From positions 434,001 through 498,000 of the forward strand of contig NZ_NEVT01000009.1 in the NCBI RefSeq assembly GCF_002261345.1: 64,000 nucleotides of DNA, given 5' to 3'. Shown one piece after another: positions 1 to 64,000 of the stretch. The position numbers and the translations under genes are program-made. The stretch comes from Bordetella genomosp. 2. Lineage in GTDB: Bacteria; Pseudomonadota; Gammaproteobacteria; Burkholderiales; Burkholderiaceae_B. Under the pieces are notes generated by a model. That model had not been told where the DNA came from, ran no database searches, and saw only the letters and a program-made list of their open reading frames with translations. Position 1 is the stretch's first letter, and each line of letters opens with the position of its first letter.

Positions 1-289
1 GCATACTGCGGCGCAACGCATTGAGGTCGCGCCGCGACGCGTGGGTGATGTCGCGCCCCTCGAAGCGGATGCGCCCGGCCGTCGGCTCGATCAGGCGCAT
101 CGCCAGGCGCGCCGTGGTCGATTTTCCACAGCCGGTCTCGCCGACGATGGCCAGGGTCTCGCCCCGGGCGATCGACAGGCTGACATCGTCGACCGCGCGC
201 ACCATGCCGACCTGCCGCCGCAGCAGGGCCCCGCTGCGCACCGGATAATGTTTCGACACGCCTTCCAGCTCCAGCAGGGTCTCGGTCAT
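1..289 (-). CDS. ABC transporter ATP-binding protein, DppF/OppF-like (C-terminal part beyond the window)
   Basis: The N-terminal 96 or so residues of an ATPase that powers peptide-type uptake at the inner membrane. The translation starts [20 protein letters not shown] and shows the Walker A sequence GETGCGKST. The start is fixed by a four-base ATGA overlap with the stop of the upstream ATPase gene, which implies translational coupling. It is the last visible gene of a minus-strand operon (regulator, two permeases, binding protein, amidohydrolase, two ATPases). The pair of adjacent ATPases is the usual DppD/DppF or OppD/OppF arrangement. Family assignment is firm; substrate is unknown. The Walker B and signature motifs lie outside the window, so integrity cannot be judged. 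Confidence 0.88.
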
Positions 290-1266
290 GCGAATTGCTC
301 CAGTGGAACGTTCCAGCATGCCGCCGCGTGGCCCGGCGCCACCTCTTCCAGGGCAGGCAGGTCGCGCCGGCAGCGCTCGCTGGCGAACAGGCAGCGCGGG
401 TTGAAGCGGCATCCGGCCGGATAGCGGAACGGCGGCGGCACCGTGCCGCGGATCGTCAACAGGCGCGCCGTGTCGGCGCTCATGCGCGGCAGCGAACTCA
501 TCAGGCCCAGCGTGTAGGGATGCTGGGTATCCTGGAAGACGGCCGACACCGACGCGGCTTCCATGACCTTGCCGGCATACATCACGGCCACTTCGTCGGC
601 GCATTGCGCGATGACGCCGAGGTCGTGGGTGATCAGCACGATGGCCATGCCCGTCTCCTGCTGCAGGTCGCGCAGCAGTTGCAGGATCTGTGCCTGGATC
701 GTCACGTCCAGTGCGGTGGTGGGCTCGTCGGCGATCAGCACGGCCGGCTTGCAGGCCAGCGCCATGGCGATCATGACCCGCTGGCGCATGCCGCCGGAAA
801 GCTGGTGCGGGTACTCGGCGAAGCGGCGCTCGGGCGAGGATATGCGCACCTTGGCCAGCGCTTCGATGGCCAGGGCTTTCAGGTCGCTGTCCGCCATCGA
901 ATGATGCGCGCGAACCGCCTCCATGATCTGGAAGCCGACCGTGTGCACCGGGTTGAGGCTGGTCATCGGTTCCTGGAAGACCATCGCGATGCGGTTGCCG
1001 CGGATCTCCCGCATGCGGGCGGCCGACAGGGTGCGCAGGTCGCGGCCCTCGAACAGGATCTGGCCCGCCTGGATGCGCCCGGGCGGAGGCACCAACCCCA
1101 TGATCGACAGCGACAGCATGCTTTTGCCCGAGCCGCTTTCGCCCACGATGCCGAGGGTCGTGCCGGGCCGCACCTGCAGGCTGACGCCGTCCACGGCGCG
1201 CACCTCCCCCATGGGGGTATGGAACGCCGTGACCAGGTCCCGCACTTCGAGTATGGGCGCATCCAT
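286..1266 (-). CDS. ABC transporter ATP-binding protein, DppD/OppD-like
   Basis: A 326-residue ATPase, full length for the DppD/OppD family. Visible motifs in order are Walker A (GESGSGKS), the Q-loop region ([12 protein letters not shown]), the ABC signature LSGGMRQR, Walker B ([13 protein letters not shown]) and the H-loop (LITHDLG). The C-terminal oligopeptide-transporter extension with clustered cysteines ([14 protein letters not shown]) is present. In E. coli homologues such an extension holds a metal cluster. It lies 10 bases after the amidohydrolase stop and overlaps the next ATPase by ATGA, so it is in the same operon. It should hydrolyse ATP for the DppB/DppC-like permease pair upstream. 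The substrate cannot be read from this subunit. Confidence 0.93.
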
Positions 1267-1276
1267 GGATGCTCCT

Positions 1277-2722
1277 TCAGGCCAGCGGAAAAGTCAGGGG
1301 CGAGACCTGCGAGATACTGCGATGCGCCACCAGGTCGAGCTCCGGCACGCGCTCGGCCGCGCGCTGCTGGGCCTCGTGCACCGCGGCAGCGGCCGCGGCG
1401 CGGTCGATGGTGAGCAGTTTGCCCGCATCCACCACCTTGCGGCCATCGACATAGACGGTATGGATGGCGCGGTCCCCGGCCGCGTAAATGAGGCTGCGCA
1501 CCGGGTCGCGATACGGGCTCATCATCGGATGCGTCATGTCCACCATGACCACGTCCGCCTTTGCGCCGACCGCCAGCCGGCCGATGTCCTCGCGTCCCAG
1601 CGCGCGCGCTCCGCCCACGGTGGCGGCATCGAAGACATCGGTGGTGGTGAGCGTGCGCGGATTGTCCGCCATCACGCGCGCCAGGTACGCCACGTGGCGC
1701 ATTTCGTCCATGATGTTGTGGGGATACGAGTCCGTGCCGATGCCCATGTTCACGCCGGCCCGCCGATAACGCCCGAAATCGCGCAACGCCATGCCGCGCC
1801 GCATGAAAATGGTGGGACAGTGCGCCACCGTGGTGCCGGTCTCGGCCAGAATGGCCAGGTCCTTGTCGGTGCTCCAGTGCGTGCGCGGGTGGTGATCCAG
1901 GAAGATCCCGTGCCCCACGATCGACTGCGGCCGCAGCACCCCCAGCGAATGCAGCCACTGGATCGGCGTGACGCCGTGGCGGCGGGTCATCTCGTGGAAC
2001 TCCGGCACCGACTGCGCCGCATGGATCTGCCACGACAGGCCGCGCCGGGCTGCCTCTTCACGGCTGGCCTTGATCAGCTCCGGCGTGCAGGTATCGACCT
2101 GCGAGGGGCTGACCAGGCCGAACAGCCGTCCGCTGGGATGCCGCTGGACTTCGTCGATGATCTTGAGCGCGGCTTCCATGCCTTTCTCGCCGCCCTTTTC
2201 ATCCCATTCGTACTCCACCAGGTGCCCGTTGCGGGTGAGCCAGCGGGCCGACTTGAACATGGGCGCAATGCAGCCCCTGATGCCGCTCTGCGCCATGATG
2301 TCGACCCACTGCGGATGCGCGCCGGACATGTCCACCAATGTGGTCACTCCGGACAGCAGCAGTTCGGACAACGCCAGCCGCAGGCAGTCGGGCGTGCCCT
2401 GCGCGTCGCCGCGCACCAGCGGCATGATTTCGTACAGGGCGGAGTTGTACAGGCCGGCCGAGCCGATCTCATCGGTATAGCCCTTGTTCAGCGGCTCGCT
2501 GGCCGGGTGGCTGTGGATATTGACCAGGCCGGGCATGATCATCATGCCCTTGCCGTCGATCTGCTCCACGGCCTGCCCGGCCGACGCCTCGTAGCCGCGG
2601 CCCACGAAAGTGATGCGGTTGCCTTCGAACGCGAGGTCCGCATCCGGCATATAGGTATGGCGCTGGTTCTGCGCGTCCCACCCGATGATGAAGCTGGCAT
2701 TCTTGATTACGCTCGTGCTCAT
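1277..2722 (-). CDS. metal-dependent amidohydrolase (cytosine/adenosine-deaminase-like, TRZ/ATZ group)
   Basis: A 481-residue amidohydrolase-superfamily enzyme. The start [16 protein letters not shown] follows a GGAA-type ribosome binding site; a much longer open frame upstream only overlaps the binding-protein gene in another frame. Metal-ligand motifs are visible: the first strand HxH ([10 protein letters not shown]), a later His in WQIHAAQ, a His in [10 protein letters not shown] and the Asp of GTDSYPHN. These are the signatures of deaminases and chlorohydrolases acting on nucleobase-like or triazine-like rings. No signal peptide is seen, so it should act in the cytoplasm. Being inside a transporter operon, it probably processes the imported compound (inference). 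The exact substrate is not recognisable; hydantoinase-like or guanine-deaminase-like activity are alternatives. Confidence 0.85.
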
Positions 2723-2742
2723 TTCCGGTTCCTTGTGGCGGT

Positions 2743-4341
2743 TCAATTCTTGACGCGTATATCCAGGCCCTTGTACAGCGAGGCCCCGTACAACCCATGC
2801 GGCCGCGCGCCTTCTACGCGGTCGGCGCTGACCATCCAGAGCTGCACATTGACCAGCGGCGCCCACACGGCCTGCTCGGAAAGCTGCCGCTGCACCTTGC
2901 TGGTGGCCTCCTGGCGCTGCGCATCGGTCAGGGCGGCCGACGCCTGGGCGGCATAGGCATCGGTATCCTTGTTGTTCCAGTTCATCCGGTTCGGCGTCGG
3001 CATCTGCACGCTGCGGAAGTAGAAGTTCACCCACTCGGTCACGGTGATATAGGGCAGGTTCATGATGAAGGCGTCGAATTCCTGCGTGGCCAGCTTGCCC
3101 CATACGGCCGTGTTGTCCCACAGCTGGACCTGCAGGTCGATGCCGACACGGCGCAAGTCGGCCTGCAGCGTTTCGGCCATGCGCGAGGTGGTGTCGTTGC
3201 GGCTGCCGTACACCAGGAACGACGCCCTCACGCCGTCCTTGACGCGAACGCCGTCCGGGCCGGGCTTCCAGCCGGCCTCGTCGAGCAGCTTGGCGGCGGC
3301 GGCCGGGTCGTACTGCTGCAGGTACTTGACCGATTCCGGGTCGTAGTCGACGGCATTCGGGTTGGCCATACTGCGGCGCGGATCGGCATGGCCGAAGTAG
3401 ATGGCCTTGACCAGCGTGTCGCGATTGATTGCCGCGTTGACTGCCTTGCGGATCGCCAGGTCGCCCGTGACCGGCTTGTTGACGCGGAATCCCAGGAAGT
3501 AATCGTCGATGGCATTCGGCTGCTGCTGCACCTTCATGCCGGGAATCTTCTTCATCCCGTCCAGCGCGAACGCCGGCACGTTCTGGCTGGTATCGCCCTG
3601 CCGCGACTGTATGGCGGCCATGAGCGTATTCGACTCGGGCACCACCTTCCAGATCACGCGGTCCAGTTGCGGACTGGGGTTCTTGTATATGGGCGGCCCC
3701 CACTTGTAGTGGGGGTTCTTCTTCAACACGAGTTCCTGGCGCGGCGTCCAGCTGACCCAGCAATAGGGGCCGGTGCCGTTGAACCCCTGGGTGCCGAAGT
3801 TCTTCCCGAGTTTTTCCACCGTGTTCTTGTCGACGATGGACGCGAAGGGCAGCGCGAGCTGATAGAGGGTATCGCTGAACGGAGACGACAGTTCGTAGTC
3901 GACCGTATAGTCGTCCACCGCCCTGACTTCCTTGATCGGCCCCACCTTCAGGCGCACCGGCGACTTGTTCGCCGGGTCGGCCAGGCGATTCAGCGAATAC
4001 GCCACGTCCTGCGCGGTCATCGGCCGCCCATCGCAGAACTTGACGTCCTTGCGCAGCACGAACCGGTAGGTCTTGCCGTCGTCGGATACCGTCCATGATT
4101 CGGCCAGGCCCGGCTTGACGGTCTTCAGGTCGAAGTCGAGGCTGACCAGTGTGTCCGCCATCATGAACATGACCTCGCCCATGCGGGTGGACGTGGTGCG
4201 TATGGGGTCGTAGATGTCCGCGTCGGCCACGCGCAGCACGGTCAGCGTGCCGGGCTGCTGCGCGTGGGCACTCACGCCCGCCAGTGCCACGACGCCGGCC
4301 AGCGCGGCGGCCATGCATGTCTTTTTCACCCTTGTCTTCAT
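2743..4341 (-). CDS. ABC transporter periplasmic substrate-binding protein, family 5
   Basis: A 532-residue extracellular solute-binding protein of the DppA/OppA class. The chosen start MKTRVKKTC follows a GGAAAG site and gives a clean signal peptide: positive N-terminus, a hydrophobic core ([16 protein letters not shown]) and an AHAQQ cleavage region. An upstream in-frame start would put 24 charged residues before it. Family-5 features include the N-terminal block [18 protein letters not shown] and a [16 protein letters not shown] segment. It should capture the substrate in the periplasm and deliver it to the permease pair. Family-5 proteins bind peptides, nickel, glutathione, opines or sugars, so the ligand is open. 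The next gene downstream is the amidohydrolase, 20 bases away. Confidence 0.92.
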
Positions 4342-4381
4342 TTGCTTTCCTTGTGCAGTCTGGAGCGCCGGACGACCACCG

Positions 4382-5281
4382 TCACTTGCGCAGTTTCGGA
4401 TCGAGCACGTCACGCAAGGCGTCGCCCAGCGTATTGAAGGCCAGCACGACGATGAAGATCAGCATGCTGGGCAGGACAGATACATGGGGAGCGAAGAAGA
4501 GGAAGCTGCGGCCTTCCGCCGCCATGGATCCCAACTCGGCCGTGGGCGGTTGCGCGCCCAGGCCGATGAAGGACAGCGCCGCGCCCAGCAGGATCACCTG
4601 GCCGAAGCGCAGCGTCACGAACACCATGATGGACGACATGCAATTGGGCAGCAGATGGCGGCGCCACAGGTGCAAGTCGCTGACGCCCAGCGCGCGCGCG
4701 CTTTCGATGTAGTCCTGCTGCAGCACGCTGAGGGCGGCGCCGCGGACAATGCGCGCCATGAGCGGCACGGAGGAGATCGACAGCGCCGCGATGACCGCCG
4801 TCAGGCCGGGCCCGAGGATCGCGGCGATGGCCAGGCCGAACAAGATCGTGGGGAACGACAGCAGGACATCCATCAGGCGCATGAGCACGCCCGATAGCGG
4901 CCGGTAGTACGCCGCCGCCAGGCCGATGCACGCGCCGATCGAGCAGCCGATGAGTATCGACGCCACCGCCATCAACATGGTGGTATGCAACCCGTACAAG
5001 AGCCGCGAGACCATGTCCCGACCCTGCGAATCGGCGCCCAGCAAACCGGCCTCGCCCGGCGCCTTCAGCGCATTGGCCATGTCGCCGCTCCAGGGCCCTG
5101 ATGGCGCCAGCCAAGGGGCGAACAGTGCCGCGGCCACCACCAGCGCCACTACCGTGAAAGCGATCGCGCCGGCGGGGTCCGCCATCAGGCGGCGGAACGT
5201 GGAAACCGCGGGCGGGATCTGCTCGGACTCCGGCGCGACGCGGGGCGGCGTGGTGTCGGTGCCGGACAGGACTTGTTGCAT
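4382..5281 (-). CDS. ABC transporter permease, DppC-like
   Basis: A 299-residue inner-membrane permease. The N-terminal cytoplasmic tail (about 40 residues) is followed by a first membrane segment (AFTVVALVVAAALFAPWLA) and then the binding-protein-dependent transport domain with about five more segments. The coupling loop carries the EAA-type motif ESARALGVSDLHLWRRHLLP, which contacts the ATPases. The sequence GADSQGRDMVSRLLYG is typical of DppC/OppC. It lies 12 bases after the DppB-like gene and 40 bases before the binding-protein gene, so it forms the heterodimeric channel with the former. Confidence 0.94.
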   Translation of the reverse strand: MQQVLSGTDTTPPRVAPESEQIPPAVSTFRRLMADPAGAIAFTVVALVVAAALFAPWLAPSGPWSGDMANALKAPGEAGLLGADSQGRDMVSRLLYGLHTTMLMAVASILIGCSIGACIGLAAAYYRPLSGVLMRLMDVLLSFPTILFGLAIAAILGPGLTAVIAALSISSVPLMARIVRGAALSVLQQDYIESARALGVSDLHLWRRHLLPNCMSSIMVFVTLRFGQVILLGAALSFIGLGAQPPTAELGSMAAEGRSFLFFAPHVSVLPSMLIFIVVLAFNTLGDALRDVLDPKLRK

Positions 5282-5293
5282 GGCGGTCTCCGG

Positions 5294-6232
5294 TCAGGCG
5301 CGCAGGCGCGGGTCGAGCGCCGTGTACAGGATGTCGACGGCGAGATTGATGAAGATGAAACCCAGCGACAAGATGATGATCGTGCCCTGTGCCATGGGAA
5401 AATCGCTGGACAGGATGGCGCCCACCGCAAGGCGGCCGACGCCCGGCCAGCTGAACACGGTCTCGGTCACCACCGCGCCGCCCAGCAGGAAGCCGATCTG
5501 CAGGCCGAGCAGCGTCACAATGGGAATCAGGGCGTTGCGCAGGGCGTGCCGCATCATGACGACCCATTCCGTCAGGCCCTTGGCCCGGGCGGTGCGCACA
5601 TGGTCCGCGCCCAGCACATCCAGCACGGCGGTGCGGGTCATGCGCGCCACCGGGCCGATGAACACCCCTCCCAGGGTCAGGGCGGGCAGGATGATTGCTT
5701 TCAGGCCCTCCAGCGTCCACAGCGGCCCGCCGCGCCCGGTGAAGGGCAGCCATTGCAGCTTGAAGCCGACGCCCCAAACCAGTATCAAGCCCACGAAGAA
5801 GACCGGCACCGACACGCCGGCGACGGAGAACGCCATGATGCAGCGGTCCAGCAGCGATCGCTGGTAGCGCGCCCCCAGCGTGCCCAGCAGAATGCCCAGG
5901 GGAATCGCCCAGATCAGGGACGCGAACATCAGCTCCAGGCTGGGGCCGATGGTGGTTCCCAGCTCCTGGATGACCGGGACGTTGTTGATGAGCGAAACGC
6001 CCAGGTCACCTTGCAGCAAACGCCAGATATACAGGCCGAACTGCACCAGCAGGGGCTTGTCCAGGCCCATTTCGATGCGCAGGGCGTCGATCACGTCCTG
6101 CGTGGCGTTCGGGCCGGCGCGCACCACGGCCGGATCGTTCGGCCCCGCCTGCATGAGCAGGAAGCCGATCAGCAGCACCCCGAGCATGACGGGAACCGCG
6201 AGCAAGAGCCGCATCAAGCAGTGCCGAAGCAT
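5294..6232 (-). CDS. ABC transporter permease, DppB-like
   Basis: A 312-residue inner-membrane permease of the DppB/OppB family: the N-terminal segment (LLLAVPVMLGVLLIGFLLMQ), an external loop, then the conserved permease domain with the EAA loop (ARAKGLTEWVVMMRHALRN). The ATG at 6232 is preferred over an in-frame GTG two codons upstream. A strong GGAGGAG site lies about six bases before the ATG but would abut the GTG. It is the first structural gene after the regulator, separated from it by 66 bases. It should pair with the DppC-like permease to form the channel. Confidence 0.94.
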   Translation of the reverse strand: MLRHCLMRLLLAVPVMLGVLLIGFLLMQAGPNDPAVVRAGPNATQDVIDALRIEMGLDKPLLVQFGLYIWRLLQGDLGVSLINNVPVIQELGTTIGPSLELMFASLIWAIPLGILLGTLGARYQRSLLDRCIMAFSVAGVSVPVFFVGLILVWGVGFKLQWLPFTGRGGPLWTLEGLKAIILPALTLGGVFIGPVARMTRTAVLDVLGADHVRTARAKGLTEWVVMMRHALRNALIPIVTLLGLQIGFLLGGAVVTETVFSWPGVGRLAVGAILSSDFPMAQGTIIILSLGFIFINLAVDILYTALDPRLRA

Positions 6233-6298
6233 GAACACTCCTCCAGTAGGGAGTACACGACAACAACAACAGGTGCTACGAAGGCTGTATGGGAAAGC

Positions 6299-6901
6299 TC
6301 AGTAAGTCGGCGGGGTGATCGCCCACACCACCTCGGTGTTGATCAGCCCCGGATTGCGGTAACGATGCAGTTGCGTGCTGGCGAACGAGAAACTGTCGCC
6401 GGCGTTCAGCAGAAAGTATTTGTCGCCGACCCACAGTTCCATGGTGCCGCGCACCACCAGGCCGGCCTCTTCGCCGCGGTGCACGTAGGCCTCGCCGCTG
6501 TCGGCGCCGGGCTCCAGTACGCACATGACCAGTTCGAGCTGGCCGGAAAGATTCGGGGACAGCAGGTAGTCGGCGATTCCGCCCGCGAACGACAGGCGCC
6601 GGCGGCTTTCGGCACGCACCACGATCCCGTCGTCGGAGGGATCCACCGGCAGACCCTGGGGAAAAAACCAGCTGATCTGCACATCCAGGGCGCGGGCGAT
6701 TTCCTGCAGCGCGCCGATGGTAGGCCGGCTGACGCCGCGCTCGAGCTGGCTGAGATAACTGATGGACTTGCCGCAGCGCTCGGAGAGCACTTGCAGGGAA
6801 TAGCCGCGCGCCTTGCGCAGATTCTTGACCTCGGTGCCGATCCACAAGGCGGATTCGTCGGTCAACTCGGCTTGAAGCGTTGGCACTGCATTCGTTGTCA
6901 T
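6299..6901 (-). CDS. XRE-family transcriptional regulator with cupin domain
   Basis: A 200-residue regulator. Residues about 20-80 are a helix-turn-helix of the Cro/C1 type (LRKARGYSLQVLSERCGKS, SYLSQLERGVSRPTIGALQE). Residues about 125-195 form a cupin sensor barrel (GEEAGLVVRGTMELWVGDK, LNAGDSFSF). This architecture is common in regulators of amino-acid, polyamine and opine-type catabolism, where the cupin binds a small effector. It is the first gene of the minus-strand operon, so it likely controls its own transcription together with the transporter and amidohydrolase genes (inference). The roughly 270 bases upstream, before the terminator after rpsJ, should contain the operon promoter; an AT-rich stretch lies at about 6940-7000. 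Confidence 0.9.
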   Translation of the reverse strand: MTTNAVPTLQAELTDESALWIGTEVKNLRKARGYSLQVLSERCGKSISYLSQLERGVSRPTIGALQEIARALDVQISWFFPQGLPVDPSDDGIVVRAESRRRLSFAGGIADYLLSPNLSGQLELVMCVLEPGADSGEAYVHRGEEAGLVVRGTMELWVGDKYFLLNAGDSFSFASTQLHRYRNPGLINTEVVWAITPPTY

Positions 6902-7094
6902 AGGGAGTATGAGTTCCTAATGCGCCACACCACGGAAAAATCCGCCCTGCTTTTTTACGATTATGAAATTTTGGGGCTATTTTTCTATGATCGTTTTCCC
7001 TAGGCCCCACCCGGATGCGGGTTTTCTCCCTGGATACGCCATCAGGGCCGTGAAATTCCGGCTTATTTCTTTCACCCCCTGGCGGCGCCAGGCA

Positions 7095-7135
7095 GCAAAA
7101 AGGCCGCACCCCCAAGGGGAATGCGGCCTTTTTGC
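7095..7135 (-). terminator. Rho-independent terminator after rpsJ
   Basis: A perfect 14-base inverted repeat (7095-7108 with 7122-7135, arm GCAAAAAGGCCGCA) with a 13-base loop. Read on the minus strand the stem ends in a run of T residues. It lies 38 bases after the rpsJ stop, so it ends the str operon at this point. The A/T runs on both sides could let it work in both directions. Confidence 0.9.
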
Positions 7136-7173
7136 CTGGCCCGCGCGCGCTCGGCGCGTGGGGCCACAGGGAT

Positions 7174-7485
7174 TTACTGCAGCGCGATCTCGACGTCGAC
7201 GCCAGCCGGCAGGTCCAGACGCATCAGGGCGTCCACGGTCTTGTCGGTGGGATCCACGATGTCCACCAGGCGCTGATGGGCGCGGATCTCGAACTGGTCG
7301 CGCGACGACTTGTTCACGTGCGGCGAACGCAGCACGTCATAGCGGCGGATGCGCGTGGGCAGCGGAACCGGACCGCGCACGACAGCGCCGGTACGCTTGG
7401 CGGTATCGACGATCTCGGCGGCGGACTGATCGATCAGCTTGTAGTCGAAGGCTTTCAAGCGGATGCGGATCTTCTGGTTTTTCAT
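7174..7485 (-). CDS. rpsJ: 30S ribosomal protein S10
   Basis: A 103-residue protein of standard length ([20 protein letters not shown] ... [13 protein letters not shown]). S10 sits in the head of the small subunit and also serves as NusE in transcription antitermination with NusB. It lies 72 bases downstream of tuf as the last gene of the str operon. In most Burkholderiales S10 is followed directly by rplC of the S10 operon, but here a terminator and an unrelated transporter operon follow. Confidence 0.98.
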
Positions 7486-7557
7486 GGTGTTTCCTAAAGA
7501 ACGAAAAGCGAAGGCGGTTGAAGAGGACGCAGCCGCCTTCGCCGGTTGGGGGTCGCC

Positions 7558-8748
<1,191 letters not shown>

Positions 8749-8827
8749 GATCTCTATCCTTTGACTTTCAAGGAAACTGGGATGATTTGCCGCGCCTCCG
8801 GAGTCACGGAGGCGCGGCGACGGTTAT

Positions 8828-10930
8828 TTACTTGGCCCGAGCGGCGATGACTTCGTCAGCGACGTTCTTGGGAGCCTCGGAGTAATGCTTGAATTCCATG
8901 GTGTACGTGGCACGGCCCTGCGTCAGCGAACGCAGGTTGGTGGCGTAACCGAACATCTCGGCCAGGGGAACCTCGGCCTTGATGGTCTTGCCGCCGCCGA
9001 CCATGTCTTCCATGCCCTGCACCATGCCGCGCCGCGAGGACAGGTCGCCCATCACGGTACCGGCGTAGTCTTCGGGCGTTTCCACTTCAACGGCCATCAT
9101 GGGCTCGAGCAGCACCGGGCTGGCCTTGCGCATGCCTTCCTTGAAAGCCATGGAAGCGGCCATCTTGAACGCGTTTTCGTTCGAGTCCACGTCGTGGCAC
9201 GAACCGAAGAACAGCGTGACCTTGACGTCCACCACCGGGTAGCCGGCCAGGATGCCCGAAGGCAGCGTTTCCTGGATACCCTTGTCGACCGCCGGGATGT
9301 ACTCGCGCGGCACCACGCCACCCTTGATGGCGTCGACGAATTCATAGCCGCCGCCCGCATCGAGGGGTTCGAGCTTGAGCACCACGTGACCGTACTGGCC
9401 GCGGCCGCCCGACTGCTTGACGAACTTGCCTTCGACTTCTTCGCAGGTCTTGCGGATGGTCTCGCGATAGGCCACCTGCGGCTTGCCGACGTTGGCTTCC
9501 ACGCCGAATTCGCGCTTCATGCGGTCGACCAGGATTTCCAGGTGCAGCTCGCCCATGCCCGAGATGATGGTCTGGCCGGATTCTTCGTCGCTGCGCACGC
9601 GGAACGACGGGTCTTCCTGGGCCAGGCGCGACAGGGCCAGGCCCATCTTTTCCTGGTCGGCTTTCGACTTGGGTTCGACGGCCTGCGAGATCACGGGCTC
9701 GGGGAACTCCATGCGCTCGAGCAGGATGTGGGAATCGACGTCGCACAGGGTTTCACCGGTGGTGACGTCCTTCAGGCCCACCACGGCGGCGATGTCGCCC
9801 GCCAGAACTTCCTTGATTTCCTCGCGGTTGTTGGCGTGCATCTGCAGCAGGCGGCCGACGCGTTCCTTCTTGCCCTTGATGGGGTTGTAGACCGTGTCGC
9901 CCGACTTCAGGACGCCCGAGTACACGCGCACGAAGGTGAGCTGGCCCACGAACGGGTCGCTCATCAGCTTGAATGCCAGCGCGGACATCTTCTCGCCGTC
10001 ATCGGCCTTGCGCGAGATCTCGTTGCCATCGTCATCCTGGCCGGCGACCGGCGGGATGTCGATCGGCGAAGGCAGGTAGTCGATGACCGCGTCCAGCATG
10101 CGCTGCACGCCCTTGTTCTTGAAGGCGGTGCCGCACAGCATGGGCTGGATCTCGCCGGCGATGGTGCGCTGGCGGATGGCGGTGTTGATCTCGGCTTCGT
10201 CGAGCGAACCGGTCTCGAGGTACTTGTTCATCAGTTCCTCGGTGGACTCGGCGGCGGCCTCGACCAGCTTCTCGCGCCATTCGTTGGCGGCGCCTTCCAG
10301 TTCGGCCGGAATGTCGACGTAGTCGAACTTGGTGCCCTGGCTGGCTTCGTCCCAGATGATGGCTTTCATCTTGACCAGGTCGATGACGCCCTTGAAGGAA
10401 TCTTCGGCGCCGATCGGGATCACGATGGGCACGGGGTTGGCGCGCAGGCGCGTCTTCAGCTGGTCATAGACCTTGAAGAAGTTGGCGCCGGTGCGGTCCA
10501 TCTTGTTGACGAAGGCCAGGCGGGGCACGCCGTACTTGTTGGCCTGGCGCCACACGGTTTCGGACTGCGGCTGCACGCCGCCCACCGCGCAGTACACCAT
10601 GCAGGCGCCGTCGAGCACGCGCATGGAGCGTTCCACCTCGATGGTGAAGTCCACGTGGCCCGGGGTGTCGATGATGTTGATGCGGTGTTCGGGATAGTTG
10701 CCGGCCATGCCGCGCCAAAACGCCGTCGTAGCAGCCGACGTGATGGTGATGCCGCGCTCTTGCTCTTGCTCCATCCAGTCCATGGTGGCTGCGCCATCAT
10801 GCACTTCGCCAATCTTGTGGTTGACGCCGGTATAGAACAGGATGCGTTCGGTCGTGGTGGTTTTCCCTGCATCGATGTGCGCAGAGATGCCAATGTTGCG
10901 ATAGCGCTCGATCGGGGTTTTGCGGGCCAT
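8828..10930 (-). CDS. fusA: elongation factor G
   Basis: A 700-residue translocase GTPase of normal length. The P-loop is [13 protein letters not shown]3 is DTPGHVDF and G4 is NKMDR. The later domains show the conserved GMGELHLEI segment and the domain IV region GGRGQYGHV. It drives tRNA-mRNA translocation and, with ribosome recycling factor, subunit splitting. It lies 18 bases after rpsG and before tuf, the conserved str operon order. Nothing unusual is seen. Confidence 0.99.
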
Positions 10931-10948
10931 GGTGGGTGTGTCCTTAAA

Positions 10949-11419
10949 TTACCAGCGGAAATGGCTGAAGGCCTTGTTGGCTTCGGCCATCTTGTGCGTG
11001 TCTTCGCGTTTCTTCATCGCGGCGCCACGACCTTCGGAGGCGTCGATCAGCTCGCCGGCCAGGCGCAGATCCATCGATTTCTCGCCACGCTTCTTGGCGG
11101 CTTCGCGCAGCCAGCGCATGGCCAGGGCCAGGCGGCGCACGGGGCGCACTTCAACCGGCACCTGGTAGTTGGCACCGCCCACGCGGCGGCTCTTCACTTC
11201 GACGATCGGCTTGATGTTGTTGATCGCCAGGCTGAAGACCTCGATCGGCTCCTTGCCGGTCTTGGCCTGCACTTGCTCGAGGGCGCCATAGACGATGCGC
11301 TCGGCGACGGCCTTCTTGCCGTCCAGCATGACGACGTTCATGAACTTGGCGAGCTCGACGCTGCCGAACTTGGGATCGGGCAGGATCTCGCGCTTGGGTA
11401 CTTCGCGACGACGGGGCAT
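10949..11419 (-). CDS. rpsG: 30S ribosomal protein S7
   Basis: A 156-residue protein of typical length ([20 protein letters not shown]). S7 nucleates assembly of the head of the 30S subunit on 16S rRNA and contacts the E-site tRNA. In E. coli it is also the translational repressor of the str operon, binding between rpsL and rpsG. Here that intergenic segment is 177 bases long (11420-11596), ample for a comparable leader, but no specific S7 site could be recognised by eye. Confidence 0.98.
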
Positions 11420-11596
11420 GTTGCTTCCTTGTGTCAGTTCAGTTGAACCGTGTCAGGTGACACGGCCATGGCCGCCCAACGGGACGGCCCCTTACGTGCC
11501 GCGCACCGTCCCGACGAGGGGCTGGCGCGGTTGCACTGTCCTGGCGGCGCTTGCGCGCGACCGGGGGGTACTGCTTGGTTACTGCGATGAAACGGA

Positions 11597-11974
11597 TCAG
11601 GCCTTCTTCGGACGCTTGGCGCCGTACTTCGAGCGCGCCTGCTTGCGGTCCTTGACGCCCTGGAGGTCGAGCGAACCGCGCACGATGTGGTAGCGCACAC
11701 CGGGCAAGTCCTTGACACGGCCGCCGCGCACCAGCACCACCGAGTGCTCCTGCAGGTTGTGGCCTTCGCCGCCGATGTACGAAATGACTTCGTAGCCGTT
11801 GGTCAGGCGCACCTTGGCGACCTTACGCAGGGCGGAGTTCGGCTTCTTCGGGGTGGTGGTGTACACGCGGGTGCACACGCCGCGGCGTTGCGGGCAGTTT
11901 TCGAGCGCGGGGCTCTTGCTCTTGATGACGCTGACTTCGCGCGGCTTGCGCACGAGCTGGCTAATGGTAGGCAT
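11597..11974 (-). CDS. rpsL: 30S ribosomal protein S12
   Basis: A 125-residue protein, the normal size. The start [13 protein letters not shown] is chosen because all S12 proteins begin this way; the frame stays open 66 codons upstream but that part has no similarity. Lys43 (in [11 protein letters not shown]) and Lys88 (GRVKDLPG) are the wild-type residues whose substitution gives streptomycin resistance, so a sensitive ribosome is predicted. It is the first gene of the str operon. The 290 bases upstream (11975-12264) contain no other gene and should hold the operon promoter and leader. Confidence 0.98.
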
Positions 11975-12264
11975 GACCTTTGAAATCCCTTTTACGTACC
12001 ACTGGTAAGTACTGGAGTACTCGTATTCCCTGGTGGGTTGCCCTGTCGTCCAGGCCGGCACACCAGCGAGAGGCAGTTCACGCAAAACCGCCTCAAACGT
12101 TCCGTACGTAAAAGAGCGGGTCTTGCAGACAAAAACGCACAAAGACCGGCTGCCGGAGGGTAGGCGGCCCACTCTTTATGCGCAAATAAAGCAGTAAGCC
12201 CGTCAGCATAACCTAGAACCGCAGGCAAGTCAAAACATGTGTGCGCCGCGGCAAGGCGCGCCGG

Positions 12265-12984
12265 TCACTGGTCGGCAAACAGGTAGCCGCTGCCGTAGAC
12301 CGTGCGGATGGGCAGGATGACGCCGGCCAATTCGGCCTTGCGGCGCAGGCGGCTGATGATGACGTCGATGCTGCGCGAGCCGCTTATGCGTCCCCCATTT
12401 GGGCCGGAGCCGGCGTCGAGTTGCTCATTGAGCTCGGCGCGGCCGACCGCGCGGCCGACGACGTCCAGCAGCGCGCGCACGATCAGGCGTTCGTTGGCCG
12501 ACAGCGACAGCGCCACCCCGGACGGGGACACCAGGGTCCAGCTTTGGTCGCGCAGCTCCCAGCGCCCGGACTGCTCGTTCGCAACCTCGGTTTCGCCCGC
12601 GGCGCCGGGCGCGAGTCCCGGCAGGCGGCGCGCCAGCGCCAGCAGCACGCAGGCCAGCTCGCGGCTGTCGACCGGCTGCGGCAGGCAGATATCGGCGCCG
12701 CTCTGCAGGCACCGCAGGCGGCTTTCGACGTTGCCCGCCGAACTGATGACGACGATGCCCAGTTCCGGCGACGCGCGCAGGCGCGACAGCAGCGCATAGC
12801 CGATCTCGCCCAGTTCGGCGATTTCCAGCACGACGGCATCGTAGTCCTCGGCCCCGAGCTGGCTGAACAGCTCGAGCGGCGTGGCGCATGCTTGTGCACT
12901 CACGCCCGCCTGCAAGAGTGCGGCGACTGAATCCCCACGCATTGTTGCATCGGGCGCCATGATGAGTACGTTCAATTGCTTCAT
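12265..12984 (-). CDS. OmpR-like DNA-binding protein with degenerate receiver domain
   Basis: A 239-residue protein with a receiver-like domain (about 1-118) and a winged-helix DNA-binding domain (about 145-238; FADQ at the C-terminus, SIDVIISRLRRKAELAG recognition region). The receiver is atypical. The phospho-acceptor Asp is replaced by Glu54 (DAVVLEIAELG), and the acidic pocket before the first helix reads MAPD instead of the usual acidic pair. It may therefore act without phosphorylation or as a constitutive phospho-mimic (inference). It is transcribed away from an intact response regulator at 13252 with a shared 267-base promoter region, and lies next to a CHASE2 kinase. The target genes are unknown. 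Confidence 0.82.
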   Translation of the reverse strand: MKQLNVLIMAPDATMRGDSVAALLQAGVSAQACATPLELFSQLGAEDYDAVVLEIAELGEIGYALLSRLRASPELGIVVISSAGNVESRLRCLQSGADICLPQPVDSRELACVLLALARRLPGLAPGAAGETEVANEQSGRWELRDQSWTLVSPSGVALSLSANERLIVRALLDVVGRAVGRAELNEQLDAGSGPNGGRISGSRSIDVIISRLRRKAELAGVILPIRTVYGSGYLFADQ

Positions 12985-13251
12985 AACATTGTCCCTATCT
13001 CGCCTTCATCCGCGAAAATGCTGGTGATCGAGGCTCCGGCGAGTCGATCTTTGCGAGACAGTGTGACGCTGTATTGCGTGCAGACGTAGTCAAGATTCGT
13101 CAACTTTGCGTTGCTTGACATTCACAATGTTGCAGGATTCAAGAATCCGCAACAGCGAGTTATCATCGCAGTGCGGCATAGCTATGCTCGTAGCAGCGTA
13201 GACCCTGAATCTCGGGCGAAACATGCCCCTTTTTTTGCAAAGAATTCACCT

Positions 13252-13971
13252 ATGCAGATTGCCTCGCTGGAAGACGACCTGGACCAGGCCCGACATATTC
13301 AGCAGGTTCTGACTTCGGCCGGTCATGCCTGCCACAGTTTCCAGCGCAGCCTGGATCTATTGGCCGCGTTGCGCACGCAGTCTTTCGATCTGATCCTGCT
13401 CGATTGGCAAGTGCCCGATATGGGAGGAGACGAAGTCCTGCGGCAGCTTCGCGCCACGCAGGGCTTGCGCGTGCCTGTCATTTTCGTGACGAGCCGCAGC
13501 CAGGAAGCAGACTTGGTGCAAGGCCTGCAAGCCGGCGCCGACGACTACATCGTCAAGCCGTTGCGCCCCGCCGAATTGCTGGCGCGGGTCGCGGCGCTGC
13601 TGCGCCGCAGCCAGGCCGCGCTGCCGGACCAGGCGCCGTTTTCGGTGGCGTCCTATCGGATCGATCCCGCGGCGCGCAGCATTGCGCTGCTCGACGAGCC
13701 CATCCCGCTGGCGCCCAAGGAATTCGAACTGGCCCAGCTGTTCTTCCGCAACGTCGGCCGCCTGCTTTCGCGCGACGTATTGGCCGAAAGCGTGTGGAAC
13801 CGGGAGATCCCCGCCACCTCGCGCACGCTCGACACGCACCTGTCGAACATACGCCAGAAGCTGCGGCTGCGCCCGGAGAACGGCGTGCGCCTGAGCTCGT
13901 CATATGCGCTGGGCTATCGGCTGGAACTCATCAATGAAACCGCGGGCAACGCGCCCGCAGGCAAAGCATAA
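13252..13971 (+). CDS. response regulator, OmpR/PhoB type
   Basis: A 239-residue regulator with a complete receiver (acidic pair in SLEDDLDQ, phospho-acceptor Asp51 in LILLDWQVPD, Lys in DDYIVKPLRP) and a C-terminal winged helix (SRTLDTHLSNIRQKLRLRPE). The start at MQIASLEDD matches where receiver domains begin; an upstream in-frame ATG would add 47 residues of no recognisable fold. It is the first gene of a plus-strand operon with the FecR-LysM protein and the CHASE2 histidine kinase, so that kinase is its likely partner (inference). It is divergent to the degenerate regulator. Confidence 0.9.
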   Translation: MQIASLEDDLDQARHIQQVLTSAGHACHSFQRSLDLLAALRTQSFDLILLDWQVPDMGGDEVLRQLRATQGLRVPVIFVTSRSQEADLVQGLQAGADDYIVKPLRPAELLARVAALLRRSQAALPDQAPFSVASYRIDPAARSIALLDEPIPLAPKEFELAQLFFRNVGRLLSRDVLAESVWNREIPATSRTLDTHLSNIRQKLRLRPENGVRLSSSYALGYRLELINETAGNAPAGKA

Positions 13972-13997
13972 GCTTTCCGTCTCTGGAGACTCTCTAC

Positions 13998-15104
13998 ATG
14001 ACTTGGCGTTTCTTGCGCATGTTCATGGGGCTGTACCTCGCTCTGGTCGCTGCATCCGCTTCGGCGCAACCCGCGGGCGCCCTGGGCGATGATTTCATTT
14101 ACCGGGTTCGCCAGGGCGACACGCTCATCGGGTTGGCGACCCTCTATACCCGTAACGAGGCCAACTGGGCCAGGCTGCAAACACTCAACCAGGTCGAGGA
14201 CCCTTATCGGCTGATGATCGGACGGGAGTTGCGCATTCCGTTTTCCATGATTCCGGAAGTGCCGGCGCAGACCGTGATCGTGCACGTCAGCGGCAGCGCC
14301 CAGGTCGACGGCGCGCCGGTGCGCGTCGCGATGCCGGTGGCCGAGGGCTCCACCATCACGACGGCGCCGGACGGCTTCGTCACGCTGCAGTTGGCGGATG
14401 GCACGAAGATCACCCTGCCGGAGGCGGGCACGACGCACCTGGAGCGCCTGCGCCAGTTCGAAGGCAGTGCCCTTACCGATTCCATCCTGCGCGTCCAGCA
14501 GGGCATGGTGGATTCGCACGTCGCGCCGGACGGCCAGGGCGTGGGGCGTTTCGAGGTGCGTACGCCGGTTGCCGTCACAGGCGTGCGCGGCACGCGTTTC
14601 CGTGTGCAGGCGGGGCAACAAGGCGCGCGCAGCGAAGTGCTCGAGGGCAGCGTGCGGCTGCAGGCCCATGCGCGCGACGCCGCGCCAGGCCGCGCGGTGG
14701 CGGTATCCACCGGATACGGCGCCGCCATTGGCGCCGATGGCGTACTGCACGGTGTCCGGCCGCTGCTGCCGGCGCCGGAGCTGGGTCCGCCGCAGCGCGC
14801 GGGATCCGGCCAGTGGACGGCCGCCGTGTCGCCCGTGCCGGACGCGGTGGCGTATCAAGTCGTGGTGTCGCGCGACGCGGACGGCCTGGAAGTGACCTCG
14901 TCGGACCGCTTCGACAATCCGGACATCCGTTTTTCGGCGCCGGGCGCGGGCACTTATTATGTCGCGGTGCGCGCCGTCGACGCCGCCGGGCTGGAAGGCC
15001 GCGACGCGCGCCTGACGTTCGAGGGCGCCAACGCGCTGATGACTCACTCGGGCCTGCCGGTGACCCTCACCGATGGCGGAGTCGTCACGCTGTCCGATTA
15101 CTGA
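13998..15104 (+). CDS. secreted LysM-FecR domain protein
   Basis: A 368-residue exported protein. A signal peptide is clear (LYLALVAASASA, cleavage before QPAG). A LysM domain follows (about 33-78, YRVRQGDTLIGLATLY), which would bind peptidoglycan. A FecR-type domain (about 95-190; ITTAPDGFVTLQLADGTKI, VAVTGVRGTRFRV) comes next. The C-terminal third resembles a fibronectin-III-like fold (AYQVVVSRDADGLEV, YYVAVRAVDAAGLEG). FecR domains in such proteins usually sense or relay envelope signals. It lies 26 bases after the response regulator and 83 bases before the CHASE2 kinase, suggesting a periplasmic input component (inference). Confidence 0.87.
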   Translation: MTWRFLRMFMGLYLALVAASASAQPAGALGDDFIYRVRQGDTLIGLATLYTRNEANWARLQTLNQVEDPYRLMIGRELRIPFSMIPEVPAQTVIVHVSGSAQVDGAPVRVAMPVAEGSTITTAPDGFVTLQLADGTKITLPEAGTTHLERLRQFEGSALTDSILRVQQGMVDSHVAPDGQGVGRFEVRTPVAVTGVRGTRFRVQAGQQGARSEVLEGSVRLQAHARDAAPGRAVAVSTGYGAAIGADGVLHGVRPLLPAPELGPPQRAGSGQWTAAVSPVPDAVAYQVVVSRDADGLEVTSSDRFDNPDIRFSAPGAGTYYVAVRAVDAAGLEGRDARLTFEGANALMTHSGLPVTLTDGGVVTLSDY

Positions 15105-15187
15105 ACCCGGCACGGCCCGCCGCATGAAGCCGCGCCAGCCGCCGCCGCGCCGAGGCGCGCCGTCCCCCATCAACCGGACGCATCCAC

Positions 15188-17530
15188 ATGGCTGAGCGTC
15201 GCTACCATGGTCCCCGCTCCGGCTTGCTGCTGACGGCCTTCCTGGTCGCCCTCGCGGCCTTGCTGGGCGCCATCAACGGCCTGGGCCGGTTCGACCAGAT
15301 ACTCTATGACCGCGCGATTTCACTAACGGGGCGCCCAGCCGCGCAGGACGTGCTGCTGGTCGCCATGGATGACCAGTCCATCGAGGCGCTGGGCCGCTGG
15401 CCCTGGCCGCGCGTCATGCACGCCGCGCTGCTGGACCGACTGCGCGAAGCGCGCGCGGTCGGCCTGGACATCGTGTTCACGGAGGCCAGCCCTCCTGGCC
15501 ACCGCGACGACCAGCTGCTGGCCGAGGCCATTCGCCGCCACGGCCGGGTGGTCCTGCCGGTGGTGCTGGACAATCTGGAGGCGCCCGTCCAGGCCAGCCT
15601 GCCGCTGCAGCCGCTCGCGCAGGCGGCCGCCGGCCTGGGGTATATCAACATCGAGCTCGACAACGACGGCGTGGTGCGCCGCGCCACCTGGACGCGCGAC
15701 GTCGCCGGCAGGCGGTGGGATCATTTCGCGCTGGCCATGCTGGAGACCGGCGGCGAGGGCGCGCGCGTGGAGGCCCTGCGGAATCGCCTGCCGGACTCGG
15801 CCACCACGCTGATTCCCTATTCCGGGCCGCCTGGCCACCTGCGCGCCGTGTCTTATTTGTCGGTGCTGCGCGGCGAAGTGCCGCCCGCCATGCTGCGAGG
15901 CAAGTACGTCCTGGTGGGAGCCTGGGCCACCGGGATCGGGGACATCTATCCCGCGCCGGTATCGCACAGCGCCAGCGGCATGTCGGGCGTGGAGATCATG
16001 GGCAACCTGCTGCACTCGGCCCGCGAGGGGCTGCTGCTGGAATATGCGGCGCCTTGGCATACCGCGCTGGCCAGCGCCATTCCGGTGCTGCTGTTGTGCC
16101 TGGCGCTGCCCAGGCTGTCGCCCCGGCAGGCCGTCGTGTGCAGCGTGGCCCTGCTGGCGCTGGCGCTGGCGGCGGCCCTCGCGGCCCTGCGCTGGGCCAA
16201 TCTGTGGCTGCCGCCTGGCGCGGCCCTGCTGGGCGTCGCGGTCTGCTATCCCCTGTGGAGCTGGCGCAGCCAGGAAGCCGCACTACGCTACATGGACGGC
16301 GAAATGAAACGCTTGCGGATCGAGTATCCGCCGGTGCTGGACGAAGCCGGGCCGCAAGGCGGCCGCATCGGCCGGTCGCTGGATCATTATGTGGGCGAGC
16401 TGGACCGGACCCTCAGCCGCGTCCGCAACCTGCGGCGCTTTCTGGCCGACGGGCTGGACGGCATGCCCGATGCCACGCTGGTCATCGACCTGGCGGGGCG
16501 GCTGCAATTCCGCAACCGTCCCGCGGTGCTGTACTTCCTTCATCTGAGCATCCGCCCGCCCCGGGTGGGCCAGGTGGTCGCACCGGCGCTGGAGCAAGCA
16601 TTTTCCGAGCAGGCAACGCGCCAGGTCGTGCACCAGGCCCTGCACGCGTACGGCGCCGCCCAGGCCAACGGCGATACCGCGGCGCAGCGCATCAGCGTCG
16701 AGGTGCGCGACCGGGCGGGGCAGGACGTGCTGCTGCGCTGCGCGCCGATCCGCAATGCCACGGGCGGCTATGCCGGCACGGTGGTGACGCTGAGCGACAT
16801 CACCGCCATACGGCAGGCCGAGCGCCGGCGCGACGAGACCCTCCGCTTCATCTCGCACGATATGCGGGCGCCGCAGAATTCGATTCTCGCCCTGGTCGCG
16901 TTGAACCAGCATGACCACGAGGGCAATGGCCCTCCCTCGGAAGCACTGACGCGCATCGCGCACTTGGCCAAACGCACGCTCAGGCTGGTCGACGACTTCA
17001 TCCAGCTGACGCGCGCCGAGTCGATGGACATTGCCCACATGACGCTCGACCTGGCCGACCTGGTGCGCGAGGCCGCCGACGAGTTCTGGGCCGCCGCGCA
17101 GGCGCGCAACATCACGCTGGGCGTGCAGGTGCCGGCCGAGCCGGCGCTGGCCAACGGCGACCAGACGCTGATCATGCGTGCCATCAGCAATTTGCTGGAT
17201 AACGCCATCAAATACAGCCCGGATGGCAGCCCGGTACAAGTCCGCGTCGTGGCGGGCGCCGATGCCTGGGACATCGAGATCGAGGATGCCGGCCCCGGCA
17301 TTGCGCCGGACGACCAGGCCCGCCTGTTCGAGCCCTTCTTCCGCACTGGCGACGCACATCGCTCCAGCACGGTCGGCTCCGGCCTCGGCCTGGCGTTCGT
17401 GCGCACCGTGGCACAACGCCACGGCGGGGAAGTCGCCGTATACAGCCAGCCCGGGTCGGGCGCACGCTTCGTATTCAGCCTGCCGAAGGCGCTGGCCGAA
17501 GCCGATTACGAGGACGGCGCGCGCGCCTAG
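15188..17530 (+). CDS. CHASE2-domain sensor histidine kinase
   Basis: A 780-residue membrane kinase. An N-terminal membrane segment (about 11-30) is followed by a periplasmic CHASE2 domain (about 30-280, with YDRAISLTGRPAAQDVLLVA and the GLDIVFTE segment). Two or three further membrane helices span about 290-365. A PAS-like region (about 425-540) precedes a HisKA domain with the phospho-accepting His557 in FISHDMRAP, and an ATPase domain with N box (NLLDNAIKYS), G1 (DAGPGIAPDD) and G2 (GSGLGLAFV). All catalytic motifs are present. CHASE2 kinases accompany FecR-LysM proteins in several proteobacterial envelope-signalling clusters. The likely partner is the response regulator two genes upstream; the stimulus is unknown. 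Confidence 0.92.
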   Translation: MAERRYHGPRSGLLLTAFLVALAALLGAINGLGRFDQILYDRAISLTGRPAAQDVLLVAMDDQSIEALGRWPWPRVMHAALLDRLREARAVGLDIVFTEASPPGHRDDQLLAEAIRRHGRVVLPVVLDNLEAPVQASLPLQPLAQAAAGLGYINIELDNDGVVRRATWTRDVAGRRWDHFALAMLETGGEGARVEALRNRLPDSATTLIPYSGPPGHLRAVSYLSVLRGEVPPAMLRGKYVLVGAWATGIGDIYPAPVSHSASGMSGVEIMGNLLHSAREGLLLEYAAPWHTALASAIPVLLLCLALPRLSPRQAVVCSVALLALALAAALAALRWANLWLPPGAALLGVAVCYPLWSWRSQEAALRYMDGEMKRLRIEYPPVLDEAGPQGGRIGRSLDHYVGELDRTLSRVRNLRRFLADGLDGMPDATLVIDLAGRLQFRNRPAVLYFLHLSIRPPRVGQVVAPALEQAFSEQATRQVVHQALHAYGAAQANGDTAAQRISVEVRDRAGQDVLLRCAPIRNATGGYAGTVVTLSDITAIRQAERRRDETLRFISHDMRAPQNSILALVALNQHDHEGNGPPSEALTRIAHLAKRTLRLVDDFIQLTRAESMDIAHMTLDLADLVREAADEFWAAAQARNITLGVQVPAEPALANGDQTLIMRAISNLLDNAIKYSPDGSPVQVRVVAGADAWDIEIEDAGPGIAPDDQARLFEPFFRTGDAHRSSTVGSGLGLAFVRTVAQRHGGEVAVYSQPGSGARFVFSLPKALAEADYEDGARA

Positions 17531-17564
17531 CGCTGCTCACGCTGACGGGCGCCCCGCGCCGGCC

Positions 17565-18773
17565 CTAGCGGAATACATGCGAGATCACGGTGGGTTGGCC
17601 CGCCTTGACTTCCAGCGTGGTGCGGTAGGGCGGCTGCGCGCTGTTGCGGATCGTCACCGAGTATTTGCCCGGCGCCAGCCGCAAGGTCTTGAGGGGCGGA
17701 GTGACCCCGCGCGGCACGCCGTTGATGAGAATCTCGCCCCAGGGACGCACATTTATGCTCACGCGCACCCGGGCCGGCGGCGGCGTCTGCGCTGGCGCGG
17801 CGCCGGCGGGCGACGCGTTTCCGGCGGCCGGCTCCGGCAAGGCCGGCGGGTCGGCGGGTATTCCCGGCGCCGCCTCGGCATATCCGGCTTGCCACTCGGC
17901 CGCGGGCAGCTCCGCCATCGCCACGGCGGCCGGATCCCGGACCACCGGCGGCGCGACTCGCTCGACCGGAGCGGGAGCGGCTCCCACCACGGGTTCCGAA
18001 TGGGTAATGACGCCCTCGGGCGCGCCGGTCAGCCGGCCCCACCAGTAGGCCGACACGCCGAGCGTCGCCACGCCCAGCAGGATGGCCCGGACAACCGCAC
18101 GGAAGCTCTGCCGCTGGACGCGGCCCGGCGCATCCAGGGCGACCGAAGGCGTCGCGGCGTGCGCCGGCGCCACCGCGGGTTCGGCGGCCTGCGGCGGCGC
18201 CGGCAGGGCCAGCAATTCGGCCAGGGCCTGGACGGTACGGGGCCGATCGGCGGGCGCAATGGCCAGGCCGGCGTCGACCGCTGCGCAGAACGTCGCGTCG
18301 TACTTGGCCAGGTCCATCGTGGCCAGGGGACGATACGTCTCCGAGATGCGGCGCTCGGGCGCAGCGGGCGGCCGCTGGCCGGTGACCAGCGCATACGCCA
18401 CGGCGCAGAGCGCGTAGATATCGGTCCAGGGCCCGCGCGGCCACTCCGGGTCCTCGGTATAGAGCTCGAACGGGGCATAGCCCGGCGCGGGCGCCTTGGG
18501 TTCGGCGGCCGGCGCATAGCCCGACAACGCCATCAAGTGGGCGCGCCCGGTTTCATCGAGGCCGACGGAATGAACCGAAATATCGCCGCAGATCCGTCCT
18601 TCCTCGTGCAGCTCCTCGAGGGTGGGGATCAGTTCGGCGATCAACCTCTGGATACGGGCCTGTGGCACCCCGCCCGCGGCAGTCGCGGCGATCGCGCTGA
18701 GCGGACGATGGGCAAGGGGCGCGGCGCCGGCGAAGGGCCCGCGCGGGGTGGAAAAGCCGGCGGAGGTAAACAT
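17565..18773 (-). CDS. membrane pseudokinase (Ser/Thr-kinase-like C-lobe) with PEGA-like tail
   Basis: A 402-residue protein that looks like the C-terminal lobe of a Hanks-type kinase (about 35-190) without an N-lobe. No glycine loop or VAIK lysine is present. The catalytic loop is degenerate: GDISVHSVGLD replaces HRDxKxxN, and the DFG position reads LSG. The structural WTDIYALCAVAYALVTG helix and a PGYAPFE segment (APE-like) are kept. A membrane helix follows (AILLGVATLGVSAYWW, about 225-245). After a proline-rich linker, a PEGA-like module lies at the end (VSINVRPWGEILINGVPRG, APGKYSVTIRN), which should be periplasmic. ATP-dependent phosphorylation seems unlikely; a binding or scaffold role is inferred. 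It converges on the CHASE2 kinase gene. Confidence 0.8.
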   Translation of the reverse strand: MFTSAGFSTPRGPFAGAAPLAHRPLSAIAATAAGGVPQARIQRLIAELIPTLEELHEEGRICGDISVHSVGLDETGRAHLMALSGYAPAAEPKAPAPGYAPFELYTEDPEWPRGPWTDIYALCAVAYALVTGQRPPAAPERRISETYRPLATMDLAKYDATFCAAVDAGLAIAPADRPRTVQALAELLALPAPPQAAEPAVAPAHAATPSVALDAPGRVQRQSFRAVVRAILLGVATLGVSAYWWGRLTGAPEGVITHSEPVVGAAPAPVERVAPPVVRDPAAVAMAELPAAEWQAGYAEAAPGIPADPPALPEPAAGNASPAGAAPAQTPPPARVRVSINVRPWGEILINGVPRGVTPPLKTLRLAPGKYSVTIRNSAQPPYRTTLEVKAGQPTVISHVFR

Positions 18774-19035
18774 GACCGAAACAGAATGGAAATGCGCGAG
18801 AAACCATCGCCTGATACGAAGGGGCTCGATTCTCGCGCAAGCGCCGTGTGCAGTTTACTGGAGTTACTTTTTATAACCGGAACTCGCAGTAAGAAGCATG
18901 TTTATTGCATCGCAGCATGCGCTATTGATTCATACAACGGATATTATCCGAGCATCCTTCCCGGGTTCATTTCACAATGGCTACGCCGGGAACAGGATGT
19001 GACTTTCCCTTCCACAGGCACAGGCTCAATCGTTC

Positions 19036-19431
19036 ATGAAGACTCGCGCTTTCTTGCCCCCTTTGCTTTGCCTTCTGATCACGCTCGGCGGCTGCGCCGG
19101 TCTTGGTTCCAGCCTCGAAGGCCCGCCGTCCCAAGCCGCGCAGGATGCGCTGGCGGAAGTGAAACAGCAATATGCGGCCGGGCAGTACGGCAGCGTCATC
19201 CGCACCGTCGCGACGTCCGGCGATATTGCCGCCGCGCCCAAGTCGTTGCGCATCGAGGCGTACAAGCTCCAGGCGTTCAGCTACTGCGTGCGCAACTATG
19301 CGCAATTGTGCGAAGACACATTCGTACGCATTTTGCAGCTCGACTCGGCGTTCGTGCTGGCGCCGAACGAAGCCGGCCACCCGCAATGGGGCCCGGTGTT
19401 CAAGTCGGCACAGGCGCGCGCCGGACGCTAG
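19036..19431 (+). CDS. TssQ-like lipoprotein
   Basis: A 131-residue lipoprotein: a signal peptide (LPPLLCLLITLGGC) ending in a lipobox with the acylated Cys at residue 20. The mature part is mostly helical and TPR-like, with a QYAAGQYGSVIRTVA helix pair and the C-terminal block NEAGHPQWGPVFKSA. That block is what I recognise from TssQ, a lipoprotein accompanying some type VI secretion loci in Burkholderiales. No core secretion gene lies in this window, so the function may instead belong with the adjacent pseudokinase, CHASE2 kinase and LysM-FecR protein. The assignment rests on remembered family features and not on a search. The gene is divergent from the pseudokinase across 262 bases. Confidence 0.72.
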   Translation: MKTRAFLPPLLCLLITLGGCAGLGSSLEGPPSQAAQDALAEVKQQYAAGQYGSVIRTVATSGDIAAAPKSLRIEAYKLQAFSYCVRNYAQLCEDTFVRILQLDSAFVLAPNEAGHPQWGPVFKSAQARAGR

Positions 19432-19471
19432 CCGCCCCGCCGCATGGCGCCAGGCTTGGCGCCAACGTAAA

Positions 19472-19503
19472 AAACGGCCGCTGAAGCAATTCAGCGGCCG
19501 TTT
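19472..19503. terminator. terminator between the TssQ-like gene and rpoC
   Basis: A perfect 14-base inverted repeat (19472-19485 with 19490-19503) around a four-base loop. On the minus strand the stem is followed by six T residues, the expected terminator of the rpoBC transcript. On the plus strand the following T-run is interrupted, so it may also stop the lipoprotein transcript but less strongly. Confidence 0.9.
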
Positions 19504-19550
19504 CAGTTTCGCCCGACGGCCGGCCTGCCGGCCGTCGGTAGCGAAGCGCC

Positions 19551-27904
<8,354 letters not shown>

Positions 27905-27960
27905 GAGCACTCCGACTCGAGGTTGCATGGGCCGTCAACCACGGCCCCAGGTGATACGAC

Positions 27961-28010
27961 TCCAGGAAACCTCTCTGCAAAGGACACCCCGGCAGTAGGG
28001 GTTTCCTGGA
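27961..28010. other. inverted repeat in the rplL-rpoB spacer
   Basis: A perfect 11-base inverted repeat (27961-27971 with 28000-28010, arm TCCAGGAAACC) with a 28-base loop, directly downstream of the rplL terminator hairpin on the minus strand. Its position in the rpoB leader suggests an mRNA structure for processing or control of rpoB expression, as seen with RNase III sites in E. coli; this is inference. Confidence 0.5.
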
Positions 28011-28015
28011 AACGC

Positions 28016-28052
28016 AAAAGCCCGGGGACGGCAAATTGCGCTGTCCCCGGGC
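28016..28052 (-). terminator. rplL-rpoB intergenic terminator (attenuator)
   Basis: A 10-base perfect GC-rich stem (28020-28029 with 28043-28052, arm GCCCGGGGAC) with a 13-base loop, followed on the minus strand by TTTT. It lies 15 bases after the rplL stop and before rpoB. In E. coli a partial terminator at the same place reduces rpoBC transcription relative to the ribosomal protein genes; the same role is inferred here. Confidence 0.82.
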
Positions 28053-28066
28053 GTCGACGCAAAGTC

Positions 28067-28447
28067 TTACTTGAGTTCGACCTTGGCGCCGGCTTCTTCC
28101 AGCTTCTTCTTGGCGGCTTCGGCGTCAGCCTTGGCGATGCCTTCCTTGACGGGCTTCGGCGCGCCGTCGACCAGGTCCTTGGCTTCCTTCAGACCCAGGC
28201 CGGTCAGTTCGCGCACGGCCTTGATGACGCTCACCTTGTTGGCGCCGGCTTCGGCCAGCACAACGGTGAACTCGGTCTGCTCTTCGGCAGCGGCGGCGGC
28301 GCCACCGGCAGCGGGAGCAGCCACGGCCACGGCGGCGGCGGCAGCCGACACGCCAAACTTCTCTTCCATTTCCTTGATCAGCTCGGACAGCTCGAGCACG
28401 GTCATGCCAGCGATGGCGTCAAGGATTTCAGCTTTGCTAAGTGCCAT
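28067..28447 (-). CDS. rplL: 50S ribosomal protein L7/L12
   Basis: A 126-residue stalk protein. It has an N-terminal dimerisation domain ([20 protein letters not shown]), a long alanine-rich hinge ([20 protein letters not shown]) and the C-terminal factor-binding domain ([20 protein letters not shown]). It recruits and activates translational GTPases. It lies 76 bases after rplJ, whose product anchors L7/L12 dimers on the ribosome. Confidence 0.98.
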
Positions 28448-28523
28448 TTTTCAGAACTCCAAAATTGGATAAATGCCAGGTTGGGTGTCGCTCGGTCGTT
28501 CAGCGAATTCCGCGGGCGGTGGC

Positions 28524-29048
28524 TTACGCCGCCGCCTTCTGGTCGCGCACGGCAGCCAGGCCGCGGGCGAACTTGGTCGGAACTTCGTTGAGCGTACGTA
28601 CGAATTGCGCGATGGGGGCTTGCATGGTGCCCAGCAGTTTCGACAGCAACTCTTCGCGCGAGGGCATGGTGGCCAGGGCCTTCACGCCTTCTTGGTTCAA
28701 CAGGTTGTTGGGCAGCGAGCCCGCCTTGATGACCAGCTTGTCGTTGCTCTTCGCGAAATCTGCCAGGACCTTGGCCGCCGAAACCGGATCGTTGCTGATC
28801 CCGTAGATCAGCGGACCGGTCAGTTGCTCGGACAGCGGCTCGAAAGCCGTGCCGGCAACCGCACGACGGGCCAGCGTGTTCTTCAGAACACGCAGGTACA
28901 CGCCCGATTCACGCGCAGTCTTGCGCAGTACGGTGACAGAGGCGACGTCCAGACCACGGTACTCGGCGATAACGATCGACTGGGCCTTGGCAACAGCTGC
29001 CGAGACTTCCTCGATCACCACCGCTTTCTCTTGACGATTGAGACTCAC
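28524..29048 (-). CDS. rplJ: 50S ribosomal protein L10
   Basis: A 174-residue protein ([20 protein letters not shown]) that forms the base of the L7/L12 stalk. The rRNA-binding N-terminal domain and the C-terminal helix that carries L7/L12 are both present. In E. coli the L10-L7/L12 complex represses its own operon by binding the rplJ leader. The 251-base leader here (29049-29299) is long enough for a similar mechanism. Confidence 0.98.
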
Positions 29049-29299
29049 GGTTTGAACACTCCATCAAAAGACGCCTGGGGCCTTGGCCTTGCGCGTCAAC
29101 CGAATGCGGCGCCTGGTTGAGTTCTTCGGGTAAAGAAATCTTCCTGGGGACGCCGTCTACGCTGGATCCGGACCGGGTTGGCTCCGGGATTAAGCGGGGC
29201 ACCTGCGATACGGCTGCCTGCGCCCTGCTCCAGCGGTCTTTGACAGCAACATCCGGTGTGACCCGGATGCAGCCCAAAGTTCGTTTTTGCCTCGGCCGA
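29049..29299 (-). promoter_or_regulatory. rplJ leader region (putative L10 autoregulatory leader and promoter)
   Basis: A 251-base gap between rplA and rplJ, by far the longest within the ribosomal protein part of this cluster, without a credible gene. By position it corresponds to the L10 leader of other proteobacteria, which holds a promoter and the L10-L7/L12 binding fold. I could not delineate the fold by eye, so this is a positional call. Confidence 0.45.
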
Positions 29300-29998
29300 T
29301 CAGTTGGCCGACAGCGATGCCACTTCCACGCGCGCACCGCCGCCCATGGTGGACGACACGGCGAGCTTGCGCAGATAAATACCCTTGGCGGCGGCGGGGC
29401 GAGCCTTCTGCAGGGCATCGACCAGCGCGGCCAGGTTGGTTTGCAACTGTTCCACGCCGAACGAGGCGCGGCCGATGGTGGCGTGAATGATGCCCGCCTT
29501 GTCGGTACGGTACTGGACCTGGCCGGCCTTGGCGTTCTTCACCGCCGTGGCGACGTCCGGGGTCACGGTGCCGACCTTGGGGTTCGGCATCAGGCCACGC
29601 GGGCCCAGGACCTGGCCCAGGGCACCCACGACACGCATGGTGTCGGGCGAGGCGATGACCACGTCGAAATCGATCTGGCCACCCTTGATGCGCTCGGCCA
29701 GGTCTTCCAGGCCGACGATGTCGGCGCCGGCCGCACGGGCGGCCTCGGCCTTGTCGCCCTGGGCGAACACGGCCACACGGACGGCCTTGCCGGTACCGGC
29801 GGGCAGCACCACGGAGCCGCGGACCAGCTGGTCGGACTTCTTGGGGTCGATGCCGAGCTGCACCGCCACGTCGATGGACTCATCGAACTTGGCGGTGGCG
29901 GTTTCCTTGACCAGGGTCAGGGCTTCGGCCACGGGGTACAGCTTGGTGCGGTCGATTTTCTTGGCGATGGCGGCGGCGCGCTTGGACAGTTTTGCCAT
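29300..29998 (-). CDS. rplA: 50S ribosomal protein L1
   Basis: A 232-residue protein of normal size ([20 protein letters not shown]). L1 forms the mobile stalk at the E site and in many bacteria represses its own rplK-rplA operon. The rRNA-binding block [18 protein letters not shown] is present. It starts two bases after the rplK stop, so the two are co-translated. Confidence 0.98.
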
Positions 29999-30000
29999 GA

Positions 30001-30432
30001 TCAGATCCCCTCAACCGTGATGCCCATGCTGCGGGCGCTGCCAGCGATCGTGCGAACGGCGGCTTCCAGGTCGGCCGCGGTCAGATCGGGTTCCTTGGTC
30101 TTGGCAATTTCCTCGGCCTGGGCGCGAGTCAGCTTGCCGACCTTGTCGGTATGCGGCTTGGACGAGCCCTTTTGCACGCCGGCGGCCTTCTTGATGAGGA
30201 CCGTCGCGGGCGGGGTCTTCATGATGAAGGTGAAGCTCTTGTCCGCGAAGGCGGTGATCACCACCGGAATCGGCAGACCGGGCTCCATGCCCTGGGTCTT
30301 GGCGTTGAACGCCTTGCAGAATTCCATGATGTTCAGGCCACGCTGACCCAGCGCCGGGCCAATCGGGGGAGAGGGGTTTGCCTTACCAGCCGGCACTTGC
30401 AGCTTGATAAAGCCGACGATCTTCTTCGCCAT
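30001..30432 (-). CDS. rplK: 50S ribosomal protein L11
   Basis: A 143-residue protein ([20 protein letters not shown]). The N-terminal domain carries the proline-rich segment [15 protein letters not shown] that contacts the GTPase centre and, in sensitive ribosomes, thiostrepton. It is also needed for RelA activation in the stringent response. It lies 63 bases after nusG. Confidence 0.98.
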
Positions 30433-30495
30433 GCTTTGCTCCTTGCGGGTTCAATCGCCCGCCGCCAGATGCGGCGAGCTCCCCGGGGTTGAAAA

Positions 30496-31029
30496 TCAGG
30501 TCTTCTCGACCTGGCTGAAATCGAGCTCGACGGGCGTGGCGCGGCCAAAAATGGTGACAGACACGCGCACCTTGCTCTTTTCGTAATTGACTTCCTCGAC
30601 GTTGCCGTTGAAGTCTGCAAACGGACCTTCCTTCACGCGAACCATCTCGCCCACTTCGAACAGGATCTTGGGGCGGGGTTTCTCGACACCCTCTTCCATC
30701 TGGGAGAGGATCTTCTCGACTTCCTTTTCGGAAATCGGCGTGGGACGATTGCCCGAGCCACCCAGGAAGCCGGTGACGCGGTTGGTGTTCTTCACCAGGT
30801 GCCAGGTTTCGTCGGTGAGATCCATCTCGACCAGCACGTAACCCGGGAAAATGCGGCGCTCGCTGATGGACTTCTGGCCGCCCTTCATTTCGACGACCTC
30901 TTCCGAAGGCACCAGGATGCGGCCGAACGACGTCTGCAGGCCCGCGCGCTCGATGCGCTCGTTCAGGGCCTTGTGGACGCTTTTCTCCATGCCGGAGTAC
31001 ACATGGACGACATACCAACGTTTGCTCAT
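30496..31029 (-). CDS. nusG: transcription termination/antitermination factor NusG
   Basis: A 177-residue protein with the NGN domain (about 1-115, [19 protein letters not shown]) and a KOW domain (about 125-177, [20 protein letters not shown]). It binds RNA polymerase and couples it to Rho or to ribosomal S10. Ten bases separate it from secE, the standard gene pair. Confidence 0.98.
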
Positions 31030-31038
31030 TCGGCGTCC

Positions 31039-31419
31039 TTATTTCCAGCCCAGCAACAGGCCGTAGAGTATCCACTCGATGCCCTTGTCGAGCACCCACA
31101 TGAGCAAGCCCATGACCGCGACGAAGGCGAACACGATCCCGGTCATCTGGGTCGTTTCCTTGCGGGTCGGCCAGGAAACGCGCTTGGCTTCGTTGAACGA
31201 CTCGCCGGCGAAGCTCAGGGTGCGGCGACCGGGCTCGCTGGACCAGGCGATCAGGGCGGCAAGCACCAGGCCGCCGACGAACACGCCGATGCGGGCAGCC
31301 ATGGGCTGGGCGCTGAGCACCGAAAACCCGACGATGCCAGCAATAACAACAAGCACCGCCAGGCCAAGCTTGATCCGGTCGGCAGTACTGGTTACGGTTT
31401 CTACGCTGGTATTAGACAT
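31039..31419 (-). CDS. secE: preprotein translocase subunit SecE
   Basis: A 126-residue membrane protein. The start MSNTSVETVTSTADRIK is chosen over an upstream in-frame ATG because the extension is not typical. Three membrane segments are visible (LGLAVLVVIAGIVGFSVL, IGVFVGGLVLAALIAW, GIVFAFVAVMGLLMWVLDK) with the conserved amphipathic region EAKRVSWPTRKETTQ before the last. This is the three-helix form typical of proteobacteria. It clamps SecY in the Sec channel. It lies downstream of tRNA-Trp. Confidence 0.97.
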   Translation of the reverse strand: MSNTSVETVTSTADRIKLGLAVLVVIAGIVGFSVLSAQPMAARIGVFVGGLVLAALIAWSSEPGRRTLSFAGESFNEAKRVSWPTRKETTQMTGIVFAFVAVMGLLMWVLDKGIEWILYGLLLGWK

Positions 31420-31542
31420 TTTGCGACGCGAGCCCGCCTTCAATGCGCGACTTGCGGTGATCTCCCGGCGGATTTAAGAGCGACGAGCGGGGTTGACAAC
31501 GAACTGGGCCATGGTTTCCGGCCGCGATGGCGACCGATAGGA

Positions 31543-31618
31543 TGGCAGGGGCAGTAGGAATCGAACCTACAACCTTCGGTTTTGGAGACCGACGCTCTGC
31601 CAATTGAGCTATACCCCT
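31543..31618 (-). tRNA. tRNA-Trp (anticodon CCA)
   Basis: A 76-base cloverleaf on the minus strand from AGGGGTATAGCTC to an encoded CCA end. The anticodon loop CTCCAAA gives CCA. The acceptor stem AGGGGTA pairs with TGCCCCT and the T loop is GGTTCGATTCC. It sits between tuf and secE, the conserved betaproteobacterial position. Confidence 0.97.
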
Positions 31619-31680
31619 AAAACCTCTTGCGAGTATGTATGGCGACTTGCGGAACCATACATAGTACTACTTTTCCGACA

Positions 31681-31721
31681 AACATGGGAAGCGGGCCCAG
31701 AAGGGCCGGCTTCCCCATGTT
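31681..31721 (-). terminator. hairpin terminator after the second tuf
   Basis: A long near-perfect stem (31681-31698 against 31703-31721) with one bulged base and a four-base loop, beginning about 13 bases after the tuf stop. The minus-strand 3' side ends in a short T-run (TTTG), so termination may be partial and allow read-through to tRNA-Trp and secE. Confidence 0.7.
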
Positions 31722-31733
31722 AAAACGCCTGGC

Positions 31734-32924
<1,191 letters not shown>

Positions 32925-32978
32925 GGCTGACTCCTGACCTGGATTGAAGCTTCTGACTAAGAAGAGAACAAAAAGTAG

Positions 32979-33053
<75 letters not shown>

Positions 33054-33059
33054 AAATTC

Positions 33060-33133
33060 TGGAGCGGGTGAAGGGAATCGAACCCTCGTCGTAAGCTTGG
33101 AAGGCTTCTGCTCTACCATTGAGCTACACCCGC
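33060..33133 (-). tRNA. tRNA-Gly (anticodon TCC)
   Basis: A 74-base cloverleaf on the minus strand. The acceptor arms GCGGGTG and CACCCGC pair, the anticodon loop is CTTCCAA (anticodon TCC), and CCA is encoded. It sits between tRNA-Tyr and tRNA-Thr. Confidence 0.97.
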
Positions 33134-33215
33134 GGGCATACCTTTCACCACTCGGCCCCTATTCCGCAACGCCCGCCGCACGCAAACGCACGGAAAACCA
33201 AGGGCCTTACACTGC

Positions 33216-33240
33216 AAATCCAGGCTATACGCCTGGATTT
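33216..33240. other. perfect stem-loop between tRNA-Tyr and tRNA-Gly
   Basis: A perfect 10-base inverted repeat (33216-33225 with 33231-33240, arm AAATCCAGGC) around five bases, in the 121-base gap between the two tRNAs. With three T residues ending the minus-strand stem it resembles a weak terminator or a processing hairpin in the tRNA precursor. Confidence 0.6.
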
Positions 33241-33254
33241 GGAATATGGGTCTC

Positions 33255-33341
33255 TGGTGGAGGAGGTTGGATTCGAACCAACGTAGGCGCAAGGCCAACA
33301 GATTTACAGTCTGCCCCCTTTAACCACTCGGGCACCCCTCC
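33255..33341 (-). tRNA. tRNA-Tyr (anticodon GTA)
   Basis: An 87-base class II tRNA on the minus strand with a long variable arm (TTGGCCTTGCGCCTACG region). The acceptor arms GGAGGGG and CTCCTCC pair with one G-T, the anticodon loop is CTGTAAA (anticodon GTA), and CCA is encoded. It is the first RNA of the tRNA-tuf unit. Confidence 0.97.
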
Positions 33342-33410
33342 AGCGGAGAACTAGGGATTATGAACACTTTCATTTTGAAAGTCAAATCACCCAGTTCGCG
33401 AACCACAGAT

Positions 33411-34404
<994 letters not shown>

Positions 34405-34412
<8 letters not shown>

Positions 34413-35319
34413 CCAGCACCCCGGACAGGCCCTGGCGTTCGAGCAGCGAGTTCAGGTGCTCCCAGCCGTGGAAATCGATGACGATCTGGCCCTTTTCGCG
34501 GGCCCCGACTTTCAGGGCGACCTTGGTGCCGAGATGGTCGGACAGCGCCTCTTCGAGGCGCGCCACATCCCGCGAAGCGCCGTTGGGTTTCTTGCGCGGC
34601 GCGCTTTCCGTTTCTTTGGCGGTCTTGGCGACCAGCTTTTCCGCCTCGCGCACCGACAGGCGCCGCGCGATGATCTGGTTGGCCAGCTGGATCTGCATGG
34701 CGGCGTCCACCGCCAGCAGCGCGCGCGCATGGCCCATGTCGATGTCGCCAGCCAGCAGCATGGTCTGCACCGGGCTGGCGAGGTTCATGAGCCGCAGCAG
34801 GTTGCTGGTGGCCGAACGCGAGCGGCCGATGGCCTGGGCGGCCTGTTCGTGGGTAAGGCCGAATTCGTCGAGCAGGCGGCGTACGCCCTGGGCCTCTTCG
34901 AGCGGGTTCAGGTCTTCGCGCTGGATGTTCTCGATCAGCGCCATCACCGCGGCGTTCTCGTCGGCGACTTCGCGCACCAGCACGGGGACTTCCTTCAGCC
35001 CTGCCAGCTGGGCGGCGCGGAAGCGGCGTTCGCCGGCGATGATCTCGTAATGGCCGGGGTCGTCGTTGAGGGCGCGCACCAGGATGGGCTGCATGATGCC
35101 CTGGGTGCGGATGGAATCGGCCAGCTCGTTCAGCGCACCTTCGTCCATGCGGGTGCGCGGCTGGTATTTGCCGGCGCGCATCTTGCCGACCGGCAGCGTG
35201 GACGGCGGGCCGTCGGGCTTGGCCGCAGCGGCTTTGCCGATGGTGTCGATGGCCGGGCCGTCCGCCCCGAGCAGGGCGTCAAGTCCGCGACCGAGACCTT
35301 TGGGTTTCTTGGTGGCCAT
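34405..35319 (-). CDS. parB: chromosome partitioning protein ParB
   Basis: A 304-residue parS-binding CTPase/clamp protein. The nuclease-like CTP-binding domain carries the GERRFRAAQLAG motif. The helix-turn-helix (LTHEQAAQAIGRSRSATSNL) reads parS, and a C-terminal dimerisation domain follows. Four parS-type palindromes lie about 3.5-4.5 kb away in the region beyond mnmG. ParB loading there would organise and segregate the origin region with ParA. It lies 44 bases after parA. Confidence 0.97.
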
Positions 35320-35363
35320 GTCGAATCAGTCCTTTGTTTTAGCTTTCAGGTTGCGCCGACGCT

Positions 35364-36161
35364 TCAATCCATGGCTTCGACGCGCTCGACCATTTCGGCG
35401 CCGAACGAAATGTACGCCTGGGCGCCGCGCGAGGCGCGGTCGTAGACCACGCCTGGCAGGCCGTAGCTGGGCGCCTCGGCCAGGCGGACGTTGCGCGGGA
35501 TGACGGTCGAAAACACCTTGTCGCCGAAATGCGACTCGAGCTGGGCCGACACCTGCTGCTGCAGGGTCATGCGCGGATCGAACATCACGCGCAGCAGGCC
35601 GATGAGTCGCAGGTCGCCGTTGATGTTGCGATGCACCCGCTTGATGGTATTGACCAGGTCGGACAAGCCTTCCAGGGCGAAGTATTCGCACTGCATCGGG
35701 ATGATCACGCCGTGCGCCGCGGCCAGCCCGTTGAGCGTGAGGAGCGACAGCGTGGGCGGGCAATCGATCAGGATGAAATCGTACTGGCCGGCGACGCTGT
35801 CGATCGCCATCTTGAGCTGGCGCTCGCGGGCATCCATGTTGACCAGGTCGATCTCGGCGCCGGAGAGCTCGCGGTTGGCCGGCAGCACGTCGTAGCCGCC
35901 CGCTTCCGAGCGCACGCTGGCCTCGCTGATGGACGCGTCGCCGATCAGCACCTGGTAGAGGTTGGATTGCAGGGAGCTCTTGTCGATGCCGCTGCCCATC
36001 GTGGCGTTGCCCTGGGGATCGAGGTCGACCAGCAGCACGCGCTTGCCATGGGTGGCCAGGCCCGCCGCGAGGTTGATGGCGGTGGTGGTCTTGCCGACGC
36101 CGCCCTTCTGGTTGGCAATGCAGAAAACACGGGCGGGTTTGCTGGGCGGGGTATTGTTCAT
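35364..36161 (-). CDS. parA: chromosome partitioning ATPase ParA
   Basis: A 265-residue Walker-type ATPase. The start [14 protein letters not shown] overlaps the rsmG stop by ATGA; an upstream in-frame extension lies inside rsmG. The deviant Walker A motif QKGGVGKTT, the A' region DLDPQGNATMGSG and the Walker B segment ILIDCPPTLSLLT are present. It works with ParB on parS sites in origin segregation. Confidence 0.97.
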   Translation of the reverse strand: MNNTPPSKPARVFCIANQKGGVGKTTTAINLAAGLATHGKRVLLVDLDPQGNATMGSGIDKSSLQSNLYQVLIGDASISEASVRSEAGGYDVLPANRELSGAEIDLVNMDARERQLKMAIDSVAGQYDFILIDCPPTLSLLTLNGLAAAHGVIIPMQCEYFALEGLSDLVNTIKRVHRNINGDLRLIGLLRVMFDPRMTLQQQVSAQLESHFGDKVFSTVIPRNVRLAEAPSYGLPGVVYDRASRGAQAYISFGAEMVERVEAMD

Positions 36162-36832
36162 GGGGTTCCTTGACTGCGGCGCATCCAGATGAGGCAGCGT
36201 TGCGCATCCAGTTCCGGCACGTGCAGTGCCTGGATGTCTTCCACGCGCCACTCGCCCTGCCGGTGCAGGACGTCAATCTCTTCTTCCGGCACCTTCCCTT
36301 TCATGGCGACGAGGGTACCATCGTTGCCGACGTGGCGGCCGGCCAGCGAAGCAAAATCATTGAGTGAAGCGAAAGCGCGCGACACGACGATGTCGCAGCC
36401 GGCCGGCGGCAGATCTTCGACGCGCGCGTGCACGGCGCGCAGATTGGGCAACTCGAGCACGCCCGACATCTGCCGCACGAAGGCAGTTTTTTTCTCGACC
36501 GCGTCGATGCACGTGACTTGCCAGCCCGGCTGCATGATGGCCAGCACGACGCCGGGCAAGCCGCCGCCCGAGCCGATGTCGTACAGGCTGGCTTGCGCCG
36601 TATCGAGCGCGCCGGCAAGCGGGTTGACGATGCTGAGGCTGTCGAACAGGTGCTGCACCAGCATCTGCCCCGGGTCGCGGATCGCGGTGAGGTTGTAGGT
36701 GCGATTCCAGCGCTGCATCTGCGCCAGGTAGGCGAGCAATTGCTCGGCCTGCCTGGCCGCGATCGGCAGCGCCAGCTGGTCGCTCGCGCGCGCCAGCCGC
36801 CTGGCCAGGCCGTCGTCGGGCGCGGCGCTCAT
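36158..36832 (-). CDS. rsmG: 16S rRNA (guanine-N7) methyltransferase RsmG
   Basis: A 224-residue SAM-dependent methyltransferase (formerly GidB) that modifies G527 of 16S rRNA. The SAM-binding glycine motif is [15 protein letters not shown]. Loss of this gene gives low-level streptomycin resistance in other bacteria; it looks intact here. It overlaps both neighbours by ATGA junctions (mnmG upstream, parA downstream). Confidence 0.96.
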
Positions 36833-38748
36833 GCGGCTTGCTTGCGCGTGCCGTAGTGCAGGCGCTTGAGGTGAATGAGCAGTAGGGAAATGGCCGCAGG
36901 CGTCACGCCGGAAATGCGCGCCGCCTGTCCGATGGTTTCCGGACGGTGGTCCTTGAGTTTCTGGCGCACTTCGAAAGACAGGCTGCTGACGGCGTCATAG
37001 TCGATATCGGCCGGTATGCGCTGTTGTTCTTGCGCCAGGTGCTTCTGCACTTCGTCCTGCTGCCGGGCGATGTAGCCGGCGTATTTGACCTGGATTTCCA
37101 CCTGCTCGGCCAGCACCGGATCGTCCTGCACGCCTGGACCGGCCAGCAAGGTGCCGTCGGTATTGCGGGCGTCCATGAGCGCGGCATACGACACGTTCGG
37201 GCGTTTCAACAGGTCTGATAGTGAGTACTCACGTTCAATCGCCTTGCCCAGCAGCGGTTCGGCCGCCTCGGCGGGAAAACTGCGCGGATTGACCCAGGTC
37301 GATTTCAGGCGCTCGACTTCGGCGGCCACGGCATCGCGCTTGCGGCTGAAGGCGTCCCAGCGCGCGTCGTCCACCAGGCCCAGCTTGCGGCCGATTTCGG
37401 TCAGGCGCAGGTCGGCATTGTCTTCGCGCAGGCTCAAGCGGTATTCGGCGCGGGAAGTGAACATGCGATACGGCTCGGTCACGCCGCGCGTGACCAGGTC
37501 GTCGACCAGCACGCCCAGATAGGCTTCGTCGCGGCGCGGGGTCCAGGTGTCGCGTTGCAGCGCCTGCAGGGCGGCATTGGCGCCGGCCAGCAAGCCTTGG
37601 GCGGCGGCTTCTTCATAGCCGGTGGTGCCGTTGATCTGGCCGGCGAAGAACAGGCCGCCGATGGCCTTGGTCTCGAGCGTGGTCTTCAGGGCCCGGGGGT
37701 CGAAGTAGTCGTACTCGATGGCGTAGCCCGGCCGCAGGATGTGGGCATTTTCGAGGCCGGGCAAGGAATGGATCAGCTCCCATTGCACGTCGAACGGCAG
37801 GCTGGTCGAGACGCCATTGGGATAGACCTCGTGGGTGTCCAGCCCTTCGGGCTCCAGGAATACCTGGTGCGAGGCTTTGTCGGCGAAGCGATGGATCTTG
37901 TCTTCGATGGACGGGCAGTAGCGGGGGCCCACGCCTTCGATGACGCCGCTGTACATGGGCGAGCGATCGAGGCCGCCACGGATGATGTCGTGGGTGCGCG
38001 CGTTGGTGTGGGTGATCCAGCAGGGCAATTGCCGGGGGTGCATGGCGGCCGTACCCAGGAATGAAAATACGGGTATGGGGTCCAGGTCGCCCGGCTGCTC
38101 TTCGAGCACACTGTAGTCGATGGTGCGCCCGTCGATGCGGGGCGGCGTGCCGGTCTTGAGGCGGCCCTGCGGTAGCTTGAGTTCTTTGAGGCGCTGGCCC
38201 AGCGAAATGGCGGGCGGGTCGCCGGCGCGGCCGCCGGAGTAGTTCTGCAGCCCGACATGGATCAGTCCGTTGAGGAAGGTCCCGGCAGTGAGCACGACGG
38301 TGCGGGCGCGGAATTTCAGGCCTATCTGTGTGACTGCCCCGATGACTTTGTCGCCCTGGACCATGAGGTCGTCGACGGCCTGCTGGAAGATCCAGAGGTT
38401 GGGCTGGTTTTCGAGACGGGACCGTATGGCTTTGCGGTAGAGGACGCGGTCGGCCTGGGCGCGCGTGGCGCGTACGGCGGGGCCTTTGGATCCGTTGAGG
38501 ATGCGAAACTGGATTCCTGCTTCATCGGTGGCGATGGCCATGGCGCCGCCCAGGGCATCGACTTCTTTGACCAGGTGCCCTTTACCGATCCCGCCAATGG
38601 AGGGATTGCAGGACATTTGGCCCAGGGTTTCGATACTGTGCGTGAGCAGCAAGGTTTTTGCGCCGATGCGAGCCGCGGCAAGGGCGGCCTCGCTACCGGC
38701 ATGGCCGCCACCCACGACAATCACGTCAAACTCGCGCGGATAATCCAT
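36829..38748 (-). CDS. mnmG: tRNA uridine-5-carboxymethylaminomethyl modification enzyme MnmG
   Basis: A 639-residue FAD enzyme (formerly GidA). With MnmE it modifies the wobble uridine of several tRNAs. The FAD-binding motif [15 protein letters not shown] starts at residue 10; GTFLNG and the conserved [18 protein letters not shown] block are present. The start MDYPREFD follows the family; the open frame reaches 77 codons further upstream through a parS site and is not coding. It is the first gene of the mnmG-rsmG-parA-parB operon and borders the putative origin. Confidence 0.98.
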
Positions 38749-38803
38749 GATGAAAAGCAGAAAAAAGAGCTGATGGCTGCCATTATAGTTTGGAGGCGGC
38801 CGG

Positions 38804-38819
38804 TGTTTCACGTGAAACA
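38804..38819. promoter_or_regulatory. parS site 1
   Basis: Exact 16-base palindrome TGTTTCACGTGAAACA, the canonical parS sequence bound by ParB. It lies 56 bases upstream of the mnmG start, so ParB spreading could also affect mnmG transcription. Confidence 0.93.
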
Positions 38820-39137
38820 TGGGGTGGATTTGAAACGAAGAACAGCAATGGGCTGTTTGTCCGTGCCGGTGCACGGTTTGGCTGGTCGGAGCTCGACTTA
38901 AGCTTGCTGCCATGGTCCTGCTCTCATGCAGGTGGATCTCCAAAATCGGCGTCCCCGGGGGCTTGCCTATGGCCAACAAAACGTCAGTCTACGTTGGAGG
39001 ATGCTTCAGCTTCAATTGGGCGCCTGGCCTCGCATCGGGTACGGTGATATGGGGTAGCGGAGCCCTTCCAATCGTCGTACTGGGTATCGCGGTGTGCCTT
39101 GAGCATGGCGGTCGTGTCGGTTTTAGGTTCTTGAGAC

Positions 39138-39267
39138 GCTCGCGCGTGTCGGTGAGGCCTGAGTGGCCACGTCGCTCGGCTCGGGCGCGCCACCAGGCGC
39201 CCTCGGCCCCCTACGGGGGCTTCCCTCCCTCCAACTGGCCACTCAGGCCTCACCGACACGCGCGAGC
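39138..39267. repeat. long stem-loop repeat, copy A
   Basis: A perfect 32-base inverted repeat (39138-39169 with 39236-39267) encloses a 66-base GC-rich core (39170-39235). The core matches, in inverted orientation and at 65 of 66 positions, the core of copy B at 39425-39490. The arms are different from those of copy B beyond the first five bases next to the core. The core contains its own small palindrome (CCCCCTACGGGGG). No protein is encoded. Confidence 0.9.
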
Positions 39268-39391
39268 TCACAGTTTCTCTAAACGGACGCGTGACCACCA
39301 ACTACGCTCATGGCAAGAGTAGGCGGACACCGCCACGGACTAGCCACGTTGCCTAATGACGGCGGGCGTACGGCGCATGCCACTGCTGAGA

Positions 39392-39523
39392 GTCCTGGCT
39401 GGGGCCGTGAGAGCGGGTCGGCCAGTTGGAGCGAGGGAAGCCCCCGTAGGGGGCCGAGGGCGCCTGGTGGCGCGCCCGAGCCGAGCGACGTGGCCGACCC
39501 GCTCTCACGGCCCCAGCCAGGAC
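39392..39523. repeat. long stem-loop repeat, copy B
   Basis: A perfect 33-base inverted repeat (39392-39424 with 39491-39523) encloses the same 66-base core as copy A in the opposite direction. Each copy is self-complementary through its own arms. The two copies are 124 bases apart. Function unknown; a repeat-element or terminator-like origin is possible. Confidence 0.9.
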
Positions 39524-39607
39524 GGCCTACTGCAGATACTGACCACGTCGCTACTACCGCAAACACCCTCACCGACATAATGGCAGCCATGAAGATCCCA
39601 ACAGGCA

Positions 39608-39623
39608 TGTTCCACGTGAAACA
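39608..39623. promoter_or_regulatory. parS site 2
   Basis: TGTTCCACGTGAAACA, one base different from the canonical parS palindrome and a commonly accepted variant. It lies in the origin region between copy B of the stem-loop repeat and parS site 3. Confidence 0.88.
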
Positions 39624-39707
39624 TACAAACAAGGGACCGTCTGTAATATCAAGGATGGTACGTCAGGGATTCAATACCGAGACTGCGCCTGTCGATCAAC
39701 GACAACT

Positions 39708-39723
39708 TGTTCCACGTGGAACA
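39708..39723. promoter_or_regulatory. parS site 3
   Basis: TGTTCCACGTGGAACA, a perfect palindrome with a symmetrical pair of changes from canonical parS, known as a parS form in other bacteria. It lies 84 bases after parS site 2. Confidence 0.88.
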
Positions 39724-39773
39724 TGACCCATCCAGGCATAGGCCGGCCGCTTCACATTAAATGGGATCACATC

Positions 39774-39789
39774 CGTTTCACGTGAAACA
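39774..39789. promoter_or_regulatory. parS site 4
   Basis: CGTTTCACGTGAAACA, canonical parS except for the first base. It lies 50 bases after site 3, so three sites are packed into about 180 bases. Confidence 0.85.
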
Positions 39790-40238
39790 TCAGCGGGAGC
39801 AGCTTAGGTTGGAACCTGAACTAGGGCCGGTCAGTCGGTAGAACCTAACCCAACTCGAAAGAAACGCGCTGTCATCACCACGAGCTATCCACAAAAATGC
39901 CCACAGGAAAACACCTCAATTGACCCGTCAATCGACCATCAACTCGCCTGGGGATATCTTTGTGAACAACCTTTCAGATCTCATCGCAGTGCAATATGGC
40001 CGTGCAGCCTCGAATTGACCAAGAACGCATGAACTAATCTCAAACCGCCCGGCCAGCACGAATAAGCCCCCGTAAACATAGAGAAAATTACAGCAGCCCG
40101 CCCCGCCAGCCGAGAGCGGCCATCGATAGAATATTTGCTATAGCCCTGGCGGGCGAGATAGGACACGCTGTGTAAAACTGCCGCCACGTCACCGCCTCGC
40201 GACAGGACCTCCGCCAATTGGCCGAACTCCTCCACAAG

Positions 40239-40247
40239 TTATCCACA
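40239..40247 (+). promoter_or_regulatory. DnaA box in the putative origin
   Basis: Perfect consensus TTATCCACA. It is the only perfect box found between mnmG and the cold-shock gene, and one of three in the window; the other two are upstream of ada. Confidence 0.7.
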
Positions 40248-40321
40248 CACTTACCCAACGACTTGCCCACATCTGCGGCAATCGCAACAATGGCGGGATC
40301 ATGCGGCGGTGGCGCATACGA

Positions 40322-40395
40322 CAACGCCCCAGCACATCACTGTGGTGGGGCGTTGCAGCCAGGAAACCCTGGCTTGCGGGAAATCGGGATTTCCC
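40322..40395 (-). terminator. hairpins downstream of the cold-shock gene
   Basis: Three consecutive inverted repeats follow the cspA stop on the minus strand: GGGAAATC with GATTTCCC (40378-40385, 40388-40395), AGCCAGG with CCTGGCT around 40357-40374, and a 10-base perfect stem (40322-40331 with 40346-40355, arm CAACGCCCCA). They probably end or stabilise the short mRNA; T-runs are weak. Confidence 0.55.
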
Positions 40396-40398
40396 GAC

Positions 40399-40605
40399 TC
40401 AGAGCGGGCGAATATCGGCCGCTTGCGGTCCTTTCGGACCTTCCTTGACTTCAAACTCAACTTCCTGGCCTTCGTTCAGGCTGCGATAACCGCGACCCTG
40501 GATAGCCGAGAAGTGTGCGAATACGTCGGTGCCGCCGGCGTCCGGCGTAATGAAGCCGAAACCCTTATCGGCGTTGAACCACTTGACCTTGCCCTTCTGA
40601 ACCAT
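40399..40605 (-). CDS. cspA: cold-shock protein (CspA family)
   Basis: A 68-residue single cold-shock domain protein. RNP1 (KGFGFI) and RNP2 (VFAHFSAI) motifs are visible in [19 protein letters not shown]. The conserved start is chosen over an open extension of 68 codons upstream. These proteins bind single-stranded RNA and melt structures. The long upstream segment (40606-40863) shared with the divergent aminotransferase could hold a structured 5' leader, as in other csp genes (inference). It flanks the origin region on the side opposite mnmG. Confidence 0.95.
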
Positions 40606-40863
40606 TTGTATAGCGTCCTGATGAAAAAAAGAATGCAAGTGAATCAAGGACGCCGAAGCGAAAGGGGCCTGTGCAACACTTGAATCAACTGCGAAACTCA
40701 GCATACCCATGGCTTCGGCGGTAAACAAATAGTTGTTTACCCCTATGTCGCATTTTTTCAATTCTCCCGGCGTGGACACACACATGTCACCATCCGCCGG
40801 CCCGGCCATGGTTAGTGGGATACTTACGCGTTTCCTGTTCCCCTCTCACGCTGCTTCCTTGCC

Positions 40864-42031
40864 ATGATCCGATCCAAGCTGCCCGATGTCGGTACGACGA
40901 TTTTCACTGTCATGAGCCGGCTGGCCATCGAGCACCAGGCCATCAACCTGGGACAAGGCTTTCCCGATTTCGACCCAGACCCCCGCTTGTGCGAACTGGT
41001 CGCGCGCGCCATGTCGGCCGGCCACAACCAGTATCCGTACATGCCCGGCATCGCCCCCCCTGCGCCAGGCCATCGCCGACAAGACCCATGCCTTGTACGG
41101 CCATGCCTACGACCCCGAAACGGAAATCACGGTCACCAGCGGCGCGACCGAGGCGTTGATGGCGACGGTGCTCGCCGTCGTCAACAGCGGCGACGAAGTC
41201 GTGGTGATCGAGCCGTGCTACGACTCCTACCTGCCGGCCATCCGCCTGGCCGGCGGCACGGCGGTGCCGGTGCCGCTGCGCGCGCCGACCGCCGACGACC
41301 CGTACTACCGCATCGATTGGCAGCGCGTGCGCGACGCCATTACGTCGCGCACCCGGCTGCTGATGCTGAACTTCCCGCACAACCCCACCGGCGCGATCCT
41401 GGAAGAACGCGACCTGGATGCGCTGGAATCCATCGTGCGCGACACCGGCGTACTGCTGCTGTCCGACGAGGTCTATGAGCACATCGTGTTCGACGGCAAG
41501 CCGCACGCCAGCCTGGCGCGGCGCCCGCTGCTGGCGGAGCACGCGTTCGTGATCTCCTCCTTCGGTAAGACCTACCACACCACCGGCTGGAAGGTCGGCT
41601 ACTGCTGCGCGCCGCGGCAGCTGAGCGCGGAGTTGCGCAAGGTGCACCAGTTCATGGTGTTCACCGTCTCGTCGCCCATGCAGGTCGCCCTGGCGGACTA
41701 CATGCGTGATCCTGCCCCGTATAACGGCTTGCCGGCCTTCTACCAGGCCAAGCGCGACCGGCTCGCCGCGGGCCTGGCCGGCACGCGATTCAAGCCGCTG
41801 CCCAGCCCGGGGACGTTCTTCATGCTGGCCGATTACAGCGCCATATCGAAGCAGTCGGAAGCCGAATTCGCCCGCGAACTGACGGTGCAGCACGGCGTGA
41901 CCGTCATCCCGGTATCGGCGTTCTACCAGCGCCCCGATGCCGAACAATCCAACCATCACCTGGTGCGCTTCTGCTTCGCCAAGAAAGACGACACCCTGGA
42001 CGCGGCGATCGAGCGGCTGCAGCGCGTATAA
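40864..42031 (+). pseudogene. aminotransferase class I/II (methionine-aminotransferase-like), frameshifted
   Basis: A fold-type I PLP aminotransferase of about 388 residues split into two frames. The first part (MIRSKLPDVGTTIFTVMS ... NQYPYMPGIAP, 40864 to about 41060) is in one frame. The rest (from about 41060, with the PLP lysine in SSFGKTYHTTGWKVGY and NFPHNPTGAIL) is in another. The break is a run of seven C residues at 41054-41060; six would restore one continuous frame (GIAPLRQAIADKTHALYGHA). It resembles YbdL/kynurenine-type transaminases. As given the product is truncated. Homopolymer slippage, phase variation or a sequencing error are alternatives. It is divergent from cspA. Confidence 0.88.
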
Positions 42032-42052
42032 CAGTTGCCGCGGGAAGAAAAA

Positions 42053-42081
42053 AGGGCCGGAAGATCGAGTCTTCCGGCCCT
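42053..42081 (-). terminator. terminator between the aminotransferase pseudogene and bctA
   Basis: A perfect 12-base inverted repeat (42053-42064 with 42070-42081, arm AGGGCCGGAAGA) around five bases. On the minus strand the stem ends in a run of six T residues, a strong terminator for bctCBA. On the plus strand TAATTAATT follows, so it may also end transcription from the pseudogene. Confidence 0.92.
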
Positions 42082-42097
42082 AATTAATTGGGCGCGC

Positions 42098-43624
42098 TCA
42101 GGCGACGGCTTTGCGCGCCTGACGTCCTTCGCGCAATTTGCGCAGCAACTGCGGAACAACTACGACCGCGGCGGCGGCGACCCACAGGCCGATCGATACC
42201 GAGCTCTCGAACAGCACCGAAATATCGCCATTGGTGATCGACAGCGCGCGGCGCAGGTTCTGCTCCATCATGTTGCCCAGCACCACCCCCAGCACCAGGG
42301 GCGCCATGGGCACGCCGAACTTGCGCAGGAAATAGCCGATGGTGCCGATACCGACCACCATCAGCAGGTCGAAGGTGCCGGCGTTGATCGCATACACGCC
42401 GATGTAGCTGATGCTGAGAATGCCGGGCACCATCAGCCAGCCCGGCACGGACAACACCTTGGAGAACACCCGCACCATCGGGACGTTCATCACGAACAGC
42501 AGCACGTTGGCGATGAACAACGAGGCGATCAGGCCCCACACCAGCTCGGGCTTGGTGTCGAACAGCACCGGCCCGGGCGTGATGTTGTACAGCGTCAGCG
42601 CACCCATCATCACGGCCGTGGTGCCGGAGCCCGGCACCCCCAGCGTCAGCATCGGCACGAACGAGCCTATGGCCGATGCCGTGGCGGCCGACTCGGGCGC
42701 CACCAGCCCGCGCATGTCGCCCTTGCCGAACTTCGCGTTGGGGTCCTTGTTCTCGATGATGCGCTTTTCCTGCGAATAGGCCACCGCGGCCGCCACGCTG
42801 GCGCCCGCGCCAGGCAGCACGCCGACGCCGAAGCCCACCAGCGAGCTGCGCACGATGCTCCACCAGGTGAATGCCAACTCTTTCAGGTTGAACAGCTTGC
42901 GGCCGCTCGGCTTGACTTCCACGCTGTGCCCGGCGACGACCTTTTCGAGCATTTCCAGCATCTCGGCAACCGCGAACAGCGCAATGACCACCACCACGAA
43001 ATCGATGCCGTCCGCCAGGTGCACGGAATCGAAGGTGTAGCGGTACACGCCGGAATTGGAATCGACGCCGACGGTGGAAATCCCCAAGCCGATCATGGCC
43101 GCCAGCACGCCCTTGATCGGCTGTTTGCCCAGCAGGCTGGTCAGGCAGCAGAAGGCGAACACCATCAGCACGAAATACTCGGCCGGCCCGAAGGCGAGCG
43201 CCCATTTGGCCAGCAGCGGCGCCAGCAGGATGATGCCCGTCACGGAAACGATGGCGCCGAAGAATGCCGAACATGCCGACAACGACAGCGCCACGTTGGC
43301 CATGCCCTGCCGCGCCAGCGGATAGCCATCGAGCGTCGTCATGATCGCGCTGGCCTCGCCCGGGACATTCAGCAGAATGGAGGTGATACGACCGCCATAT
43401 TCCGCGCCCACGTAGACGGCGGCGAGCAGGATGAGGGCGGTTTCCGGAGGCAGGTTCATCGCGAATGCGATGGGAATCAGCATGGCGACGCCATTGATCG
43501 GCCCGAGCCCCGGCAGCACGCCGACCATGGTGCCGATGAACGAACCGATGGCGGCCACCAGCAGGTTGGTCAGCGAGAACGCAACGCCGAAGCCGATGGA
43601 GAGGTGATCGAGAATGCCGCTCAT
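42098..43624 (-). CDS. bctA: tripartite tricarboxylate transporter, large membrane subunit (TctA family)
   Basis: A 508-residue permease with about 12 membrane segments. It begins MSGILDHLSIGFGVAFS, overlapping the bctB stop by ATGA; the frame continues open upstream inside bctB. TctA signatures are GTMVGVLPGLGPINGVAML and GEASAIMTTLDGYP near the N-terminus and GFGVGVLPGAGASVAA in the second half. With BctB it forms the channel that takes up citrate delivered by BctC. The locus organisation matches the B. pertussis citrate system bctCBA/bctDE. Confidence 0.93.
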   Translation of the reverse strand: MSGILDHLSIGFGVAFSLTNLLVAAIGSFIGTMVGVLPGLGPINGVAMLIPIAFAMNLPPETALILLAAVYVGAEYGGRITSILLNVPGEASAIMTTLDGYPLARQGMANVALSLSACSAFFGAIVSVTGIILLAPLLAKWALAFGPAEYFVLMVFAFCCLTSLLGKQPIKGVLAAMIGLGISTVGVDSNSGVYRYTFDSVHLADGIDFVVVVIALFAVAEMLEMLEKVVAGHSVEVKPSGRKLFNLKELAFTWWSIVRSSLVGFGVGVLPGAGASVAAAVAYSQEKRIIENKDPNAKFGKGDMRGLVAPESAATASAIGSFVPMLTLGVPGSGTTAVMMGALTLYNITPGPVLFDTKPELVWGLIASLFIANVLLFVMNVPMVRVFSKVLSVPGWLMVPGILSISYIGVYAINAGTFDLLMVVGIGTIGYFLRKFGVPMAPLVLGVVLGNMMEQNLRRALSITNGDISVLFESSVSIGLWVAAAAVVVVPQLLRKLREGRQARKAVA

Positions 43625-44058
43625 AGCAGGTCTCCCAGCAGACCGGTGGGCAGGACCACATCGAGCGCGTGGTCGAACAACAGGAAGAAGAAAAGGCCCA
43701 TGACCAGGCCGCCGGCAGCGCATTTGAGCCACGAGCCGCCGAACAGGCGTCCCACGAAGACAGTCATCAACGCCGTGGCGATGACGAAGCCGAGCCACTG
43801 GAACAGGAACGCGTATATCGCGGCGTAGAGCACCATCAGCGCGATGCGGCCATTGGCCCCGGCCGAGTTGACCTCGATCGGGTTGCCGCCCTTGATGGCC
43901 AGGCGCAAGCCGCACAGGCCGATAATGAGCGCCACCAGCAGCGGGAAGGCGCGCGGGCCCACCGGTTCATAGGCGAAGGGAGCTTCGATATCCCAGCCCG
44001 CCCACGTCATGAAGGCGGCAAGGATCAGGGCGAGTATGCCCAGGGTTCGATCATTCAT
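43621..44058 (-). CDS. bctB: tripartite tricarboxylate transporter, small membrane subunit (TctB family)
   Basis: A 145-residue protein with four membrane segments (including ILALILAAFMTWAGW and ALMVLYAAIYAFLFQWLGFV), the standard TctB size. Its exact role in the TTT complex is poorly known; it is required along with the large subunit. It overlaps bctA by four bases and follows bctC after 106 bases. Confidence 0.92.
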   Translation of the reverse strand: MNDRTLGILALILAAFMTWAGWDIEAPFAYEPVGPRAFPLLVALIIGLCGLRLAIKGGNPIEVNSAGANGRIALMVLYAAIYAFLFQWLGFVIATALMTVFVGRLFGGSWLKCAAGGLVMGLFFFLLFDHALDVVLPTGLLGDLL

Positions 44059-44164
44059 GATCTGGTTTCCAGAGAGCGCAAAGCCGCCGTCGACGCAGAG
44101 CGCGCCTCATGTAGCGTGAAACGCGGCGGCATGGAACCAGGGGCGGCCGGCGCCGCCCCATGCC

Positions 44165-45160
44165 TTACTTCTTGATCAGCCCGAAGCTGTCGGCCAATTC
44201 GCGGTACATCTTCACGCGCTCCTTGACGTAGGCGTCGAGCTCGGCGCCCGTCTTGTTGAACGGGAACAGTCCTTGTTGCTCGCGCAGCTTGGCGTATTCG
44301 GGCGATTCCATGGTTTTGTTGAAGGCCTCGACCCAGAATTGGTAATCCTTGTCCGAGACCTTGGGACCGACGTAGAAGCCGCGGATGATCGGCCATTCGA
44401 TGTCGTAGCCTTGCTCCTTGGCGGTGGGCACCGAGTTCAGCTTGCCGGGCAGGCGCTCGTCGCTGAACACCGCCAGCACGCGGATGGGCGCGCCGCCTTC
44501 CAGCATGGTGAAGGCTTCGGCCGCGTCGCCCATGTAGGCCTGGATGTGTCCGCCGCGCAGCGCCGTGGCGGTTTCACCGCCGCCTTCGAAGGCCACGAAG
44601 CGCATCTTGCGGAAATCCACGCCGGCCGCCTTCGCGGTCAGCGCGGCTTTCATCCAGTCCTGGCTGCCCACGGTGCCGCCGGCGCCCAGGACGATCTTGG
44701 TGGGATCCTTCTTGAAGGCTTCCATCAGGTCCTTCAGCGTCTTGTAGGGCGAATCATCGCGCACCACCGCCACGCCGTAGTCGGTGCCGATGCCGGCCAG
44801 CCAGCGCACGTCGTCGACGTTGTAGCGGCCGAACTTGCCTTGCGCCAGGTTCAGCAGCGAACCGCCCGAAAAGGCCACGATGGTGCCCGGCTCGTCGGGA
44901 TGCTGGGCCACGATGTTGTTGTAGGCCACCGCGCCGATGCCGCCCGGCATGTAGACGATGCGCATCGGTTCTTTCAGGGCCCCGCTCTGTTTCAGGCCTT
45001 CGGTAGCCAGGCGGCACGTCAGGTCGAAACCGCCGCCGGGCTGTGCCGGGGCGATACATTCAGGCCGGCGGGGTTCGTCCGCGGCCTGGACGGCCGTGCC
45101 CGCCAACAGCGCACAAGCGCCCAGAATCGCCGCCAGGCGGGCTTTCAGGAAAGTATGCAT
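44165..45160 (-). CDS. bctC: periplasmic tricarboxylate-binding protein (TctC/Bug family)
   Basis: A 331-residue periplasmic receptor. The signal peptide is LAAILGACALLAGTAVQA followed by ADEPRRPE. Bug-fold features include APAQPGGGFDLTCR (ligand loop) and VLGAGGTVGSQDW. It binds citrate for uptake. In B. pertussis the BctC protein is reported to contact the sensor BctE when loaded, linking transport to signalling. The gene lies 116 bases downstream of the kinase gene, with room for its own regulated promoter. Confidence 0.93.
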   Translation of the reverse strand: MHTFLKARLAAILGACALLAGTAVQAADEPRRPECIAPAQPGGGFDLTCRLATEGLKQSGALKEPMRIVYMPGGIGAVAYNNIVAQHPDEPGTIVAFSGGSLLNLAQGKFGRYNVDDVRWLAGIGTDYGVAVVRDDSPYKTLKDLMEAFKKDPTKIVLGAGGTVGSQDWMKAALTAKAAGVDFRKMRFVAFEGGGETATALRGGHIQAYMGDAAEAFTMLEGGAPIRVLAVFSDERLPGKLNSVPTAKEQGYDIEWPIIRGFYVGPKVSDKDYQFWVEAFNKTMESPEYAKLREQQGLFPFNKTGAELDAYVKERVKMYRELADSFGLIKK

Positions 45161-45276
45161 CTTGCGGTCTCCGTGAATCGCTTTTTAGATGTCGTCGTAG
45201 GCGGGCCCGGCACGCAGCAGGCGGACCAAGGGCCAACGGATCAGAACCGTAACCAACCCAGGCTTTCCAGAAGCTT

Positions 45277-46749
45277 TCAGAACCCGTCAATTTCATGCCG
45301 CGCCGCAGCATTCCGGAACGAACCTAGGGTAAACACCAATGCCGCCCGCAGGCCGGCCTGCGGCGTGCGGTTCTCGAGCACCATCTTGCCGCCATGGATT
45401 TCGACGATAGTGCCGACAATGGCCAGCCCCAGGCCGGCGCCGGGCCGGTTCTTGCCGGCGGCGCCGCGCCGGAACCGCACGCTGGCGCGCGCGATGTCCT
45501 CGGCCGACATGCCCGGGCCGCTGTCTTCCACGGTGACCCGGGCATAGCGTTCGTCCGCATAGACCCGCACGGTGACCTGGCTGCCGGGCGCCGTGTAGCG
45601 GATGGCGTTGTCGACCAGGTTGCTGAGCGCCTCGCGCAACAGCCAGTCGACCCCCTGGATGCAGACCGGCATGCTGGAAGCCTCCAGCCCCAGGTCCAGC
45701 CGGCGCGCCCGCGCCGCCGGCAACAGGGCGCGGATGACCCCCTGGGCGACCTCGGCCAAGTCGACCCGCTCGGGCGCCAGCCCGCCTTCGGCCAGGGTGG
45801 CGTCCTTGGCGCGCGCCAGCGACAGCATCTGGTTGGTGGTGCGCACGGCCCGGTCCAGGCCTTCTTGCATGGCCAGCAACACGGCGCGGACTTCTTCGGG
45901 GTCGGTTTCGCGCAGCGCATAGGCGGTCTGGGTGCGCAGGACCGACAGCGGCGTGCGCAGTTGATGCGATGCGTCGTCCAGGAACTGCCGCTGCAGCCTC
46001 GCCTGGGCCGCAAAACGGGCCATGTGGAGGTTAATCGCGTCGACCAGGGGTACGACCTCACCCGGGATGTCCGATGCGCTCACGGGGCTTAAATCGTCTG
46101 TAGAGCGGTTTTCCACATCCTGGCGCAATCGTTCCAGGGGACGGACCACCATGAACACGCTCCAGACCACCACCACGATGACGATCAGGATGACCACGAT
46201 GTCGCGCTCGAGCGCGCGCAGCAGCGCCCGGTCGAGGAAGTCCTGGCGCGATTCGAGCGTTTCGGCCACTTGCACGATGACGCGCCCGCCGTGGTCGTTG
46301 TACAGCGGCGGGTCCATGGGCCGCGCCAGGGCCGCCACCCGTACCTGCTGCCCCTGGTATTCCGCATAGAAGAACTGCGGTTGTCCGGAAATGAGCGGTT
46401 TTTCCGGCAACGGCAGCCCCGGGCTGCCGATTTCCGCCAGGCCGTCCTCGGTGGCGACCCGGTAGTACACGCTGCCATTGGCCGTCAACTCGAAGAATTC
46501 CAGCATCAAGTACGGCTGTTCCATGGCTAATCCACCGCTGGCTGTGGATATGTTGTGGTCGATGGAACGCAGCGCTCCTGACAGCGAGCGGTCATAGGCC
46601 AGGTCTACCTGGGTGCGCAACTGGTGGTTCGACAGCCATAGCGCCACCAGCATGATGAACACCAGGGCCGGGATCAGCCACCACAACAGCAGCGACTTGA
46701 GCGTGCGGTGGGGCGCCGCCCGCAGCCATGCCCGCAGCCTATTTTTCAA
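45277..46749 (-). CDS. bctE: sensor histidine kinase of the citrate system (TctE-like)
   Basis: A 490-residue sensor kinase. A TTG start is proposed: GGAGG lies six bases before it and the codon overlaps the end of bctD. No closer ATG exists and the open frame upstream lies inside bctD. A first membrane segment (LLLWWLIPALVFIMLVALWL), a periplasmic domain, a second segment (VVILIVIVVVVWSVFMV) and a HAMP-like linker are followed by the H box (LDDASHQLRTPLSVLR) and the ATPase motifs LSNLVDNAIRYT, DSGPGMSAED and GAGLGLAIV. It is expected to sense citrate-loaded BctC and phosphorylate BctD. Confidence 0.92.
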   Translation of the reverse strand: MKNRLRAWLRAAPHRTLKSLLLWWLIPALVFIMLVALWLSNHQLRTQVDLAYDRSLSGALRSIDHNISTASGGLAMEQPYLMLEFFELTANGSVYYRVATEDGLAEIGSPGLPLPEKPLISGQPQFFYAEYQGQQVRVAALARPMDPPLYNDHGGRVIVQVAETLESRQDFLDRALLRALERDIVVILIVIVVVVWSVFMVVRPLERLRQDVENRSTDDLSPVSASDIPGEVVPLVDAINLHMARFAAQARLQRQFLDDASHQLRTPLSVLRTQTAYALRETDPEEVRAVLLAMQEGLDRAVRTTNQMLSLARAKDATLAEGGLAPERVDLAEVAQGVIRALLPAARARRLDLGLEASSMPVCIQGVDWLLREALSNLVDNAIRYTAPGSQVTVRVYADERYARVTVEDSGPGMSAEDIARASVRFRRGAAGKNRPGAGLGLAIVGTIVEIHGGKMVLENRTPQAGLRAALVFTLGSFRNAAARHEIDGF

Positions 46750-47416
46750 CCACGGCCTCCAGGCAATAACCGATGCCGCGCAGCGTGACGACTTGTACAC
46801 CGGTATTGGTGAGCTTCTTGCGCAGGCGGTGCACCAGGACTTCGATGGCTTCGAGGTTGACGTCGGAATCGTCGGTCTGGATGCGGTCGAGGATCTGCTG
46901 CTTGTTCATCGGTTCGCCGCTGCGCTGGATGAGCACCCGCAGCACGGCGTGTTCGCGTGGGGATAACTGCAAAGGTTGGCCTTGTACCGTGAAACGCTGT
47001 GTAGAAGTGTCCAGCACCAGGTTGCCCAGCGACAAGCGCGGATGTTCGCGGCCGCGGCTGCGGCGGATCAGCGCGGTCAAGCGGGCTTCGAGTTCTTCCA
47101 GCACGAACGGTTTCGGCAGGAAATCGTCGGCGCCTTCATGCAGGGTGCCCACCCGCTCCGCCAGCGAGTCGCGCGCGGTCAGCACCAACACCGGGGTACG
47201 GTCGTCGCGCGCGCGAATTTTGGACAACAAGGTATGGCCGTCCATGCCCGGCAGGCCCAGGTCCAGGATGACCGCGTCGAACTCTTCCACTGCCAGGCGG
47301 CGTTCCGCCAATACCCCGTCATCGGCCCATTCGACCACGAAGCCGGCATGGCGGGCGAGGCTGCGGGACAGCCAGCGGGCCAGCTCGGCTTCGTCTTCTA
47401 TCAGCAGGATGCGCAT
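46739..47416 (-). CDS. bctD: response regulator of the citrate system (TctD-like)
   Basis: A 225-residue OmpR-family regulator. The receiver has the acidic pair (LLIEDEAEL), the phospho-acceptor Asp in AVILDLGLPGMDG and the Lys in DDFLPKPFVLEE. The winged helix ends with EVLVHRLRKKLTNTG and VVTLRGIGYCLE. It should activate bctCBA on citrate sensing. The next gene, bctE, starts inside its last codons. Its promoter lies in the 400-base gap shared with ada. Confidence 0.94.
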   Translation of the reverse strand: MRILLIEDEAELARWLSRSLARHAGFVVEWADDGVLAERRLAVEEFDAVILDLGLPGMDGHTLLSKIRARDDRTPVLVLTARDSLAERVGTLHEGADDFLPKPFVLEELEARLTALIRRSRGREHPRLSLGNLVLDTSTQRFTVQGQPLQLSPREHAVLRVLIQRSGEPMNKQQILDRIQTDDSDVNLEAIEVLVHRLRKKLTNTGVQVVTLRGIGYCLEAVVEK

Positions 47417-47509
47417 GGGTTGAATTCAGGCGGGATGGTGGCGCTGGTAGGCATAGATGTTTTTCTCCTCTTTTCTTCTTTATATAAAGAATGATGATTA
47501 ATAAGGCCT

Positions 47510-47518
47510 GTGGATAAC
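47510..47518 (-). promoter_or_regulatory. DnaA box upstream of bctD
   Basis: Perfect consensus TTATCCACA read on the minus strand (TGTGGATAA on plus). It lies in the AT-richer part of the bctD-ada gap, 180 bases from a second perfect box in the opposite orientation. Confidence 0.6.
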
Positions 47519-47689
47519 TGCATCAACTCAAAAAAGCGATTCTATTTCATGCGCTTGCAGCGTTTTTTGGGTGTGCAGGACTTCTGTTTGGCGCCAGGAC
47601 GCAAGTTGAACAACTTTTCGGCCCGGATGGAAATGGGCGGCTTGTTCAACTGGGGTCCACACGCTGTGCACAGCGGCGCATCTTAGAGG

Positions 47690-47698
47690 TTATCCACA
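47690..47698 (+). promoter_or_regulatory. DnaA box upstream of ada
   Basis: Perfect consensus TTATCCACA, about 62 bases before the Ada-type palindrome. Together with the box at 47510 it makes this the densest DnaA-box site in the window. Confidence 0.6.
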
Positions 47699-47760
47699 GG
47701 GCGGGTGTTGGGAAGACGGCGGCATATTTCTTTAGGGTGAATACTTACTTTCAACTTGAG

Positions 47761-47800
47761 GAATTCAATCGCAAGAACCAGGGTTCTTGCGATTGAATTC
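47761..47800. promoter_or_regulatory. palindromic operator with two Ada-type half-sites
   Basis: A 19-base perfect inverted repeat (47761-47779 with 47782-47800) around two bases, ending 17 bases before the ada start. Each arm has AAT, six bases, then GCAA (47762-47774, and mirrored at 47787-47799), matching the A-box/B-box pattern AAT-N6-GCAA bound by methylated Ada in E. coli. The palindrome probably overlaps the ada promoter and mediates autoregulation (inference). Confidence 0.75.
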
Positions 47801-47817
47801 TGATCTACAGTGCCGAT

Positions 47818-48912
47818 ATGCCTACTCCTGGATCCACCATGCCGCCCGTTGCCTATGAAACCGATGACGCCCGCTGGGCCGCCGTGCAGGCGCGCGACGC
47901 CCGGGCCGACGGCAGCTTCGTCTATGCCGTGCGCACCACCGGAGTGTATTGCCGGCCCAGCAGTTCGGCCCGCCTGCCGCGTCGCGAGAACGTCGAATTC
48001 TTCGATACGCCGCAAGCGGCGGAAGCCGCCGGCTACCGGCCCAGCCGCCGCGCGACAGCGGACCGCGGCAGCGCCGCCGCCCGCCGCACGGCCCTGGTGG
48101 AGCAAGCCTGCCGGCATATCGAGCGCGCCGAGACGCCGCCCAGCCTGGAGACCCTGGCCCGCCAGGCCGGCCTGAGCACCTTTCACTTTCACCGCCTGTT
48201 CAGGGCCGAAACGGGGCTGACGCCCAAGGCCTATGCGGACGCCTACCGCGCCCATCGGCTACGCCAGGAATTGAACGGCGCCGGTACGGTGACCGAGGCG
48301 ATCTATGGCGCAGGGTTCAACTCCAACAGCCGCTTCTATGAAGCTTCGGGGCGCCTGCTGGGCATGCGGCCAGCCGACTACAAGGCTGGCGGACCCAATA
48401 CAGATATAGACTTTGCCGTGGGTGAGTGCTCACTTGGCTCGATACTCGTGGCGCGCAGCCAGCGCGGCATCTGCGTCATCTGGCTGGGCGACGATCCCGA
48501 TCGGCTGGTGCGCGATTTGCAGGATCGCTTCCCGCGCGCCCGGCTGCGCGGCGGCGATCCCGAATTCGAGCAACTGGTCGCACAGGTGGTGGGTTTCGTG
48601 GAGGCGCCGGCCCTGGGCCTGAACCTGCCGCTGGACGTGCGCGGCACCGCCTTCCAGGAGCGTGTCTGGCAAGCGCTGCGCGACATCGCGCCCGGGCAGA
48701 CCGCGAGCTATACCGATATCGCGCGCCGTATCGGCGCACCCAAGGCTGTGCGGGCAGTGGCCCAGGCGTGCGGGGCGAATCCGTTGGCGGTGGCCATACC
48801 TTGCCACCGCATCGTCCGGCGCGACGGCGATGTGTCCGGGTATCGCTGGGGGGTCGAACGCAAGCGCGAACTGCTGCGCCGGGAAGCGGATGCCATGGGC
48901 GAGGCGGCATGA
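47818..48912 (+). CDS. ada: bifunctional regulator / O6-methylguanine-DNA methyltransferase Ada
   Basis: A 364-residue Ada protein. The N-terminal Ada-type domain (about 15-85, YAVRTTGVYCRPSSSARLP) keeps the methyl-accepting Cys (E. coli Cys38 position). The other three zinc ligands are changed: Cys42 to Ser (RPSSS), Cys69 to Ser (GYRPS) and Cys72 to Ala (RRATAD). The AraC-type DNA-binding part (about 95-180, LETLARQAGLSTFHFHRLFR) is intact. The C-terminal methyltransferase has the PCHR active site (VAIPCHRIV). Repair of O6-methylguanine should work; the methylphosphotriester switch is doubtful. It overlaps the next gene by ATGA. Confidence 0.95.
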   Translation: MPTPGSTMPPVAYETDDARWAAVQARDARADGSFVYAVRTTGVYCRPSSSARLPRRENVEFFDTPQAAEAAGYRPSRRATADRGSAAARRTALVEQACRHIERAETPPSLETLARQAGLSTFHFHRLFRAETGLTPKAYADAYRAHRLRQELNGAGTVTEAIYGAGFNSNSRFYEASGRLLGMRPADYKAGGPNTDIDFAVGECSLGSILVARSQRGICVIWLGDDPDRLVRDLQDRFPRARLRGGDPEFEQLVAQVVGFVEAPALGLNLPLDVRGTAFQERVWQALRDIAPGQTASYTDIARRIGAPKAVRAVAQACGANPLAVAIPCHRIVRRDGDVSGYRWGVERKRELLRREADAMGEAA

Positions 48913-49199
48913 CTGGCGGGCCGGCACCTGGCGCGCCTGGCGGGCGGTGGCGGTTGACCGGCCCGGACGGCCGCCAGTACTGCAGCGAGCGGCCGGGCAC
49001 GCTCGGCGGACACCGCGGCACCCGCATCTATGGGCGCCTGGATTGCCGTGCCGCGCGGCTGGCCATCGCGCGCGGCGGCTATGTGCGCTACCGGGTATTC
49101 TTCGCCGACGAGGCCGCCGCGCTGGCCGCCGGCTACCGGCCGTGCGCCGTCTGCCTGCCCGGGCCCTACGCGGCATGGAAGGCCGCCCGCGCACGCTAG
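48909..49199 (+). CDS. small Ada-like metal-binding protein
   Basis: A 96-residue protein of the Ada-type metal-binding family. The fold core is GTLGGHRGTRIYGRLDC, then YVRYRVFFADEAAALAAGYR and PCAVC. Cysteines in YCSERPG, RLDC and PCAVC could form the zinc site. It begins within the ada stop (ATGA), so the two are coupled. Its stop TAG is inside the six-base IS481 target copy GCTAGC and is native, since removing the element restores the same stop. Function unknown; it provides cysteines that Ada itself lacks. Confidence 0.8.
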   Translation: MTGGPAPGAPGGRWRLTGPDGRQYCSERPGTLGGHRGTRIYGRLDCRAARLAIARGGYVRYRVFFADEAAALAAGYRPCAVCLPGPYAAWKAARAR

Positions 49200-49200
49200 C
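49195..49200. repeat. IS481 target-site duplication, left copy
   Basis: GCTAGC, the NCTAGN target of IS481. It supplies the TAG of the small Ada-like gene on the plus strand and the TAG of the transposase on the minus strand. Confidence 0.95.
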
Positions 49201-50146
49201 TGTGAAGTGTCAAGACGTTGTATCCAACCAGGTTGAGTCTGGAGATGGGTGTGGCGCGTCCGATGCCCTGGTGAGGTCGATGCCAGTTGTAGTGGTGTAA
49301 CCAGGAATTCATGGCCAGGGCTCGGTGCTGTGAGTTTTGATAGGTGTAGGCATAGGCCCACTCTCGCAATGCCGACTGGATGAACCGCTCGGCCTTGCCA
49401 TTGGTCTGGGGCCGATAAGGGCGCGTGAAGCGGTGTTTGATGCCCAATTGGCGGCACAAGGCGGCGAAGGCATGGCTACGGAAGGCCGAGCCGTTGTCGG
49501 TCAGCAGCCGCTTGATGGTCACGCCCAGGGCGGCGTAATAAGACGCGGCATCCCGTAGGAACTGGCATGCGCTGGGGCTACGTTCATCGGGATGGATATC
49601 GGTAAAAGCCACGCGAGCGTGGTCGTCGATGGCCACGAAGACGTAGTCCCAGCCAGCTCCCTCGACGGTATCGCGCCGATCGCCCGTGACGCGATGGCCG
49701 GGGCGCTGGATGCGGCCCAGCTTCTTGATGTCGATATGCAACAACTCGCCTGGGGCCGAGTGTTCGTAGCGCACCACCGGCTCGGCAGGCTCCAGATCGG
49801 CCAGGCGCGACAGCCCGGCCCGAGCCAGGACCCGGCTGACGGTGCTGGCGGACACGCCCAGGGCCTGTGCGATGCGCGCCTGGGTCAGCCGCTTGCGGCG
49901 CAGCTCCACGATGGCCAGCGCCTTGGCCGGGGCAATCGCTCGGGGCGAGACCGCCGGGCGCGAGGACGCGTCGGCCAGGCCCGCCTGGCCTTGGGCCAGG
50001 AACCGCCCCAGCCACTTGCGTACCGTGGGCGCAGTCACCCCATAGACCACGGCTGCCTCGGGAGCGCTTAATTGCTTGGCGGTCAGTTGTTGGACCATTT
50101 CAAGTCGACGTATGAACGTCAGTCGGGCATGCTTATGGGTGTTCAT
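49196..50146 (-). CDS. IS481 transposase
   Basis: A 316-residue DDE transposase of the IS481 family. It starts MNTHKHARLTFIRRLEMVQQ with an N-terminal helix-turn-helix (about 10-110). The catalytic core has Asp in LLHIDIKKLG, Asp in LLTDNGSAF and Glu in QTNGKAERFIQSAL. The reading frame runs out of the element: the Ser codon spans the element end and the stop TAG lies in the target duplication. It looks fully intact and could be active. Confidence 0.96.
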   Translation of the reverse strand: MNTHKHARLTFIRRLEMVQQLTAKQLSAPEAAVVYGVTAPTVRKWLGRFLAQGQAGLADASSRPAVSPRAIAPAKALAIVELRRKRLTQARIAQALGVSASTVSRVLARAGLSRLADLEPAEPVVRYEHSAPGELLHIDIKKLGRIQRPGHRVTGDRRDTVEGAGWDYVFVAIDDHARVAFTDIHPDERSPSACQFLRDAASYYAALGVTIKRLLTDNGSAFRSHAFAALCRQLGIKHRFTRPYRPQTNGKAERFIQSALREWAYAYTYQNSQHRALAMNSWLHHYNWHRPHQGIGRATPISRLNLVGYNVLTLHS

Positions 50147-50243
50147 CCGGCCGGACTCCTTGAGTGAACTGGGGGTTTGGCGATTTCCAGTTTCTCAAAT
50201 CCGGTTCGGATGAACCATGCATACAACCTATTGAATCTTCACA
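49201..50243 (-). mobile_element. insertion sequence IS481, complete copy
   Basis: A 1043-base element flanked by the duplicated hexamer GCTAGC (49195-49200 and 50244-50249). The terminal inverted repeats match at 19 of the first 23 positions (left TGTGAAGTGTCAAGACGTTG, right TGTGAAGATTCAATAGGTTG read inward). It encodes one transposase on the minus strand. It sits exactly between two convergent genes whose stop codons overlapped in the single original GCTAGC. IS481 is present in very many copies in B. pertussis. Confidence 0.97.
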
Positions 50244-50249
50244 GCTAGC
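50244..50249. repeat. IS481 target-site duplication, right copy
   Basis: GCTAGC, identical to the left copy. On the minus strand its CTA provides the TAG stop of the DUF924 gene. Confidence 0.95.
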
Positions 50250-50793
50250 CGGCAAACCCTCCTTCGTCCAGGAAGGCCTGCTCCTCGGGCGTGGTGTCCC
50301 GCCCCAGCAGCGCATTGCGGTGCGGGAAACGGCCAAAGCGCTCGACGATGCGCAGGTGATCTTCCGCGTGGTATAGCCAGGGCTCGCCCAGCTGGCGTTG
50401 CAGCGCCACCGACTGGCGCTGGTCGTCCAGGCTTTCAGAATGGGACAGGGGCAGGTAGCAGAACACCCGCATGCCCGTTTCGATGCGCGCGTCGTGGCCG
50501 GCCTCCAGGAGGCGGCGCGTGTAGTAGCGGGCCAGCGGATCGGTGGCGTACATGTGCCCGGTGCCGCGGAACGCGTTGCGCGGAAACTGGTCCAGCAGGA
50601 TCAGCAGCGCCAGCGCGCCGGGCGCGCTGCTTTCCCAGTGATCGAGTTCACGCCGGGCGGCAGCCATGTGCAGGTCCAGGAAACGTTCGCGGAATGCCTG
50701 GTCGAAGGCCGTGTCCTTGCGGAACCAGCGCTCGGGACCCGCTTCGCGCCAGAACCGGACCACGGCGTCCGGGTCGTCATGGGGCTTGTTCAA
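50245..50793 (-). CDS. DUF924 family protein
   Basis: A 182-residue protein of the DUF924 family, which has a helical, TPR-like fold and no established function. Family features are VVRFWREAGPERWFRKD, LILLDQFPRNAFRGT and a CYLPLSHSESLDDQ block. A TTG start at 50793 is proposed: GGAGG lies nine bases upstream and there is no ATG until well inside the conserved part; an open extension upstream is not conserved. The stop lies in the IS481 target copy. It converged on the small Ada-like gene before the insertion. Confidence 0.85.
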   Translation of the reverse strand: MNKPHDDPDAVVRFWREAGPERWFRKDTAFDQAFRERFLDLHMAAARRELDHWESSAPGALALLILLDQFPRNAFRGTGHMYATDPLARYYTRRLLEAGHDARIETGMRVFCYLPLSHSESLDDQRQSVALQRQLGEPWLYHAEDHLRIVERFGRFPHRNALLGRDTTPEEQAFLDEGGFAG

Positions 50794-50857
50794 GATCGGT
50801 TTCCTCCGGGTTTGACGGCATGTCGCTGCGGCGAGCATACCCTGCATGGCGGCGCAA

Positions 50858-50868
50858 GGACTAGTCAC
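50858..50868. promoter_or_regulatory. GACTAGTC dyad upstream of narK1
   Basis: GGACTAGTCAC centred about 98 bases before the narK1 start. The same GACTAGTC core occurs twice in front of narG (53689-53722). It is a candidate operator for a nitrate- or redox-responsive regulator; the identity is not known to me. Confidence 0.5.
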
Positions 50869-50960
50869 ATTGCAGTGGTCCGGCAGGTCTCTCGGCGAAT
50901 ATTCACGCGCGCATGGCGAGCCTATCTTGCAGGCATGTCCAATGACATGAGCAAGCAATC

Positions 50961-52214
50961 ATGGCCAACCAGTCTTCCACGGGCGCCGCGACCCGTGTCC
51001 TGATCTCGAGCACGTTCGCTTTCACGATCTGCTTCGCGGTATGGATGATCTTTGCCGTGCTGGGAATTCCGATCAAGAACCAGCTCGGGCTGTCCGAAAC
51101 CGAATTCGGCCTGCTGGCCGCCACGCCGGTCTTGAGCGGGTCGCTCATTCGCGTGCCGCTGGGCATCTGGACCGACCGCTACGGCGGCCGCATCGTGTTC
51201 TTCCTGCTGATGCTCGTCTCCGTGCCGGCCATCTGGCTGCTGGCCTATGCCACCGAGTTCTGGCAGTTCCTGTTGCTGGGCCTGTTCGTCGGCCTGACCG
51301 GCGGTTCGTTCTCCGTGGGCACGCCTTACGTGGCGCGCTGGTTCCCGCGCAACCGGCAAGGCCTGGCCATGGGTGTCTTCGGCGCCGGCAACTCCGGTTC
51401 GGCGCTCACCAAGTTCGTCGCGCCGGCGCTCATCGCCGCGGCCGGCGGCGCCTGGGTCATCGTGCCCAAGGTCTACGCCGTCGCGCTGCTGGTCACCGCT
51501 ATCCTGTTCTGGCTGTTCTCCGCCACCAACCCGGCCCACAACGTGCGCGGCGGGGCGAGCCTGTCGGCCCAGATCGCGATGCTGCGCTACCCGCGCGTGT
51601 GGCGCTATTGCCAGTACTACTCGGTGGTGTTCGGCGGGTACGTGGCGCTGGCCCTGTGGATGACCAAGTACTACGTCGGCGAGTACGGTTTCGACATGAA
51701 AATCGCCGCGCTGCTGGCAGCCTGCTTTTCGCTGCCTGGCGGCGTACTGCGGGCGGTGGGCGGCTGGATATCCGACAAATACGGCGCCTACCGCACCACC
51801 TGGTGGGTCATGTGGGTGTGCTGGGTCGCCTTCTTCATTCTCAGTTATCCCCAGACGCATTTCATCATCCAGACCGATACCGGCGCGCGCGAATTCTCGC
51901 TGGTGCTCGGCCCCACCATGTTCACCGTCCTGATGTTCGTGGTCGGCATCGCCATGGCGATCGGCAAGGCCTCGGTGTTCAAGTTCATCTCGGATGAATT
52001 CGACAGCAACATCGGCGCCGTGTCCGGCATTGTCGGCCTGGCCGGCGGCCTCGGCGGGTTCGTGCTGCCCATTCTGTTCGGCGCCCTGCTCGACCTGACC
52101 GGCATCCGCTCCAGCGCCTTCATGCTGATGTACGGCACGGTGTGCGTCTCGCTCATCTGGATGCACTACAGCTTCCGCCCCGAAATGCGCCAGCCGGCCA
52201 TGCGCGCCGCCTGA
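50961..52214 (+). CDS. narK1: nitrate/nitrite transporter, MFS (NarK1 type)
   Basis: A 417-residue, 12-helix MFS transporter. Nitrate-porter signatures are GLFVGLTGGSFSVGTPYVAR and, in the second half, VSGIVGLAGGLGGFVLPILF. The arginine in the IRVPLGIWTDRYGGR region agrees with the substrate-binding Arg of NarK proteins. NarK1-type proteins are usually proton-nitrate symporters that start nitrate import. It is the first gene of the nar locus, 74 bases before narK2. Confidence 0.92.
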   Translation: MANQSSTGAATRVLISSTFAFTICFAVWMIFAVLGIPIKNQLGLSETEFGLLAATPVLSGSLIRVPLGIWTDRYGGRIVFFLLMLVSVPAIWLLAYATEFWQFLLLGLFVGLTGGSFSVGTPYVARWFPRNRQGLAMGVFGAGNSGSALTKFVAPALIAAAGGAWVIVPKVYAVALLVTAILFWLFSATNPAHNVRGGASLSAQIAMLRYPRVWRYCQYYSVVFGGYVALALWMTKYYVGEYGFDMKIAALLAACFSLPGGVLRAVGGWISDKYGAYRTTWWVMWVCWVAFFILSYPQTHFIIQTDTGAREFSLVLGPTMFTVLMFVVGIAMAIGKASVFKFISDEFDSNIGAVSGIVGLAGGLGGFVLPILFGALLDLTGIRSSAFMLMYGTVCVSLIWMHYSFRPEMRQPAMRAA

Positions 52215-52287
52215 CGACGCCATCGGCATTCATCCCCCATCCCTGCCGGACGGCCCGCCGTCCGGCTCATCAGCCCGCGAGAGCATC

Positions 52288-53676
52288 ATGTCCAGTAGCT
52301 ATGTCCTGACCCGCTGGGAACCGGAAAACCAGAATTTCTGGCGCACCACCGGCGCCCGCATCGCCAACCGCAACCTGTGGATATCCATACCGGCGCTCAG
52401 CCTGGCATTCTGCATCTGGATGCTGTGGAGCGTCGTCGTGGTCAACCTGGACAAGGCCGGCTTCCTGTTGTCCAAGAACCAGATGTTCTGGCTGACGGCG
52501 CTGCCGGCGTTGTCCGGCGCCACGCTGCGCATCTTCTATTCGTTCCTGGTGCCGGTGTTCGGCGGCCGCCGCTGGACCGCGATCTCCACCGCCACCCTGC
52601 TCATTCCCGCCATCGGCATGGGCTTCGCGCTGCGCGACCCGACCACCTCCTACCCGACCCTGCTGGCGCTGGCGCTGCTGTGCGGCTTCGGTGGCGGCAA
52701 TTTCAGTTCCAGCATGGCCAACATCAGCTTCTTCTTCCCCAAGGAGAAAAAAGGCTTCGCCACCGGCATGAATGCCGGCATCGGCAACCTGGGCGTGTCG
52801 CTGGTGCAGTTCGTGGTGCCGGTCATCATCACCATGGGCGTGTTCGGCACGCTGGGCGGCGACCCGCAGCGCTTTGTCGTCGATGGCGTCGAACACCGGA
52901 TATGGCTGCAGAACGCCGGCTTCATCTGGGTGCCCATCATCCTGGTGTCGGCGCTGGCCGCCTGGTTCGGCATGAACGACATCGCCGACGCCCGCGCCTC
53001 CTTCGCCGACCAGGCCGTCATTTTCAAGCGCAAGCACAACTGGCTGATGTGCTGGCTGTACATCGGCACGTTCGGCTCGTTCATCGGGTTCTCGGCCGGC
53101 TTCGCCATGCTCACCAAGGCGCTGTTCCCGGGCGTCAACCCGGTTACCTACGCGTTCCTGGGGCCGCTGGTGGGTTCGCTGACACGGCCGCTGGGCGGCT
53201 GGATCTCCGACAAGATCGGCGGCGCGCGCGTCACGCTGCTGGTGTTCGCCGGCATGATCGGCGCCGTGCTCGGCGTGCTGGCCTTCGTGCCCGGCCAGGG
53301 CAGCGCCGGCAACTTCCCGGCCTTCCTGGCGATGTTCATCGTGCTGTTCGCCTTGACCGGCGTGGGCAACGGCTCGACGTTCCGCATGATTCCCGTGATC
53401 TTCCTGCACGAGCGCACCCTGGCCGCGCAAGGACAAGGCCCGCAGGCCGAAAAGCAGGCCGTGATGGACGCCGGCAAGGAGTCCGCGGCGGTGCTCGGCT
53501 TCTCCGGCGCCATCGGCGCCTACGGCGGTTTCTTCATTCCCCGCAGCTTCGGCACCTCGCTCGAGATGACGGGCAGCGTGAGCGCGGCGCTGTATTGCTT
53601 CATTGCGTTCTACGTCAGCTGCCTGTGCATAACCTGGTGGTACTACGCGCGCCGCAACGCGCCGGTGCCGTGCTGA
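52288..53676 (+). CDS. narK2: nitrate/nitrite antiporter, MFS (NarK2 type)
   Basis: A 462-residue MFS transporter. Signatures are LLCGFGGGNFSSSMANISFF and GFSGAIGAYGGFFIPRSFG, typical of NarK2. NarK2-type proteins exchange nitrate for nitrite, removing the product of respiration. It forms a pair with narK1 and precedes the narGHJI operon, separated from narG by 152 bases holding two GACTAGTC dyads. Confidence 0.92.
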   Translation: MSSSYVLTRWEPENQNFWRTTGARIANRNLWISIPALSLAFCIWMLWSVVVVNLDKAGFLLSKNQMFWLTALPALSGATLRIFYSFLVPVFGGRRWTAISTATLLIPAIGMGFALRDPTTSYPTLLALALLCGFGGGNFSSSMANISFFFPKEKKGFATGMNAGIGNLGVSLVQFVVPVIITMGVFGTLGGDPQRFVVDGVEHRIWLQNAGFIWVPIILVSALAAWFGMNDIADARASFADQAVIFKRKHNWLMCWLYIGTFGSFIGFSAGFAMLTKALFPGVNPVTYAFLGPLVGSLTRPLGGWISDKIGGARVTLLVFAGMIGAVLGVLAFVPGQGSAGNFPAFLAMFIVLFALTGVGNGSTFRMIPVIFLHERTLAAQGQGPQAEKQAVMDAGKESAAVLGFSGAIGAYGGFFIPRSFGTSLEMTGSVSAALYCFIAFYVSCLCITWWYYARRNAPVPC

Positions 53677-53688
53677 TCCGGCCTGCCG

Positions 53689-53722
53689 GTGACTAGTCAC
53701 TTCGACTCATCAGGACTAGTCC
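53689..53722. promoter_or_regulatory. two GACTAGTC dyads upstream of narG
   Basis: GTGACTAGTCAC (53689-53700), a perfect 12-base palindrome, and GGACTAGTCC (53713-53722), a perfect 10-base palindrome, centred 23 bases apart (about two helical turns). They lie about 110-140 bases before the narG start. The same core precedes narK1. The spacing and position suggest an activator site for the nar operon (inference). Confidence 0.6.
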
Positions 53723-53828
53723 GCTTGATGTGGCGACCCTCTACCAGCGATGAATGGTGGGGGGCGCCCAGCCTCAATAGAGTAGTAACTGGTACACGCC
53801 GGCCCCATCGGCGTACACGGAGAACACA

Positions 53829-56800
53829 ATGAGCCATTTCCTCGATCGACTGAAATTCATGTCGCGGGTGAAATCCACTTTCGCGGGTGGCCACGGTGAA
53901 GTGGTCAACGAAGACCGCACCTGGGAAAACGCCTATCGCAGCCGCTGGCAGCACGACAAGGTCGTGCGCTCGACGCACGGCGTCAACTGCACCGGTTCGT
54001 GCTCGTGGAAGGTCTATGTCAAGAACGGCCTGATCACCTGGGAAACCCAGCAGACCGACTACCCGCGCACCCGGCCCGACCTGCCCAATCACGAGCCGCG
54101 CGGCTGTCCGCGCGGCGCTTCGTACAGCTGGTACGTCTATTCGGCGCAGCGCGTCAAATACCCGATGATCCGCGGCCGCCTCATGGAGATGTGGCGCGAG
54201 GCGCGCAAGACCATGGATCCGATCGCGGCCTGGGAATCCATCAGCCAGGACCCGGTCAAGGCCAGGCGCTACAAGTCGGTGCGCGGCCTGGGCGGCTTCG
54301 TGCGCGCCGACTGGGACACCGCCACCGAGATCATCGCCGCGGCCAATGCCTACACCATCAAGCGTTTCGGGCCCGACCGCCTGATCGGCTTCTCGCCCAT
54401 CCCGGCCATGTCCATGGTCAGCTACGCGGCGGGCGCGCGCTACCTGAGCCTGCTCGGCGGCGCCTGCCTGAGCTTCTACGACTGGTACTGCGACCTGCCC
54501 CCGGCCAGCCCGCAGATCTGGGGCGAACAGACCGACGTGCCGGAATCGGCCGATTGGTACAACTCCACGTACCTGATCGTCTGGGGCTCGAATGTGCCGC
54601 AGACCCGCACGCCCGACGCGCACTTCTATACCGAAGTCCGCTACAAGGGCACCAAGACGGTAGCGGTGTCCAGCGACTTCGGCGAAATGGTCAAGTTCGG
54701 CGATATCTGGCTGGCGCCCAAGCAGGGAACCGACGCCGCGCTGGCGCTGGCCATGGGGCATGTCATCCTGAAAGAATTCCACCACGCCGGCGCATCGGAT
54801 TACTTCCGCGACTATGCCAAGCGCTACACCGACATGCCGATGCTGGTGCAGTTGACCGCGCGCGACGGCTGCCTGGTGCCCGACCATTTCCTGCGCGCCT
54901 CGCAACTGGACGACGCCCTCGGCCAGCACAACAACCCCGACTGGAAGACATTGCTCATCGACGCGCAGACCGGCGAGCTGGTGGTGCCCAATGGCAGCAT
55001 CGGCTTTCGCTGGGGCGAAGCCGCGGTCGACGGGGGTGCCAAGGCGGGCCGCTGGAACCTCGAGCCCCACGATGGCGGCAGCGGCCGCAAGGTGGATCCC
55101 GCACTGTCGCTGATCGACGGCCACGATGCCGTGGTGGGCGTGGGTTTCCCGTACTTCGGCGGCGAGCATGGCAGCGTGCTGGTGCGCAACGTGCCGGTGC
55201 GGTACATCACCCTGGCCGATGGCAGCCAGGCCTGCGTGGCCACGGTGTACGACCTGCAGATGGCCAGCTACGGCGTCGACCGGGGGCTGGGCGGCGCCAA
55301 CGTGGCCGCGTCCTACGACGACGATGTTCCCTATACCCCGGCCTGGCAGGAAAAACACACTTCGGTGCCCCGCAACCTGGTCATCCAGGTGGCGCGCGAG
55401 TTCGCCCAGAACGCCCACGATACCCAGGGCAAGTCCATGGTGATCGTGGGGGCGGCGCTGAACCACTGGTACCACATGGACATGACCTACCGCGGCATCA
55501 TCAACTTGCTGATGATGTGCGGTTGCGTAGGCAAGAGCGGCGGCGGCTGGGCCCATTACGTGGGCCAGGAAAAGCTGCGCCCGCAGTTCGGCTGGGCGCC
55601 GCTGGCGTTCGCCACCGACTGGTCGCGTCCGCCGCGGCACATGAACGGCACGTCGTTCTTCTACGCGCATACCAGCCAGTGGCGCCATGAAAAGCTGCCG
55701 GTCAGCGACATCCTGGGGCCCACCGCGGACGCCGCGCGCTACGCCGGGCTGAGCATGATCGACCTGAACGCCAAGTCCGAACGCATGGGCTGGCTGCCGT
55801 CGGCCCCCCAGCTGCAGACCAACCCCCTGGACATCACGGCGCAGGCCGAGGCGGCCGGCGAGGATCCGGTCGCGTACGCGGCCGCGCGCCTGAAGCGCGG
55901 CGAATTGCAGATGAGCTGCGACGACCCGGACGATCCCGCCAATTTCCCGCGCAACATGTTCGTCTGGCGGTCCAACATCCTGGGGTCGAGCGGCAAGGGC
56001 CACGAATACTTCCTGAAGTACCTGCTGGGCACCCAGAACGCCGTGTTCGGCGACGAGGCCGACGCCATCAAGCCCGCGCAGGTGCGTTATCGCGAAGAAG
56101 CAGCCGAAGGCAAGCTCGACCTGCTGACCGTGCTGGATTTCCGCATGAGCACCACCTGCCTGTACGGCGATATCGTGCTGCCCACCGCCACCTGGTACGA
56201 GAAGGACGACCTGAACACGTCGGACATGCATCCGTTCATTCATCCGCTGTCCGAAGCGGTCCAGCCCCTGTGGGAAAGCAAGACCGACTGGGAAATCTAC
56301 AAGCTCATCGCGCGCAAGTTCAGCGAGATCGGCGGGCCCTACCTGGGCAAGCGCAAGGACCTGGTGCTGACGCCGCTGCTGCACGATACCCCGGCCGAAC
56401 TGGGGCAGGCGTTCGAGCCGAAGGACTGGAAACTGGGCGAGTGCGACCTGGTGCCGGGCAAGACCGCGCCCGCCATGACGGTGGTCGAGCGCGACTACAA
56501 CGACATCTATCGCAAGTTCACCTCGGTCGGGCCGCTGCTGGACAAACTGGGCAATGGCGGCAAGGGCATCACCTGGAACACCGAGCACGAAGTGCACGAA
56601 CTGGCGGCATTCAACCGCCGCGTCGAGGAACCCGGCATCAGCGAAGGGCGGCCGCGCCTGGAGACGGCCATCGACGCGGCGGAGATGATCCTGACCTTCG
56701 CGCCGGAAACCAACGGCCACGTCTCGGTCAAGGCGTGGGAAGCGCTGGGCAAGGTCACCGGCCGCGACCACACCCACCTGGCGGTGGGCCGCGAGCACGA

Positions 56801-57572
56801 CAAGATACGCTTCCGCGACATCCAGGCGCAGCCGCGCAAGATCATCTCGGCGCCGACCTGGTCCGGCCTGGAAAGCGAAGAAGTCAGCTACAACGCCGGC
56901 TACACCAACGTGCATGAACTGATACCGTGGCGCACGCTGACCGGCCGCCAGCAGTTCTACCAGGACCATCGCTGGATGCTCGATTTCGGCGAGGGCTTCT
57001 GCGCCTACAAGCCGCCGATCGACACGCGCACCGTGGCGCCGATGCTGGGCCGCTACCCGAACGGCGAACGCGAGCTGGTGCTGAACTGGATCACGCCGCA
57101 CCAGAAATGGGGCATACACAGCACCTATTCGGACAACCTGCGCATGCTGACGCTCAGCCGCGGGGGGCCGCACGTCTGGGTGTCCGAGGTCGAGGCCAAG
57201 CAGGCCGGCCTGGTGGACAACGACTGGGTGGAAGTGTTCAACGTGAACGGCACGCTGACCGCGCGCGTGGTGGTCAGCCAGCGCGTGCCGGTCGGCATGT
57301 GCCTGATGTACCACGCCCAGGAAAAGATCATCAACGTACCTGGCGCCGAGACCAGCGGCATGCGCGGCGGCATCCACAACTCGGTGACGCGTGCCGTGCT
57401 CAAGCCCACCCACATGATCGGCGGCTACGCGCAGCAGGCCTATGGCTTCAATTACTACGGCACGGTCGGCAGCAACCGCGACGAGTACGTGGTAGTGCGC
57501 AAGATGAACAAAGTGGATTGGATGGAAGGCCCGCTGGGCCACCCGCAGCTCGAGGAAGGAAGCGCAAAATGA
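53829..57572 (+). CDS. narG: respiratory nitrate reductase, alpha subunit
   Basis: A 1247-residue molybdo-bis-MGD catalytic subunit, full length. The FS0 [4Fe-4S] ligands are His50, Cys54, Cys58 (STHGVNCTGSCSWK) and Cys93 (EPRGCPRGAS), in the NarG pattern. The Asp of PESADWYNSTY is the molybdenum ligand region, and WGSNVPQTRTPDAHFYTE is conserved. It reduces nitrate to nitrite on the cytoplasmic side of the membrane. The stop overlaps the narH start (ATGA). No frameshift or internal stop is seen. Confidence 0.97.
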   Translation: MSHFLDRLKFMSRVKSTFAGGHGEVVNEDRTWENAYRSRWQHDKVVRSTHGVNCTGSCSWKVYVKNGLITWETQQTDYPRTRPDLPNHEPRGCPRGASYSWYVYSAQRVKYPMIRGRLMEMWREARKTMDPIAAWESISQDPVKARRYKSVRGLGGFVRADWDTATEIIAAANAYTIKRFGPDRLIGFSPIPAMSMVSYAAGARYLSLLGGACLSFYDWYCDLPPASPQIWGEQTDVPESADWYNSTYLIVWGSNVPQTRTPDAHFYTEVRYKGTKTVAVSSDFGEMVKFGDIWLAPKQGTDAALALAMGHVILKEFHHAGASDYFRDYAKRYTDMPMLVQLTARDGCLVPDHFLRASQLDDALGQHNNPDWKTLLIDAQTGELVVPNGSIGFRWGEAAVDGGAKAGRWNLEPHDGGSGRKVDPALSLIDGHDAVVGVGFPYFGGEHGSVLVRNVPVRYITLADGSQACVATVYDLQMASYGVDRGLGGANVAASYDDDVPYTPAWQEKHTSVPRNLVIQVAREFAQNAHDTQGKSMVIVGAALNHWYHMDMTYRGIINLLMMCGCVGKSGGGWAHYVGQEKLRPQFGWAPLAFATDWSRPPRHMNGTSFFYAHTSQWRHEKLPVSDILGPTADAARYAGLSMIDLNAKSERMGWLPSAPQLQTNPLDITAQAEAAGEDPVAYAAARLKRGELQMSCDDPDDPANFPRNMFVWRSNILGSSGKGHEYFLKYLLGTQNAVFGDEADAIKPAQVRYREEAAEGKLDLLTVLDFRMSTTCLYGDIVLPTATWYEKDDLNTSDMHPFIHPLSEAVQPLWESKTDWEIYKLIARKFSEIGGPYLGKRKDLVLTPLLHDTPAELGQAFEPKDWKLGECDLVPGKTAPAMTVVERDYNDIYRKFTSVGPLLDKLGNGGKGITWNTEHEVHELAAFNRRVEEPGISEGRPRLETAIDAAEMILTFAPETNGHVSVKAWEALGKVTGRDHTHLAVGREHDKIRFRDIQAQPRKIISAPTWSGLESEEVSYNAGYTNVHELIPWRTLTGRQQFYQDHRWMLDFGEGFCAYKPPIDTRTVAPMLGRYPNGERELVLNWITPHQKWGIHSTYSDNLRMLTLSRGGPHVWVSEVEAKQAGLVDNDWVEVFNVNGTLTARVVVSQRVPVGMCLMYHAQEKIINVPGAETSGMRGGIHNSVTRAVLKPTHMIGGYAQQAYGFNYYGTVGSNRDEYVVVRKMNKVDWMEGPLGHPQLEEGSAK

Positions 57573-59134
57573 AGATCCGTGCCCAAGTCGGTATGGTGCT
57601 GAACCTGGACAAGTGCATCGGCTGCCATACCTGCTCCGTGACCTGCAAGAACGTGTGGACCAGCCGCGACGGCGTCGAGTATGCGTGGTTCAACAATGTC
57701 GAGACCAAGCCGGGCATCGGCTACCCGAAGGAATGGGAAAACCAGTCGCGCTGGAACGGCGGCTGGACGCGCAACGGCGCCGGCAAGCTCGAACCGCGCC
57801 AGGGTGGCAAGCTGAAGATCCTGGCCAACCTGTTCGCCAACCCCAACCTGCCCGCCATCGACGACTACTACGAGCCGTTCACGTACGACTACGAGCACCT
57901 GCAGCAGGCCAAGCTGAGCAAGACGCCGCCGACTGCGCGCCCCGTGTCCGTGCTGACCGGCAAGAAAATGGAGAAGATCCACTGGGGCCCGAACTGGGAA
58001 GACGACCTGGGCGGCGAGTTCAGCTCGCGCAGCCGTGATGCGCTGTTCGAAGGCGTGCAGAAGGAAATGTACTCGACGTTCGAGAACACCTTCATGATGT
58101 ACCTGCCGCGCCTGTGCGAACACTGCCTGAACCCGGCCTGCGTGGCCAGTTGCCCGTCGGGCTCGATCTACAAGCGCGAGGACGACGGCATCGTGCTGGT
58201 CGACCAGGACAAATGCCGCGGCTGGCGCATGTGCATCTCGGGATGCCCCTACAAGAAGGTGTACTACAACTGGCAGAGCGGCAAGGCCGAGAAGTGCACG
58301 TTCTGTTTTCCGCGCATCGAGGCAGGCCAGCCGACCGTGTGCTCGGAGACCTGCGTGGGCCGCATCCGCTACCTGGGCGTGCTGCTGTACGACGCCGACC
58401 GCATCGACAGCGCCGCCGCCACGGCGGATGAACGCGGCCTGTACCAAGCGCAGCTCGACCTGTTCCTCGACCCGGATTCGCCCGACGTCATCGCCGCAGC
58501 GCGCCGCCAGGGCATCCCGGAATCCTGGCTCGAGGCGGCGCGCCATTCGCCGGTCTACAAGATGGCCTGCGAATGGAAGATCGCCTTCCCGCTGCACCCC
58601 GAGTACCGCACCCTGCCGATGGTCTGGTACATCCCGCCGCTGTCGCCGATCCAGTCCGCCGCCGAGGCCGGCCACATGCCGCACAAGACGGTGGGCAAGA
58701 CGGCGGTGATTCCCGACGTGTCGAGCTTGCGCATCCCCATGCGGTACCTGGCCAACCTGCTGACGGCCGGCGATGAAACGCCGGTGCGCCAGGCGCTCGA
58801 GCGCCTGCTGGCCATGCGCGCATACCAGCGCGCCGAAGCCGTCCACGGCGATCGCGATGACGGCATCCTGGACGATGTCGGGCTCGACCGGGCCACCGTG
58901 CGCGACATGTACCGCATCCTGGCCATCGCCAACTATGAAGACCGCTTCGTCGTGCCGTCCAGCCACAAGGAGATGGTCGAGGACAGTTTCAACGACAAGG
59001 GCAGCTGCGGGTTCACGTTCGGCAACGGCTGCTCGGGAGGGGTGTCCGAGGGCGCCCTGTTCGGCAAGAAGCCGCAAGGCAGCGAGATATTCATCGAGAT
59101 GCCCAAGTCGCGCAAGAAAGCGGCCCTGACTTGA
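57569..59134 (+). CDS. narH: respiratory nitrate reductase, beta subunit
   Basis: A 521-residue electron-transfer subunit. The start MKIRAQVGMVLNLDKC overlaps the narG stop; the open frame upstream lies inside narG. Four iron-sulfur clusters are indicated: CIGCHTCSVTCKNVW, CEHCLNPACVASCPSG, CRGWRMCISGCPYKK (with the Trp that makes one cluster [3Fe-4S]) and CTFCFPRIEAGQPTVCSETC. It passes electrons from NarI to NarG. Confidence 0.97.
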   Translation: MKIRAQVGMVLNLDKCIGCHTCSVTCKNVWTSRDGVEYAWFNNVETKPGIGYPKEWENQSRWNGGWTRNGAGKLEPRQGGKLKILANLFANPNLPAIDDYYEPFTYDYEHLQQAKLSKTPPTARPVSVLTGKKMEKIHWGPNWEDDLGGEFSSRSRDALFEGVQKEMYSTFENTFMMYLPRLCEHCLNPACVASCPSGSIYKREDDGIVLVDQDKCRGWRMCISGCPYKKVYYNWQSGKAEKCTFCFPRIEAGQPTVCSETCVGRIRYLGVLLYDADRIDSAAATADERGLYQAQLDLFLDPDSPDVIAAARRQGIPESWLEAARHSPVYKMACEWKIAFPLHPEYRTLPMVWYIPPLSPIQSAAEAGHMPHKTVGKTAVIPDVSSLRIPMRYLANLLTAGDETPVRQALERLLAMRAYQRAEAVHGDRDDGILDDVGLDRATVRDMYRILAIANYEDRFVVPSSHKEMVEDSFNDKGSCGFTFGNGCSGGVSEGALFGKKPQGSEIFIEMPKSRKKAALT

Positions 59135-59150
59135 GCATGGAGCATTCGAC

Positions 59151-59795
59151 ATGAGCCTTTACCGAATTCTTTCCGCGTTGCTGTCCTACCCCGAGCAGGA
59201 CCTCCTCGATGCCTTGCTCGAGATCGACGACGGGCTGGATGCCTACCCCGAAGCGCAGGACCTGCTCGCGCCGCTGACCGACTACCTGAAGACCCACGAC
59301 CTGATCGCGCTGCAGGAGAACTACGTCGCGACCTTCGACCGCAACCCGTCGCATTCGCTGCACTTGTTCGAGCACGTGCACGGCGAAAGCCGCGACCGTG
59401 GCCAGGCCATGGTGGACCTGCTGCAGGAATACCGTCGCCACGGCTTCGAGCCCGGCGCGGCCGAACTGCCCGACTACGTCCCGCTGTTCCTGGAATTGCT
59501 CGGGCTGATCGATCCGGGCCAGGCCCGGCAGTTGCTCGACGAGGCGATCCACGTGCTGGCCGCCATCGGCGCCAGGCTGGCGCGCCACGGCAGCCCGTAC
59601 TCGACGATCTTCGCCGTGCTGCGCGGCATGACGGACGTCGTGCCGCGCGAACAGACCGAGCCGCCCGTACGCGACATGGACGAGGTCATGGAGGCCTACG
59701 GCGTAGGCGCCGACGGCGTCGAGCCGCTGCTGCCCCACGCATCGGCCGGCACGCAGGTCGTGCACTTCCACCCGCGCGCGCGCAGCGCCCATTAA
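59151..59795 (+). CDS. narJ: nitrate reductase molybdenum cofactor assembly chaperone
   Basis: A 214-residue, all-helical TorD/NarJ-family chaperone. Recognisable are the N-terminal YRILSALLSYPEQDLLDAL and the LHLFEHVHGESRDRGQAMVD block that is typical of NarJ. It holds apo-NarGH for cofactor insertion before membrane docking and is not part of the final enzyme. It lies 16 bases after narH. Confidence 0.95.
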   Translation: MSLYRILSALLSYPEQDLLDALLEIDDGLDAYPEAQDLLAPLTDYLKTHDLIALQENYVATFDRNPSHSLHLFEHVHGESRDRGQAMVDLLQEYRRHGFEPGAAELPDYVPLFLELLGLIDPGQARQLLDEAIHVLAAIGARLARHGSPYSTIFAVLRGMTDVVPREQTEPPVRDMDEVMEAYGVGADGVEPLLPHASAGTQVVHFHPRARSAH

Positions 59796-59813
59796 TCGCC
59801 CGGGAGACCGTCC

Positions 59814-60497
59814 GTGAATACCATCCACCAGTTCTTATTCGGCATCTATCCTTACATTGCGCTCGCCATTTTCCTGTTCGGCAGCCTGGCCCGCTTCGAG
59901 CGCGAGCAATACACCTGGAAGAGCGACAGTTCGCAGCTGCTGTATCGCGGCTCGCTGCGGCTGGGCAACATCCTGTTCCACGTGGGCATCCTGGGCCTGT
60001 TCTTCGGGCACCTGGTGGGGCTGCTCATGCCGGTCGTGGTGTGGGACACGCTAGGGGTTTCGCACACCGTCAAGCAGGCCGTGGCCATGATCGCCGGCGG
60101 CGTCATGGGGACCATATGCCTGGCGGGCCTGCTCATCCTGCTGTACCGGCGCCTGACCCATCCGCGCATCGCGCGGGTGACGCGGCCGGGCGACAAGCTG
60201 CTGCTGCTGTGGCTGCTGGCCACGCTGCTGCTGGGCCTGTCGACCATCACCGTCTCGGCCGGCCACATGGACGGCCACATGATGGTGCTGTTCATGACCT
60301 GGGCCCAGCACATCGTCACCTTCCAGGGCGATGCCGCCAGCTACATCGCCGATGCGCCGCTGCTGTTCAAGGCTCACCTGTTCATGGGACTGACGCTGTT
60401 CGTCATCTTCCCGTTCACGCGGCTGGTGCATGTCTGGAGCGGCTTCGCCTCGCTGGGCTACCTGGGCCGCGCCTGGCAACTGGTGCGGCCGCGTTGA
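59814..60497 (+). CDS. narI: respiratory nitrate reductase, gamma subunit (cytochrome b)
   Basis: A 227-residue membrane protein with five helices and a GTG start preceded by GGGAG. Haem ligand histidines are expected in FHVGILGLFFGHLVGLL and in the pair LLFKAHLFMGLTLF and FTRLVHVWSG. It oxidises quinol at the periplasmic side and feeds NarH. It lies 18 bases after narJ. Confidence 0.96.
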   Translation: MNTIHQFLFGIYPYIALAIFLFGSLARFEREQYTWKSDSSQLLYRGSLRLGNILFHVGILGLFFGHLVGLLMPVVVWDTLGVSHTVKQAVAMIAGGVMGTICLAGLLILLYRRLTHPRIARVTRPGDKLLLLWLLATLLLGLSTITVSAGHMDGHMMVLFMTWAQHIVTFQGDAASYIADAPLLFKAHLFMGLTLFVIFPFTRLVHVWSGFASLGYLGRAWQLVRPR

Positions 60498-60543
60498 ACC
60501 GCGGCGCCGCCGGCCCATCCGGTGGCGCCGCACGGAGAGAAAA

Positions 60544-61290
60544 ATGCCTGTCATCGTCAATGGCGTCGAGCTCACCGATGCCGAACTAGAACGAGAACTG
60601 CCTCATCATGCCGACGCGGACAACCCGCAGCGGCGCGCCATGACCGCCCTGGTGCTGCGCCGCGTGCTGCTGGACGAGGCGCAGCGGCTGGGCCTGGCCG
60701 CCGAGGATGAAGATGCCGCGATCGACGCCCTGCTCCGTACCCAGGCCGGCGCGCCCGAACCCGACGAAGCCGCCTGCCGCCGCCACTACGACACCCACCC
60801 TGGCCGGTTCTCGGTGGGCGAGCTGGTGGAGGCCGACCACATCCTCTTCCAGGTGACGCCCGACGTCGACCTCGACCGCCTGCGCGCGCGGGCGCAAGCG
60901 GTCCTGCAGGAAGTGCTGGCCGAGCCCGGGCGGTTCGGCGAACGGGCCCGGGCTCTGTCGAACTGCCCGTCGGCCGCCGTCGGCGGCAGCCTGGGCCAGC
61001 TCGGGCGTGGCGACACCGTGCCGGAATTCGAGCGCGCCGTTTTCGGGGCGCCGGCCGGCACCATCCTGCCGCGGCTGGTGGAGACGCGCCACGGGCTGCA
61101 CATCGTGCGCGTCAGGCGCCACGTGCCCGGCCGCCCCTTGCCGTACCCCCAGGTGGCGGGCCGCATCGCGCTGGCGCTCGGCACGGCCAGCCGCGATACG
61201 GCATGGCGCCAGTACCTGCGGCTGCTGGTGGGGCGCGCCCGTATCGAAGGCATCGAACTCGAAGGCGCCGATGGCGCCTTGATACAGTGA
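60544..61290 (+). CDS. parvulin-type peptidyl-prolyl isomerase (PpiC/NifM-like)
   Basis: A 248-residue protein without signal peptide. An N-terminal helical part (about 1-85) precedes a parvulin domain (about 95-195: VEADHILFQVTPD, PSAAVGGSLGQLGRGDTVPE, FERAVFGAPAGTI, TRHGLHIVRV). A GGAGAG site fixes the ATG at 60544. Cytoplasmic parvulins occur regularly in nar operons of beta- and gammaproteobacteria and probably help nitrate reductase maturation (inference from context). Confidence 0.9.
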   Translation: MPVIVNGVELTDAELERELPHHADADNPQRRAMTALVLRRVLLDEAQRLGLAAEDEDAAIDALLRTQAGAPEPDEAACRRHYDTHPGRFSVGELVEADHILFQVTPDVDLDRLRARAQAVLQEVLAEPGRFGERARALSNCPSAAVGGSLGQLGRGDTVPEFERAVFGAPAGTILPRLVETRHGLHIVRVRRHVPGRPLPYPQVAGRIALALGTASRDTAWRQYLRLLVGRARIEGIELEGADGALIQ

Positions 61291-61300
61291 GCCTGCCGCC

Positions 61301-62290
61301 ATGTACGCGCCCTTCGCTCTCGTCGATGGTTTCCAGCGCCGCATCGATTACCTGCGCGTGTCGGTGACCGACCGCTGCGACCTGCGCTGCTTCTACTGCC
61401 TGCCCGCCGACTTCAAGGATTTCGACCTGCCCGCGCAGTGGCTGGGCCATGCCGAGATGGCGCGCCTGGTCGGCATCTTTACCCGCCTGGGCGTCCGCAA
61501 GGTGCGCCTGACCGGCGGCGAGCCGCTCACGCGCGGCGGCCTGGCGGACCTGGCCCGCGAGCTGGCGGCGCTGCCCGGGCTGGCGGACCTGTCGCTGTCG
61601 ACCAACGGCACCCGGCTGGCGCGTCACGCCGCCGCGCTGCGCGCCGCCGGCGTGCAGCGGCTCAACGTCAGCCTGGACACCCTGGATGCCGCCGCCTATG
61701 CCCGCGTCACCGGGCGCGACTGCCTGGCCGACGTGCTGCATGGGCTGGAGGCGGCCCGCGCCGCCGGCTTCGCACCCATCAAGCTCAACGCCGTGGTGCC
61801 GGCCGGCACGTCCATCGCCGGGCTGGAGCGCTTGCTGGCCTACGCCGTCGAACGCCAGTTCATCCTGCGCCTGATCGAGCCCATGCCGGTGGGCGATACC
61901 GGCCGGCAGACCCGCGGCATGGACTTGTCCCGGCTGGGCGCGCGCCTGGCGGCGCGCCACGGCCTGGTGCCGCTGTTGCAGGCGCCGGGCGCCGGCCCGG
62001 CGCGCTACTGGAGCGCCGACGGCCGGCTGGCCACGCTGGGAGTCATCACGCCGATGTCACGGCACTTCTGCGCCGCCTGCAACCGCGTGCGCCTGGGCGC
62101 CGACGGCACCCTCTACCCGTGCCTCGGGGACGAGGCCAGCGTGCCGCTGGGCGCGCTGCTGCGCCGGGGTGCCAGCGATGCCGAGCTGGCTAGCGCCATC
62201 GTCGCCGCCGTGGCCGGCAAGCCTGAAAAGCACGATTTCAATGCGCGGCCCGAGCGCATCGTCCGGTTCATGGCGCAGACCGGCGGGTAG
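61301..62290 (+). CDS. moaA: GTP 3',8-cyclase MoaA (molybdenum cofactor biosynthesis)
   Basis: A 329-residue radical SAM enzyme. The N-terminal cluster motif is CDLRCFYC and the C-terminal cluster motif is CAACNRVRLGADGTLYPC. The protein ends in GG, needed for catalysis in known MoaA proteins. It makes the first intermediate of molybdopterin, the cofactor of NarG, which explains its place in the nar operon. It lies 10 bases after the isomerase gene. Confidence 0.96.
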   Translation: MYAPFALVDGFQRRIDYLRVSVTDRCDLRCFYCLPADFKDFDLPAQWLGHAEMARLVGIFTRLGVRKVRLTGGEPLTRGGLADLARELAALPGLADLSLSTNGTRLARHAAALRAAGVQRLNVSLDTLDAAAYARVTGRDCLADVLHGLEAARAAGFAPIKLNAVVPAGTSIAGLERLLAYAVERQFILRLIEPMPVGDTGRQTRGMDLSRLGARLAARHGLVPLLQAPGAGPARYWSADGRLATLGVITPMSRHFCAACNRVRLGADGTLYPCLGDEASVPLGALLRRGASDAELASAIVAAVAGKPEKHDFNARPERIVRFMAQTGG

Positions 62291-62319
62291 GCCCGATCAC
62301 GCTAGAAGGAGCTTCACAC

Positions 62320-62973
62320 ATGGAGCCCGCCACCCACACCCACGACCTGGAACGCTTCATCAACGGCTTCCAGCGCTTCCATCAGCAATATTTCGACGAT
62401 TCGCCCGCGTTGTTCCGCGGCTTGCGCCAGGGACAATGCCCGCGCACCCTGCTGATCGGCTGCTGCGATTCGCGCGTCGACCCGGCGCTGCTGCTGGGCT
62501 GCGATCCCGGCGATATTTTCACGGTGCGCAACGTCGCCAACCTGGTGCCGCTGCCCGAGGACCACGGCGGCCAGCAGGGCGTGCTGGCCGCCATTCAGTT
62601 CGCCGTGGAGCAGTTGCGCGTGGGACGCATCATCGTGCTGGGCCACAGCCAATGCGGCGGCATCCGCGCGCTGATGGAGCAGCGCCTGGATCACCAGGGC
62701 ACGGAGGACTACATCGGACGCTGGGTCCACATCGCCGAGCCGGCCCGCGAACGTGTCATGCGGCAATTGCCGCATGCCAGCGAGGCCGAGCAGCGGCGCG
62801 CCTGCGAGCAGGCGTCGATACTCATTTCGCTGCGCAACCTCGAAGCGTTCGAGCCCGTCAGGCGCCGCATGGAGCAAGACGCCATCAGCCTGCACGGCTG
62901 GTATTTCGACCTGGACGCGGGCGCGCTGCTGGCGTATTCGCCGCGCGCCGACGCCTTTTTGCCAATGGTCTGA
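62320..62973 (+). CDS. beta-class carbonic anhydrase
   Basis: A 217-residue beta-carbonic anhydrase. Zinc ligands and the Asp-Arg pair are in GCCDSRVDPALLLG, with His and Cys in GHSQCGGIRALM. The VRNVANLVPLP block is conserved. It interconverts CO2 and bicarbonate in the cytoplasm. A strong AGGAG site precedes the start. Its position between moaA and narX is unusual for a nar operon and its link to nitrate respiration is unclear. Confidence 0.95.
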   Translation: MEPATHTHDLERFINGFQRFHQQYFDDSPALFRGLRQGQCPRTLLIGCCDSRVDPALLLGCDPGDIFTVRNVANLVPLPEDHGGQQGVLAAIQFAVEQLRVGRIIVLGHSQCGGIRALMEQRLDHQGTEDYIGRWVHIAEPARERVMRQLPHASEAEQRRACEQASILISLRNLEAFEPVRRRMEQDAISLHGWYFDLDAGALLAYSPRADAFLPMV

Positions 62974-63012
62974 CCCTCTATCCGGCGCAAGGCGGCGGAC
63001 GGCTTTCGCACC

Positions 63013-64000
63013 ATGAAAAAAGCTACACTGCAGGAGTCCACTCGCTGGCATCGCGCCATGACTGCTTCTGAATTTCCGGTCGGGCCGGACGGCCTGCCCA
63101 CCCTGCGGGACCGCCTGCCTACCCGCATCATCGCCAGTTCGCTGTTCGCCCTGGCCGTGGTGCTGAGCATGGTGGCCTGGACGCTGTGGCTGTCGTGGGG
63201 CCTGGAGGGCGCTGGCGCCGCCATCAACGACACCGGCAGCCTGCGCATGATGGCCAACCGCGTCAGTGTCGAACTGATGCAGCCGGGGCCCGACCGCGCC
63301 GAACGTGTCGGCGCCATCGTGCAGGCGCAGGACGACACCCTGGCCCTGCTGGCGCGCGGCAACCCGTCGCGACCGCTGTTCCTGCCGGCCGATCCCGCCA
63401 TCCGCGACCAGCTGGGCGTCGTCACGCGGCTCTGGAACGACACCTTGAAGCCTGCCGCGGCGCAGGCGCAGCGGGACGACGACATGACCGCCTACCTGGC
63501 CGCCATGCCGGTCTTCGTGGCCGAGGCCGACAAGCTGGTGCGCATGATCGAGCTCGACAACGCCGACAAGACCGCCTCGCTGCGCCTGTCCCAGGGGGTG
63601 CTGGCCGGCATCGGCAGCGTGGGCACGGTGGCGATGATCTACTTGCTGTATCTATGGATCATCTCGCCGGTGCTGCGGTTGCGCGACGGCTTGCAGCGCA
63701 TGACCGCCGGCGAGTTCAGCACCCGCCTGCCGGTCGAGACCCGCGACGAATTCGGCCTGCTGGCCCGGGGGTTCAACCTGATGGCCGACAAGCTGGAAAC
63801 CCTCTACCGCGACCTGGAAGACCGGGTGCGGCAGAAAACCGCCGAGCTGGAGGCGCAGAACCGCGACATCGGCGCGCTGTACGACATGGCGGCGTTCCTG
63901 AACCAGCCCAACAGCATCGAGGCGATGTGCCGGGGTTTCCTGCAGCGCGTCATGCGCCAGTTCGGCGCCGAGGGAGGCAGCGTGCGCGCCCTGGACACCT
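63013..64000 (+). CDS. narX: nitrate/nitrite sensor histidine kinase NarX (N-terminal part; continues beyond the window)
   Basis: The first 329 or so residues of a NarX-type kinase. A membrane segment (SSLFALAVVLSMVAWTLWL) is followed by the periplasmic P-box (GAAINDTGSLRMMANRVSVE), the signature of nitrate sensing. A second membrane segment (GSVGTVAMIYLLYLWII), a HAMP linker (SPVLRLRDGLQRMTAGEF) and a coiled signalling helix with the start of a GAF-like central module follow. Two in-frame starts exist, ATG at 63013 (MKKATLQES) and ATG at 63058 (MTASEFPVG); neither has a strong ribosome site. The kinase core and the expected narL gene lie outside the window. Confidence 0.9.
   Translation, partial: MKKATLQESTRWHRAMTASEFPVGPDGLPTLRDRLPTRIIASSLFALAVVLSMVAWTLWLSWGLEGAGAAINDTGSLRMMANRVSVELMQPGPDRAERVGAIVQAQDDTLALLARGNPSRPLFLPADPAIRDQLGVVTRLWNDTLKPAAAQAQRDDDMTAYLAAMPVFVAEADKLVRMIELDNADKTASLRLSQGVLAGIGSVGTVAMIYLLYLWIISPVLRLRDGLQRMTAGEFSTRLPVETRDEFGLLARGFNLMADKLETLYRDLEDRVRQKTAELEAQNRDIGALYDMAAFLNQPNSIEAMCRGFLQRVMRQFGAEGGSVRALDT

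Follow-up and report, generated by a model that had tools for sequence, protein, structure and literature searches.

The closest described relatives of the hairpin element reported here are the REPINs, which differ from it, and the Bordetella repeat family BRE, which by its description appears to differ too. REPINs and BIMEs are, like the present element, dispersed, extragenic, inverted doublets that form hairpins. As far as the published description goes, however, a REPIN has conserved REP ends and a variable spacer, whereas in the hairpin element conservation is confined to the apical loop and the underlying stem is variable. The length given for REPs is 20–40 bp (PMC3733652), compared with ~160 nt for the hairpin unit. 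REPs and REPINs are tied to a RAYT gene, whereas the hairpin element has no RAYT link. A 5′ tag such as GTAG is a further REP feature; the hairpin element shows a conserved A before and a conserved G after its stem, plus a 3′ foot, and may or may not share such a tag. The BRE family (Hot et al. 2011), one copy of which overlaps the sRNAs BprJ1/BprJ2, is summarized in its report as 75–91 bp repeats that occur in tandem and are also found in Comamonadaceae (PMC3110155). The present element has 62–68 nt cores within ~130 nt hairpins arranged head-to-head and matches none of 299 other genomes in an order-wide sample, so that by this summary of BRE it appears to differ in layout and host range. The palindromic Bor repeats, over-represented in Bordetellae, are presented as short stem-loops of 26–30 bp (Petrillo et al. 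2006; PMC1590033); by this description they appear to differ in size and layout, and they may overlap part of the hairpin element. A literature search, with most subscription journals outside its reach, found no published description of this hairpin family.

Two further systems are relevant to the behavior of the stem. Template switching is reported to homogenise the arms of inverted repeats and to invert their spacers (PMC8604942). Monttinen and Loytynoja (2022; PMC8794818) put it forward as a process by which RNA hairpins can be maintained. The cases outlined in these two reports share with the present hairpins the homogenisation of arms, multi-base compensatory changes and inversion of the loop or spacer. 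The loop inversions they describe are rare and span 4 to 8 nt, and the yeast spacer inversions appear as 2 to 5 bp substitutions (PMC8794818, PMC8604942). The present element has inverted loops of 62–66 nt and stems of ~33 bp, and it forms a multicopy family. Integron attC sites serve recombination in the form of a folded single strand, the sequence of which is free where the structure is kept; their apical part is variable, whereas the apical domain of the hairpin element is conserved. A search of Rfam 15 yielded no family at the gathering threshold, the only hits being the plant microRNA models MIR918 (30.3 vs 268 bits) and MIR856 (28.1 vs 297), and a known RNA family was rejected because these scores lie far below the thresholds.

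The window, i.e. the whole 64 kb stretch of DNA that was analysed, contains two long stem-loops, A and B (Table 1). The original prediction described them as perfect inverted repeats of 32–33 bases that flank a shared 66-base core, 65 of 66 bases identical and in opposite orientation, and this was confirmed: an inverted-repeat search returned arms of 32 nt in A and 33 nt in B, with 100% identity and separated by 66 nt in both hairpins, and the two cores, each read on its own strand, differ at one position (98.5% identity). Scanning the whole window for long-arm inverted repeats with 54–76 nt loops returned these two and no others. A covariance model trained on 50 copies, A and B among them, matched 39136–39269 on the minus strand with 132.2 bits and 39391–39524 on the plus strand with 132.1 bits. 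The segment 39370–39545 folds with a z score of −9.2, a stability reached by none of 200 dinucleotide shuffles, whereas the 66-base core by itself is unremarkable (z = −0.4). Neither a sigma-70-like promoter nor an intrinsic terminator was found between 39050 and 39650. The nearest annotated-looking neighbor to the right of the pair is an ORF on the minus strand (40399–40809), the C-terminal part of which resembles a cold-shock protein.

Table 1 Features of the hairpin pair in the window.
Feature	Position	Strand	Description
3′ foot of hairpin A	39126–39137	minus	GTCTCAAGAACC on minus; family consensus about GYCYCAAGAACTCAA
Hairpin A, class 1	39138–39267	minus	arms 39138–39169 and 39236–39267; core 39170–39235 read on minus
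Linker between hairpins A and B	39268–39391		separates the head-to-head hairpins; length and content vary between loci
Hairpin B, class 2	39392–39523	plus	arms 39392–39424 and 39491–39523; core 39425–39490 read on plus
Proposed short helix P2, copy B	39431–39486	plus	39431–39436 with 39481–39486; tandem G.A mismatch in copy B
Apical hairpin a, copy B	39440–39454	plus	GCCCCC-GTA-GGGGGC; covaries in the family, 4 of 5 pairs changed on both sides
Apical hairpin b, copy B	39458–39477	plus	GGGCGC...GCGCCC; 5 of 6 pairs never vary, 1 changed on both sides
3′ foot of hairpin B	39524–39537	plus	foot of class 2 type

Four GTTTCACGTGAAAC-like sites, which we take to be parS, start at positions 38805, 39609, 39709 and 39775 of the window, and the two hairpins sit between the first and the second. 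The location that had been noted between such sites therefore stands, but the suggested tie to the origin or to parS does not, because other copies are dispersed in the genome; an origin-specific function was rejected on the same ground. Upstream of mnmG in the eight other genomes of the genus, a strong model match was found only at L112 (93.8 bits), with weaker matches at L113 and L107.

The complete unit of ~160 nt comprises a short 5′ foot, a stem of 31–35 bp, an apical domain of ~60–68 nt and, on the 3′ side, a foot close to GYCYCAAGAACTCAA. Two such units, of different arm class, usually face each other head to head. The core also occurs beyond this locus: BLAST with the core region returned 32 matches in the same genome, two of them incomplete at contig ends and one diverged, and the covariance model returned 31. 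All 30 complete copies, found by the core alone, have paired arms, as do 32 of the 42 loci in a set gathered without a pairing demand. The flanks of other copies are thus palindromic, the exceptions being some truncated copies such as L059. A core fragment at L046 (G002) passes into an extended poly-C tract, possibly through an error in the assembly.

Twenty-two of the 31 model matches form 11 pairs, ~255 to 540 bases apart from start to start, and in all 11 the left-hand core reads on the minus strand and its right-hand partner on the plus strand. The same arrangement holds for 16 of 16 complete pairs in genome G087, 8 of 8 in G088 and 6 of 8 in G098, where the two exceptions are loci with a flipped core. 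Every pair combines a class 1 with a class 2 hairpin, distinguished by arm sequence and feet. Among 165 copies the stem is preceded by A in 92% and followed by G in 93%; beyond this G lies the foot, then ~60 bases rich in A and C. The linkers often contain another repeat, GGTGTCAGACACC, and a literature search for this motif found no paper describing it. In two ansorpii records (L166 and L199) the same small ORF lies between the paired hairpins, and by eye it resembles the VOC/glyoxalase family.

The element is present in all nine genomes of the genus that were searched, with 8 to 53 matches each. Under stricter filters it was found in 18 of 268 genomes of the GTDB family, spread over 5 of 43 genera; the other genomes of an order-wide sample gave no match (0 of 299), and all 22 named records with the exact core pattern are Bordetella. 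A plasmid- or phage-borne element was rejected, as neither collection yielded a match when searched in 'distant' mode. A predicted ORF, from a crude ORF call, overlaps a hairpin at 3 of 21 loci. The same call placed the flanking genes in tandem at 10, convergent at 6 and divergent at 3 of the 19 loci with both neighbors; this gives no hint of a placement on the promoter side, and a regulator in 5′ regions was rejected.

The stem is 31–35 bp long in 150 of 173 copies. Its sequence differs so much between copies (median arm identity of 43% in pairwise comparison of 77 copies) that the element is not an ordinary dispersed repeat, and yet the arms stay complementary while they drift, as the original prediction had held from two copies. 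In a 50-row alignment 36 of 44 pairs have changed on both sides (31 in the long stem, 4 in hairpin a and 1 in hairpin b), and standard pairs fill 97.7% of the cells. Covariation scores 0.778 vs 0.162 for shuffled alignments, none of 500 of which reach 0.778, and versions slid out of register score at most 0.104. The Watson-Crick share per stem pair is about 96% over ~33 pairs in 173 copies, though the scan that yielded this set and the other scan-derived hairpin sets selects for well-paired arms, which biases their pairing figures upward. The suggestion that the flanks are locus-specific did not hold; the arms do not derive from local DNA, but belong to the element by inheritance and sort into two recognisable classes, one for each hairpin of a pair, common to loci genome-wide.

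The types of mismatch depend on the strand. Read on the core-plus strand, and with stem positions 5–10 omitted for their conserved mismatches, 4700 pairs in the 173 copies include 111 mismatches, of which 73 are G.T or T.G, 9 A.C or C.A, 15 A.G or G.A and 4 C.T or T.C. A smaller set (77 of 86 copies) gave 52 G.T vs 4 A.C. Since the copies lie in both orientations, this asymmetry is not predicted by replication alone, and the tolerance of G.T where A.C is not tolerated indicates that the core-plus strand likely acts as a folded molecule. G.T beats A.C in DNA hairpins too, so the wobble bias does not separate RNA from single-stranded DNA. From the pattern of substitutions, then, the core-plus strand is probably the one that is folded and used, in either of these forms. 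Covariation together with strand-specific wobble tolerance, as in structured non-coding RNA, is present; single-stranded DNA fits as well.

Comparison of the same loci between genomes relied on 21 orthologous-hairpin comparisons among three sister genomes, which partly overlap; 7 further links were dropped for dissimilar arms. Among 708 stem pairs, 633 are unchanged, 29 have changed on one side and 46 on both. The expectation for such coincident changes is 8.2, and the maximum in 2000 shuffles of position was 16; the closest two genomes alone show 16 vs 1.9 expected. In 44 of the 46 cases one Watson-Crick pair is replaced by another, and 20 of these 44 are transversions, which cannot be bridged by a G.T intermediate and speak against compensatory selection as the sole process. 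The two mechanisms named in the original prediction, compensatory selection and inverted copying of one flank across the core, thus both leave marks, in the wobble asymmetry and in the mirrored changes, respectively.

Arm lengths tell of the same coupling. Within the same genome as the window, class 2 arms are 32, 33 or 34 nt long, and in 14 of 14 copies the left and right arm agree in length. Class 1 arms are equal in 13 of 15, and the right arm is one base short in the other two, as would fit a stage before copying. Individual inspection of loci revealed three orthologous pairs (L163/L174, L178/L210 and L180/L167) in which the core is inverted while the feet and arms correspond; none of the 21 automatically linked hairpins has a flipped core. 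A flip test by foot orientation classified 166 copies as 115 canonical, 6 flipped and 45 ambiguous, but 3 of the 6 were false by eye and the background at the same cut-off was 30 matches, so the test is too weak. Another core inverted relative to its feet lies at L041 in genome G004 (1205–1336), with a normal copy 267 bases off. The excess of mirrored arm changes and the spacer inversions at three loci are as expected for template-switch (quasi-palindrome) evolution. The coincident changes, the matched length changes and the core inversions apparently point to copying from arm to arm by template switching during replication. An A.G mismatch at stem position 7 is kept in 8 of 14 class 2 copies, thus copying does not correct everything.

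The core had been regarded as fixed. It proved to vary in sequence, as a structured domain that has a covarying hairpin of its own, and it is exchanged between copies. Four of the 21 ortholog comparisons show cores with at least 8 differences over 62–66 positions while the arms differ at 1–7 of 32–35, and in 3 of these 4 cases the same genome holds a paralog that departs from the core by no more than one difference. By this comparison cores are swapped between copies and arms are not. In predicted folds the core resembles a compact junction, with two hairpins, a and b, on a short helix. This helix, P2, is a proposal: it is visible below the two apical hairpins when subtypes are folded separately, clearly in 2 of 4, and pairs perfectly in the G005 subtype when alignment rows are paired by eye. 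An automatic scan of the alignment columns for P2 did not single it out, and when the 146 distinct cores were aligned and folded together, hairpin b alone emerged.

The explanation that we consider the probable one combines the two processes: template switching, together with selection on the folded core-plus strand, would keep a drifting stem perfect. Switching between arms would transfer a mutation or an indel in one arm to its partner and occasionally invert the loop, and the core-plus strand would be selected to pair, the folded molecule being more probably RNA than single-stranded DNA. Ectopic gene conversion would spread core variants between copies and leave the outer arms behind. The element would accordingly be a dispersed hairpin of Bordetella and close relatives, mostly inherited vertically. 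As a guess, a protein may bind the apical domain and require beneath it a long rigid helix of any sequence. Either process might also act by itself. A structured RNA in which second mutations restore the stem, with no special copying, would account for the excess of G.T over A.C, for the covariation of apical hairpin a and for the 29 one-sided changes at orthologs. It is nonetheless unlikely, as the transversions among the compensated changes, the length changes matched in all class 2 copies and the core inversions argue against it, and holding ~33 pairs at this level of Watson-Crick pairing would need unusually strong selection. Conversely, functionless quasi-palindromes maintained by template switching or arm conversion, with cores homogenised by gene conversion, would produce the coincident changes, matched lengths, inversions and core exchange, and would fit the deletion of copies in sister genomes. 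Copying alone does not, however, predict mismatch types that follow the orientation of the core, and hairpin a stays paired while its sequence varies, the feet are conserved and the head-to-head layout is fixed, so that copying alone seems quite improbable.

The dispersed copies, the paired inverted layout and the strand-specific hairpin also recall a non-autonomous mobile element, now mostly immobile, with a folded strand on which a single-strand transposase would act, in the way that RAYTs act on REPs. Copy number indeed varies from 8 to 53 among the nine genomes. This origin is very unlikely on the following evidence. The Y1 transposase domain PF01797 is found in 6 of the 9 genus genomes and is absent from G003, G005 and G007, which hold 17, 53 and 13 copies; RAYT was rejected as a driver because of this mismatch, the genome richest in copies having none. 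The RAYT loci examined are flanked by a repeat other than the hairpin element. No clean empty site was found at the two loci tested in two sister genomes (L184 and L175), where the differences are deletions or replacements. Hairpins have been lost by deletion in sister genomes, once with arms left without a core and once with half a hairpin left; G088 lacks parts of both tested loci and retains the half-hairpin remnant at L184. The ORFs between widely spaced copies (L215–L217) look by eye like ordinary genes and not like transposases, and a composite transposon carrying a gene between such copies was rejected.

Returning to template switching combined with selection, a broader reading is tentative and rather less than probable: the element may represent a class of structured, multicopy hairpins not described before, which would evolve as a rule by replication template switching, with the stem a self-correcting helix free of sequence, the apical part a protein- or RNA-binding module spread by conversion, and the head-to-head pair one unit. 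Such a unit might, for example, produce outward-transcribed RNAs or form a DNA structure for recombination or for a nucleoid protein. How long RNA stems remain paired despite drift is an old question, and the case for template switching has been made chiefly on short stems. In the present family, dozens of copies in each genome, across several related species, display mirrored substitutions, length changes and loop inversions beside a strand-specific wobble signal, and the family lets the mutational and the selective parts be measured apart in one bacterial system. If the broader reading is true, the family would document, in many natural replicates, how template switching operates on long stems and 62–66 nt loops. 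The family also advises caution, as strong covariation in an alignment can partly reflect copying and not just selection on RNA.

A different repeat, GGTGTCWGACACC, flanks the Y1/RAYT genes at 4 of 6 loci (L236 in G002, L238 in G006, L239 in G001 and L240 in G000) and was not found in L235 or L237. Fourteen copies surround the RAYT gene in the same genome as the window. From this arrangement, GGTGTCWGACACC and the Y1/RAYT genes likely constitute a REP/RAYT system of Bordetella. The RAYT match at L238 carries one in-frame TGA. The GGTGTCWGACACC motif also occurs in the linkers of many hairpin pairs.
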